IMG/VR virus record: IMGVR_UViG_3300033148_000881
Span: 1 to 38,015 of that record
DNA from: a virus
Length of the DNA: 38,015 bases
Strand: one strand, 5' to 3'
The notes under the pieces were generated by a model, which had not been told where the DNA came from, searched no databases, and saw only the letters and a list, made by a program, of their open reading frames with translations. Made by a program: the position numbers and the translations under genes. Shown here piece by piece: positions 1-38,015 of the stretch (the first letter of the stretch is position 1; each line of letters starts with the position of its first letter).

Positions 1-1344
1 GGTATGGTTACAACAGGTATGTTTATAGCTGCAGGATCAGTGGGTGATTTAGAACAATGTGGCCCTTTGAAAGAAATGATCTTAAATCCTTCAGCAAATG
101 ATATATATGCTGTAGAAACAAATCTAATGGACGCAGATGGTACTATTGGTATGGCAGGTCTGTTTATTCCTGAACAGTGGTCTATGCCCCCTTATATTGA
201 TGAATATGGTAATTCTCAAATAGAAGAAGCTATTGAAGCTATTAAGATTGAGAGAGAAAGATGGAAGAATGAACTAAGTGGTGAACAGTATCAATTAAGA
301 ATATCTCAGAAACCTTTGAATATTGCAGAAGCATTTGCATATAGAAAGGAATCTATATTTCCTCAAGGTATTCTATCAAAACAAATGAAGAAGATTGAGG
401 AGAAAGAATATGCATATGAACTTATTGAACTTGACAGAGATCAAACAGGTATAATTGCAAAAAGAACAAATAAACTTCCTATATCTAAATTTCCTGTAGA
501 TAAAAAAATGCAAGATAAAACAGGTAGTATAGTTGTATGGGAAAGACCTATACCTTCACCTCAATTTGGTGCATACTATGCATCTATTGACCCTGTATCA
601 GAAGGTAAGACAACAACATCAGATTCATTGTGTAGTATTTTTGTATATAAAAATGCAACTGAAGTTACAAGACAATTACCTAGTGGAGACGTAGAACAGT
701 TTATTGAAAAAGATAAAATAGTAGCAGCTTGGTGTGGTAGATTTGATGATATAAATAAAACACATGAGAGGTTAGAAATGATTATTGAGTGGTATAATGC
801 TTGGACAATAGTTGAGAATAACATATCACTTTTTATACAACATATGATTGCTAGGAAAAAACAAAGATATTTAGTACCTAAACAACAAATATTATTCTTA
901 AAAGATCTTGGCTCAAATAGAACAGTATATCAGGAATATGGATGGAAGAATACTGGTACATTATTCAAGAGTCATTTGATTTCTTACGCAATAGAATTTT
1001 TAAGAGAAGTAATTGATGAAGAGCTAGATGATAATGGTAACGTAATGACTCAAACATTGGGGGTTGAAAGAATACCAGATCCAATGCTTTTAAAAGAAAT
1101 GTTAGCATATTACCCAGGATTAAACGTGGATAGACTTGTTGCTTTTGGTGCATTAGTGGCTTTTGTTAAAATTCAACAATCAAATAGAGGTTATACTAAA
1201 AGGCGTGAATCAGAGAATGATTCTTTGGTAAACTCAGAAAATTTTAGTAAATTAAAGTATAGTAGTGCCTTTAAAAATATTGGACGCAATAGGACTTTAG
1301 GGGGTGCTAAGATAAGAAGATCCGGATTTAAAAATATAAAATAG
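1..1344 (+). CDS. terL: Terminase large subunit, C-terminal part (5' truncated)
   Basis: DNA-packaging motor and headful nuclease. The reading frame is open from base 1, so the gene starts upstream and the first ATG in view (base 4) is internal. Missing are most of the N-terminal ATPase domain with the Walker motifs. What remains begins near the ATPase end (TTGMFIAAGSVGDLE), then carries an RNase H-like nuclease. Counting from the ATG at base 4, likely metal-binding acids are D196 in YYASIDPVSEG, E271 in WTIVENN and D376 in NVDRLVAFGALVAF. This D-E-D layout is that of the TerL nuclease, and the sequence style matches crAss-like terminases. It is followed 11 nt later by the portal gene, the usual packaging order. 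The stop is TAG, with an in-frame TGA four codons on. Family is near certain; the crAss-like assignment is from remembered patterns. Confidence 0.9.
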   Translation, partial: GMVTTGMFIAAGSVGDLEQCGPLKEMILNPSANDIYAVETNLMDADGTIGMAGLFIPEQWSMPPYIDEYGNSQIEEAIEAIKIERERWKNELSGEQYQLRISQKPLNIAEAFAYRKESIFPQGILSKQMKKIEEKEYAYELIELDRDQTGIIAKRTNKLPISKFPVDKKMQDKTGSIVVWERPIPSPQFGAYYASIDPVSEGKTTTSDSLCSIFVYKNATEVTRQLPSGDVEQFIEKDKIVAAWCGRFDDINKTHERLEMIIEWYNAWTIVENNISLFIQHMIARKKQRYLVPKQQILFLKDLGSNRTVYQEYGWKNTGTLFKSHLISYAIEFLREVIDEELDDNGNVMTQTLGVERIPDPMLLKEMLAYYPGLNVDRLVAFGALVAFVKIQQSNRGYTKRRESENDSLVNSENFSKLKYSSAFKNIGRNRTLGGAKIRRSGFKNIK

Positions 1345-1355
1345 ACTAAATTGGT

Positions 1356-4106
1356 ATGAGAGTATTAAATGCAATGCAAATGAAAAATGGGGCTAAAGCT
1401 GAAAGCGGGCCTACATTTTCTAGCTTAACACAACCGGTTCAGTTTTTACCATATAAAAAGAAAGATGATGATTGGTCTGCGTGGAACCTTGATTGGCTTG
1501 AGCTACAAGGTATAGAATTTTTGCGTGTTAATTCAAGAAGACTTCTTAAAAATTATAAACTGGCTAAAGGTATAATTGATAAAACAGATTATATAGTAGA
1601 GCCAGATAATGAATATAAAGATTTAATGGATGTTCTTACTGCTGAAAATGATTCAGCATTAGAACTTAAGTTTTATCCTATTGTCCCAAACGTAATTAAC
1701 GTTCTTACAGGAGAGTTTGCTAAGAGATATTCAAAAGTACAGTTTAGAGCTGTAGATGATGCATCATATAATGAAATGCTTGAGCAAAAGAAAATACAAG
1801 TAGAAGAAGCACTACTTGCAGATGCTGAACAAAAGATGATGCGCAAGATGATTGAAATGGGTGCAGACATGGGATCTGAAGAAGTTCAGCAACAAATGAA
1901 TCCTGAAAATTTAAAATCTTTACCAGAAATAGAAGACTACTTTAGTAAGTCTTATAGAAGTTCTATTGAAGAATGGGCTTCACACCAACTTGCAGTTGAT
2001 GAAGAAAGATTCAAAATGCAAGAACTGGAAGAAAGAGGGTTTAGAGATATGTTAATTGCTGATAGAGAGTTTTGGCATTTCCGTATGTTAGAAGATGATT
2101 ATGATATTGAATTATGGAATCCTGTGTTAACCTTCTATCAAAAGTCACCAGATCAAAGATATATATCAGATTCAAATTACGTAGGTAAGATTGATCTAAT
2201 GACGGTTTCTGATGTAGTTGATAAGTATGGTTATTTGATGGATGAAAAGCAGCTTAAATCACTTCAAAAGATTTATCCTGCACGTTCAGCACAATATCAA
2301 GTTACTGGTTATCAAAATGACGGTGCTTATTATGATGCAACAAGATCTCATGAGTGGAATACTAATATGCCAGGTCTTGCATATAGACAGTTTACTAGTA
2401 ATTACTGGAATGATCCTGCAAGAGGTGGAGATATATTAAGTCAAATCCTTGATGAAAATGAAGATGTTTCAATGTGGGGTGAAGGTAACTTAATGAGAGT
2501 ATCAACTATATATTGGAAAACACAAAGAAGAGTTGGTCACTTAACTCATGTTAAACCAGATGGTGAAGTTGTACAAGAGATTATAGATGAGACATATAAG
2601 ATAACTAAAAAGCCCATATATGACACTTCTATATTTAAGCAAAAAACAAAAGACACATTACTAGAAGGTGAACATATAGATTGGATTTGGATTAATGAAG
2701 TTTGGGGCGGTGTTAAGATTGGACCAAATTTACCAGCAATGTGGCAATCTACAATGGGTGATAATATTAATCCAATATACTTAGGTATTAATAGAACTAA
2801 ACCAGGAAGATTACCTTTCCAATTTAAAGGTGATAATTCATTGTATGGTTGCAAGCTACCAGTAGAAGGAAGAGTATTTTCTGATAGAAATACAAGATCA
2901 ACATCATTGGTAGACTTAATGAAAGCGTATCAAGTTGGATACAATATGGTTAATAACCAGATTGCAGACATTCTAATAGATGAATTAGGAACAGTAATCA
3001 TGTTTGATCAAAATGCTTTACCACGTCACTCAATGGGAGAAGACTGGGGTAAAAACAATTATGCTAAAGCATATGTAGCAATGAAGGATTTTCAAATGCT
3101 ACCTCTTGATACATCAATTACTAATACTGAGAATGCTACTAACTTCAATCATTATCAAACTCTTAACATGGAGCAGACTAATAGATTGATGTCTAGAATT
3201 CAACTTGCAAATTATTTTAAACAACAATGCTTTGATGCAATTGGTATTAACCCTCAACGTTTAGGTGGGGCTGTGTCAGCTCAAACAGCTACAGGGGTTG
3301 TACAGGCTATGCAACAATCATATGCACAAACAGAAATGTACTTTGTACAACACTCAGACCATTTAATGCCACGTGTTCATCAAATGAGAACAGATCTTGC
3401 TCAGTTCTATCAAAGTAGTAATCCAAGTGTAAGGTTACAATACATATCTACAGAAGCAGAAAAAGTAAACTTTACTATTAATGGTACAGATTTACTACTT
3501 AGAGACTTTAATGTATTTGCAACAACTAAGACTAATCATAGAGCTATCCTAGAAAATCTTAAACAAATGGCTCTTCAGAATAACACAACAGGCGCAAGCA
3601 TTTATGAATTAGGTAATATTGTTAAAGCTGATTCAATTGCTGAAGTATCTGATATACTAAAAGATTCAGAAATCAGACAACAAAAGCAAAGACAAGAAGA
3701 AATGCAGCAGCAGCGTGAAATGCAAGAGCAACAGCTACAAGCAAAAGCTCAAGAAGAGCAACAAAAACTTCAAGTTGAAATATCAGAAAATGAGAAAGAC
3801 AGAAGAAATGATGTGTTATTAGCTGAAATTAGATCTGCTGGTTATGGATCTATGGTTGATTTAAATCAGAATCAGCAATCTGATTATCAAGATGTTATGA
3901 AAGATATTAAAGAAACAACTCAATACCGTGAGCAAATGAACTTTAAGCGTCAAGAAAGTGCTACAAAGTCAGCTCAAGAAAACAATAGACTTGCGGTAGA
4001 AAGAGAAAAAATTGCTGCTCAAAAACAAATAGCTGATACTAAACTTCAAATAGCAAGAGAGAATAAAAACAAATATGATTCTCCAAAAAAAGATGAAGAT
4101 AAATAA
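1356..4106 (+). CDS. Portal protein (P22/crAss-like)
   Basis: Forms the dodecameric ring at the capsid vertex through which DNA is packaged and ejected. At 916 aa it is of the large size typical of P22-like and crAss-like portals. The body (about 1-770) is a mixed alpha/beta protein with features seen in crAss-like portals such as KFYPIVPNVINVLTGEFAKR near 105-125 and the SAQTATGVVQAMQQSYAQTE stretch in the putative tunnel/stem part. From about residue 771 to the end it is a charged, Gln-rich coiled coil (RQQKQRQEEMQQQREMQEQQ), fitting an extended barrel projecting into the capsid. Position directly after terL and before the scaffold and capsid genes supports the call. A longer 130-nt gap follows, with a promoter-like site. 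No catalytic role is expected. Confidence 0.88.
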   Translation: MRVLNAMQMKNGAKAESGPTFSSLTQPVQFLPYKKKDDDWSAWNLDWLELQGIEFLRVNSRRLLKNYKLAKGIIDKTDYIVEPDNEYKDLMDVLTAENDSALELKFYPIVPNVINVLTGEFAKRYSKVQFRAVDDASYNEMLEQKKIQVEEALLADAEQKMMRKMIEMGADMGSEEVQQQMNPENLKSLPEIEDYFSKSYRSSIEEWASHQLAVDEERFKMQELEERGFRDMLIADREFWHFRMLEDDYDIELWNPVLTFYQKSPDQRYISDSNYVGKIDLMTVSDVVDKYGYLMDEKQLKSLQKIYPARSAQYQVTGYQNDGAYYDATRSHEWNTNMPGLAYRQFTSNYWNDPARGGDILSQILDENEDVSMWGEGNLMRVSTIYWKTQRRVGHLTHVKPDGEVVQEIIDETYKITKKPIYDTSIFKQKTKDTLLEGEHIDWIWINEVWGGVKIGPNLPAMWQSTMGDNINPIYLGINRTKPGRLPFQFKGDNSLYGCKLPVEGRVFSDRNTRSTSLVDLMKAYQVGYNMVNNQIADILIDELGTVIMFDQNALPRHSMGEDWGKNNYAKAYVAMKDFQMLPLDTSITNTENATNFNHYQTLNMEQTNRLMSRIQLANYFKQQCFDAIGINPQRLGGAVSAQTATGVVQAMQQSYAQTEMYFVQHSDHLMPRVHQMRTDLAQFYQSSNPSVRLQYISTEAEKVNFTINGTDLLLRDFNVFATTKTNHRAILENLKQMALQNNTTGASIYELGNIVKADSIAEVSDILKDSEIRQQKQRQEEMQQQREMQEQQLQAKAQEEQQKLQVEISENEKDRRNDVLLAEIRSAGYGSMVDLNQNQQSDYQDVMKDIKETTQYREQMNFKRQESATKSAQENNRLAVEREKIAAQKQIADTKLQIARENKNKYDSPKKDEDK

Positions 4107-4109
4107 GCG

Positions 4110-4127
4110 TTAGCTATATACTGCTAA
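4110..4127 (+). other. Short hairpin after portal gene
   Basis: TTAGC, an 8-nt loop, then GCTAA, just after the portal stop codon and followed by AAAAACTTTC. The stem is only 5 bp with no T-tract, so it is at most a weak terminator or RNA-end stabiliser. Confidence 0.2.
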
Positions 4128-4183
4128 AAACTTTCATGTTTAGTAAAATATTTTAAGTTTAACTTGATTATATATTAAGAAAC

Positions 4184-4201
4184 ATTTCTTATATTATATA
4201 T
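4184..4201 (+). promoter_or_regulatory. Promoter-like AT element upstream of scaffold gene
   Basis: TTTCTTATATTATATATG in the 130-nt gap before the scaffold gene, about 35 nt from its ATG. It contains the TATATTAT core that recurs in several other intergenic gaps here (9388, 11050, 20320). It follows a small inverted repeat, AAGAAA-CA-TTTCTT. The promoter role is inferred from recurrence and position only. Confidence 0.35.
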
Positions 4202-4236
4202 GTAAGAAAGTATTAATTATTAAAACCAACATTATT

Positions 4237-5559
4237 ATGAGTACAACAGAAACAGAAACTGTGAAGAGTAACGTAAAAGAAAATGTGGAAATCAACTTGG
4301 ATGAAATATTCAACGGTGCACCTAGTGGCGCTGATATGATTCAAGATGACAAGAAACAAAAGAATATTTTTTCTGGAACATCTGGTAAAGCAGACTTTAG
4401 TTTTGCTGACCCAGACAATGATGGAAAAGATGATCTAAATGCTAAAGTAGAAGCTAAAGAAGAAACTGAAGAAGTTGAAAAAACTGAAGAAGTAACTGAA
4501 GAAGTTGAAGCAAAAGCAGAAGATAAAAAAGAAGCACCAACTGTAGATGAAGTTTTTGGTGACATCTCTGAAGAAGAAGAGGTTGCAGAAGAAAAAACTA
4601 AAGAAACTAGAGGTAGAAAGAAAATTTCAGGTATATCAGATGTATTTGGTAAACTTATTAAAGATGATAAGATTGTACCATTTGATGATGATAAAGCACT
4701 TGAAGATTATACTGCTAAAGATTGGGAAGAGTTAATTGAAGCTAATCTAGAAGAAAAAGCTAGACAAGTAAGAAGTGAAACTCCAAAACAATTCTTTAAT
4801 AGTTTACCTCAAGAATTACAGATAGCTGCAAAATATGTAGCTGATGGTGGTAAAGATTTAAAAGGTTTATTTTCTACATTATCTCAAGTAGAAGAAACCA
4901 AAACTTTAAATGTTAAAACTGTTGCAGGACAGGAAAAAATTATAACGGAATATTTAAGTGCTACTGGTTATGGTACTGCTGAAGATATCCAAGAAGAAAT
5001 TGAAATTTGGAAAGACTTAGGTAAGTTAGAAACACAAGCTAATAAGTTTAAACCAAAGTTAGATAAGATGCAAGAAAAAGTTGTTGCACAAAAGCTCAAA
5101 GAACAAGAGCTTAAGAAAAAGCAACAAGAGCAAGCATCACAACAATATATGAAAAATGTCTATGAGACATTAAAAGAAGGTACATTGGGTGACATCAAAG
5201 TAGATAGAAAGACACAAGCCATGTTATATAATGGTTTAGTTCAACCTAATTATCCTTCTGTAAGTGGACGTAACACTAATCTGTTAGGGCACTTACTTGA
5301 AAAATATCAATTTGTGGAGCCTAATTACCAATTAATCTCTGAAGCTCTGTGGTTATTACAAGACCCAGCAGGTTATAAAGCAAAGATTATGGATAAAGGA
5401 GCACAAAAGAGTGTTGAGAAAACGGTTAGAAAATTGAAAAGTGAGCAATCAAATGTAGGAGGATCATCATTAGGTGTAACTAAAGCAGAAGAAGCAAGTG
5501 CTAAGAAAAGCTCAAAGAGAAAGATTCAAAGACCAACCAACATATTTAAACGAATTTAA
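4237..5559 (+). CDS. Capsid scaffolding protein (putative)
   Basis: Most likely the internal scaffold directing capsid assembly, as it lies between portal and major capsid genes, where tailed phages and crAss-like phages place it. The 440-aa protein has a scaffold-like make-up: an acidic, low-complexity, probably disordered N-terminus (about 1-130, rich in EETEEVEKTEEV-type repeats), a short conserved-looking helical segment FFNSLPQELQIAAKYVADGG at 186-205, a charged coiled coil around 275-310 (KLKEQELKKKQQEQASQQ) and a strongly basic C-terminus (KKSSKRKIQRPTNIFKRI). A basic C-terminal tail is a common scaffold feature for binding the coat. No protease motif was found, so a fused protease is not supported. 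The FFxSLPxELQxAAKYVADGG segment resembles crAss-like genes in this position. Confidence 0.68.
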   Translation: MSTTETETVKSNVKENVEINLDEIFNGAPSGADMIQDDKKQKNIFSGTSGKADFSFADPDNDGKDDLNAKVEAKEETEEVEKTEEVTEEVEAKAEDKKEAPTVDEVFGDISEEEEVAEEKTKETRGRKKISGISDVFGKLIKDDKIVPFDDDKALEDYTAKDWEELIEANLEEKARQVRSETPKQFFNSLPQELQIAAKYVADGGKDLKGLFSTLSQVEETKTLNVKTVAGQEKIITEYLSATGYGTAEDIQEEIEIWKDLGKLETQANKFKPKLDKMQEKVVAQKLKEQELKKKQQEQASQQYMKNVYETLKEGTLGDIKVDRKTQAMLYNGLVQPNYPSVSGRNTNLLGHLLEKYQFVEPNYQLISEALWLLQDPAGYKAKIMDKGAQKSVEKTVRKLKSEQSNVGGSSLGVTKAEEASAKKSSKRKIQRPTNIFKRI

Positions 5560-5573
5560 TTAAGTAAATTAAA
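5555..5573 (+). other. AT inverted repeat over scaffold stop codon
   Basis: TTTAATT and AATTAAA separated by AAGTA, spanning the scaffold TAA stop. The stem is A/T only and weak. It may help separate scaffold from capsid expression, but nothing in the sequence proves this. Confidence 0.2.
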
Positions 5574-5620
5574 TATATAAACTGAAAATTAATTATTAAC
5601 AATCAAAAACAATCAAAATT

Positions 5621-7240
5621 ATGGCAACTCCAGTTTTAAATAATGGGATTTTCCTAAGAGATACAAGCTATAAAGCAAGTTCTCATGTTGATTCTTATCA
5701 CCTTACCCAGATGCTTGGTAACCCTGAGCCTATGGATATGGGACCAATTGATTTGTGGGCAATGACTCAAAAAGTTGAAATGCCTCTTTATCAAATGGCT
5801 TCTTTTGGTGGAAAGAATACAATTCTTGTAGACAACGCTAGAGGTGAGTATAAATGGCAAACTCCTATTGCACAAGATCTACCGTACATTGTTGCGGACC
5901 TTGATCCTGCTAACACTTCAAAAGGTGTTGATGGAACAACGTTTAGGATCAAAATTAACAAGAGAACTTTTGGACATGGTGATATCATTACTTATGATAA
6001 GTACAATGGTTTAGAACTTTACATCACAGCTGATGATATTATCCCAGCAGGTGACGGTTATGTTTACACTGTTCAATTAGTTAACAACAACAACGCAGCC
6101 TCTTTAGATAACAAGTACCTTGCAAAAGGAACTAAGTTCTTCAGAAAAGGTTCTGCACGTGGTGAGTATGGTGAAAGATTCTCTGACATTGAAACAGGTT
6201 CTGGTTTCCGTGAATTCTACAACTTCGTAGGAGGAGCAGAAGCTCACGTACACTATTCAATTTCTTCAAGAGCAGACTTAATGATCAAAGGCGGATTGAA
6301 CGCTGATGGTACTGTGCCTGTAACTGAAATTTGGAGAAACTTTGACAATGACCCAAACAACCCATCAGTACCTAGTATTGAAGGATTAGTTGCATCTATG
6401 GGTAAAGCTGGTGCAAGAGAAGCATTTGAAAATGGTACTCTTACACGTACTTTCATTACAAATATGGAAGCAGCACACCTTTCTAAAATTGCAACTGACA
6501 TTGAGACTTACCTCATGTGGGGGAAAGGCGGTAGAATTAAGCAAGACGGACCAGATGATATTAGATTATCTGTTGGTTTATGGTCACAGTTGGATAACTC
6601 ATTTAAGAGAGTATACAACAAGTCATCATTTACTCTTGACATGTTTAAGTCTGAGCTTTACAACTTCTACCAAGGAAAAGTTGAATTTAAAGGACCAGAC
6701 CCACAAAGATCACTTGTTGTACAAACAGGTATTGGTGGTATGCAATTAATCAACAAAGCAATTGCTGATGAAGTGTATGGTTCTGGATTAGTTCAAAATG
6801 CATCTGATATCGGAGCTGTAACAGGTAAAGGTATGGATTTAGATTATGGTTTTGCTTACACAAGCTTTACTATTCCATTCTTAGCTAACGTTAAGTTTGT
6901 ATTGAATCCTGCATTTGATAACTTAAATACTAATGACATTGAGAATCCATTAATTGATGGAAGACCTCTAAGTTCATTTAGCTTTATCATCTTTGATGTA
7001 ACTGACGAAGGTAATGACAACATTCACTTGTTGAAACTTTCTTGGGATAATCAACTTAAGTGGTTCTACCAAAATGGTACTATGGACTACATGGGAAGAA
7101 CTCAAGGGTTTGCATCTACTGGACAGTTCAATGGATATAGAGTTTATATGACTCAAACCATGCCAGCTGTATGGGTTAAAGATCCGACTAAAGTTCTTAA
7201 AATTGTAATGAGAAACCCAGTTACTGGAGGATCATTCTAA
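5621..7240 (+). CDS. Major capsid protein (HK97-fold expected)
   Basis: Main shell protein. The 539-aa length, position right after the scaffold gene, and strong terminator right after the stop codon all fit a highly expressed coat protein. The sequence is even in composition, with no signal peptide, membrane segment or enzymatic motif. Notable stretches are MDMGPIDLWAMTQKVEMPLY (N-arm), a Gly/aromatic-rich middle (SGFREFYNFVGGAEAHVHYS), and DLDYGFAYTSFTIPFLANVK towards the C-terminus. HK97 fold is assumed from phage class rather than seen. The start at 5621 is chosen because it follows an A-rich leader with two copies of CAATCAAAA. Composition is slightly less AT-biased than neighbours, as is common for highly expressed phage genes. 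Confidence 0.82.
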   Translation: MATPVLNNGIFLRDTSYKASSHVDSYHLTQMLGNPEPMDMGPIDLWAMTQKVEMPLYQMASFGGKNTILVDNARGEYKWQTPIAQDLPYIVADLDPANTSKGVDGTTFRIKINKRTFGHGDIITYDKYNGLELYITADDIIPAGDGYVYTVQLVNNNNAASLDNKYLAKGTKFFRKGSARGEYGERFSDIETGSGFREFYNFVGGAEAHVHYSISSRADLMIKGGLNADGTVPVTEIWRNFDNDPNNPSVPSIEGLVASMGKAGAREAFENGTLTRTFITNMEAAHLSKIATDIETYLMWGKGGRIKQDGPDDIRLSVGLWSQLDNSFKRVYNKSSFTLDMFKSELYNFYQGKVEFKGPDPQRSLVVQTGIGGMQLINKAIADEVYGSGLVQNASDIGAVTGKGMDLDYGFAYTSFTIPFLANVKFVLNPAFDNLNTNDIENPLIDGRPLSSFSFIIFDVTDEGNDNIHLLKLSWDNQLKWFYQNGTMDYMGRTQGFASTGQFNGYRVYMTQTMPAVWVKDPTKVLKIVMRNPVTGGSF

Positions 7241-7256
7241 GAATTGTAATAATAAG

Positions 7257-7290
7257 GGGAGGTGGGTTAAACCTCCTCCCTTTTTATTTT
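7257..7290 (+). terminator. Rho-independent terminator after capsid gene
   Basis: GGGAGG pairs with CCTCCC, and inside it GGT pairs with ACC around a TAA loop; TTTTTATTTT follows directly. It lies 17 nt after the capsid stop codon. It is the clearest terminator in the left part of the window and closes the packaging/head unit. Confidence 0.9.
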
Positions 7291-7312
7291 TAACCTTTAA
7301 ATATAACTGATC

Positions 7313-7510
7313 ATGGCACTAGATATTAAAAGACAAAACAAAACATATGAATTTTCAAATTCAAGTGTTTCTAAAATACTTGCTTCTAAAGCAGTTGGTA
7401 AGGATATCTTAGCAAGAGACCATGCAGATGATGCAGCAGCAAAAGCTGCAGGTTTAGCGAAAGGTGATTTATATCACACTTCAGGAGCTTTGAAGATAGT
7501 TGTTAGTTAA
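7313..7510 (+). CDS. Small conserved phage protein (65 aa)
   Basis: A 65-aa protein of unknown function. The C-terminal half (AAKAAGLAKGDLYHTSGALK) matches a pattern seen in many small phage virion-module proteins, in which an 'AAGL-xGDLY-xTxG-LKIV' ending is frequent. The N-terminal half is basic and polar. It starts 22 nt after the capsid terminator, behind an A/T leader (TTTAAATATAACTGATC) that resembles the leader before the 24554 gene, so it may have its own promoter. It could be a capsid decoration or minor head protein, but that is only position-based. Confidence 0.7.
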   Translation: MALDIKRQNKTYEFSNSSVSKILASKAVGKDILARDHADDAAAKAAGLAKGDLYHTSGALKIVVS

Positions 7511-7523
7511 AGTCAAAAACTAT

Positions 7524-7543
7524 AGCAAGGGTAAAACCTTGCT
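7524..7543 (+). other. Perfect 7-bp hairpin without long T-tract
   Basis: AGCAAGG, loop GTAAAA, CCTTGCT, followed by only TTTAG. It sits in the 118-nt gap after the 65-aa gene. It could be a weak terminator, an attenuator or an RNA-processing/stability hairpin. Confidence 0.45.
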
Positions 7544-7628
7544 TTAGAAATATTAGTAATAATAAGAATGTGCATTAGTTTGCATTATTTGACTATAGTA
7601 ATAATTATTAATTTTTAAAAAACCAAAA

Positions 7629-8648
7629 ATGGAAGATTACACAATTGTTGAAAAGTATCAACAGAAAAAGAAAGGAAGCACTATAGCTATCCGCCCTTAT
7701 TTTAATCCTAATAAGGAGAATATGGGACTAGAAGCTTATGGCTTAGCTTTACATGATGGAGTATTTCATCAAGAAAGCTTGGCATGTTTAGAATTGAATG
7801 GAGTTAAAAGATATGTAACAGGTCTTAATGAATTTGCTCCTGAAGTTAAAATGTTACCTGCTAAAGAGAAAAAGGCTAAAATAAAAGAAATTAGACAAGT
7901 AGTTTCTGAACTTGAAGCTGAATTAGCAGCTAACCAAGTTGATCCAGAAGATAAAGAGTTTTGGAATAAGTTAACTATAATGAAGCCTGATAACTCTAAG
8001 TTCTGGGATAAAATTCAACTTAGATGTGGTAATGATCCTGTTTATTTAGATGTTGAAGCAGATCCTTATGATAGAATTAAACTTTATGCAATAAAAGCTG
8101 GAGGTTTTTCTATTGTTGCTAAATCTTTAAAAGAAGCAAGAGCTGCACAGAATAATCCAAAGTTTTACTTGGATACTGTTGAAGAAACTCTTACAACAAG
8201 AACTGAGACAACTAAAATTAAAAATAAAGCATTGGCATCTTTACAAAACTTATATGATTCTAATACAGCTAAGTTAATGTATGTAGCAAAGGTTTGTGAT
8301 GCTGATAGTGTTCAATATACTAAGAATACACCAAATGATATTATGTATGAAAATATGGATGCATATATTAATGGTTTTGGTGCTGAATCAAATAAAAAGA
8401 GAGCTGCTAAACAATTTTTAGATGTATCTAATTTAGATATGGAAGAATTGAAAATTAGAGCATTAATTAAAGATGGTCTATACTATAGATTTATTACTAC
8501 AAAAGCAGGAGGCTGGATTGAGCCAATTGACAGTGGTATTAGAATGGGTAAAAGACCAGCTGAATGTTTAGAGTTTTTAATGGATCCTAAAAATGAAGAG
8601 CAACTCCTATCATTGATTGATAAAGTAGAACCTTATTGGAATTCATAA
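7629..8648 (+). CDS. Conserved head-module protein of unknown function (339 aa)
   Basis: No domain of known function was recognised. The 339-aa protein is soluble-looking and charged, with a probable coiled coil at about 80-105 (KEKKAKIKEIRQVVSELEAE) and a C-terminal region ending KAGGWIEPIDSGIRMGKRPA followed by an acidic tail. The middle contains NDPVYLDVEADPYDRIKLYA. There is no signal peptide or membrane segment. It lies between the capsid gene and a putative head-completion gene, 11 nt upstream of the latter, so a role in the head (minor capsid or assembly) is the likeliest guess. The start follows TTTTTAAAAAACCAAAA, a leader type also used by other genes here. Confidence 0.6.
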   Translation: MEDYTIVEKYQQKKKGSTIAIRPYFNPNKENMGLEAYGLALHDGVFHQESLACLELNGVKRYVTGLNEFAPEVKMLPAKEKKAKIKEIRQVVSELEAELAANQVDPEDKEFWNKLTIMKPDNSKFWDKIQLRCGNDPVYLDVEADPYDRIKLYAIKAGGFSIVAKSLKEARAAQNNPKFYLDTVEETLTTRTETTKIKNKALASLQNLYDSNTAKLMYVAKVCDADSVQYTKNTPNDIMYENMDAYINGFGAESNKKRAAKQFLDVSNLDMEELKIRALIKDGLYYRFITTKAGGWIEPIDSGIRMGKRPAECLEFLMDPKNEEQLLSLIDKVEPYWNS

Positions 8649-8659
8649 AATAATATACA

Positions 8660-9364
8660 ATGGAAAATAGTACACTCTTATTAAAACTTAAACAAAGGCT
8701 TAACAAGCTAGACAGTCAGGATTATGACAATATTGAATGTTGGCAGTTTGTAGAAGCTTTTAATAAAGCACAAATTGAGTGGTGTAGAAGAAATCTCCAT
8801 GGTGGTAACATGTATAAAGAAGGTGATGAGTTATCTAAAAAAAGAATTGATGACTTACAACCTTTACTTAGAGAGTTATCTCTAGTAGGTACAGTTACTG
8901 ATGAGTATTTTGAATCTACAAATTTTCCAGTTGATACTTATTTAGAATACAAAAAGGTCTCTACTCAAGCAAAGGATGATTGTTGTACTCCAAGATCAAT
9001 GACTGTATATTTAGCTGAAGAAGCTAATGTTGAGTTATTACTTAGAGATCCTCTAAAGAATCCAAGTTTTGAATGGGGAGAAACATTTTGTACAATGTTA
9101 AATAACACAATTAGAATTTACAGAAATCCAAATTTTGATATTGTAAATCCTGTTTTAACTTACTATGAAAAACCAACACTTATAGAAGTTGAGGGATGTG
9201 TTAACCCATATGATGGTACATTAAGTACAACAAATGTTGACTGTGAATTTAAGGATGATCTAGTAGAAGTTATGCTAGATGATGCAGCTGCACTAATAGC
9301 TGGTGATATTGAAAATCCATATCAACAGCAAAGAGGTCAGGCTGCTGCAGAAAGAAATAATTAA
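8660..9364 (+). CDS. Putative head completion/adaptor protein (234 aa)
   Basis: The N-terminal part is helical with NIECWQFVEAFNKAQIEWCR and a DELSKKRIDDLQPLL segment. The middle has NVELLLRDPLKNPSFEWGET and NTIRIYRNPNF, which look like a beta-rich core, and the C-terminus returns to helix (DDLVEVMLDDAAALIAGDIE). This overall plan, a helical bundle plus beta core and a size near 230 aa, recalls head-to-tail connector proteins of Bacteroidota phages, and the pattern is familiar from such genomes. The function is an inference from layout and position. It overlaps nothing, sits 11 nt after the 339-aa gene, and is followed by a 122-nt gap with a promoter-like site and structured leader. Confidence 0.55.
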   Translation: MENSTLLLKLKQRLNKLDSQDYDNIECWQFVEAFNKAQIEWCRRNLHGGNMYKEGDELSKKRIDDLQPLLRELSLVGTVTDEYFESTNFPVDTYLEYKKVSTQAKDDCCTPRSMTVYLAEEANVELLLRDPLKNPSFEWGETFCTMLNNTIRIYRNPNFDIVNPVLTYYEKPTLIEVEGCVNPYDGTLSTTNVDCEFKDDLVEVMLDDAAALIAGDIENPYQQQRGQAAAERNN

Positions 9365-9387
9365 TTATGCATTTAAATAAAAAATGC

Positions 9388-9399
9388 GTATATTATTAT
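9388..9399 (+). promoter_or_regulatory. Promoter-like GTATATTAT element upstream of 493-aa gene
   Basis: GCGTATATTATTATAG lies 24 nt after the previous stop codon. The GTATATTAT core is shared with the sites at 11050 and 20320. It would give a leader of about 80 nt for the 493-aa gene. This is a recurrence-based inference. Confidence 0.4.
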
Positions 9400-9400
9400 A

Positions 9401-9470
9401 GTAACATGTAGTTACGGACAGAGTAAACTGTTAAAATCATTTTTTATAAACCGTGAGAGTAACATCTCAC
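9401..9470 (+). promoter_or_regulatory. Structured 5' leader with three small hairpins
   Basis: Three consecutive perfect inverted repeats: GTAAC/GTTAC (9401-9415, loop ATGTA), ACAG/CTGT (9418-9431) and GTGAGA/TCTCAC (9453-9470, loop GTAACA). They lie between the promoter-like site and the ATG at 9487. The leader is longer and more G/C-punctuated than others in the window. It may stabilise the mRNA of a highly expressed virion gene; no known riboswitch or leader family is recognised. Confidence 0.4.
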
Positions 9471-9486
9471 ACAAATATTTTTAATT

Positions 9487-10968
9487 ATGGCTTATTTTAA
9501 TCATGCTTTTATTAAGACGTTTGTAGTGGACAGTGTAGATTTATCTGCTGACACTAAAACAAGCGCACTTGGAGCTGGTCAATTGGCTTTAGTTGCTGGT
9601 GGAGATTGGGAATCTGTAGCACTTCCGGGTGGTGCTGGTGTTCCAGTATTTGCTAAAGGAGAACTTGGATACATTGTAGAAGGTTCTTTTTATTCTAAAG
9701 ACACAATTGGTAACAATCCAGGACATGGTGGCTACCAAGAGTCTGTGAAATCTAAGGGTATCAACCCAAGATATATTACAAGACTTTGGGAAGCTAACTG
9801 TTTATCTGCATCTCAAGCTACAGCTAGCCTTGAATTAGGTTCTGACTGTGCTCCATGTGGAAAAACACAATTTATGAGAATTGATGTGAAGGGATCTCCT
9901 GCACTAAGATTCTTAAATCACAACGCTTATGCTATTGCTGACTCAGCAGGTGTATGTTGTGTAGATGGACAAGAATTTATTGACCCAGCATTAGTACTTG
10001 CTACTATGGCTGACATGGCAATTTCTGATCCTCTAATTAAACCTTTCGTTGCTGAAGCTGATCTAGATGCTGTTGGTGGAACTACTTTATCTGCTGCAGG
10101 TACTGGTTATGCTGTTGCTGATGGTGTTGCTACAACTGGTGGATCTGGTTCAGGTGCTACAATCAACATTTTATCTGTTGGTGGTGGTGGTGAAATTGCA
10201 ACTTATTCAATTGCCTCTGTAGGTAGTGGATATGCTGCAGGTGATGTACTATCTGTTTCAGGTGGTGGCGGAGACGCTGACATCTTAGTTGATGATGTTG
10301 TTAGTGGTGGTTTAGTTGTTTCTGTTGTAACAGCAGGACAAACTGTACAATCTGCTTACACATTTGCTCAAGCTAAAGGTGAAGGAGCTGGTGCTTATGT
10401 ACCTTCAACTGATCCTAATGGTGCTTCAAAAGTATCTGCAAAAGCTAATTTTGTTGGTGCTTACGTTGACACTGAGTTTGGTAACTGTTCTTTTGATACA
10501 AGAGATCATTTTAATGCTGAGCCAGTAGAGATTATTGTTTCTGAATTAGATGAAACTGGTAATCCATGTAATGACTGTGGCGTAGCTTCTAGAACTCCTG
10601 GTCAAATGCAACAAACAAAAGGTGAAGAAGTAATTAGAGAATTAATTATGTCTGAGAGATACCGTCAAAGTCCTTTCAACCAAGGAAATCCTGACAGTTC
10701 AAGAATCAGAGAAATTGAAATGTCTTCTGAACTACTTGCTGCTGTTGATAGAAAAGCTACATATAAAGCTTTCTATGTACAACACAGTGTGCCTAGATTT
10801 AACAACCCAACTGGTGTATTTGATAATGATCAGTATGTTTACAAAATCTACGCTAAGTGTGATGACGCAGAAGCTATTGCTGGTATTACTAAACTATTAG
10901 AAGGTTTAGCAGCATGGGCTGATGATAACGGTAACAAAATTTCCGTTGAAACAAATGCTCACTGGTAA
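9487..10968 (+). CDS. Virion structural protein with inserted Gly-rich repeat domain (493 aa)
   Basis: Probably an abundant virion protein: it has its own promoter-like site, structured leader and terminator. The N-terminus (MAYFNHAFIKTFVVDSVDLS) and the C-terminal part (VIRELIMSERYRQSPFNQGN, then KATYKAFYVQHSVPRFNN) form one conserved-looking body with Cys pairs (CAPC, CC, CNDC). Residues about 199-287 look like an insertion: two tandem copies of a GxGYA-based unit, GTGYAVADGVATTGG and GSGYAAGDVLSVSGG, each followed by GA/DA and a beta strand. Such units occur as surface-exposed add-on domains in phage virion proteins. It could be a tail-tube-like, auxiliary capsid or other major virion protein; the sequence alone does not decide. 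No enzymatic motif was seen. Confidence 0.65.
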   Translation: MAYFNHAFIKTFVVDSVDLSADTKTSALGAGQLALVAGGDWESVALPGGAGVPVFAKGELGYIVEGSFYSKDTIGNNPGHGGYQESVKSKGINPRYITRLWEANCLSASQATASLELGSDCAPCGKTQFMRIDVKGSPALRFLNHNAYAIADSAGVCCVDGQEFIDPALVLATMADMAISDPLIKPFVAEADLDAVGGTTLSAAGTGYAVADGVATTGGSGSGATINILSVGGGGEIATYSIASVGSGYAAGDVLSVSGGGGDADILVDDVVSGGLVVSVVTAGQTVQSAYTFAQAKGEGAGAYVPSTDPNGASKVSAKANFVGAYVDTEFGNCSFDTRDHFNAEPVEIIVSELDETGNPCNDCGVASRTPGQMQQTKGEEVIRELIMSERYRQSPFNQGNPDSSRIREIEMSSELLAAVDRKATYKAFYVQHSVPRFNNPTGVFDNDQYVYKIYAKCDDAEAIAGITKLLEGLAAWADDNGNKISVETNAHW

Positions 10969-10996
10969 GATCTAATCAACCATAGTATTTAAAATT

Positions 10997-11030
10997 GAGC
11001 AGGGGAGAAATCTCCTGCTCTTTTTATTTT
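10997..11030 (+). terminator. Rho-independent terminator after 493-aa gene
   Basis: GAGCAGGGGAG pairs with CTCCTGCTC (one bulged G) across an AAAT loop, followed by TTTTTATTTT. It lies 28 nt after the stop codon and makes the 493-aa gene a single-cistron unit. Confidence 0.9.
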
Positions 11031-11044
11031 ATATTCTCTGTAAT

Positions 11045-11058
11045 TTTTTGTATATTAT
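11045..11058 (+). promoter_or_regulatory. Promoter-like TTTTTGTATATTAT element
   Basis: TTTTTGTATATTAT, 27 nt before the ATG at 11086 and 14 nt after a terminator. The same 14 bases recur at 20315-20328, again just after a hairpin and before a gene. The exact repeat and placement support a promoter of the phage late/structural class. Confidence 0.5.
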
Positions 11059-11085
11059 CTATATAGTGTAATAAAGTAGCAAACA

Positions 11086-11661
11086 ATGGCAAGCAAACAT
11101 ATATTAAGTTTAGAGATACCCACAGTATCAAACTGTGATTTATTGTGTATAAAAGATACAAGTCAATACAGTAAGGACCTAGCAGTAGACTGTGAAGAAC
11201 TATTGATTACACTACCAGGATTCAGCGTTCCTGTACTTATACAAGTAGATAAAGGTTTTGATATGTGTCTTACAGCATGTACATTATCTCTTCAAAAAAC
11301 TGATTGCGGAACAACACAAGAAAAAATTCCTGATGGAATATACATTGTAAAATACAGTGTATCTCCAAACTCTAAGGTTTATGTAGAATATAACCATTTA
11401 AGAGTAACTAGATTACTTACCACTTATTATGAAGTGTTATGTGATTTAGAAGTACAGGCTTGCCAACCAAATTCTGATAAACAAGCTCTCTTAGCAGAGA
11501 TGAGTTATATCAAAACATTAATTGATGCAGCGGTAGCTAATGTTGAATATTGTCAATCATCTGCACAAGGAATGCAATTGTATGAATATGCAAAACAAAG
11601 ATTAAATAAAATAGCATGCCCATCAGGAGACTGTGGGTCAAGTAGTATATATGTAATATAA
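11086..11661 (+). CDS. Conserved phage structural-module protein (191 aa), function unknown
   Basis: The 191-aa protein begins with a beta-rich domain (HILSLEIPTVSNCDLLCIKD, PGFSVPVLIQVDKGFDMCL, IPDGIYIVKYSVSPNSKVYV) and ends in helices (LLAEMSYIKTLIDAAVANVE, MQLYEYAKQRLNKIACPSGD). Cysteines are scattered throughout (about nine), unusual for a cytoplasmic protein and suggesting metal binding or disulfides in the virion. The 'DGIY-xxYSxSPN-xxYVEYNHLR' pattern recurs in structural modules of Bacteroidota phages, but no role is established to my knowledge. It is first in a unit with the zinc-ribbon protein and fiber genes, so a neck, baseplate or fiber-attachment role is possible. Confidence 0.65.
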   Translation: MASKHILSLEIPTVSNCDLLCIKDTSQYSKDLAVDCEELLITLPGFSVPVLIQVDKGFDMCLTACTLSLQKTDCGTTQEKIPDGIYIVKYSVSPNSKVYVEYNHLRVTRLLTTYYEVLCDLEVQACQPNSDKQALLAEMSYIKTLIDAAVANVEYCQSSAQGMQLYEYAKQRLNKIACPSGDCGSSSIYVI

Positions 11662-11673
11662 ACCAAAAAAGAA

Positions 11674-11853
11674 ATGGCAAACTGTGCACATTGTAATAAA
11701 CAATTTACTTGTGGCTGTCAAAAAGCTAGTTTAGGAAATGGAATAGTAGTATGTAAATCATGTAAAGCAAAAGCAGAAGCAAAGCTTAACACATCTTCTG
11801 ACCTAAATAGAGAATTAGCAAGACAACAGATACAAGATTTAAGAAATAGATAG
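11674..11853 (+). CDS. Small zinc-ribbon-like protein (59 aa)
   Basis: A short gene reading MANCAHCNKQFTCGC and onward. Six cysteines are arranged as CxxC (4, 7), CxC (13, 15) and CxxC (27, 30), followed by a charged helix (about 31-59, KAKAEAKLN, RELARQQIQDLR). This fits a structural zinc-binding knuckle plus a helical tail. It starts 12 nt after the previous gene and its TAG stop is separated by a single base from the next ATG (11855), typical of a translated member of a coupled gene set. It is likely a small virion or assembly protein. The helix could mediate contact with the 180-aa neighbour, which is inference. Confidence 0.75.
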   Translation: MANCAHCNKQFTCGCQKASLGNGIVVCKSCKAKAEAKLNTSSDLNRELARQQIQDLRNR

Positions 11854-11854
11854 T

Positions 11855-12397
11855 ATGGCATCAACTGTAAGAAAAGGATCTAATACTGCTCAAAAAGAAG
11901 AGCTTGCTTTACTTAAACAAATTAAAGTAGAGCAAAATTTTGCTAAGCAAGTATATGCTAATTTTCAATCATTGAAGTTTGGTATTGAGTCATGTTGTTA
12001 TACAGACTTTGAATCAGCTGTACTAAGAAAAGCATTATGTGACTGGCAGAATTCTGCTAGCAGTAAAGTTGTGGTTGCAACTGAAACACAAGGTGTATTT
12101 GTAGAACCGTTAGCAAAAGTTAATGCTAAAGCTAGCATGAGTTGTCCAGAGACACCAACAAATGTATGTACTATAATTGACTTAGAAGATATTATAGCTC
12201 ATGAAGCAACATTTGTACAGTGTTTTGAAAATGTATCAGATACTTGGACAGTCACACATAATTTAGGGAGGTTCCCTTCTGTAACAGTAGTAGATAGTGG
12301 TAACACTGTTGTAGTAGGTAATGTAGATTACAAGAGCACCCAACAATTAGTAATAACTTTTAACGCTCCTTTTTCAGGATGTGTTTACTTGAATTAG
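11855..12397 (+). CDS. Fiber-associated protein with C-terminal beta domain (180 aa)
   Basis: The N-terminal half is helical (EELALLKQIKVEQNFAKQVY, then SCCYTDFESAVLRKALCDWQ). Residues about 128-180 form a small beta domain with the pattern DTWTVTHNLGRFPSVTVVDS ending in TFNAPFSGCVYLN. The 'W-xxxHNLGxxPSVTVVDSxGN' pattern is frequent at the ends of phage fiber and receptor-binding proteins, so this is probably a fiber or a fiber tip/adaptor. It is placed one base after the zinc-ribbon gene and 35 nt before the 720-aa fiber. The stop is TAG with an in-frame TAA two codons later. Function is inferred from domain type and position. Confidence 0.65.
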   Translation: MASTVRKGSNTAQKEELALLKQIKVEQNFAKQVYANFQSLKFGIESCCYTDFESAVLRKALCDWQNSASSKVVVATETQGVFVEPLAKVNAKASMSCPETPTNVCTIIDLEDIIAHEATFVQCFENVSDTWTVTHNLGRFPSVTVVDSGNTVVVGNVDYKSTQQLVITFNAPFSGCVYLN

Positions 12398-12432
12398 AAA
12401 TAAATAATAAATAACAATTAAAATTAAATAAA

Positions 12433-14595
12433 ATGGCAGTCAATTTTTTAACGGGTTTAGACATACAAGGTAATGTCTCCTTAAACAACAACCAGCTGCA
12501 AAACTTTGTGGTTCAGCCTTTAGGTTCAAACCCCACAGGAATTGCTGGTAGAGTATACTATAACTCAGCAAATAATGTGCTGAGATTATATGATGGATCC
12601 AACTGGGTAGATTTATCCACAGGATCTGATGATAATACAACATATGATTTTTCTGTACCAGCAGCAACTACAACACTTAGGTTAGCTGGTTCAGATGGTA
12701 CTAATGATGATGTAACTATTAGTGGTAGTGGATTAATCACTGTCACTAGAGCAAGTGCTACACAATTAACAATTGGAACTACAGCAACATCTAATACAGG
12801 TACTGTAACTAGTGTAGGTGGTGGTAGTGGTATTACTATTACAGGTAATGCTTCTGTGTCACCAACAGTAAATGTTGATTATTTAGGTTCTGATTCTGTT
12901 GTATTAGCAGCAGCTGATGGTACTAGTTTAACTGTAGCAACAAATGATAAATTATTAGTATCAGATACATCTGACTCAGGTAATGTTAAATATGTAAATA
13001 TTTCACAAATTACTGCAGCAGTTGGTGGTGGTACTGTTACATCAGTTGGTTTTGCAGAAGGTGCTCTTATTGATTTATCAGGAACAAATCCAATTACAAC
13101 TTCAGGTACTGTTACTATTGGTGTTGATTTAAATGAATTAAGTACAGCTACTGGTGATATGACAAGTAGTGATTTCTTTGCTGTAGTATTAGCAAATGGA
13201 CTTCAGGCAAAATATAATCCATCATTAGTACCTAATGACTTATTCCCTAATGATGCAGGTTATGTAACCTCATCTGGTGTAACTTCAATTTCATTAAGTG
13301 GTGATAGTGGTACAACAAGTGCTATTACTTCTACAGGTACATTTACTATAGCAGGTGGTACAAATGTTACAACTTCTGCTAGTGGTACTACAATAACAAT
13401 TAATTCTACAGATCAATTCCAAGGTACAGTAACAAGTGTATCTGCTGGAGCTGGTTTAACGCAGACTGGTACAAGTACTATTAATCCAACAATATTAGTA
13501 GATTATACTAATGCAGGTATTATTAATGATGCACCTGGAATGACAGGTTTTGCAGAAGCAGATGATGTTATTATATTAGCTGATGATAGTGCAAGTGGTG
13601 CAGTAAGAAGTGCATCTCTAGTTGATATTCCATTAAACGTATTAGGATTACCTAATGCTTCTTTAGATATAAATAGTCAAAAACTTGTTTCAGTTGCAAA
13701 TGGTACAGCTAGTACAGATGGTGTTAACTTAGGTCAAGTTCAATCACTTGTTGCTGGAGTTGGTGTATTCCAAGGAGGATATAATGCAGCTACAAACTCT
13801 CCTGCAATAGCAGGATCAAGTAACATTGCACTTACTACAGGTGACTTCTTTGTTGTTACTACAGATGGTACTATATCCTTTAATGGTAGTACTGTTGATG
13901 TTGAGGTTGGTGATATGATTTATGCTAATACAACAATTAGTGCAAGTTCTAATCCAGCAGCTTCAAGTTATGCAATTGTAATTCAAGATCAAAACATTGC
14001 AGGTGCAGGATCTACAGACGGTGGTACTGAAAAAGGTGTTGCTGGATTTAACAGTGCAACATTTAGTGCTACAGCAAACGGATGGATTTCTGTTAAAGCA
14101 GGTGGTATTAGTGATGCTCAATTAGCAAGTACATTTAATAAGATTATTGGTACTGACTCAGATATTAATACTTCAGGTGTTATTGTAATTGATCAGTTAA
14201 ATATGACTGATGGTGTTATTCAATCACACTCTACAAGAACATTACCTGACTCAACAACAAGTGCACGTGGTGTAACTGAAATTGCAACACAATCTGAAGT
14301 TGATACAGGTACTGATTCATTTAGATATGTAACTCCAGCTACTTTAAAGGCTCATATTGATAAGCAATCATTTAGCGGTACATATCCAAGTGCTTCAGCA
14401 AGTTCTTGGACAATTACAGCAGCTGTTCATGGATTAGGTGCTTCACAAGGCCCTTTTATCATACAAACATTTGATAATAAAGGTGTTCAGGTGTATATGG
14501 ATGTAGCAATTGCAGCAAATGGTGATGTAACATTTACAACTACAAACAACCAATCAACAAATGCTATTACATGTAATCTAATGAAAGTAAGATAA
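12433..14595 (+). CDS. Phage fiber protein 1 (720 aa)
   Basis: A trimeric-fiber type protein. The N-terminus (NFLTGLDIQGNVSLNNNQLQ, then GRVYYNSANNVLRLYDGSNW) is a common virion-attachment module. The shaft consists of repeated beta units opening with VTSV/TSIS and closing with Thr/Ser/Gly-rich strands (GTVTSVGGGSGITITG, GTVTSVSAGAGLTQTG). Around 445-520 is a globular unit FQGGYNAATNSPAIAG...VGDMIYA that is homologous to the KYQGTWNANTNTP unit of the next fiber. A 25-aa segment at 14146-14220 is also shared with it. The C-terminus (SSWTITAAVHGLGASQGPFI to the end) is probably the receptor-binding or trimerisation tip. Whether it is a head fiber or tail fiber cannot be told. It ends 16 nt before a terminator. 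Confidence 0.8.
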   Translation: MAVNFLTGLDIQGNVSLNNNQLQNFVVQPLGSNPTGIAGRVYYNSANNVLRLYDGSNWVDLSTGSDDNTTYDFSVPAATTTLRLAGSDGTNDDVTISGSGLITVTRASATQLTIGTTATSNTGTVTSVGGGSGITITGNASVSPTVNVDYLGSDSVVLAAADGTSLTVATNDKLLVSDTSDSGNVKYVNISQITAAVGGGTVTSVGFAEGALIDLSGTNPITTSGTVTIGVDLNELSTATGDMTSSDFFAVVLANGLQAKYNPSLVPNDLFPNDAGYVTSSGVTSISLSGDSGTTSAITSTGTFTIAGGTNVTTSASGTTITINSTDQFQGTVTSVSAGAGLTQTGTSTINPTILVDYTNAGIINDAPGMTGFAEADDVIILADDSASGAVRSASLVDIPLNVLGLPNASLDINSQKLVSVANGTASTDGVNLGQVQSLVAGVGVFQGGYNAATNSPAIAGSSNIALTTGDFFVVTTDGTISFNGSTVDVEVGDMIYANTTISASSNPAASSYAIVIQDQNIAGAGSTDGGTEKGVAGFNSATFSATANGWISVKAGGISDAQLASTFNKIIGTDSDINTSGVIVIDQLNMTDGVIQSHSTRTLPDSTTSARGVTEIATQSEVDTGTDSFRYVTPATLKAHIDKQSFSGTYPSASASSWTITAAVHGLGASQGPFIIQTFDNKGVQVYMDVAIAANGDVTFTTTNNQSTNAITCNLMKVR
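14146..14220 (+). repeat. 25-aa module shared with fiber 2 (copy in fiber 1)
   Basis: Encodes IGTDSDINTSGVIVIDQLNM plus TDGVI. It is 20 of 25 residues identical to 17033-17107 in the next gene, which encodes IGTDTDINTSGYSIIDQINM plus TDGVI. Confidence 0.8.
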
Positions 14596-14610
14596 TTACA
14601 AGTTTAATTT

Positions 14611-14659
14611 AAAGGGGAGACGCTTAAATTATAACATTTAAATGTTTCCCCTTTTTTTT
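14611..14659 (+). terminator. Rho-independent terminator after fiber 1
   Basis: AAAGGGGA pairs with TCCCCTTT, with an inner TTAAAT/ATTTAA stem around TATAAC, followed by eight Ts. It is compound and strong and lies between the two fiber genes. Confidence 0.9.
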
Positions 14660-14663
14660 AAAA

Positions 14664-14675
14664 TTAGTATATTGC
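14664..14675 (+). promoter_or_regulatory. Promoter-like site before fiber 2
   Basis: TTAGTATATTGC directly after the terminator T-tract and 17 nt before the ATG at 14693. It is a weaker match to the GTATATTAT element. The position implies a very short leader. Confidence 0.3.
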
Positions 14676-14692
14676 GAAATAAATAAAAAGAC

Positions 14693-17600
14693 ATGGCTAT
14701 AAGTTTTTTATCATCTATTCAGGTTACAGGAACAACTAGTGTATCTAGTATATCTAATGATAATAGTACTTATACCGGTATATTAGTATGGGATGGTTCT
14801 GTATTAAAATATAGAACTAAATCACAAATCCTTGGTGACATTGGTGCGGGTACAGGAGATGGTAGTGTAACTTCCGTTACTGTTACTGGCTCAAATGGTT
14901 TATCTGGTACAGGTACAGTAACAACTAGTGGTACAATTACTCTTACTAATTCTGATAGAGGATCTTCACAAAACATATTTAAGAATGTTGCAGTATCTGG
15001 ACAAACAACTGTTGTTGCAGACAATAATAATGATACATTAACATTTGTAGCTCAGGGTGGTATGACTATTACTACTAATGCTACTAATGATCAAATTATA
15101 TTTAATTCATCTGATAATAATGATAATAACTATTTATCATCAGCTTCCTTCAATACAGGCAATGGTGTTTTAACTTTAAATAGATCTGGTTTATCAGCCG
15201 TTACTGTTGATCTTGATGGAAGATATGTAACAAGTTCAGGTGTAACATCTATTGCTACTACTAACGGTATTACTGGTGGTACAATAACCTCAACAGGAAC
15301 ACTTCAAGTAGACAGTACAGTAGTAAGAACATCAGGTGCTCAAACTATAGGAGGAGAAAAAACTTTTACAAATCAATTAGCTGTAGATACAGCTGGTGGT
15401 AGTGAAAGAATGAGATTATTTAATGAAAATAATACATCACCTATAGCAGATAGTTTTTCAGGTAATACATCAAAATCATATATATATTTTGATACAGTAT
15501 CTGGATCAAATGATCCTGGATACATTATGCATGAAAGTAGTGCAACAGAAACAAATGAAGGTGTATTACACTTAGTTCCTTCGGATGATAACTCTTCAGG
15601 AGATTATGTAAGTATTCATGGAACAAATGACCCTGATGTTTTAAAATTACATACCAGTGGTTTAATTGAAACAGCAAACTTACAATTACAAATTAAGTCA
15701 GGTCTTGGAGCTGTATATGTCAATGATGATTTAGTTGTACAGACTGATTTAACAGTATCAGGTGGAGATATTACTTTAGGAGGAACAGGAAGAATACAAG
15801 GGGTAGATACAGTATCTGCAAGTACTGATGCTGCTAATAAAGCTTATGTAGATAACAAAAATGTTGGAGTTACTAGTGTTGCTACAGGAAATGGATTGAC
15901 TGGTGGTACAATAACAAGTACTGGTACTATAAGTGTAGACTATGGTGTTAATGGTCTTATAGCTGATGCACCGGGAGGAACAGGAAGTCCTGATGCAGAT
16001 GATTATATCTTAGTTGGTTTAGATTCTTCAGGTAGTGGTGAAACAGTAAGTTTTGCAATTGTTGATTTACCTTTTACTAATAATCAAGGTACTGTATATT
16101 CTGTAGCTACTGGAACTGGTTTAACAGGTGGTACTATTACAGGTGCTGGTACTATACAGTTAGCAACTGCGGGTATAGGTGCTGGTACATATGGTAGTAC
16201 AAATAATCAGACCAAAATAGATAATATCACTGTAGATGCTTATGGTAGAATAACTGCTATAACTACAGGTGGAACGGGAAGAGTAGATAGTGTAACTGAT
16301 GATGGTGGAAGTACAATAAATGTAAGTGGTACATCAACATCAAGAACAGTTTCTGCTGTAACAGGTGCGGTAAGTTCTTCTTCAGCTAACTTAGCAACAG
16401 GTGCACAAATACAAACTGCTATTGATGCAGCTGTAACAGGGGTTTTAAAATATCAAGGAACATGGAATGCAAATACTAATACACCAACACTTACAGGTGG
16501 ATCAGGTACACCAGGTTATTATTACATTGTATCAACAGCAGGATCTACTAACTTAGATGGTATAACAGATTGGGCTGTAGGAGATTGGGCAGTATTTTCT
16601 GATCAAGCAACAGATGCGTGGCAAAAAATAGACAACACCCAAGTTGGTAATGTAACAGGTTCAGGTGCTAACACAAGAATACCAATATGGAATAGTGCTT
16701 CAAACTTAACTTCTGATAGTGGTCTCACATTTAATACATCAACAAATGCTTTAACTGTTAGTGGTGCTGTTACTTGGAGTGGTGGTGGGTCTTCAGAATC
16801 TAATGCTGCATATGACAATATGATTACTACAGCTGCGGTGTCAGGTAGTACTACAAAAACTTTAACACTAAATCAACAAGATGGTGGTACAGTAACAGCT
16901 TCTTGGACAGATAATAATGATAACAATTATTTAAGTTCTGCTTCTTTTAATACAACTAATGGAGTACTTACACTTAATAGAAGTGGATTAAGTGCAGTAA
17001 CTGTTGATTTAGATGGTAGATACAATCCTACTATAGGTACAGATACTGATATCAATACATCTGGATATAGTATTATTGATCAGATCAACATGACCGATGG
17101 GGTCATAACATCTACTGGTGCAAGAGACTTATTAAATGTACGTATAGAGGATACTAGAGCAGCAGAAAAAACACCTAATGATTATCTGGACAAAGCATTA
17201 TCACTTGACTTTACAGATGAATTTGGTTCACTAGGATCATGGTGGAGTGGTATTACTATGAAAGGTTGGGCTGATAATTATCAAGCATGGCAACTTATTA
17301 GTGGTTCTGATACAAGTGCTGATAATAATTTATATTTTAGAACAGGTATTGGTACAACTTGGGGTACTATGTATGAAATATATCATACAGGAAATTTACC
17401 CACAATACCAACAGTAAACAATAATTCAATTACTATAAGTGCAGGAACTAATTTATCAGGTGGGGGCACTTTTACATTAAATCAAAACTTTAATGAAACA
17501 GTTACCATAAATATGGCAACTGGTGGAGTTGGAGCTGGAACTTATGGTTCTACATCTAACTCAACAAAGATTGATACAATTACTGTTGATGCTTATGGTA

Positions 17601-18907
17601 GAGTTACAGCAGTTGCAACAGGAGGTACAGGTGATATAAATGGCGTTACAGCAGGTGCTGGTTTAAGTGGTGGTGGTACATCAGGTACACCAACTATAAG
17701 TGCTGATTATACAGGTGGTATTATTAGAGATGCAAATTCTGGTGGTGCTATTGATCTAAAAGATGAAATTATATACTATAGTCAAGGTAATAGCCGAGTT
17801 GAATATACTATTGTAGGTAATTTACCCTTTACTAATAATGCAAATAACTATGTAAGTAGTCTTAGTTTTAATACTACTAATGGTATTTTGACATTAAACA
17901 GATCAGGCTTATCAGCTCTTACTGTAGATTTAGACGGTAGATATTTAACAAGTGCATCTAACTATTATTTAAATGGCATTACAAAATCTGGTAATACATT
18001 AACATTTAGTGTAAGCGGAGCAACTAACCAAACATATACATTTGGTTCAAATGCATTTAACTCAACAACTATTCCTACCAACAATAATCAGCTTACAAAT
18101 GGTGCTGGATATACAACAAATAATGGTACAGTAACAGGTACAGCAACTACAGGTTGGATACCTAAAATGGATAGTTCTAGTGATATAGGTACATCAAGTC
18201 TAAAACAAAATTCTTCAACAGAAGTATGGGTTGGTTCTAACGGATATTTAAGAATGAATGAGTTTGGTACTATTACAATAGGTAATAGCTACATGGGCTC
18301 AACACCTGCTACAATTTTCCCATACTATACAAACTTATATATAAACCCTGGAGCAACAAACAGAACTATAGTATTAGGTGCACCTACAAGCTATGTTACT
18401 AACCTTAGTGTAATGGGTAATGTAAGTGCTAACTCAATTGATCTTGATGACAATGAGTATTTATATTTTGGTAGTAGCAATGATGTTGAGTTCTTCTGTA
18501 ATGGTTCACATATGTATATGGACCTTAACTCTGGTATAGGAAACTTCTATATTAGAGATGGTAGTACAACTAGATTTACTTTTAATGATAATGGAAACTT
18601 TACTGCAACTGGTAATATTACTGCTTATTCAGATGAAAGATTAAAAGAAAATATTGAAACACTTGATGGATCTAAAGTATTAGAGATGAGAGGTGTATCA
18701 TATACTAAGGAGGGTAAAGAAAGTTCTGGTGTTATTGCTCAAGAGTTAGAAAAAGTAGCGCCTGAATTGGTTGAAACAGCTGATGATGAAATGGGTACAA
18801 AATCTGTTGCATATGGAAATCTTGTTGGTTATTTAATTGAAGCAGTTAAAGATCAACAAAAACAGATTGATGAACTTAAAGCTAAATTAGAAAGTTATGG
18901 CTCTTAA
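14693..18907 (+). CDS. Phage fiber protein 2 with C-terminal intramolecular chaperone (1404 aa)
   Basis: A long fiber. Residues 1-55 (MAISFLSSIQVTGTTSVSSI) form a probable attachment module. The shaft has many GLTGGTITSTGT-type beta repeats, three 37-aa repeats (15116, 16913, 17834) and two 36-aa GAGTYGST repeats (16172, 17525). A globular unit with KYQGTWNANTNTP is shared with fiber 1. Near the C-terminus a beta region (FGSSNDVEFFCNGSHMYMDL) precedes a Peptidase_S74-type domain from about residue 1310: YSDERLKENIETLDGSKVLE, then GVIAQELEKVAPELV and a final coiled coil (EAVKDQQKQIDELKAKLES). In this family the domain helps trimer folding and then cuts itself off just before the conserved Ser (here S1313) of the SDxRLK motif. 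The last 11 nt overlap the next gene. Confidence 0.88.
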   Translation: MAISFLSSIQVTGTTSVSSISNDNSTYTGILVWDGSVLKYRTKSQILGDIGAGTGDGSVTSVTVTGSNGLSGTGTVTTSGTITLTNSDRGSSQNIFKNVAVSGQTTVVADNNNDTLTFVAQGGMTITTNATNDQIIFNSSDNNDNNYLSSASFNTGNGVLTLNRSGLSAVTVDLDGRYVTSSGVTSIATTNGITGGTITSTGTLQVDSTVVRTSGAQTIGGEKTFTNQLAVDTAGGSERMRLFNENNTSPIADSFSGNTSKSYIYFDTVSGSNDPGYIMHESSATETNEGVLHLVPSDDNSSGDYVSIHGTNDPDVLKLHTSGLIETANLQLQIKSGLGAVYVNDDLVVQTDLTVSGGDITLGGTGRIQGVDTVSASTDAANKAYVDNKNVGVTSVATGNGLTGGTITSTGTISVDYGVNGLIADAPGGTGSPDADDYILVGLDSSGSGETVSFAIVDLPFTNNQGTVYSVATGTGLTGGTITGAGTIQLATAGIGAGTYGSTNNQTKIDNITVDAYGRITAITTGGTGRVDSVTDDGGSTINVSGTSTSRTVSAVTGAVSSSSANLATGAQIQTAIDAAVTGVLKYQGTWNANTNTPTLTGGSGTPGYYYIVSTAGSTNLDGITDWAVGDWAVFSDQATDAWQKIDNTQVGNVTGSGANTRIPIWNSASNLTSDSGLTFNTSTNALTVSGAVTWSGGGSSESNAAYDNMITTAAVSGSTTKTLTLNQQDGGTVTASWTDNNDNNYLSSASFNTTNGVLTLNRSGLSAVTVDLDGRYNPTIGTDTDINTSGYSIIDQINMTDGVITSTGARDLLNVRIEDTRAAEKTPNDYLDKALSLDFTDEFGSLGSWWSGITMKGWADNYQAWQLISGSDTSADNNLYFRTGIGTTWGTMYEIYHTGNLPTIPTVNNNSITISAGTNLSGGGTFTLNQNFNETVTINMATGGVGAGTYGSTSNSTKIDTITVDAYGRVTAVATGGTGDINGVTAGAGLSGGGTSGTPTISADYTGGIIRDANSGGAIDLKDEIIYYSQGNSRVEYTIVGNLPFTNNANNYVSSLSFNTTNGILTLNRSGLSALTVDLDGRYLTSASNYYLNGITKSGNTLTFSVSGATNQTYTFGSNAFNSTTIPTNNNQLTNGAGYTTNNGTVTGTATTGWIPKMDSSSDIGTSSLKQNSSTEVWVGSNGYLRMNEFGTITIGNSYMGSTPATIFPYYTNLYINPGATNRTIVLGAPTSYVTNLSVMGNVSANSIDLDDNEYLYFGSSNDVEFFCNGSHMYMDLNSGIGNFYIRDGSTTRFTFNDNGNFTATGNITAYSDERLKENIETLDGSKVLEMRGVSYTKEGKESSGVIAQELEKVAPELVETADDEMGTKSVAYGNLVGYLIEAVKDQQKQIDELKAKLESYGS
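15116..15226 (+). repeat. Fiber 2 37-aa repeat, copy 1
   Basis: Encodes NNDNNYLSSASFNTGNGVLT plus LNRSGLSAVTVDLDGRY. The protein differs from copy 2 at one residue, but 19 of the other 36 codons differ synonymously. Confidence 0.9.
16172..16279 (+). repeat. Fiber 2 36-aa GAGTYGST repeat, copy 1
   Basis: Encodes GIGAGTYGSTNNQTKIDNIT plus VDAYGRITAITTGGTG. It is homologous to 17525-17632. 'TVDAYGRxTA' is a common unit of phage fiber shafts. Confidence 0.85.
16913..17023 (+). repeat. Fiber 2 37-aa repeat, copy 2
   Basis: Encodes NNDNNYLSSASFNTTNGVLT plus LNRSGLSAVTVDLDGRY. It is 36/37 identical to copy 1 in protein, with serine codons switched between TCN and AGY at three positions. Confidence 0.9.
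17033..17107 (+). repeat. 25-aa module shared with fiber 1 (copy in fiber 2)
   Basis: Encodes IGTDTDINTSGYSIIDQINM plus TDGVI, 20 of 25 residues identical to the copy at 14146-14220 in the upstream fiber. Confidence 0.8.
17525..17632 (+). repeat. Fiber 2 36-aa GAGTYGST repeat, copy 2
   Basis: Encodes GVGAGTYGSTSNSTKIDTIT plus VDAYGRVTAVATGGTG, homologous to the copy at 16172. Confidence 0.85.
17834..17944 (+). repeat. Fiber 2 37-aa repeat, copy 3
   Basis: Encodes NNANNYVSSLSFNTTNGILT plus LNRSGLSALTVDLDGRY. It matches copy 2 at 32 of 37 residues. Confidence 0.9.
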
Positions 18908-19454
18908 TAGTTCAGGTCAATTATCTATTGGTGGTACTACTTCTGGTGAGTCAATCAATTTAGAATTAGGTAGAAGTGCTACTGCAACAAGTGGTCTTGG
19001 AGATACTGATTTAAGAAGTTTAGCAGGAGTCAGCAGTGGTCCAATAGTATTACCTGATGATTTTTGGGGTACTTCTAGTACTCCATGTGATGCGCATACA
19101 CTTTGTTATGTACAAGTTAGTAAGGCTCCAGCAGAAGAAGTGTGTAATTGTACAGGTAAGAGTGATACTGTTATTGTATATGGACCAGAAATACAAGATT
19201 GTACAGATTTGTTAAATATGTATGCATCACCAGGATGTAGTATGCCAGCACTGTATTTAGATGGTTGGTATGGTTTTGATTTAACCAGTGGGCCAAATCT
19301 TCAGCGTTGGTGGGTGCGTATAATTAGTAATAAAATACAAGATTGTAATCCATGTGTGATTGAACCATTTAATCCAGATAATCCTGATCCTGGAGATGGT
19401 GATCCAAGTGATCCAGGTGATGGTGGGCCAGGTAATGAGTTTGAAATGAAATAA
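18897..19454 (+). CDS. Fiber-associated virion protein (185 aa)
   Basis: The first 58 residues (MALNSSGQLSIGGTTSGESI ... SGPIVLPDDFWG) follow a pattern common in phage tail proteins, 'SSGQxSxGG-xxxEx...LxGxxSGxIxxxDFxG', often found at the N-terminus of tail-tip or fiber-linked proteins. Residues 60-155 form a Cys-containing domain (CDAHTLCYVQVSK, EVCNCTGKSDTVIVYGPEIQ) with a Trp-rich end (YLDGWYGFDLTSGPNLQRWW). The C-terminus is a Pro/Asp/Gly low-complexity tail (NPDPGDGDPSDPGDGGPG). The start overlaps the last 11 nt of fiber 2 in another frame, so the two are probably translationally coupled and made in related amounts. It is likely a partner of fiber 2; an exact function is not established. 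Confidence 0.72.
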   Translation: MALNSSGQLSIGGTTSGESINLELGRSATATSGLGDTDLRSLAGVSSGPIVLPDDFWGTSSTPCDAHTLCYVQVSKAPAEEVCNCTGKSDTVIVYGPEIQDCTDLLNMYASPGCSMPALYLDGWYGFDLTSGPNLQRWWVRIISNKIQDCNPCVIEPFNPDNPDPGDGDPSDPGDGGPGNEFEMK

Positions 19455-19472
19455 ACCAATAAATTTGTAATT

Positions 19473-19934
19473 ATGAAAAAGAAAAAGGTAACAAGTAAAA
19501 AGTCTACAGTTAAAAAACCTACAGCTAAGAAAACTGCAGTTAAGAAAACTGTTGCTAAAAAAACAACAAAAAGAAGTAGAACAAAAGCTAAAGAAGTTGT
19601 TAAAGAAGTTAAAAAGGTAATTGCACCTAAATATAAAATAGAATATTTATATGGTGTATCTTCTTTAGTAACTACAAAGCAGGGTTTAATCAAAGAAATA
19701 CATTTTGATTATACCGGTACATTAGAAGGTATTAGCCATACTGTGTCAGGATCTTTATCAGTTACAGATATTGAGCACCCTGCTACTTCTAAAAGATATG
19801 ATAAAGTACAGAAAGAAGATGTAATTGACTACTTACTAAAATATGTTAGAGTGGGTTATAAAGAAGCTATGGAAGAGATAATTGAAAAAGAACTTTTACC
19901 TGAAACTAAAATTATAACAGAGTTACCTTGGTAA
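19473..19934 (+). CDS. Lys-rich-tail protein with conserved C-terminal domain (153 aa)
   Basis: Residues 1-50 are almost entirely Lys, Thr, Ala and Val in repeats such as KKTAVKKTVAKKTTKRSR, like the tails of histone H1 or bacterial AlgP/HU-like DNA-binding proteins. From about 52 the composition changes to a folded domain: YLYGVSSLVTTKQGLIKEIH, TGTLEGISHTVSGSLSVTDI, then helices with DVIDYLLKYVRVGYKEAMEE and a short acidic end. The C-terminal part looks like a conserved small phage protein of unknown role. The tail could bind DNA or RNA, or a negatively charged virion surface. It follows the fiber-associated gene by 18 nt. The repetitive tail could also be a recent expansion. Confidence 0.65.
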   Translation: MKKKKVTSKKSTVKKPTAKKTAVKKTVAKKTTKRSRTKAKEVVKEVKKVIAPKYKIEYLYGVSSLVTTKQGLIKEIHFDYTGTLEGISHTVSGSLSVTDIEHPATSKRYDKVQKEDVIDYLLKYVRVGYKEAMEEIIEKELLPETKIITELPW

Positions 19935-19957
19935 TATCAAAATTATTACTATCTTTG
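19928..19957 (+). promoter_or_regulatory. Bacteroidota-type promoter, TTG-N19-TATCTTTG
   Basis: TTG at 19928-19930 and TATCTTTG at 19950-19957 with a 19-nt spacer, an exact fit to the Bacteroidota -33/-7 consensus (TTTG/TTG and TAnnTTTG). It would start transcripts about 25 nt before the ATG at 19989. It overlaps the end of the upstream gene. Confidence 0.5.
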
Positions 19958-19988
19958 AATTGTATACAAATTTTTAAAACCAATTATA

Positions 19989-20246
19989 ATGGCAAAAGCA
20001 AAAAAGATTTCTAAAAAGGAATTGGGTGAAGTAAAAGAACTTCAGCAACAAATCAATACATTACTGATGAATATTGGTAATGCAGAATTAGTTAAGAATC
20101 AATTAGTTGAAAAGCACAAAGAGCTACAGACTGAATGGAAAGCTCTAAGTAGCGGACTAGAAGATAAATATGGTTCTGTAAATATTAGTCTAGAAGACGG
20201 AACTATTTCTGAAATTGAAGAAGAAGCTAAACTAGAAAAAGCTTAA
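19989..20246 (+). CDS. Small coiled-coil phage protein (85 aa)
   Basis: Helical throughout the first 60 residues: basic start (MAKAKKISKKELGEVKELQQ), then heptad-like QQINTLLMNIGNAELVKNQL. The end LEDKYGSVNISLEDGTISEI is a pattern widely seen in small phage proteins of structural modules ('YGxVNIxxxDGxI'), suggesting a conserved family of unknown function. It lies 54 nt after the Lys-rich-tail gene behind a host-type promoter and a TTTTTAAAACCAATTATA leader, and before a strong hairpin. It may be a chaperone or assembly factor for fibers, but this is a guess. Confidence 0.7.
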   Translation: MAKAKKISKKELGEVKELQQQINTLLMNIGNAELVKNQLVEKHKELQTEWKALSSGLEDKYGSVNISLEDGTISEIEEEAKLEKA

Positions 20247-20270
20247 TACTCCTTACATAATAAATGTTTA

Positions 20271-20320
20271 TGAAAATTTTTAAAACCAGACATTAGCTTG
20301 TTTGGTTTTAAAAATTTTTG
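20271..20320 (+). terminator. Long perfect hairpin, probable terminator
   Basis: AAAATTTTTAAAACCA (20273-20288) and TGGTTTTAAAAATTTT (20303-20318) are perfectly complementary over 16 bp, extended by an A-T and G-T pairs around a 10-nt loop. The 3' arm ends in TTTTTG and runs straight into the promoter-like element of the next gene. It could stop transcription from upstream and, being nearly symmetric, act in both directions. Confidence 0.7.
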
Positions 20321-20328
20321 TATATTAT
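20315..20328 (+). promoter_or_regulatory. Promoter-like TTTTTGTATATTAT element before 735-aa gene
   Basis: The same 14 bases as at 11045-11058. It overlaps the last bases of the hairpin arm and would give a leader of roughly 40 nt before the ATG at 20378. Confidence 0.5.
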
Positions 20329-20377
20329 AATTGTATAGTTTATATGACAACAGTACATTATAACAAAATAAACATTT

Positions 20378-22585
20378 ATGATCCCAACAAATTCAAGTGG
20401 CACCACAAATGGATGTGACAACATATCTTCTAATTGTGTAATATGGCAGGGTCCTGATATTGCATGTATAGACCTATGTGCCGGAGATACAATTAGTGAA
20501 GTTACTGCTAAGATAGCACAGAAAGTTTGTGACATTATCACAGATGGAGTTGCAGCTAATCCGGATTTGACTGGATTAGATCTAACATGTTTAAATATAA
20601 AAGGGGTAACCCCAACAGAATTGGTTCCTGTTTTACAGGCTATGGTAAATCAAATCTGTGCAAATACTGGCGGTGGTAGAGGTAGTGAAGGTAGTAGTTT
20701 GCCAAATATGACATTACCTGCTTGTATGCAATATAATGATGCAAGCGGAAACCCAGTAACAGAATTACCATTAGATCAATTTGCTACATTAATTGCAAAT
20801 CAAGTATGTACGAATTTAGCAAGTATTAATACTATAAATTCTACTTTAACAAGTCTTACTACAAGAGTAGATGTTTTAGAAGCATGTGTATTACCTTGTT
20901 CAGGAGCAGTTGTGGAAGCACAAATTGTTCCAACTTGTGTAAGTAATGTAGGTGTACTAACAGATGTATCTGTAGTTGTATTAGCACTTGAAAGTGCTTT
21001 TTGTGCTTTACAGAATGCAGTAGGATTACCTTCTACAATTGGTAGTGCAATATCTCAAACATTTATATCTGGTTCAACAACACAGTTATCAGATTCAAGT
21101 TCATCATATAGTGGAGTAACAGGATGGAATAACAATCCTTCAACATTAGCGCAATCAGTTCAGAATGCGTGGGTTGTTATTGATGATATGTATAACGCAA
21201 TATTAGATATACAAAATAACTGTTGTCCAGGAGGATGTGATGGTGTAACATTTGGTTACTCAACAACTAATACTCTTAATACATCTACGGGTGTAATTAC
21301 AGATATTGTATTCAACTTTACTCCATCTATAATCCCAAGTACATTTAATGATTCTGCAGGTTATAGTCAAGTAACTATTACTGATGCTGACGGAGCAGTA
21401 GTTAACACTGTTGTTAGTGTATCAAGTTTACAAAATACTCCTTCCGGTGTATCTATCAATGTATCTTCATTGAATGTATATAATGATTTAAGTGTTAATG
21501 TTGACTTTAGAGTAACAGACGGATCAGATACATGTGAAGGAAATCAATCAAGTGTTGTAGCAGGTATTATACCATGTCCTTCTCCAACATTATCAGCAAT
21601 AACTCAAGACGGTTTGACAGTTTCATTCTCAAATACATTAGGTACAGCAGCAACTTATATTTTAGATATTCTTGATGGAGCAAATACAGTGGTAGCTACT
21701 ACTACAATTAATAACGCTCCTGCACTTATATCACATACATTTACAGGATTAACTGCTAATACAGCATATAGTTTAAGAGTAACAGTTCAGAGATCTGGTG
21801 GAACACAAGTTTGTCCAGAAATTGGATTTACAACTGAAGAAGGAGCTGCACCATGTTCAAATGGTATGGATGTAGTATTTGTTGTAGATTACACTTCTTC
21901 AATGACAGGTGTAGTTGAGGATATTAAAACAGGAGCTACAAGTTTAGTTAATACAATTGATAGTGTAAGTGGATCTAATAACTATAGAATTGGATTAGTA
22001 ACTGCAGATGAAGGAAATGTTAATCAACCAGCATATAATAGTTGTGTTGATTATACAGGTCTTCCAAGTACTCAAAGAATTATTAACTTTGGTGGTGGAA
22101 CTTATCAGTTCTACACTGCATGGGAAATGATGGGTACAAATAATGGAACAACATTTACTTCACAAGTTCAAAAACTAAATAAAGGAGTTGATGGCACATG
22201 TATTAATATGGGTCAAGGAGCAGGTGGTCCTGAGCCAATGGATATTGCAATAGAAAATGTAGTTGGTACATCAGAGTTTACAGGTGCATTCAGAAGTAAT
22301 GTTGCTAAATATATATTAGCATTTACTGATAATTTACCAGGAGGTGATCAAGATCAAATGAATATGACTGTTTGGTCAAGAATTCAATCTTTAATTACTA
22401 CTTGTAATAATGCTGGTATTAAAGTATTTGTATTAGGTACTGGTACTGCTTTAGACTGGGATAATGGAGGAACTATTACACCAATATATCCATGGAGAGA
22501 ATTAGCAATTCAGACTGGTGGTAATTATACAACTAGCTCAGATGCAACAACAATCTCTAGTGAAATTATAGCAGGTTGTTCATAA
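20378..22585 (+). CDS. Virion protein with Fn3-like and vWA domains (735 aa)
   Basis: The N-terminus (NCVIWQGPDIACIDLCAGDT, then ISEVTAKIAQKVCDII) is a conserved module seen in phage structural proteins and probably anchors the protein in the virion. A long helical/beta region with many cysteines follows (to about 285), then a beta domain (about 290-395) and an Fn3-like domain (about 399-489, ending in LTANTAYSLRVTVQR). From about 498 to the end is a vWA domain: MDVVFVVDYTSSMTG contains a MIDAS-type motif, D504-x-T506-x-S508, and KYILAFTDNLPGG supplies the usual later Asp. vWA domains bind proteins through a metal ion, so this probably displays an adhesion module. The second gene of the unit also carries an Fn3-like domain. 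Function inferred: host surface binding or virion decoration. Confidence 0.78.
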   Translation: MIPTNSSGTTNGCDNISSNCVIWQGPDIACIDLCAGDTISEVTAKIAQKVCDIITDGVAANPDLTGLDLTCLNIKGVTPTELVPVLQAMVNQICANTGGGRGSEGSSLPNMTLPACMQYNDASGNPVTELPLDQFATLIANQVCTNLASINTINSTLTSLTTRVDVLEACVLPCSGAVVEAQIVPTCVSNVGVLTDVSVVVLALESAFCALQNAVGLPSTIGSAISQTFISGSTTQLSDSSSSYSGVTGWNNNPSTLAQSVQNAWVVIDDMYNAILDIQNNCCPGGCDGVTFGYSTTNTLNTSTGVITDIVFNFTPSIIPSTFNDSAGYSQVTITDADGAVVNTVVSVSSLQNTPSGVSINVSSLNVYNDLSVNVDFRVTDGSDTCEGNQSSVVAGIIPCPSPTLSAITQDGLTVSFSNTLGTAATYILDILDGANTVVATTTINNAPALISHTFTGLTANTAYSLRVTVQRSGGTQVCPEIGFTTEEGAAPCSNGMDVVFVVDYTSSMTGVVEDIKTGATSLVNTIDSVSGSNNYRIGLVTADEGNVNQPAYNSCVDYTGLPSTQRIINFGGGTYQFYTAWEMMGTNNGTTFTSQVQKLNKGVDGTCINMGQGAGGPEPMDIAIENVVGTSEFTGAFRSNVAKYILAFTDNLPGGDQDQMNMTVWSRIQSLITTCNNAGIKVFVLGTGTALDWDNGGTITPIYPWRELAIQTGGNYTTSSDATTISSEIIAGCS

Positions 22586-22602
22586 AATAAAAAAATAATA
22601 AA

Positions 22603-23163
22603 ATGGCATGTAATTGTACAAAATGTAGTGAAAAATGTGGATGCGCTGATACAGCTCTAACTAACCCATGTACTTATACTGATTGTAGTGTGGGTAGTGA
22701 AAGATGTGAAGACGTTCAGTGTGCAGCATGTGTAAGTTATTGTGGAACATCATTTCAAATTGGTGATACTGGTGCCCAAATAGTTATAACTTCTGGTGAA
22801 AGATTAGATTCTATTATTCAAAAGTTTGCTATGATACTATCAAATGGTTTAGGTGCATGTACATCAAATGATTTACAACATGATCCATATAATGTTTATG
22901 CAGGTACAGTTACTAGTTCTACTGCAGAAGTCCTATGGAATGGTATATGGAGTAATAGTACAGGTCTAAATATATATTATGATACACAAGTTAGTCCATC
23001 AGGTTGGACACTTGCTAACTCAACCCCTATAGTAACTACTGTAAGTAACTATAAGATTGAGAACTTAGTAGCCAGCACAGCTTATAAAGTTAAAGTTGTT
23101 GACGCTGGAAACTCTGCTGCTTGTAAACCAATAGAAATATTATTTTCTACTCTAGCAGCATAA
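22603..23163 (+). CDS. Cys-rich virion protein with Fn3-like domain (186 aa)
   Basis: The first 47 residues hold 11 cysteines (3, 5, 8, 12, 14, 23, 28, 35, 40, 43, 47), including CNCTKCSEKCGC and CEDVQCAACVSYCG, suggesting several metal sites or a disulfide knot. A helical linker (SGERLDSIIQKFAMILSNGL) follows. Residues about 93-186 look like an Fn3 domain (NVYAGTVTSSTAEVLWNGIW ... LVASTAYKVKVVDAGNSAAC). The start is 17 nt after the 735-aa gene and a terminator follows its stop, so the two are one unit and probable partners. The 'CEDVQCAACVSYC' style recurs in structural modules of Bacteroidota phages. The exact role is unknown. Confidence 0.72.
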   Translation: MACNCTKCSEKCGCADTALTNPCTYTDCSVGSERCEDVQCAACVSYCGTSFQIGDTGAQIVITSGERLDSIIQKFAMILSNGLGACTSNDLQHDPYNVYAGTVTSSTAEVLWNGIWSNSTGLNIYYDTQVSPSGWTLANSTPIVTTVSNYKIENLVASTAYKVKVVDAGNSAACKPIEILFSTLAA

Positions 23164-23212
23164 CAAAATACAACTGTGGTGGTTTGTTGGTTTTCTACTA
23201 CAAACGTTGGAA

Positions 23213-23245
23213 GGGGCCGGGTTTTATCCCGGTCTCTTTTTTTTT
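23213..23245 (+). terminator. Rho-independent terminator after Cys-rich gene
   Basis: GGCCGGG pairs with CCCGGTC across TTTTAT, followed by TCTTTTTTTTT. This is the most G/C-rich stem in the window and lies 50 nt after the stop codon. Confidence 0.9.
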
Positions 23246-23256
23246 GCTATCTTTAC
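23246..23256 (+). promoter_or_regulatory. Promoter-like TATCTTTA element before phosphoesterase
   Basis: GCTATCTTTAC follows the terminator T-tract and lies 21 nt before the ATG. TATCTTTA differs by one base from the Bacteroidota -7 consensus TAnnTTTG. No good -33 TTG was found at 19-21 nt, so support is moderate. Confidence 0.35.
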
Positions 23257-23276
23257 AATAAATATATATACTAATT

Positions 23277-24494
23277 ATGGATAATTTAAAACAACAAGTA
23301 TTGCATTCTTTGAAGTGGAAAAAGACTGCTGAATATGCAGCAGAAAAGATTGGTATCACTGTACAAGAATACAAAAAAATCAAAAAACAAATTCTTTCAG
23401 AGAGAAAAAAACAAAAGAAAATTACATCATTTTTTAACAAGGCTGCTGACAAAGCACAACTTGTAGAGTCAATAGACTTAGATAAAGGAGAAGGAAAGAT
23501 CTCAGGTACGTTTGATTATGAACCAAAAAGTGCAGAAGAGATAATTCAATTACTTAAAATTGATACTGACAAATGGAGATTATCTCAATATTGGAACAAA
23601 CAAATGGGAGATCATTGGAGAGTGTCAGCATTAGTAACACAAATAAAAAACCCAGAAGAAAATTTATTTAAAAATTTACTAGAGAACTGGAAACCTAAGA
23701 AACATAAAATACCAAGACTTGAGCGTGTTAAATCAGATAATCCTGTTTGTGCTGTTATGTCATTACAAGATATACATTTTGGTAAAGAAGGTAATGACAC
23801 TATAGACAAAGACTTTGAGGATACTATAAAAAACCTAATGGGTAGAGCAGCTCCAGTAAATAATATTGAGAAAATGTATTTTGTTGTAGGAGGAGATCTA
23901 ATCAACATGGATACGTTTGAGGGTACAACTACAAGCGGGACTGCTTTAGATAACTGTATGACAGCTACAGACGCTTATATACAAGCTTTTGATGCTATGC
24001 ATTGGGCTATAAACTATTTAAAAGCTTTTTGTAATGAGCTAGTTGTTGTTTATGTACCAGGTAATCATGATAGATTATCATCTTTTCATTTAGTACATGC
24101 TTTATCTATGTCTATAGATAGTGAAGATATTACTTGGGATATTAGCTATGAAGAAAGAAAGGTACATGTTTGGTATAATAACTTTAATGCTTTTGAGCAT
24201 GGAGATAAGCGTAGCAAAAATAACCCATTAATATATGCTTCAGAATATCCAAAAGAGTGGGGTGCAACAACTAATAGAACATTATTTAAAGGTCATATAC
24301 ATACAGATAGAAAAGTAGAATATATGACATCTAATGAGACAGCCGGTTTCATTGAGAAAACATTACCTAGTCTAGGTAAAACAGATTATTACCATTATAG
24401 CAATAAATATGTATGTAATAGAAGATCTGGTAAACTAGAGATTCAACATCCAACAATGGGTAATATATGTGAATTAACCTATCAAGCATTGTAA
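23277..24494 (+). CDS. Metallophosphoesterase (calcineurin-like)
   Basis: A two-metal hydrolase. The full motif set is present: D165-x-H167 (MSLQDIHFG), G-D207 (VVGGDLINMD), G-N263-H264-D265 (VPGNHDRLS), H308 (FEHGD) and GHxH at 339-342 (FKGHIHTDRK). So it should be catalytically competent, on a nucleic-acid or nucleotide phosphodiester or a phosphoprotein; the substrate is unknown. The first 140 residues form a separate basic N-terminal domain with a helix-turn-helix-like pattern (KTAEYAAEKIGITVQEYKKI), resembling a DNA-binding element that may recruit the enzyme. At 405 aa it is somewhat long for a bare family member. It is a single-gene unit between two terminators, just upstream of the tail operon. 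Homologous-looking phosphoesterases occur in crAss-like phages near structural genes. Confidence 0.87.
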   Translation: MDNLKQQVLHSLKWKKTAEYAAEKIGITVQEYKKIKKQILSERKKQKKITSFFNKAADKAQLVESIDLDKGEGKISGTFDYEPKSAEEIIQLLKIDTDKWRLSQYWNKQMGDHWRVSALVTQIKNPEENLFKNLLENWKPKKHKIPRLERVKSDNPVCAVMSLQDIHFGKEGNDTIDKDFEDTIKNLMGRAAPVNNIEKMYFVVGGDLINMDTFEGTTTSGTALDNCMTATDAYIQAFDAMHWAINYLKAFCNELVVVYVPGNHDRLSSFHLVHALSMSIDSEDITWDISYEERKVHVWYNNFNAFEHGDKRSKNNPLIYASEYPKEWGATTNRTLFKGHIHTDRKVEYMTSNETAGFIEKTLPSLGKTDYYHYSNKYVCNRRSGKLEIQHPTMGNICELTYQAL

Positions 24495-24496
24495 AG

Positions 24497-24532
24497 ACCT
24501 TACTTTTAATTTCATAAAGTGGGGTTTTTTTT
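24497..24532 (+). terminator. Rho-independent terminator after phosphoesterase
   Basis: ACCTTACTTT pairs over 10 bp (two G-T pairs) with AAAGTGGGGT around TAATTTCAT, followed by a run of Ts. It begins 2 nt after the stop codon. Confidence 0.85.
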
Positions 24533-24552
24533 GTAAATTATAAATATAACTG
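24528..24552 (+). promoter_or_regulatory. Promoter-like leader before tail operon
   Basis: TTTTGTAAATTATAAATATA directly after the terminator and abutting the ATG at 24554. It resembles the TTTTTGTATATTAT element with one changed base (GTAAATTAT). AAATATAACTG also appears before the gene at 7313. Confidence 0.3.
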
Positions 24553-24553
24553 T

Positions 24554-25120
24554 ATGATCAATAATTTTAAAAAACCCAATTTAAATGCTCCTAGATACAG
24601 AGAGAAAAGACTTGGGTTATTAAATGAGCAAACAATTAAGGAGTTCAAAGACAAAAAACCTTTGTATTCTGATATAGATAATGTTAAACTAAAAAAGATA
24701 ATAAAGATATATAATGTAAAACTTTGGAATGCAGTAGTAGATAACAGAGATGGTGTTGAATTACCAGATTCATTAGGTTATTTATTTATAGGGACTTGTC
24801 CCTCTTCTAAATCAGTTAACACTAATTATGCGTTATCAAAAGAGTATGGTAAGGTTTTACAAAATAAAAACTGGGAAACAGATGGAAATTTAGGAAAGAT
24901 ATTTTATACAAACTACTCAACTAAATATAGATTTAAAAATAGAGAGTTGTGGAGGTTTGTAGCATGTAGGGACTTCAAAAGAACTGTTGCAAAAAAATAT
25001 CCTGTTAATTGGACAAAGTACCTAGTTATGAAAAATAAATACAAGGTTGCTCATCTATATGATGAGAATCCTGAAGAAACCAGCAAAGCATTAGATAAAT
25101 ATAATGAATTTGAAAAATAA
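24554..25120 (+). CDS. crAss-like conserved tail/connector protein (188 aa)
   Basis: A basic, tyrosine-rich protein with several blocks I recognise from crAss-like genomes: VDNRDGVELPDSLGYLFIGT followed by CPSSKSVN, then NWETDGNLGKIFYTNY, KYRFKNRELWRFVACRDFKR and TVAKKYPVNW. It is first in a compact cluster with two ring-type proteins and the muzzle. Its place in crAss-like genomes and the absence of any enzymatic motif suggest a structural role in the neck or tail, for example a ring protein. The stop is 5 nt before the next ATG. The crAss-like match is from memory; its exact position in the virion cannot be stated from sequence. Confidence 0.8.
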   Translation: MINNFKKPNLNAPRYREKRLGLLNEQTIKEFKDKKPLYSDIDNVKLKKIIKIYNVKLWNAVVDNRDGVELPDSLGYLFIGTCPSSKSVNTNYALSKEYGKVLQNKNWETDGNLGKIFYTNYSTKYRFKNRELWRFVACRDFKRTVAKKYPVNWTKYLVMKNKYKVAHLYDENPEETSKALDKYNEFEK

Positions 25121-25125
25121 AAAAC

Positions 25126-25800
25126 ATGGCAACAATAGCACAAGTAATATCTAGAATAAGAGGTCAAGTAAAAGCTGAAGTTCAAGATGCTTTTGTGACT
25201 GATAGATATATCTATAGCTTGATAGAGAAGCATGCCCAGTTTTTAATGAGAAGACAAGACTATGCAAACAAACTATTAAAATTTAATTCAGTATGGAAAA
25301 CACTTCCTTATGTAGAATTAGTTGAGGTAGATAAAGTTGAAGCTCATTGTGCTGGTATACAAAGTGGTTGTACAATAAAACGTACAAAGTTAAAGTTACC
25401 TTCTATGTTTGAAGGATATTGGGGACCGCTTATCCGTACTATTAGTTCAATAGACGGATCTCAAGAATTACAAGCTACACAACCCGGTACTTATACATCT
25501 ATGACAAAAACTACATCATTTAAATATAATAAGACATTATATTTTTGGTGGTTAGATGGTTATATATATTGTCCAAATATACAATGGGATGCAATAAAAG
25601 TAGAAGGTGTATTTGATTCTGATATTACTAAATGGGATTGTGATACAGAAAATGATTGTACTCCTAGATATGAACAACAAATGTATATACCTGAAGCATT
25701 ATTTGCTGAGATTGAAAGTCAAGTTGTTGCAACAATGATGGGTACATTAAAAATACCATCTGAAGATTCAGATAACAAACGTAACCTAGCAAGAACTTAA
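25126..25800 (+). CDS. crAss-like ring/tail-tube-type protein (224 aa)
   Basis: The N-terminus is a helical region (MATIAQVISRIRGQVKAEVQ, then SLIEKHAQFLMRRQDYANKL). A beta part follows with KFNSVWKTLPYVELVEVDKV, LPSMFEGYWGPLIRTISSID, and a short strand pair around LYFWWLDGYIYCPNIQWDAI. The end has ACIDIC-helix style MYIPEALFAEIESQVVATMM. The order 'R-YIYSLIEKHA-xxLxRR-x-xxKLxxFxxVWKT' and 'LPSMF-xGxWGxLIRTIxSIDGS' match a conserved crAss-like structural protein. In crAss-like podovirus virions such proteins form rings below the portal. It is 11 nt upstream of the next gene. Function is inferred from family memory and position. Confidence 0.83.
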   Translation: MATIAQVISRIRGQVKAEVQDAFVTDRYIYSLIEKHAQFLMRRQDYANKLLKFNSVWKTLPYVELVEVDKVEAHCAGIQSGCTIKRTKLKLPSMFEGYWGPLIRTISSIDGSQELQATQPGTYTSMTKTTSFKYNKTLYFWWLDGYIYCPNIQWDAIKVEGVFDSDITKWDCDTENDCTPRYEQQMYIPEALFAEIESQVVATMMGTLKIPSEDSDNKRNLART

Positions 25801-25811
25801 AATAAAAGATA

Positions 25812-26777
25812 ATGGGAGTATCACAAAAATATAGAACTTTTAATCAATTAATGGAGGATGTATCTATTGATTTTTCTACGTATGCTTTAGAAGGAATGAT
25901 AGAACCTGCACAACTTATTAAAGTTGCTCTTAGAGTTAATTATGATTTGGGTTTACGTATACATAGAACAAAAGAAGTAGTTATAGATATAGAACATGGA
26001 AGAGGTCAACTACCTATGGATTTTCAATATCTAAATTATGCATTTAGATGTGGTGAATATACTATAAATAACACAATGCCTTCAGGTACACATGTAGAAA
26101 CTTTTAATGATGTACCATATGTGCCTGCACCAGGAGATGCAGAGCCTTGTAAAGATGGAGAAGCATGTAAAGATGTCTGTGTTATAAAAACTTGCAATGA
26201 TAAAAATGAATATCAATTAGTACAAAGAGTTGGTCCAAGTCAGTTTAGATCTTTTACTACATGGACTGAATTAAGAATAAAAGATGTAAATGATAAAGTT
26301 TGCTATTGCCCAAGTTTAGGTGCGCAAGCATTAGATATAGCAGAAATTAAAGATGGCTTTTTAGTTACAACATTTAGAACAGGAAAAGTATATTTAAGTT
26401 ATCAAGGAGCAATGGAAAATGCACAGGGAGATTTATTAGTATTAGATCACCCATACTGTAATGAATATTATGAATATGCCATAAAACAAAGAATACTTGA
26501 AAATATGATTTGGAATGGTGAGAATGTATCACAACAATTAAATCTAATAGAAGCAAGATTAAGAGCTTCAAGAAATAATGCATTAGGTTTTGTGAATACA
26601 CCAAACTTCCAAGAGATGAGAAAAGTATGGAACATGAACCGAAGAGCACAGTATCATAATTACTATAATATGTTCTTGAGTTATGCACCAGCTAATCCAA
26701 CTCTTGCAGTTGCACCTCCTATTGCACAATCACATCAAGGGTCAACAACAGGCACTAGTTCATGTCCAACTTGTTAA
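25812..26777 (+). CDS. crAss-like tail tubular/adaptor-type protein (321 aa)
   Basis: The N-terminus KYRTFNQLMEDVSIDFSTYA followed by PAQLIKVALRVNYDLGLRIH and VVIDIEHGRGQLPMDFQYLN follows a pattern conserved in crAss-like phages ('KYRTFDxL-x-x-V-xDLxxY ... LIKVAxRVxYDLGL'). A Cys-rich acidic loop at about 115-133 (PGDAEPCKDGEACKDVCVIK) interrupts the core and may be a lineage-specific insertion. The C-terminal half is helical (AIKQRILENMIWNGENVSQQ) with a Pro/Ala/Ser tail ending in CPTC. Such proteins build part of the neck/tail tube between portal and muzzle. It lies 13 nt before the muzzle gene. Confidence 0.83.
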   Translation: MGVSQKYRTFNQLMEDVSIDFSTYALEGMIEPAQLIKVALRVNYDLGLRIHRTKEVVIDIEHGRGQLPMDFQYLNYAFRCGEYTINNTMPSGTHVETFNDVPYVPAPGDAEPCKDGEACKDVCVIKTCNDKNEYQLVQRVGPSQFRSFTTWTELRIKDVNDKVCYCPSLGAQALDIAEIKDGFLVTTFRTGKVYLSYQGAMENAQGDLLVLDHPYCNEYYEYAIKQRILENMIWNGENVSQQLNLIEARLRASRNNALGFVNTPNFQEMRKVWNMNRRAQYHNYYNMFLSYAPANPTLAVAPPIAQSHQGSTTGTSSCPTC

Positions 26778-26790
26778 CAAGTAATATATT

Positions 26791-29700
26791 ATGGCAAAAA
26801 AGAAGAATACTACACCACAACCAAGGGGACAGGGGAGTTCATCAGTAAATACTAATTCATTTACTAAAGGGATGAACAAGGATGTAGCACCATCCTTTGA
26901 GCAACCAAATGCATGGTGGCATGCAAGAAATGCTGTAAATAATTCAGAAGATGGAGATGTAGGTTTAATTGGTAATGAACCATCAAATTTATCTTGTGGT
27001 GTAATTCCTTATACTGTAATTGGTGCTATACATAGATATGGAGATGAATGGATTGTTTTCTCTACAGATGATATTAACTCTGAGATAGGACGTTTTGATG
27101 ATAGTGAGTGTACATATGAAACACTTGTTAATGATCCTTGTTTAAATTTTAAAAAGAAATATTTAATTACAGGTGCCGCAAAAGAAAATTTTGATTGTAC
27201 TTGGGAAGTATATTGGGATGATGCAAACAACCCATCTCGTGCCATGAATATAGATGATATTCCTTGGAAAAAGGTTAAAATATCAGGGCCAGATGTTAAT
27301 GGTGATCCTTGCGTTGAATATCAAATTATTGAACCTAAACAATTAGACTGTGAACAAATAAGACTAGCACCACTACTTGATACACCTTGTGTAAAATTAA
27401 GTAAGGCAACTGATGGTGGTATGATACGCAATGGTACATATCAAGCTTTTGTTGCATATGTAGAGAATGAACAACGTGTTACAGATTATATAGGTATATC
27501 TAATCTGCAGACAATATTTAGTCATGAAGGTGGTAATGGTTCTTTAAATATATCTTTAAGTAATTTAGATCAAGATTACTTTTATTATGAGTTAGTTATA
27601 CTCAGAAGAAACCAAGGTCAAACTTCTGCTAAAAGAATAGGTTTATACAGTACTGAGCAAAGTGATATTAATATTGATTTCATAGATGAATCACTAATAC
27701 CTATTGATTTAAAACAAATTCCATTACGTAGCCCAGCATATGAAAAGTCTGAGTCTATGTTTGTAGTTAATGATTGGTTAATAAGACAAGGGCCAACTGA
27801 GCAATTTGATTTTAACTATCAACCTATAGCAAATCAAATACAAACTAATTGGGTTGTAAATCAGCTTAGTTCAAAGTATTATTCTTTAGGTGGTAATAAA
27901 CTTGGGTTTATGCGTGATGAACAATATGCATTTTTTATTAGATGGATATATAATACAGGTGAAAGATCATCTTCATATCACATTCCTGGTAGAGCTCCTG
28001 AGTCATATACATTACCAAATGGGGCCACATATCAAGAAAATGAAGTTATAAATGGTGCTAATGTAATAAATACAGATGAAGGTGAACCTTTATTTAAAGT
28101 TTACAATACTGCTTCATTTACTCAAACAAATATAAACGAACCCCAAGAAGATAACTCTTTAGTTATTGCAAGAGGAAAAATGGGATATTGGGAGTCTACA
28201 GAGTTATACCCAAGTAATAGACCAGATATATGGGGAGACTTATGTGGTAAACCAATTAGACATCATAAAATGCCAGATGAGTCATTAGGCGGTGCAGACT
28301 CACCATTACATATAAGTACAACTAATGGTGATAATATTAATATTGTTGGGGTTGAGTTTACAAATATTGGAAGACCAACTAATAATGATGGTACATTTAT
28401 TCAGAATATTGTTGGTTATGAAATACTAAGAGGGTCTAGGCAAGGAGCAAGATCTATACTTGCAAAAGGTATGTTTAAAAATATGCGTAAGTATAGAATT
28501 CCTGACTCAGAAAATATATTAGGAGAATCACAAGGTCTATATCCTAACTATCCATACAACTCATTAGAAGATGATATTTTCTTTTTTGATGCAGGACCAA
28601 ACCCAGAATCAGAAGATACAAGAACAGGGGGATGTGATAACTTTACTCAGTCTTTAGATAAATATCCTCCTTTAAGTGGTTATACTAAGGACGTATTTAC
28701 TTTTAGTGCTCCAGACTTGATGTTTTCAAAACCATTTTTAAATGCTTATGAAACTAAAATATATGGTAGTATAAATGGTAAAGCTCAAGGAACATTTATA
28801 CCATCTGAAGATCACCCACAATTTAAACTACTAAGACCAGTAGCAGCTAACTTAGCAGCTATTATAGGTTTGGGATATGCACTGAATGCAGTACAAGGTA
28901 CTGAGTCAGTAAACACTAAAGCTTTACAAATTAACAACCAAGCATATGCACCATTTATTGGGGTGAGTAGTTCTGTAGGTTATCCTACTTTAGCAACTGC
29001 TGGTGGTGGTGCTTTATCACTATTTGGTTTAATAGAAGGTTTTTTAATAAATAGTTTATTAGATGGTATTACAGATGTAGCTGATTTATATAGTGGTGGT
29101 GTAGCATCACAAATTAAAAAAGAAGCTATAAATACATCTAACATGTTAAAAGCATCACTAGTTCCTGGTGCTTACGGAGGTGGTAGAGATATGACTTCTA
29201 CATTTGATAAACCAGAAGGTGCTTTACCTACAGCATTAAAAGTTATTATAAGCATATCTATGGCACAGAAAAATATAGCTATAGGTGCTGGTGAAATAAT
29301 TGATTTATTTTACAATTTAGTTAGTGAGCATGATTTTGTTTATAAGTATAACTCTACAGGATTCTATAACTCATTTACTAAAGTAAATCCAAATAATATT
29401 TTTAGAACTAAGAATAATGATTCAAATTACTTAGGTTCTTCTTTTCAAACTTTTGATGGGATTAAATATAAAATTAATAATTTATTTAGACCATCTACTA
29501 TTGCTGTATCAACAGTAAATGAACTTGATGATCCAACAGGACCAAAAGATAATTCTAGATTTAGTTTGGGTGGTACAGTAGTTAATGGAGGTACAGTAGA
29601 CTTTCTTAACGCTTATATGGAAAACCCTAGATCTGCAGATAAAATTCAAAGTAATATATCTGCATTATATGGAGCATTAAAATTTAATTTTGATAATCAA

Positions 29701-32700
29701 TATGGTCAACTAGATGGTGTAAAACAAATTATGATGAGGGGTTGTGTGGAACTTATTGATCCAGATAAACCAGAAACTTTTAAGTATACATCTAGTCCAA
29801 TATTTAGTGGTGATGTTTCTATTAATAGATATACTGAAAAGTGTATCATGCCAATCTTTACAAGATTTTTACAAGGTCAACCAAATGGTTATTCTTTTGA
29901 TTATAGCTTATATGTTAACATACCTTACCCAAGATTTTGGCTTAATTCAACTAAGTTTGATATAAGTGGTATTGCACGTGAGATAGCCACATTAGGTTTA
30001 GATCCAGGAAGCTACGCACAAGAACTTCCTACTAATAAATATTATTTAGATAGAGGTTATGATAACTGTCAAAATACAAGTTTATTTGGTAGTTTCTTTG
30101 GTGGTGGAAATGATTTAAACCCTGCATGGAATATGGAGTATGCTTACATGTATACACATATCAATGGTATCAATGAGTTTTTTGTAGAATCAGAGATTAA
30201 TTTAGCATATAGAGATTGGGAAGATATGCCAAGTAAAAGGTTTTATGACCCTTATGAGTTTAATGACTTAGGTGTATTATTCCATCCTGATCAAATTAAA
30301 GATGACAATTTCTATAAGTATGATGACTCATTATCTGCTTCTAAGTTCCCAACCCAAATGGGATCATTTGGTCAAGTACAAGCAAGAGATTATGATCCAC
30401 TAGTTTCAGAGACGTGTTACACTTCATATCCTAAAAGACTAGTATATTCATTACAAGCACAAGAAGAATCAAAAAGAGATTATTGGAGAGTATTTTTAAA
30501 CAATAATTATAAAGACTTTAAGAATGAGGTAAGTGTTATTAAGCCTATTAACAAAAGCGGTGCATTAATATTTTTCCCATACTTATCACCTCAAATGTTC
30601 CAAGGTCTGGATACTTTGAAAACACAATTAGATACTAAATTAACTATAGGTGATGGTGGTTTATTTAGTCAACCATTTCAAAATGTAGCAAATGCAGATG
30701 TATCTAATGAGTATGGATCTTGTGAAAGTTTAAGAGGTGTTACAAATACTCCATTTGGTTTATTCTTTATTTCACAACAACAAGGTAAAATATTTAATTA
30801 TGCCGGTAAGGGATTAACACCAATATCTAATGCGGGTATGAAATGGTGGTTTAATAAATACTTACCATCTAGATTTGTAAAACAATTTCCTGAATCTGAA
30901 AATACTCATTGGGTAGATAATCCAGTAGCTGGTGTAGGTTGTCAAGTAATATGTGATGTAGTTGATGATATTGTCTACTTTATGAAAAGAGATTATCAAC
31001 TTAAACCAGAATATGTTGCAGGTGCTGAGTTTTATAACTATGATGCAAAACCTGTAGGAATAGATGTACCATGGCAAAATAAAAAGCTATTAGTAGATAT
31101 AGGTGATCCATTATACTTTGATGATTGTTCTTGGACTATCAGTTATGATCCTAAAGCAAAGGCTTGGATATCATTCCATGATTGGCATCCTGAATTAGCT
31201 TTACCTAGTATAAATCATTTCTTTACTACTAAGACAACAACTACAACTGTTCCTCAGTGTCCACCGGGTTATAACTTTAATCCTACAACTAATATGTGTG
31301 AGATAGGTGTAAATGAAAGTTCACCTGCTCAAGTTATAATAGATAATATAGCAGCTGATATTAGTGGTGGCCCTGTTGCTTGTTTAGTTGATGTTGTAAT
31401 ATCAATGGATGTATCAGGTAGTACAAACCAAAATGGTAGAAGAGCTGCTCAACAAACTTGGATGACTGCATTTTTAACAGATCCGCAGATAACTACTTTA
31501 ATGAGTAATAGTCAAATGCAAATTGGATTTGTTGCTTGGGATGATGCTTCTAATATAATGGGTATACCTGATGGTAGTGGAGGTACTGTTACAATGAGTC
31601 ATACTGTAACTGAGACACAAGCTACAAACTTTTTTAACGCTAACTGGTCTGGTAATGGTACTAACGTAGCAATGGGATTAAATATAGGTAATTCAATACT
31701 TACTAATCCAGCTAATTCTACATTGGGTGATAGAACAGCAAATCCTAACTATAGAGCTATTCAAATCCTTGTTACAGATACTACTACAGCACCAGGAAAT
31801 AATGTAGGTGCTCCTTACACTTCTGTAGGCGCTGGTACTGCACCTGCATATCAATTTGTTTATGCAATGTTTTGTGGAGCTAATAGCTCTGCACCACCTA
31901 ACCCTAATGTATTAGATGATATATCTATGTCATCGGGTCCTGTAAATGTTGATCCATTCCAATATGGTATAGATGCGTCAAATCCAGCAACATTCCAAGC
32001 TGTAGCAACAGCAATTGCAGGAGCTGTATGTGGAACAGATTATGATTGTGAATGTCCTGCAGGATATACATTAGTTTATCCTGATTCTAATGGTCTCTTT
32101 ACTCAATCAAGTGGAACATGTACTGATGTACCAGGAGAAGCACCTATTTGTAGAAAAGTAGAATGTGAGTGTCCAACAAGTACTGTCCCTGGTTCAAGCA
32201 CAACAACATCAGGCACATGTCCAGATAGTGCTCCTGAAATATTTTTAATAGGTGATCCAGCATGGATTGATCCATCACCATTAATATGTAACTATTTTTA
32301 TTTTGATAGTACTACACCTAATTATCAAGTGGGTGGTTTTTGGAGACATAATCATAGATGTGATTCATTTGCTAATTTTTATAATGTAGATTATCCATGG
32401 GAGATTGATTTAATATCTAACACAGGACAAACTGTAAACACTATAAGAAGTTTTGAGTATCAACTAGAAACCTATGTTTATAAGGGAGATCCTCAGTATA
32501 ACATGTGTGGTGGTGACAAATGGGAAGATCTTACATTTAATTTTGATGCTGCTATTGTTTATAATAATGATCAAACATCAGGATTACTGGTACTTAATGA
32601 GCAACCTGTTAATAGTCCATGGGCTAACCTAGACTATCCTATTGTAACACCAAACAATATAGAGATACTTGTATCTAAAGTTGAACATAAGTTTAGATTT

Positions 32701-32949
32701 AATCAGTTCTGGGATGTTACAAATGATAGAGGTGAATTTACAAATGCAGAACAACCAATATTTAATACGGATTGTAATGGATATGTTAGACCATTGAATA
32801 CAACTAATCTTAATTATTTCAAACCTCAAACACAGCGTAAGAAATTTAGACATTACTCTAATCATGTTTTATTACGTAGAAATAATTCTGGTAATAGAAA
32901 AATGATGTTAAGATTAAATAATACTAAACTATTACTATCTAAAAGATAA
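26791..32949 (+). CDS. crAss-like muzzle/tail stabilization protein with inserted vWA domain (2052 aa)
   Basis: Closes the end of the short tail and contacts the host. The start (SSVNTNSFTKGMNKDVAPSF, then EQPNAWWHARNAVNN) is the signature of crAss-like stabilization/muzzle proteins. The body runs to about 1480 with beta-propeller-like blocks (GFMRDEQYAFFIRWIYNTGE) and the typical AWISFHDWHPELALPSINHF. The typical end resumes at about 1850: FWRHNHRCDSFANFYNVDYP, WEIDLISN, and FDAAIVYNNDQTSGLLVLNE. Between them sit a Cys-rich CPPGYNFNPTTNMCE (from C1490), a vWA domain (about 1530-1748) with a perfect MIDAS motif D1540-V-S1542-G-S1544, and a second Cys-rich part (CECPAGYTLVY, CECPTST). The insertion is absent from the muzzle type as I remember it. 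Its TAA shares one base with the next ATG. Confidence 0.87.
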   Translation: MAKKKNTTPQPRGQGSSSVNTNSFTKGMNKDVAPSFEQPNAWWHARNAVNNSEDGDVGLIGNEPSNLSCGVIPYTVIGAIHRYGDEWIVFSTDDINSEIGRFDDSECTYETLVNDPCLNFKKKYLITGAAKENFDCTWEVYWDDANNPSRAMNIDDIPWKKVKISGPDVNGDPCVEYQIIEPKQLDCEQIRLAPLLDTPCVKLSKATDGGMIRNGTYQAFVAYVENEQRVTDYIGISNLQTIFSHEGGNGSLNISLSNLDQDYFYYELVILRRNQGQTSAKRIGLYSTEQSDINIDFIDESLIPIDLKQIPLRSPAYEKSESMFVVNDWLIRQGPTEQFDFNYQPIANQIQTNWVVNQLSSKYYSLGGNKLGFMRDEQYAFFIRWIYNTGERSSSYHIPGRAPESYTLPNGATYQENEVINGANVINTDEGEPLFKVYNTASFTQTNINEPQEDNSLVIARGKMGYWESTELYPSNRPDIWGDLCGKPIRHHKMPDESLGGADSPLHISTTNGDNINIVGVEFTNIGRPTNNDGTFIQNIVGYEILRGSRQGARSILAKGMFKNMRKYRIPDSENILGESQGLYPNYPYNSLEDDIFFFDAGPNPESEDTRTGGCDNFTQSLDKYPPLSGYTKDVFTFSAPDLMFSKPFLNAYETKIYGSINGKAQGTFIPSEDHPQFKLLRPVAANLAAIIGLGYALNAVQGTESVNTKALQINNQAYAPFIGVSSSVGYPTLATAGGGALSLFGLIEGFLINSLLDGITDVADLYSGGVASQIKKEAINTSNMLKASLVPGAYGGGRDMTSTFDKPEGALPTALKVIISISMAQKNIAIGAGEIIDLFYNLVSEHDFVYKYNSTGFYNSFTKVNPNNIFRTKNNDSNYLGSSFQTFDGIKYKINNLFRPSTIAVSTVNELDDPTGPKDNSRFSLGGTVVNGGTVDFLNAYMENPRSADKIQSNISALYGALKFNFDNQYGQLDGVKQIMMRGCVELIDPDKPETFKYTSSPIFSGDVSINRYTEKCIMPIFTRFLQGQPNGYSFDYSLYVNIPYPRFWLNSTKFDISGIAREIATLGLDPGSYAQELPTNKYYLDRGYDNCQNTSLFGSFFGGGNDLNPAWNMEYAYMYTHINGINEFFVESEINLAYRDWEDMPSKRFYDPYEFNDLGVLFHPDQIKDDNFYKYDDSLSASKFPTQMGSFGQVQARDYDPLVSETCYTSYPKRLVYSLQAQEESKRDYWRVFLNNNYKDFKNEVSVIKPINKSGALIFFPYLSPQMFQGLDTLKTQLDTKLTIGDGGLFSQPFQNVANADVSNEYGSCESLRGVTNTPFGLFFISQQQGKIFNYAGKGLTPISNAGMKWWFNKYLPSRFVKQFPESENTHWVDNPVAGVGCQVICDVVDDIVYFMKRDYQLKPEYVAGAEFYNYDAKPVGIDVPWQNKKLLVDIGDPLYFDDCSWTISYDPKAKAWISFHDWHPELALPSINHFFTTKTTTTTVPQCPPGYNFNPTTNMCEIGVNESSPAQVIIDNIAADISGGPVACLVDVVISMDVSGSTNQNGRRAAQQTWMTAFLTDPQITTLMSNSQMQIGFVAWDDASNIMGIPDGSGGTVTMSHTVTETQATNFFNANWSGNGTNVAMGLNIGNSILTNPANSTLGDRTANPNYRAIQILVTDTTTAPGNNVGAPYTSVGAGTAPAYQFVYAMFCGANSSAPPNPNVLDDISMSSGPVNVDPFQYGIDASNPATFQAVATAIAGAVCGTDYDCECPAGYTLVYPDSNGLFTQSSGTCTDVPGEAPICRKVECECPTSTVPGSSTTTSGTCPDSAPEIFLIGDPAWIDPSPLICNYFYFDSTTPNYQVGGFWRHNHRCDSFANFYNVDYPWEIDLISNTGQTVNTIRSFEYQLETYVYKGDPQYNMCGGDKWEDLTFNFDAAIVYNNDQTSGLLVLNEQPVNSPWANLDYPIVTPNNIEILVSKVEHKFRFNQFWDVTNDRGEFTNAEQPIFNTDCNGYVRPLNTTNLNYFKPQTQRKKFRHYSNHVLLRRNNSGNRKMMLRLNNTKLLLSKR
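31258..32230 (+). other. Segment encoding the putative Cys-vWA-Cys insertion in the muzzle gene
   Basis: Codes for residues about 1490-1813: CPPGY-type Cys motif, vWA domain, second CPAGY-type motif and a Ser/Thr-rich linker (STVPGSSTTTSG). It is preceded by a Thr-rich linker (TTKTTTTTVPQ). The paired Thr/Ser-rich linkers at both edges mark it as a separable domain block. Boundaries are approximate. Confidence 0.7.
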
Positions 32950-35900
32950 TGAAGAAGAAATTTACACATACAGAGAGAAGAGGATTACCTGGAGGACCTA
33001 ATGAATATGTTACTCATATTAGTGGTTTGTTTAGTGTTGAGGGTTATAAATCAGATAGTCCTGATAAAGACAATCCGTTTAATCTTATTGACTCAGGAAA
33101 TATCACAATGGAAGGTGTTGAATTTCCAGTTATGGGTATAGATAATCTTGGTAATACGGAAATGATGCTGCCTCAAAACAATTATGAATTTCCTGGTGAT
33201 ATGGTTTTAGAAATACCTATGGCTCAAGATGGTACTGAAACCCCAATGCCAACTCAAATGTTAGATGAGGTTGTAGTTACAGCACCTAAGAAAAAAGAAA
33301 GTTTATTTAGTAAAGTAGGTCATGGTGTTTTAGATGGACTTGGTTTAATTCCTGGACTTGGTGAAATAGCAGATGGTGCTAATGCACTTTGGTATCTTGC
33401 TCAAGGTGATAAGGTGAATGCGGGCTTATCTGCTGCTGCAATGATTCCATTTTTTGGTTGGGGTGCAACAGCTGGTAAACTTGGTTTAAAAGGAAAAAAA
33501 GCTTTAGATGCTGCTAATGCGGCAAGAAAATTATCAAAGGCAGATTTAAATTATGCTAAAAGTTTAGGTTTAGATGTAAAAGATTATAATAATCTAGTTG
33601 ATCAATATAATGCTGCTAATAAAACATATAGATCAGTAAGCCCTCAAGCTGATGTATTAAATGATATAAACTTTAGAGAGGCTGCACAAAAAGCTGGTGT
33701 TGATTTTACTAAAACTGCAACAGATAATACAGACCTTCTTAAATATATGAGTACATCTATACCATATAAAAAATTAGGTAATGTATATACGGATGCTGCA
33801 GTTAAAGGTACTAATGATGCAAGATCATTTTTATTCACTTCACCTAATAAAGAATTTACATCTTTTTATGCACCTGATGGGTACATGGCTAAGATGCCTT
33901 TATTTACAGATGATATAAATAAATTAAGTATACCGGAAATAACAAACAGACTTAAGTTTGGATCTAGAGCAAGTGAGTATCCGTTTGATGCATTATTAGA
34001 TAATAAATATATGCAGAATACTCTTAAATCAGGAACAAGGGTTTCTATGCCTCCAGCAAGTAAAATTGGTGTACAAGAAAATACTGTTCAATTTATAGGT
34101 AATAGAGGAGAAAGACTTTTTGATCCCAACACGGTTGAAATATTACCAGTTAGAGAAGCACTTAAAAATCCAAATTTCCAAAAAGGTAGAGAGGTACCAA
34201 AGAGAAAAGGTGTTAGAAAGAATCCTGATGGTAGTGAGTCAACACATCTTATGGCTACAGAAACTTTTGATGGTAAGAACTGGTTCTCATTTCCAACATT
34301 ATTTCAAAATTCAGATGGTACTTGGATTGACATGTCTGATAAACCTTGGCAAGAAGCATATGAAGAAGCTAAAAAAAGAGGAGAGGTTATAGAGTTTGGT
34401 GCTGATAAAGAAGCAGCAATTAAGTTTGGAGAAGGTTCTTGGAAACCTAAAATGCAAAAAGGTCAAGAGACTCCACCAGAAAAATGGCAGGATACAATTA
34501 ATTATATTGATCAACAAAAATTAAAAAGAGCAATTGCTCAAGCAGAAAGTTTAAATGGGGAGTTAATGAAAAACCCATACTCTACGGCATCTGGATTATA
34601 CGGTCAACGTTTTTCAGAACTAGAGAAAGGAAAGTTATATGAAGGTACAAGAGATGAGTTTATAAAAGATATAGATGCACAAAATAGAATATTTGATATG
34701 AGGTTGAATGAAGGTGTTAAAGTAAATAAAACAACACCTTTATTAAAAGATGCATTTGATTTAATGAATGAATATAAACCTCAAATAAAAGATTTTGATT
34801 TTGATTACTATGATATAATCTCACTATCAAACTTTTTAGGTAGACAAGGTACCAGAGAATTTTTTGGAAATGTAATCAGGGATGGTAAAGATTTATCAGA
34901 AGTATTTCCTAATCTATATGGACCTAATGTTAAACAACCAAACAAAACACCTGAAGAATATTTAGGTATTACAAGAAAATATTATAGACAATATGCTGGT
35001 GAAATTCCTGTTGTTGCTCAAGATAATACAAGAGTTAATATGCCAGTAATACCTATCATTGATAGAAAACCTGCACCTACCTCACGTTATTCTGATTTAC
35101 TATTTACAGAAAATGATTTTGATATTATAGGTGATGATAAAGATGAATTTAATCCTTTTAGTACTATACCAATTGATACATTAGAAGTACAAAGAGATAA
35201 TACAAATGTTGTTGACACAAATATATTACCAGATTATTTACAAAAATATGAAAAGTTAAAAGGACCTGATTTTTCAGATGAGGAGTTTAAAAATATACTA
35301 TTTGATGTTTCACAAGAGTCTGAGTTTAATGAATATCAAGATCCAGTACTAATAGCTGATTTTATTAAGAAGTCTAATTACTACGCAGAAGGATGGAAAG
35401 ATATGACAAGTGCTTCTCCTAATGAGGTGAAAGATTTACAAGATGTATTAGTTAGAAAAGGTTATGATGTAGGTCCAACAGGTGTAGATGGAAAATACGG
35501 TCCAAAAACATATGCTGCACATAGAGCAATGGTTGATGATATTAATTTAAATCCAAATTCTATATCAAGATATTATAAAAAATATGGTGCAAATAATTCA
35601 TCTGAAGTAAGAGGTATTCAAGAAAAATTAGTTAAGCTTGGTTATATGGCTGAAACATTACCTAATAAAAATACTACTAGTATTGATGGTAAGTTTGGTG
35701 ATCAGACTAAAGAAGCATTAGAACGCTACAACACAGAAAATGCAAAAGATGATCCTAAAGCTACAGTCTTTAATGATATTCCAAATCTATTAGAAGAAGA
35801 TAGATGTGCTGCAGGTATGTGTGTAATACTTGAGAGAAATAATGTTCTTACAGAAGCTATAGGTGTTAAGTATAAGGATGCATGGGATTTATATGAATCT

Positions 35901-37301
35901 ATGGAAAATGCAGATAATAGTGAAATGGTCTATAATATATATGATGATCCAAGATTTAACAGAATTAATGAGGAAACAGATATAAATGATTTAAGAAAGA
36001 TCACTAGAAATGTAAAAAAAGAATCACAAACAAAAGCTAGTGATTATGCCATAGGAGATATTGTAGGTTTATTTTGGGATGGTTCATCACATCATGCAGA
36101 AACATTAAAATCAAAAACTTATAATACACACAGTGGATTTGTTTCTGACATAGTAGATGGTGTTCCTATTATAACACATAATGTAAATGGTAGAGTGTTA
36201 CAACAACCATATGATCAACTTACTACTGCTTGGATTAGAAGACCAAATGAAGATGTAGAAGTAAGATCTAAATATAATGAAACTGCTGTAACAGAAGCAG
36301 ATGGTGAAGTACCTAATTATAATGCTATTAATAATCTTCAATTAAGATATAATACTCGGTTTGAGGGAGACCGTTTAAATGAAGTTGAAACCATATTTAA
36401 AAGAGCAAAATATAATTCTCATAAGATACCAGAAATTTTAAATTCTGATGTTGATCAAGATTGGCTTGAGTCAGCAACAGTTGCTATTACAGGTGTTGAG
36501 TCAGGTATAGGTTTGAATGCACCAAGAACTGTAGAAGAAGCTAGAGATGATTACTTTGGTTTAAAAGGTATTGCATATGATATTAAAGATAAAAAAGAAT
36601 CAGATATATCATTAGGTGTAGGAAAAACTAAATTTGCTTCTCTAGATAAATTTGCTAGAGAATATTTTGATATAAATAGTCCAAAAGATTTAGCTAATGA
36701 TACAAAAGCAGTTGACGCTATAAGTTATACTCTTACTAAAAACTATGAGTTATTTAAAGATTATGCAGAGCAGTATCCAAGTTTAGGTTTAACTGAAGAG
36801 GACATTAAAAACATGGCTGTATTAGCATATAATCAAGGTAGTAATAGACTTATAAATACTGGTAGAGTAGATGATACCCGTACACCTGAAGAAGAAGTAG
36901 AAGCACTAAGATCATTGTATAATGCTACCCTAGCGGATAGAAGTTCTACTAACTATAGATTTTTACCTGAAATTGTGTATGATGTTGCTTTAGCTACTGG
37001 TATAGAAGAAGAGTCACCAAGTTATATTAACAAGGTTAATACATATATAAATGATTTATATCCTTCACAAGTAGCTGATGCTGGTGTTAATATAAATAAT
37101 CAACCTCCTAGAATTTTAGCAAAAGGTGGAGAGTATGGTATATATAAAAATTACATTGAAGGGTTATATGATGGCACTGACAAAATACAATTTGCAGAAC
37201 ATATATATGATAAACTAAATAGGAGACACTATAAACAAGCAAAAAATGCAGCAATGGCTGCTCCAAACTTTATAATGACAAACATAATTAAGAATTCTTA
37301 A
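32949..37301 (+). CDS. Multi-domain virion-associated peptidoglycan hydrolase (1450 aa)
   Basis: Probably ejected or exposed at infection to open the cell wall. Order of parts: a virion-type N-terminus (1-115; SGNITMEGVEFPVMGIDNLG, FPGDMVLEIPMAQDG, DEVVVTAPKKK); a hydrophobic Gly-rich segment (118-185; GLGLIPGLGEIADGANALWY, LSAAAMIPFFGWGATAGK) like the pre-toxin segment of polymorphic toxins; a block at about 420-500 (HLMATETFDGKNWFSFPTLF); a lysozyme/transglycosylase-like domain with E533 (AQAESLNG ... YSTASGLYGQRFSE); two peptidoglycan-binding repeats (825-862 and 885-930, GVDGKYGPKT and SIDGKFGDQT); a Cys/His peptidase-like region (C953 or C958, H1061, H1077); and a second transglycosylase-like domain (E1184 in TGVESGIG; AYNQG at 1293-1297). 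The start overlaps the muzzle stop (TAATG). Individual domains are inferred from motifs; catalytic activity is untested. Confidence 0.78.
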   Translation: MKKKFTHTERRGLPGGPNEYVTHISGLFSVEGYKSDSPDKDNPFNLIDSGNITMEGVEFPVMGIDNLGNTEMMLPQNNYEFPGDMVLEIPMAQDGTETPMPTQMLDEVVVTAPKKKESLFSKVGHGVLDGLGLIPGLGEIADGANALWYLAQGDKVNAGLSAAAMIPFFGWGATAGKLGLKGKKALDAANAARKLSKADLNYAKSLGLDVKDYNNLVDQYNAANKTYRSVSPQADVLNDINFREAAQKAGVDFTKTATDNTDLLKYMSTSIPYKKLGNVYTDAAVKGTNDARSFLFTSPNKEFTSFYAPDGYMAKMPLFTDDINKLSIPEITNRLKFGSRASEYPFDALLDNKYMQNTLKSGTRVSMPPASKIGVQENTVQFIGNRGERLFDPNTVEILPVREALKNPNFQKGREVPKRKGVRKNPDGSESTHLMATETFDGKNWFSFPTLFQNSDGTWIDMSDKPWQEAYEEAKKRGEVIEFGADKEAAIKFGEGSWKPKMQKGQETPPEKWQDTINYIDQQKLKRAIAQAESLNGELMKNPYSTASGLYGQRFSELEKGKLYEGTRDEFIKDIDAQNRIFDMRLNEGVKVNKTTPLLKDAFDLMNEYKPQIKDFDFDYYDIISLSNFLGRQGTREFFGNVIRDGKDLSEVFPNLYGPNVKQPNKTPEEYLGITRKYYRQYAGEIPVVAQDNTRVNMPVIPIIDRKPAPTSRYSDLLFTENDFDIIGDDKDEFNPFSTIPIDTLEVQRDNTNVVDTNILPDYLQKYEKLKGPDFSDEEFKNILFDVSQESEFNEYQDPVLIADFIKKSNYYAEGWKDMTSASPNEVKDLQDVLVRKGYDVGPTGVDGKYGPKTYAAHRAMVDDINLNPNSISRYYKKYGANNSSEVRGIQEKLVKLGYMAETLPNKNTTSIDGKFGDQTKEALERYNTENAKDDPKATVFNDIPNLLEEDRCAAGMCVILERNNVLTEAIGVKYKDAWDLYESMENADNSEMVYNIYDDPRFNRINEETDINDLRKITRNVKKESQTKASDYAIGDIVGLFWDGSSHHAETLKSKTYNTHSGFVSDIVDGVPIITHNVNGRVLQQPYDQLTTAWIRRPNEDVEVRSKYNETAVTEADGEVPNYNAINNLQLRYNTRFEGDRLNEVETIFKRAKYNSHKIPEILNSDVDQDWLESATVAITGVESGIGLNAPRTVEEARDDYFGLKGIAYDIKDKKESDISLGVGKTKFASLDKFAREYFDINSPKDLANDTKAVDAISYTLTKNYELFKDYAEQYPSLGLTEEDIKNMAVLAYNQGSNRLINTGRVDDTRTPEEEVEALRSLYNATLADRSSTNYRFLPEIVYDVALATGIEEESPSYINKVNTYINDLYPSQVADAGVNINNQPPRILAKGGEYGIYKNYIEGLYDGTDKIQFAEHIYDKLNRRHYKQAKNAAMAAPNFIMTNIIKNS

Positions 37302-37330
37302 ACCATAAAGATTAGCGAATCTCCTTAATT

Positions 37331-37343
37331 ATTTGTATATTAA
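37331..37343 (+). promoter_or_regulatory. Promoter-like ATTTGTATATTAA element
   Basis: ATTTGTATATTAA shares TTTGTATATTA with the sites at 11045 and 20315. It lies only 9 nt before the ATG at 37353, so a transcript would be almost leaderless, or translation starts further in. Confidence 0.35.
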
Positions 37344-37352
37344 TAATATAAT

Positions 37353-38015
37353 ATGATGAACGTGGATTTAAACAAAAAAAGTGTAAAACAGCAGGGTGGT
37401 CAGCAAATGATTCCTAATGAACCTGGTATGCAACAGCAACCGCAGGTTGATCCACAGGTTATGCAAATAGCTGAAATGTTCAACCAATCAATGGAATCTG
37501 GCCAAAGACCAGAAGAAGTTGTTGTTATGCTTATGGAACAAGGGGCTGATCAAAATATTATAGGTCAAGCACTTATGCAAGTAGGTATGGCTCAAGAAGA
37601 TGTAGTTGTTATTTTTGAAAACGTACAAAAAATGCAACAACCTAAACCACCTACAGCTGAACAAATTACAAACAATCCACAACAACTGGCTAGAGAAGAA
37701 GAGATGCAAGAGGATTCACCCAATATGGATATACCTATTGATCCTATGGAGATGGCTAAATCAGGTATTGAAATTAAGCCTGAGAATAAAGGTAAGTTTA
37801 CTAGATGGGCCAAAGCACGTGGTATGTCAGTTGCCCAAGCATATAAAAAAGTATTAGCTAATAAAGAAAAGTATCCTCCTTCTGTAGTTAAGATGGCAAA
37901 CTTTGCACGTAATGCAGCTGGTTGGAAAAAAGGACAAGAGGGTGTTGAAATACCAAGCCAAGCTTTAGATGTAGTTGAACCATCTGCTTTGGAAAGAATG
38001 CAAGCTAAACTTCGT
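37353..38015 (+). CDS. Virion/cargo-type protein, 3' truncated by window end
   Basis: The frame is open from ATG 37353 to the last base (221 codons seen), so the gene continues beyond the window. The first 70 residues are Gln/Met-rich and low-complexity (GGQQMIPNEPGMQQQPQVDP). Residues 45-90 hold two short helical units, RPEEVVVMLMEQGADQNIIG and MQVGMAQEDVVVIFENVQKM. At about 148-195 is a recognisable motif, KFTRWAKARGMSVAQAYKKV followed by LANKEKYPPSVVKMANFARN and AAGWKK. That 'F-xWAK-xxxMSV ... VLANKxKYxPxxVKxANFAxNAxxWK' pattern recurs in large virion proteins of Bacteroidota phages. The start could also be ATG 37356. It is a likely virion or cargo protein; the remainder is needed to say more. 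Confidence 0.75.
   Translation, partial: MMNVDLNKKSVKQQGGQQMIPNEPGMQQQPQVDPQVMQIAEMFNQSMESGQRPEEVVVMLMEQGADQNIIGQALMQVGMAQEDVVVIFENVQKMQQPKPPTAEQITNNPQQLAREEEMQEDSPNMDIPIDPMEMAKSGIEIKPENKGKFTRWAKARGMSVAQAYKKVLANKEKYPPSVVKMANFARNAAGWKKGQEGVEIPSQALDVVEPSALERMQAKLR

Follow-up and report, generated by a model that had tools for sequence, protein, structure and literature searches.

Tail-tip recognition of hosts by crAss-like phages remains largely open. In phiCrAss001 the muzzle is a hexamer at the tail tip, its crass domain was proposed to contact the cell surface, and insertions into the crass and IG2 regions, by which muzzle length is known to vary, were proposed to change the surface properties (PMC10172136). 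In SU10 the nozzle beta-propeller bears a functional insert at its edge, a dock loop of blade 1 to which the fibre of the same phage binds (PMC9509320), and in crAssE-Sib a C-type-lectin-like receptor-binding protein is diversified by the reverse-transcriptase mutagenesis of a DGR (PMC11054128). Von Willebrand A (vWA) domains with a complete MIDAS are found in pilus-tip adhesins (Mfa5 of Porphyromonas gingivalis, SpaC, RrgA) and in integrin I domains. vWA domains also occur in eCIS tail fibres, for which swapping of attachment domains was described (PMC12923769), and in other phage proteins contained in BFVD (a virion structural protein of PaMx28 and a VWFA protein of RcTitan). In the limited literature collection searched, no paper was found that joins crAss-like phages with von Willebrand domains, that links MIDAS and von Willebrand with a phage tail, or that links phage PA14 and von Willebrand with receptor binding.

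Here we analysed a stretch of 38,015 nucleotides from a crAss-like phage (IMG/VR record IMGVR_UViG_3300033148_000881, positions 1 to 38,015, one strand), hereafter the window, the muzzle of which carries a vWA domain in a slot of its C-terminal part. In contrast to the vWA domains of eCIS and other phages, which reside on fibres or separate proteins, this domain lies inside the muzzle itself. Unlike the crass and IG2 insertions, the slot is located after IG2 and holds a recognisable vWA or another domain, and it differs from the SU10 insert, since no vWA is mentioned in the relevant passages on that nozzle. The fold and the complete MIDAS are shared with the pilus-tip and integrin domains, the tip position being inferred for the muzzle, whereas the window domain belongs to the gate protein of a phage, undergoes exchange as a cassette and shares only 12-18% identity with them. 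As in crAssE-Sib, a putative recognition protein of a crAss-like phage is diversified, there by mutagenesis of another gene and here by exchange of a whole muzzle domain, which would add a route for changing host recognition beside the reverse-transcriptase system. Thus phage and eCIS vWA domains and variation of muzzle length were known, and the new element is an exchangeable slot for a putative adhesion domain in the muzzle itself. A natural plug-in site in the gate protein, together with phage pairs differing sharply there, makes the question of tail-tip recognition directly testable.

The muzzle gene and the inserted block

The open reading frame at 26791..32949 (+ strand, 2052 aa), which holds the slot, encodes a Crassvirales muzzle, as shown by homology along gp44 of phiCrAss001 and by the neighbouring ring gene. 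Profile comparison with hhalign of the window muzzle family (16 sequences) and the phiCrAss001 gp44 family (8 sequences) gave Prob 100 and E 2.4e-72 over 1168 columns, covering template residues 1-1342. Directly upstream lies the ring-protein gene (25812..26777, +; Pfam CrAss_Ring_1, E 3.9e-8, 33.5 bits, cut-off 27), and the order ring to muzzle is that of gp43-gp44. By this homology, we take the window muzzle to be hexameric and at the tail tip. The two proteins differ in that gp44 has 1371 aa and only a tight turn at residues 1233/1234.

Relatives were collected in three similarity-ranked IMG/VR scans (the best 79 of 295 relatives, the best 80 of 267, and 65 of 65). The muzzle C-terminus was present in 222 loci (denoted by L numbers), 115 of them distinct by their last 300 residues; the muzzle of L003 is 100% identical to that of the window. 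A tree of the slot flanks comprised 112 rows, without L160, L037 and L055, which miss a flank. Slot labels (frame, empty, other) were assigned by hand from length and sequence. The tree is of the quick kind, unrooted and with a warning of some long branches, thus gain versus loss at the base of the family stays unresolved.

The sequence-only reading had proposed that a vWA block with Cys-rich, EGF-like flanks is inserted at 31258-32230, between HDWHPELALPSINHF (muzzle aa 1463-1477) and WRHNHRCDSFANFY (aa 1851-1864). Judged against relatives without it, the extra block comprises about 360 residues (about aa 1483-1848, nt 31237-32334), so the proposed interval was slightly short, and all of the named motifs were confirmed at their residues (CPPGY at 1490-1494, starting at nt 31258, DVSGS at 1540-1544 and CPAGY at 1755-1759). 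On the upstream side the block is preceded by a conserved segment, aa 1448-1482 (WTISYDPKAKAWISFHDWHPELALPSINHFFTTKT; 31132..31236, +), which aligns with gp44 up to residue 1233 and in which T1449, S1451, H1463, D1464, W1465, P1467 and F1477 are invariant over the 71 rows of the muzzle alignment. Downstream follows the conserved muzzle C-terminus (WRHN... to the end; 32341..32946, +), with a mean column identity of 72% in 17 sequences.

In phiCrAss001 the block would fall between gp44 residues 1233 and 1234, in the tight turn '...SEFYAFK|DGKMWEQF...', where the alignment may shift the split by about one residue. As IG2 spans residues 318-1021 (PMC10172136), the slot is another site, located after it. 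From the list of domains in that paper and from the strand pattern we infer that the slot region belongs to the propeller part of the C-terminal muzzle. The same site carries a short turn in all eight muzzles of the phiCrAss001 group (crAss001, cr126, cr85, cr128, phi14:2, cr55, cr118 and cr6) and in four of four further ones (Leptolyngbya phage Lbo-JY46, csAssE-Sib, phi17:2 and Fpv1), and an empty turn of 18-27 aa was found in 15 of the 112 tree rows. The block is hence a true insertion; its presence in all relatives would have refuted the claim, and it is absent from the 15/112 rows and the 12/12 other crAss-like muzzles. The same counts rule out that a vWA is universal in muzzles. An assembly or frameshift artefact was likewise ruled out, because many independent contigs carry the block in frame.

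The vWA domain is held by a Cys-rich frame in two parts. The first, at the start of the block, consists of a Thr linker and the Cys pair of CPPGY...CE (C1490, C1503; 31237..31302, +) and is kept in the frame-only relatives L036, L073, L065 and L109. The second (C.CPAGY...PICRKVECECP...GTC...ICNY; aa 1753-1850; 32047..32340, +) is kept in frame-only relatives as well. That the frame is braced by disulfides is an inference which we regard as likely. Its proposed EGF-like nature rests on weak profile scores only: Pfam cEGF reached 13.5 bits (E 0.066) in the window, below the cut-off, and passed it solely in the relative L058, in three stretches (26.8 vs 26.6 bits), and an alignment of L058-type inserts weakly matched the EGF chain of protein S (E 0.072) in a search of solved structures.

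Fold and MIDAS of the slot domain

AlphaFold2 modelling of aa 1200-2052 from 71 sequences gave a mean pLDDT of 84.1 and a pTM of 0.57, and the vWA domain itself (aa 1528-1750; 31372..32040, +) was predicted with pLDDT 91-96. With this pTM of the combined model, how the domain is positioned relative to the muzzle body is uncertain. VIA-align (model residues about 329-551) returned 50 rows with Z from 19.2 to 17.1, the best being the ANTXR2 vWA (7n1o; Z 19.2, rmsd 2.4, 173 aligned), and among them were the vWF domain of Mfa5 (6tnj; Z 18.6), SpaC (6m3y; Z 17.7) and integrin I domains (about 18); identity in the pilus-tip and integrin rows was only 12-18%. RrgA (2ww8) was matched by Foldseek (E 1e-4), and good alignments to the model were also obtained for BFVD entries of Virus NIOZ-UU157 and Podoviridae sp. 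ct1h53. The vWA domains of the calcium-channel alpha2-delta subunit and TFIIH are in the same VIA-align list, therefore the fold alone is no proof of adhesion.

Pfam VWA_2 scored the window domain alone at E 0.0032 and 18.5 bits, below the 27-bit cut-off; as the fold match is clear, we read this as a limit of sensitivity. Across 52 homologous domains, Pfam at E<=0.01 reported VWA in 20 and VWA_2 in 18, the sole other family being DUF1194 (3/52). Thus the earlier domain call held, with the Rossmann-type fold predicted by the model and not seen in a solved structure. Searches for close relatives of the insert elsewhere returned none: solved structures searched by sequence gave only weak matches (best E 0.41), a phage genome search at E 0.01 gave no match, 17 pattern matches in genome contigs included no relative, and a search of viral contigs with the vWA alone returned four loci which, by contig names and offsets, are muzzles already in the set.

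The predicted DxSxS motif (D1540, S1542, S1544) was also upheld, and two further MIDAS residues that had not been named, T1624 and D1663, are present and conserved. Counts were made on an alignment of the window with 70 of 99 non-redundant rows, in which each of the three residues of the first motif (D1540-V-S1542-G-S1544; 31408..31422, +) is found in 53 of 53 vWA rows, and T1624 (31660..31662, +) and D1663 (31777..31779, +) each in 52 of 53. In the tree set, DxSxS is present in 73/73 rows labelled vWA, a label given partly by eye. The 53 rows are the clearer set: 13 vWA-type, degenerate or tandem rows (L040, L046, L057, L077, L096, L107, L112, L114, L115, L122, L123, L204, L213) are outside this alignment, as are the beta-sandwich and other non-vWA occupants, and some slot vWAs outside the 53 do lack the MIDAS (L046, L057, the second vWA of L107 and the vWA of L096). 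In the model, the first strand (aa 1532-1540) runs up to the first residue of DxSxS, T1624 comes just ahead of helix 1626-1637 and D1663 just after strand 1654-1662. Such a placement by strand and helix is the canonical MIDAS layout. The complete five-residue MIDAS is therefore shown in sequence, and the geometry of its side chains and the binding of a metal are inferred.

Two cysteines bracket the domain, C1531 and C1747 (31381..32031, +), both in columns at least 90% conserved over 52 members. They could form a closing disulfide, although the pairing is only inferred; VWF A domains have a similar closing disulfide. Over the 53 rows, mean pairwise identity was 0.66 in the flanks, 0.49 in the frame and 0.37 in the vWA. 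Length changes are frequent near the MIDAS motifs, after aa 1547 (31/53 rows, up to 29 aa), 1620 (21) and 1678 (44), but they also occur at aa 1589 (15) and 1718 (22) and in the frame at 1765 (49), so we give those near the motifs no weight as evidence.

Loss, exchange and replacement in the slot

The slot behaves as an exchange site, found empty, with the frame alone, with frame and vWA, with frame and another domain, or with two domains in tandem; loss, exchange and replacement are each shown. Labels in the 112 rows were vWA (73), empty turn (15), Cys-rich frame alone (9), beta-sandwich (6), degenerate vWA (2), L071-type (2) and five singletons, among which are tandems of a degenerate vWA with a vWA (L107) or with a beta-sandwich (L096). 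These two tandem occupants measure 822-833 aa in the slot, and their degenerate vWA has no MIDAS. The flank tree requires 16 changes of label, against a possible minimum of 10, and 13 changes in vWA presence, eight of these 13 being forced by starred branches. Empty slots stand beside the vWA rows L086, L091 and L092 in a starred group, and the frame-only rows L073, L036 and L075 are nested in a vWA clade. At the DNA level, 660-672 nt of vWA are missing from L036/L075 and L073, the sequences on both sides of the gap are 87-89% identical to those of L066 and L076, and the losses in L036 and L073 have different junctions. Thus an in-frame removal of the vWA that spares the Cys-rich frame is possible.

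Exchange of vWA alleles was clean at the DNA level between L006 and L007. Their DNA is 97.3% identical over 11,762 bp up to L006:14123, just past the DxSxS codons, although the codons ahead of the motif already show some differences, and similarity resumes at L006:14721 (96.6% over 1,190 bp), yet the enclosed vWA cores are only 38% identical at the protein level; the differing core corresponds to aa 1547-1747 of the window muzzle (31429..32031, +). The L006 vWA is 82% identical to that of the window, and so are its flanks. More generally, flank identity exceeds 0.85 in 34 pairs, and in 10 of these the identity of the vWA cores is below 0.5. When the cores were grouped at 50% identity, the group with the window allele (5 rows) needed four changes forced by starred branches (4.8 when shuffled), and the nine allele groups overall were clustered on the tree (14 changes, least 8, shuffled mean 26.7). 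Hence the vWA alleles are both inherited and exchanged.

The same pair contains a second abrupt replacement, at L006:15925-16727, near the start of the ORF that matches window positions 32949-37301. This is the gene after the muzzle; the replacement lies past its conserved start, and Pfam gave the product no clear name.

One replacement of the vWA by another domain is the L058-type insert (7 sequences, 6 in the tree), modelled with a mean pLDDT of 60 and a core of about 70-87. The top Foldseek row was an anti-sigma-factor domain (E 2.9e-4), followed by mostly sugar-binding or glycoside-hydrolase rows at E of about 1e-3 to 1e-2 (glycoside-hydrolase, CBM35, CBM6, lectin and PA14). VIA gave a rhamnosidase at Z 7.7, a mushroom lectin at 7.1 and PA14 at 4.9, the best being under the safe level of the tool, and Pfam PA14 (E 0.099) was below cut-off. 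On this soft, model-based evidence we tentatively regard the insert as a beta-sandwich resembling carbohydrate-binding modules. Pfam gave no clear name for the occupants of L071/L126, L119 or L107, and our labels con071 and jelly119 are impressions from sequence only. In a deep clade of 14 rows with muzzles of 2211-2801 aa (L112, L114, L115, L119, L122, L123, L125, L129, L130, L141, L144, L145, L156, L204), the muzzles are longer than the slots explain, so further length is carried elsewhere.

As a control we compared 33 close pairs among 52 full-length muzzles. Mean identity exceeded 0.80 in 25 of 41 windows of the alignment and was lowest at aa 701-750 (0.41) and 751-800 (0.47). For the vWA (aa 1551-1750) the means were 0.58-0.65, and each of the four windows that cover it had 10/33 pairs under 0.5. 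Similar variability was seen at aa 801-850, 901-950 and 1051-1100 (0.65, 0.63 and 0.67). The vWA is therefore one of several variable places in the muzzle and not the most variable. The most variable stretch, aa 701-850 (28891-29340, +; mean identity 0.41-0.65), is Gly/Ala-rich and hydrophobic by eye and lies in a region aligning weakly with the crass domain.

Such variation could be taken to support a structural filler, a ligand-free block that serves to stabilise the hexamer or to fill space, its exchange being neutral recombination in a tolerant loop. In favour of this are the other muzzle stretches that also vary strongly in close pairs and the known length variation through crass and IG2 insertions (PMC10172136). 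Against it, the MIDAS residues are kept in 52-53 of 53 rows while mean vWA identity is 0.37, and a structural element that the muzzle needs would hardly be lost cleanly and with two different junctions. We consider the filler very unlikely.

Proposed binding role and the fibre-borne vWA

Our preferred reading is that the slot vWA is a metal-dependent, exposed and exchangeable binding module with a ligand that is probably on the host surface. A binding role had been suggested from sequence alone, as an exposed receptor-binding or docking module. It is not shown, and we hold it to be likely because cassette loss, exchange and replacement occur at one site; exposure, metal, ligand and the location of the ligand on the host cell are all inferred, without binding or virion data, and surface display in particular rests on homology to phiCrAss001. 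A receptor-binding module should be exchanged between close relatives, and this was met (10/34 pairs; L006/L007). Against binding to the host speaks the absence of the block in 15/112 relatives, and the host of the window phage is unknown. Muzzle relatives L244, L245, L246 and L247 are in MAG bins named Campylobacteraceae, Pseudomonadales and Sphingomonadaceae; they are probably phage contigs swept into the bins and no evidence of host.

In the proposed mechanism, the muzzle would be a tail-tip gate with one permissive hairpin turn in its C-terminal part, at which the Cys-rich frame would present a cargo domain, which in the window muzzle is a vWA with complete MIDAS. Arranged as a ring at the tail tip, these domains may bind a host-surface protein or another acidic ligand through a divalent metal, in the manner of pilus-tip and integrin vWA domains. 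Exchange of the cassette comprises loss of the vWA with the frame kept, its swap for a beta-sandwich or another domain, and the switch to a strongly divergent vWA allele, the junctions lying close to the conserved DxSxS strand on one side and to the closing Cys and the frame on the other.

The window encodes a second vWA outside the slot, in a fibre-like protein of 735 aa (20378..22585, +) with its own C-terminal vWA (aa about 498-735, motif DYTSS; Pfam VWA E 3.9e-6, 27.6 bits, cut-off 23.8) and an fn3-like stretch below cut-off (E 1.2e-4, 22.6 bits, cut-off 25). Fibre relatives keep the first 486 aa or so and swap the C-terminus, with forms of about 1200 aa in L032, L055, L057, L058, L071 and L081. 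In 1962 distinct ORFs of the sampled loci, the muzzle vWA profile matched only muzzle ORFs (two truncated) and the fibre vWA profile matched none of muzzle length, so a module shared by muzzle and fibre was not seen.

This protein bears on the docking alternative, in which the slot domain binds another phage protein, such as the fibre, and not the host. For docking speak the edge loop of the SU10 nozzle beta-propeller, which docks a short tail fibre (PMC9509320), the fibre-like vWA protein as a possible partner, and the observation that L055, L057, L058 and L071, which have no canonical slot vWA, all carry the fibre form of about 1200 aa, in which the C-terminus is a different one, although shared ancestry could explain this. 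However, the frame-only L036, L073 and L075 keep the fibre vWA (VDYTGSM), and conversely the fibres of L032 and L081 end in another C-terminus although a vWA is present in their muzzles. Moreover, the muzzle vWA of L006 and L007 differs while the upstream 11.8 kb including the fibre gene are 97% identical, and the two profiles do not cross-match in the 1962 ORFs. Docking thus remains a rival to host binding, albeit an unlikely one.

We also doubt that the domain is an environmental tether, which by weak sticking to particles, mucus or extracellular polymer would raise the encounter rate without being the infection receptor. An accessory adhesion function would fit with the domain being missing or degenerate in some relatives and substituted by other domains in others. 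Ig-like domains displayed by other phages are a precedent, and modular adhesins of gut phages are treated in a 2026 paper (PMC13370021). Nevertheless, the strict conservation of five metal residues and the exchange of alleles in close relatives suggest a specific and contested ligand, and one would hardly expect to find a general tether on the genome gate. We therefore judge this reading unlikely.

Host binding could have a bolder form, which the evidence does not exclude and which we put forward as a possibility only: the vWA may be a gate trigger that couples metal-dependent capture of the receptor to opening. The domain would lie in the same muzzle part as the channel gate loop, and a ligand would shift the vWA as in the integrin type. 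If so, phages would swap triggers by recombination at the slot, and a new surface molecule would start the release of DNA. Finally, a further phage protein related to a vWA family was observed in the neighbourhood of a muzzle without the block, as csAssE-Sib (L230) has a Ro60-related protein annotated just after the muzzle and two tRNAs; the Ro60 family has a vWA.
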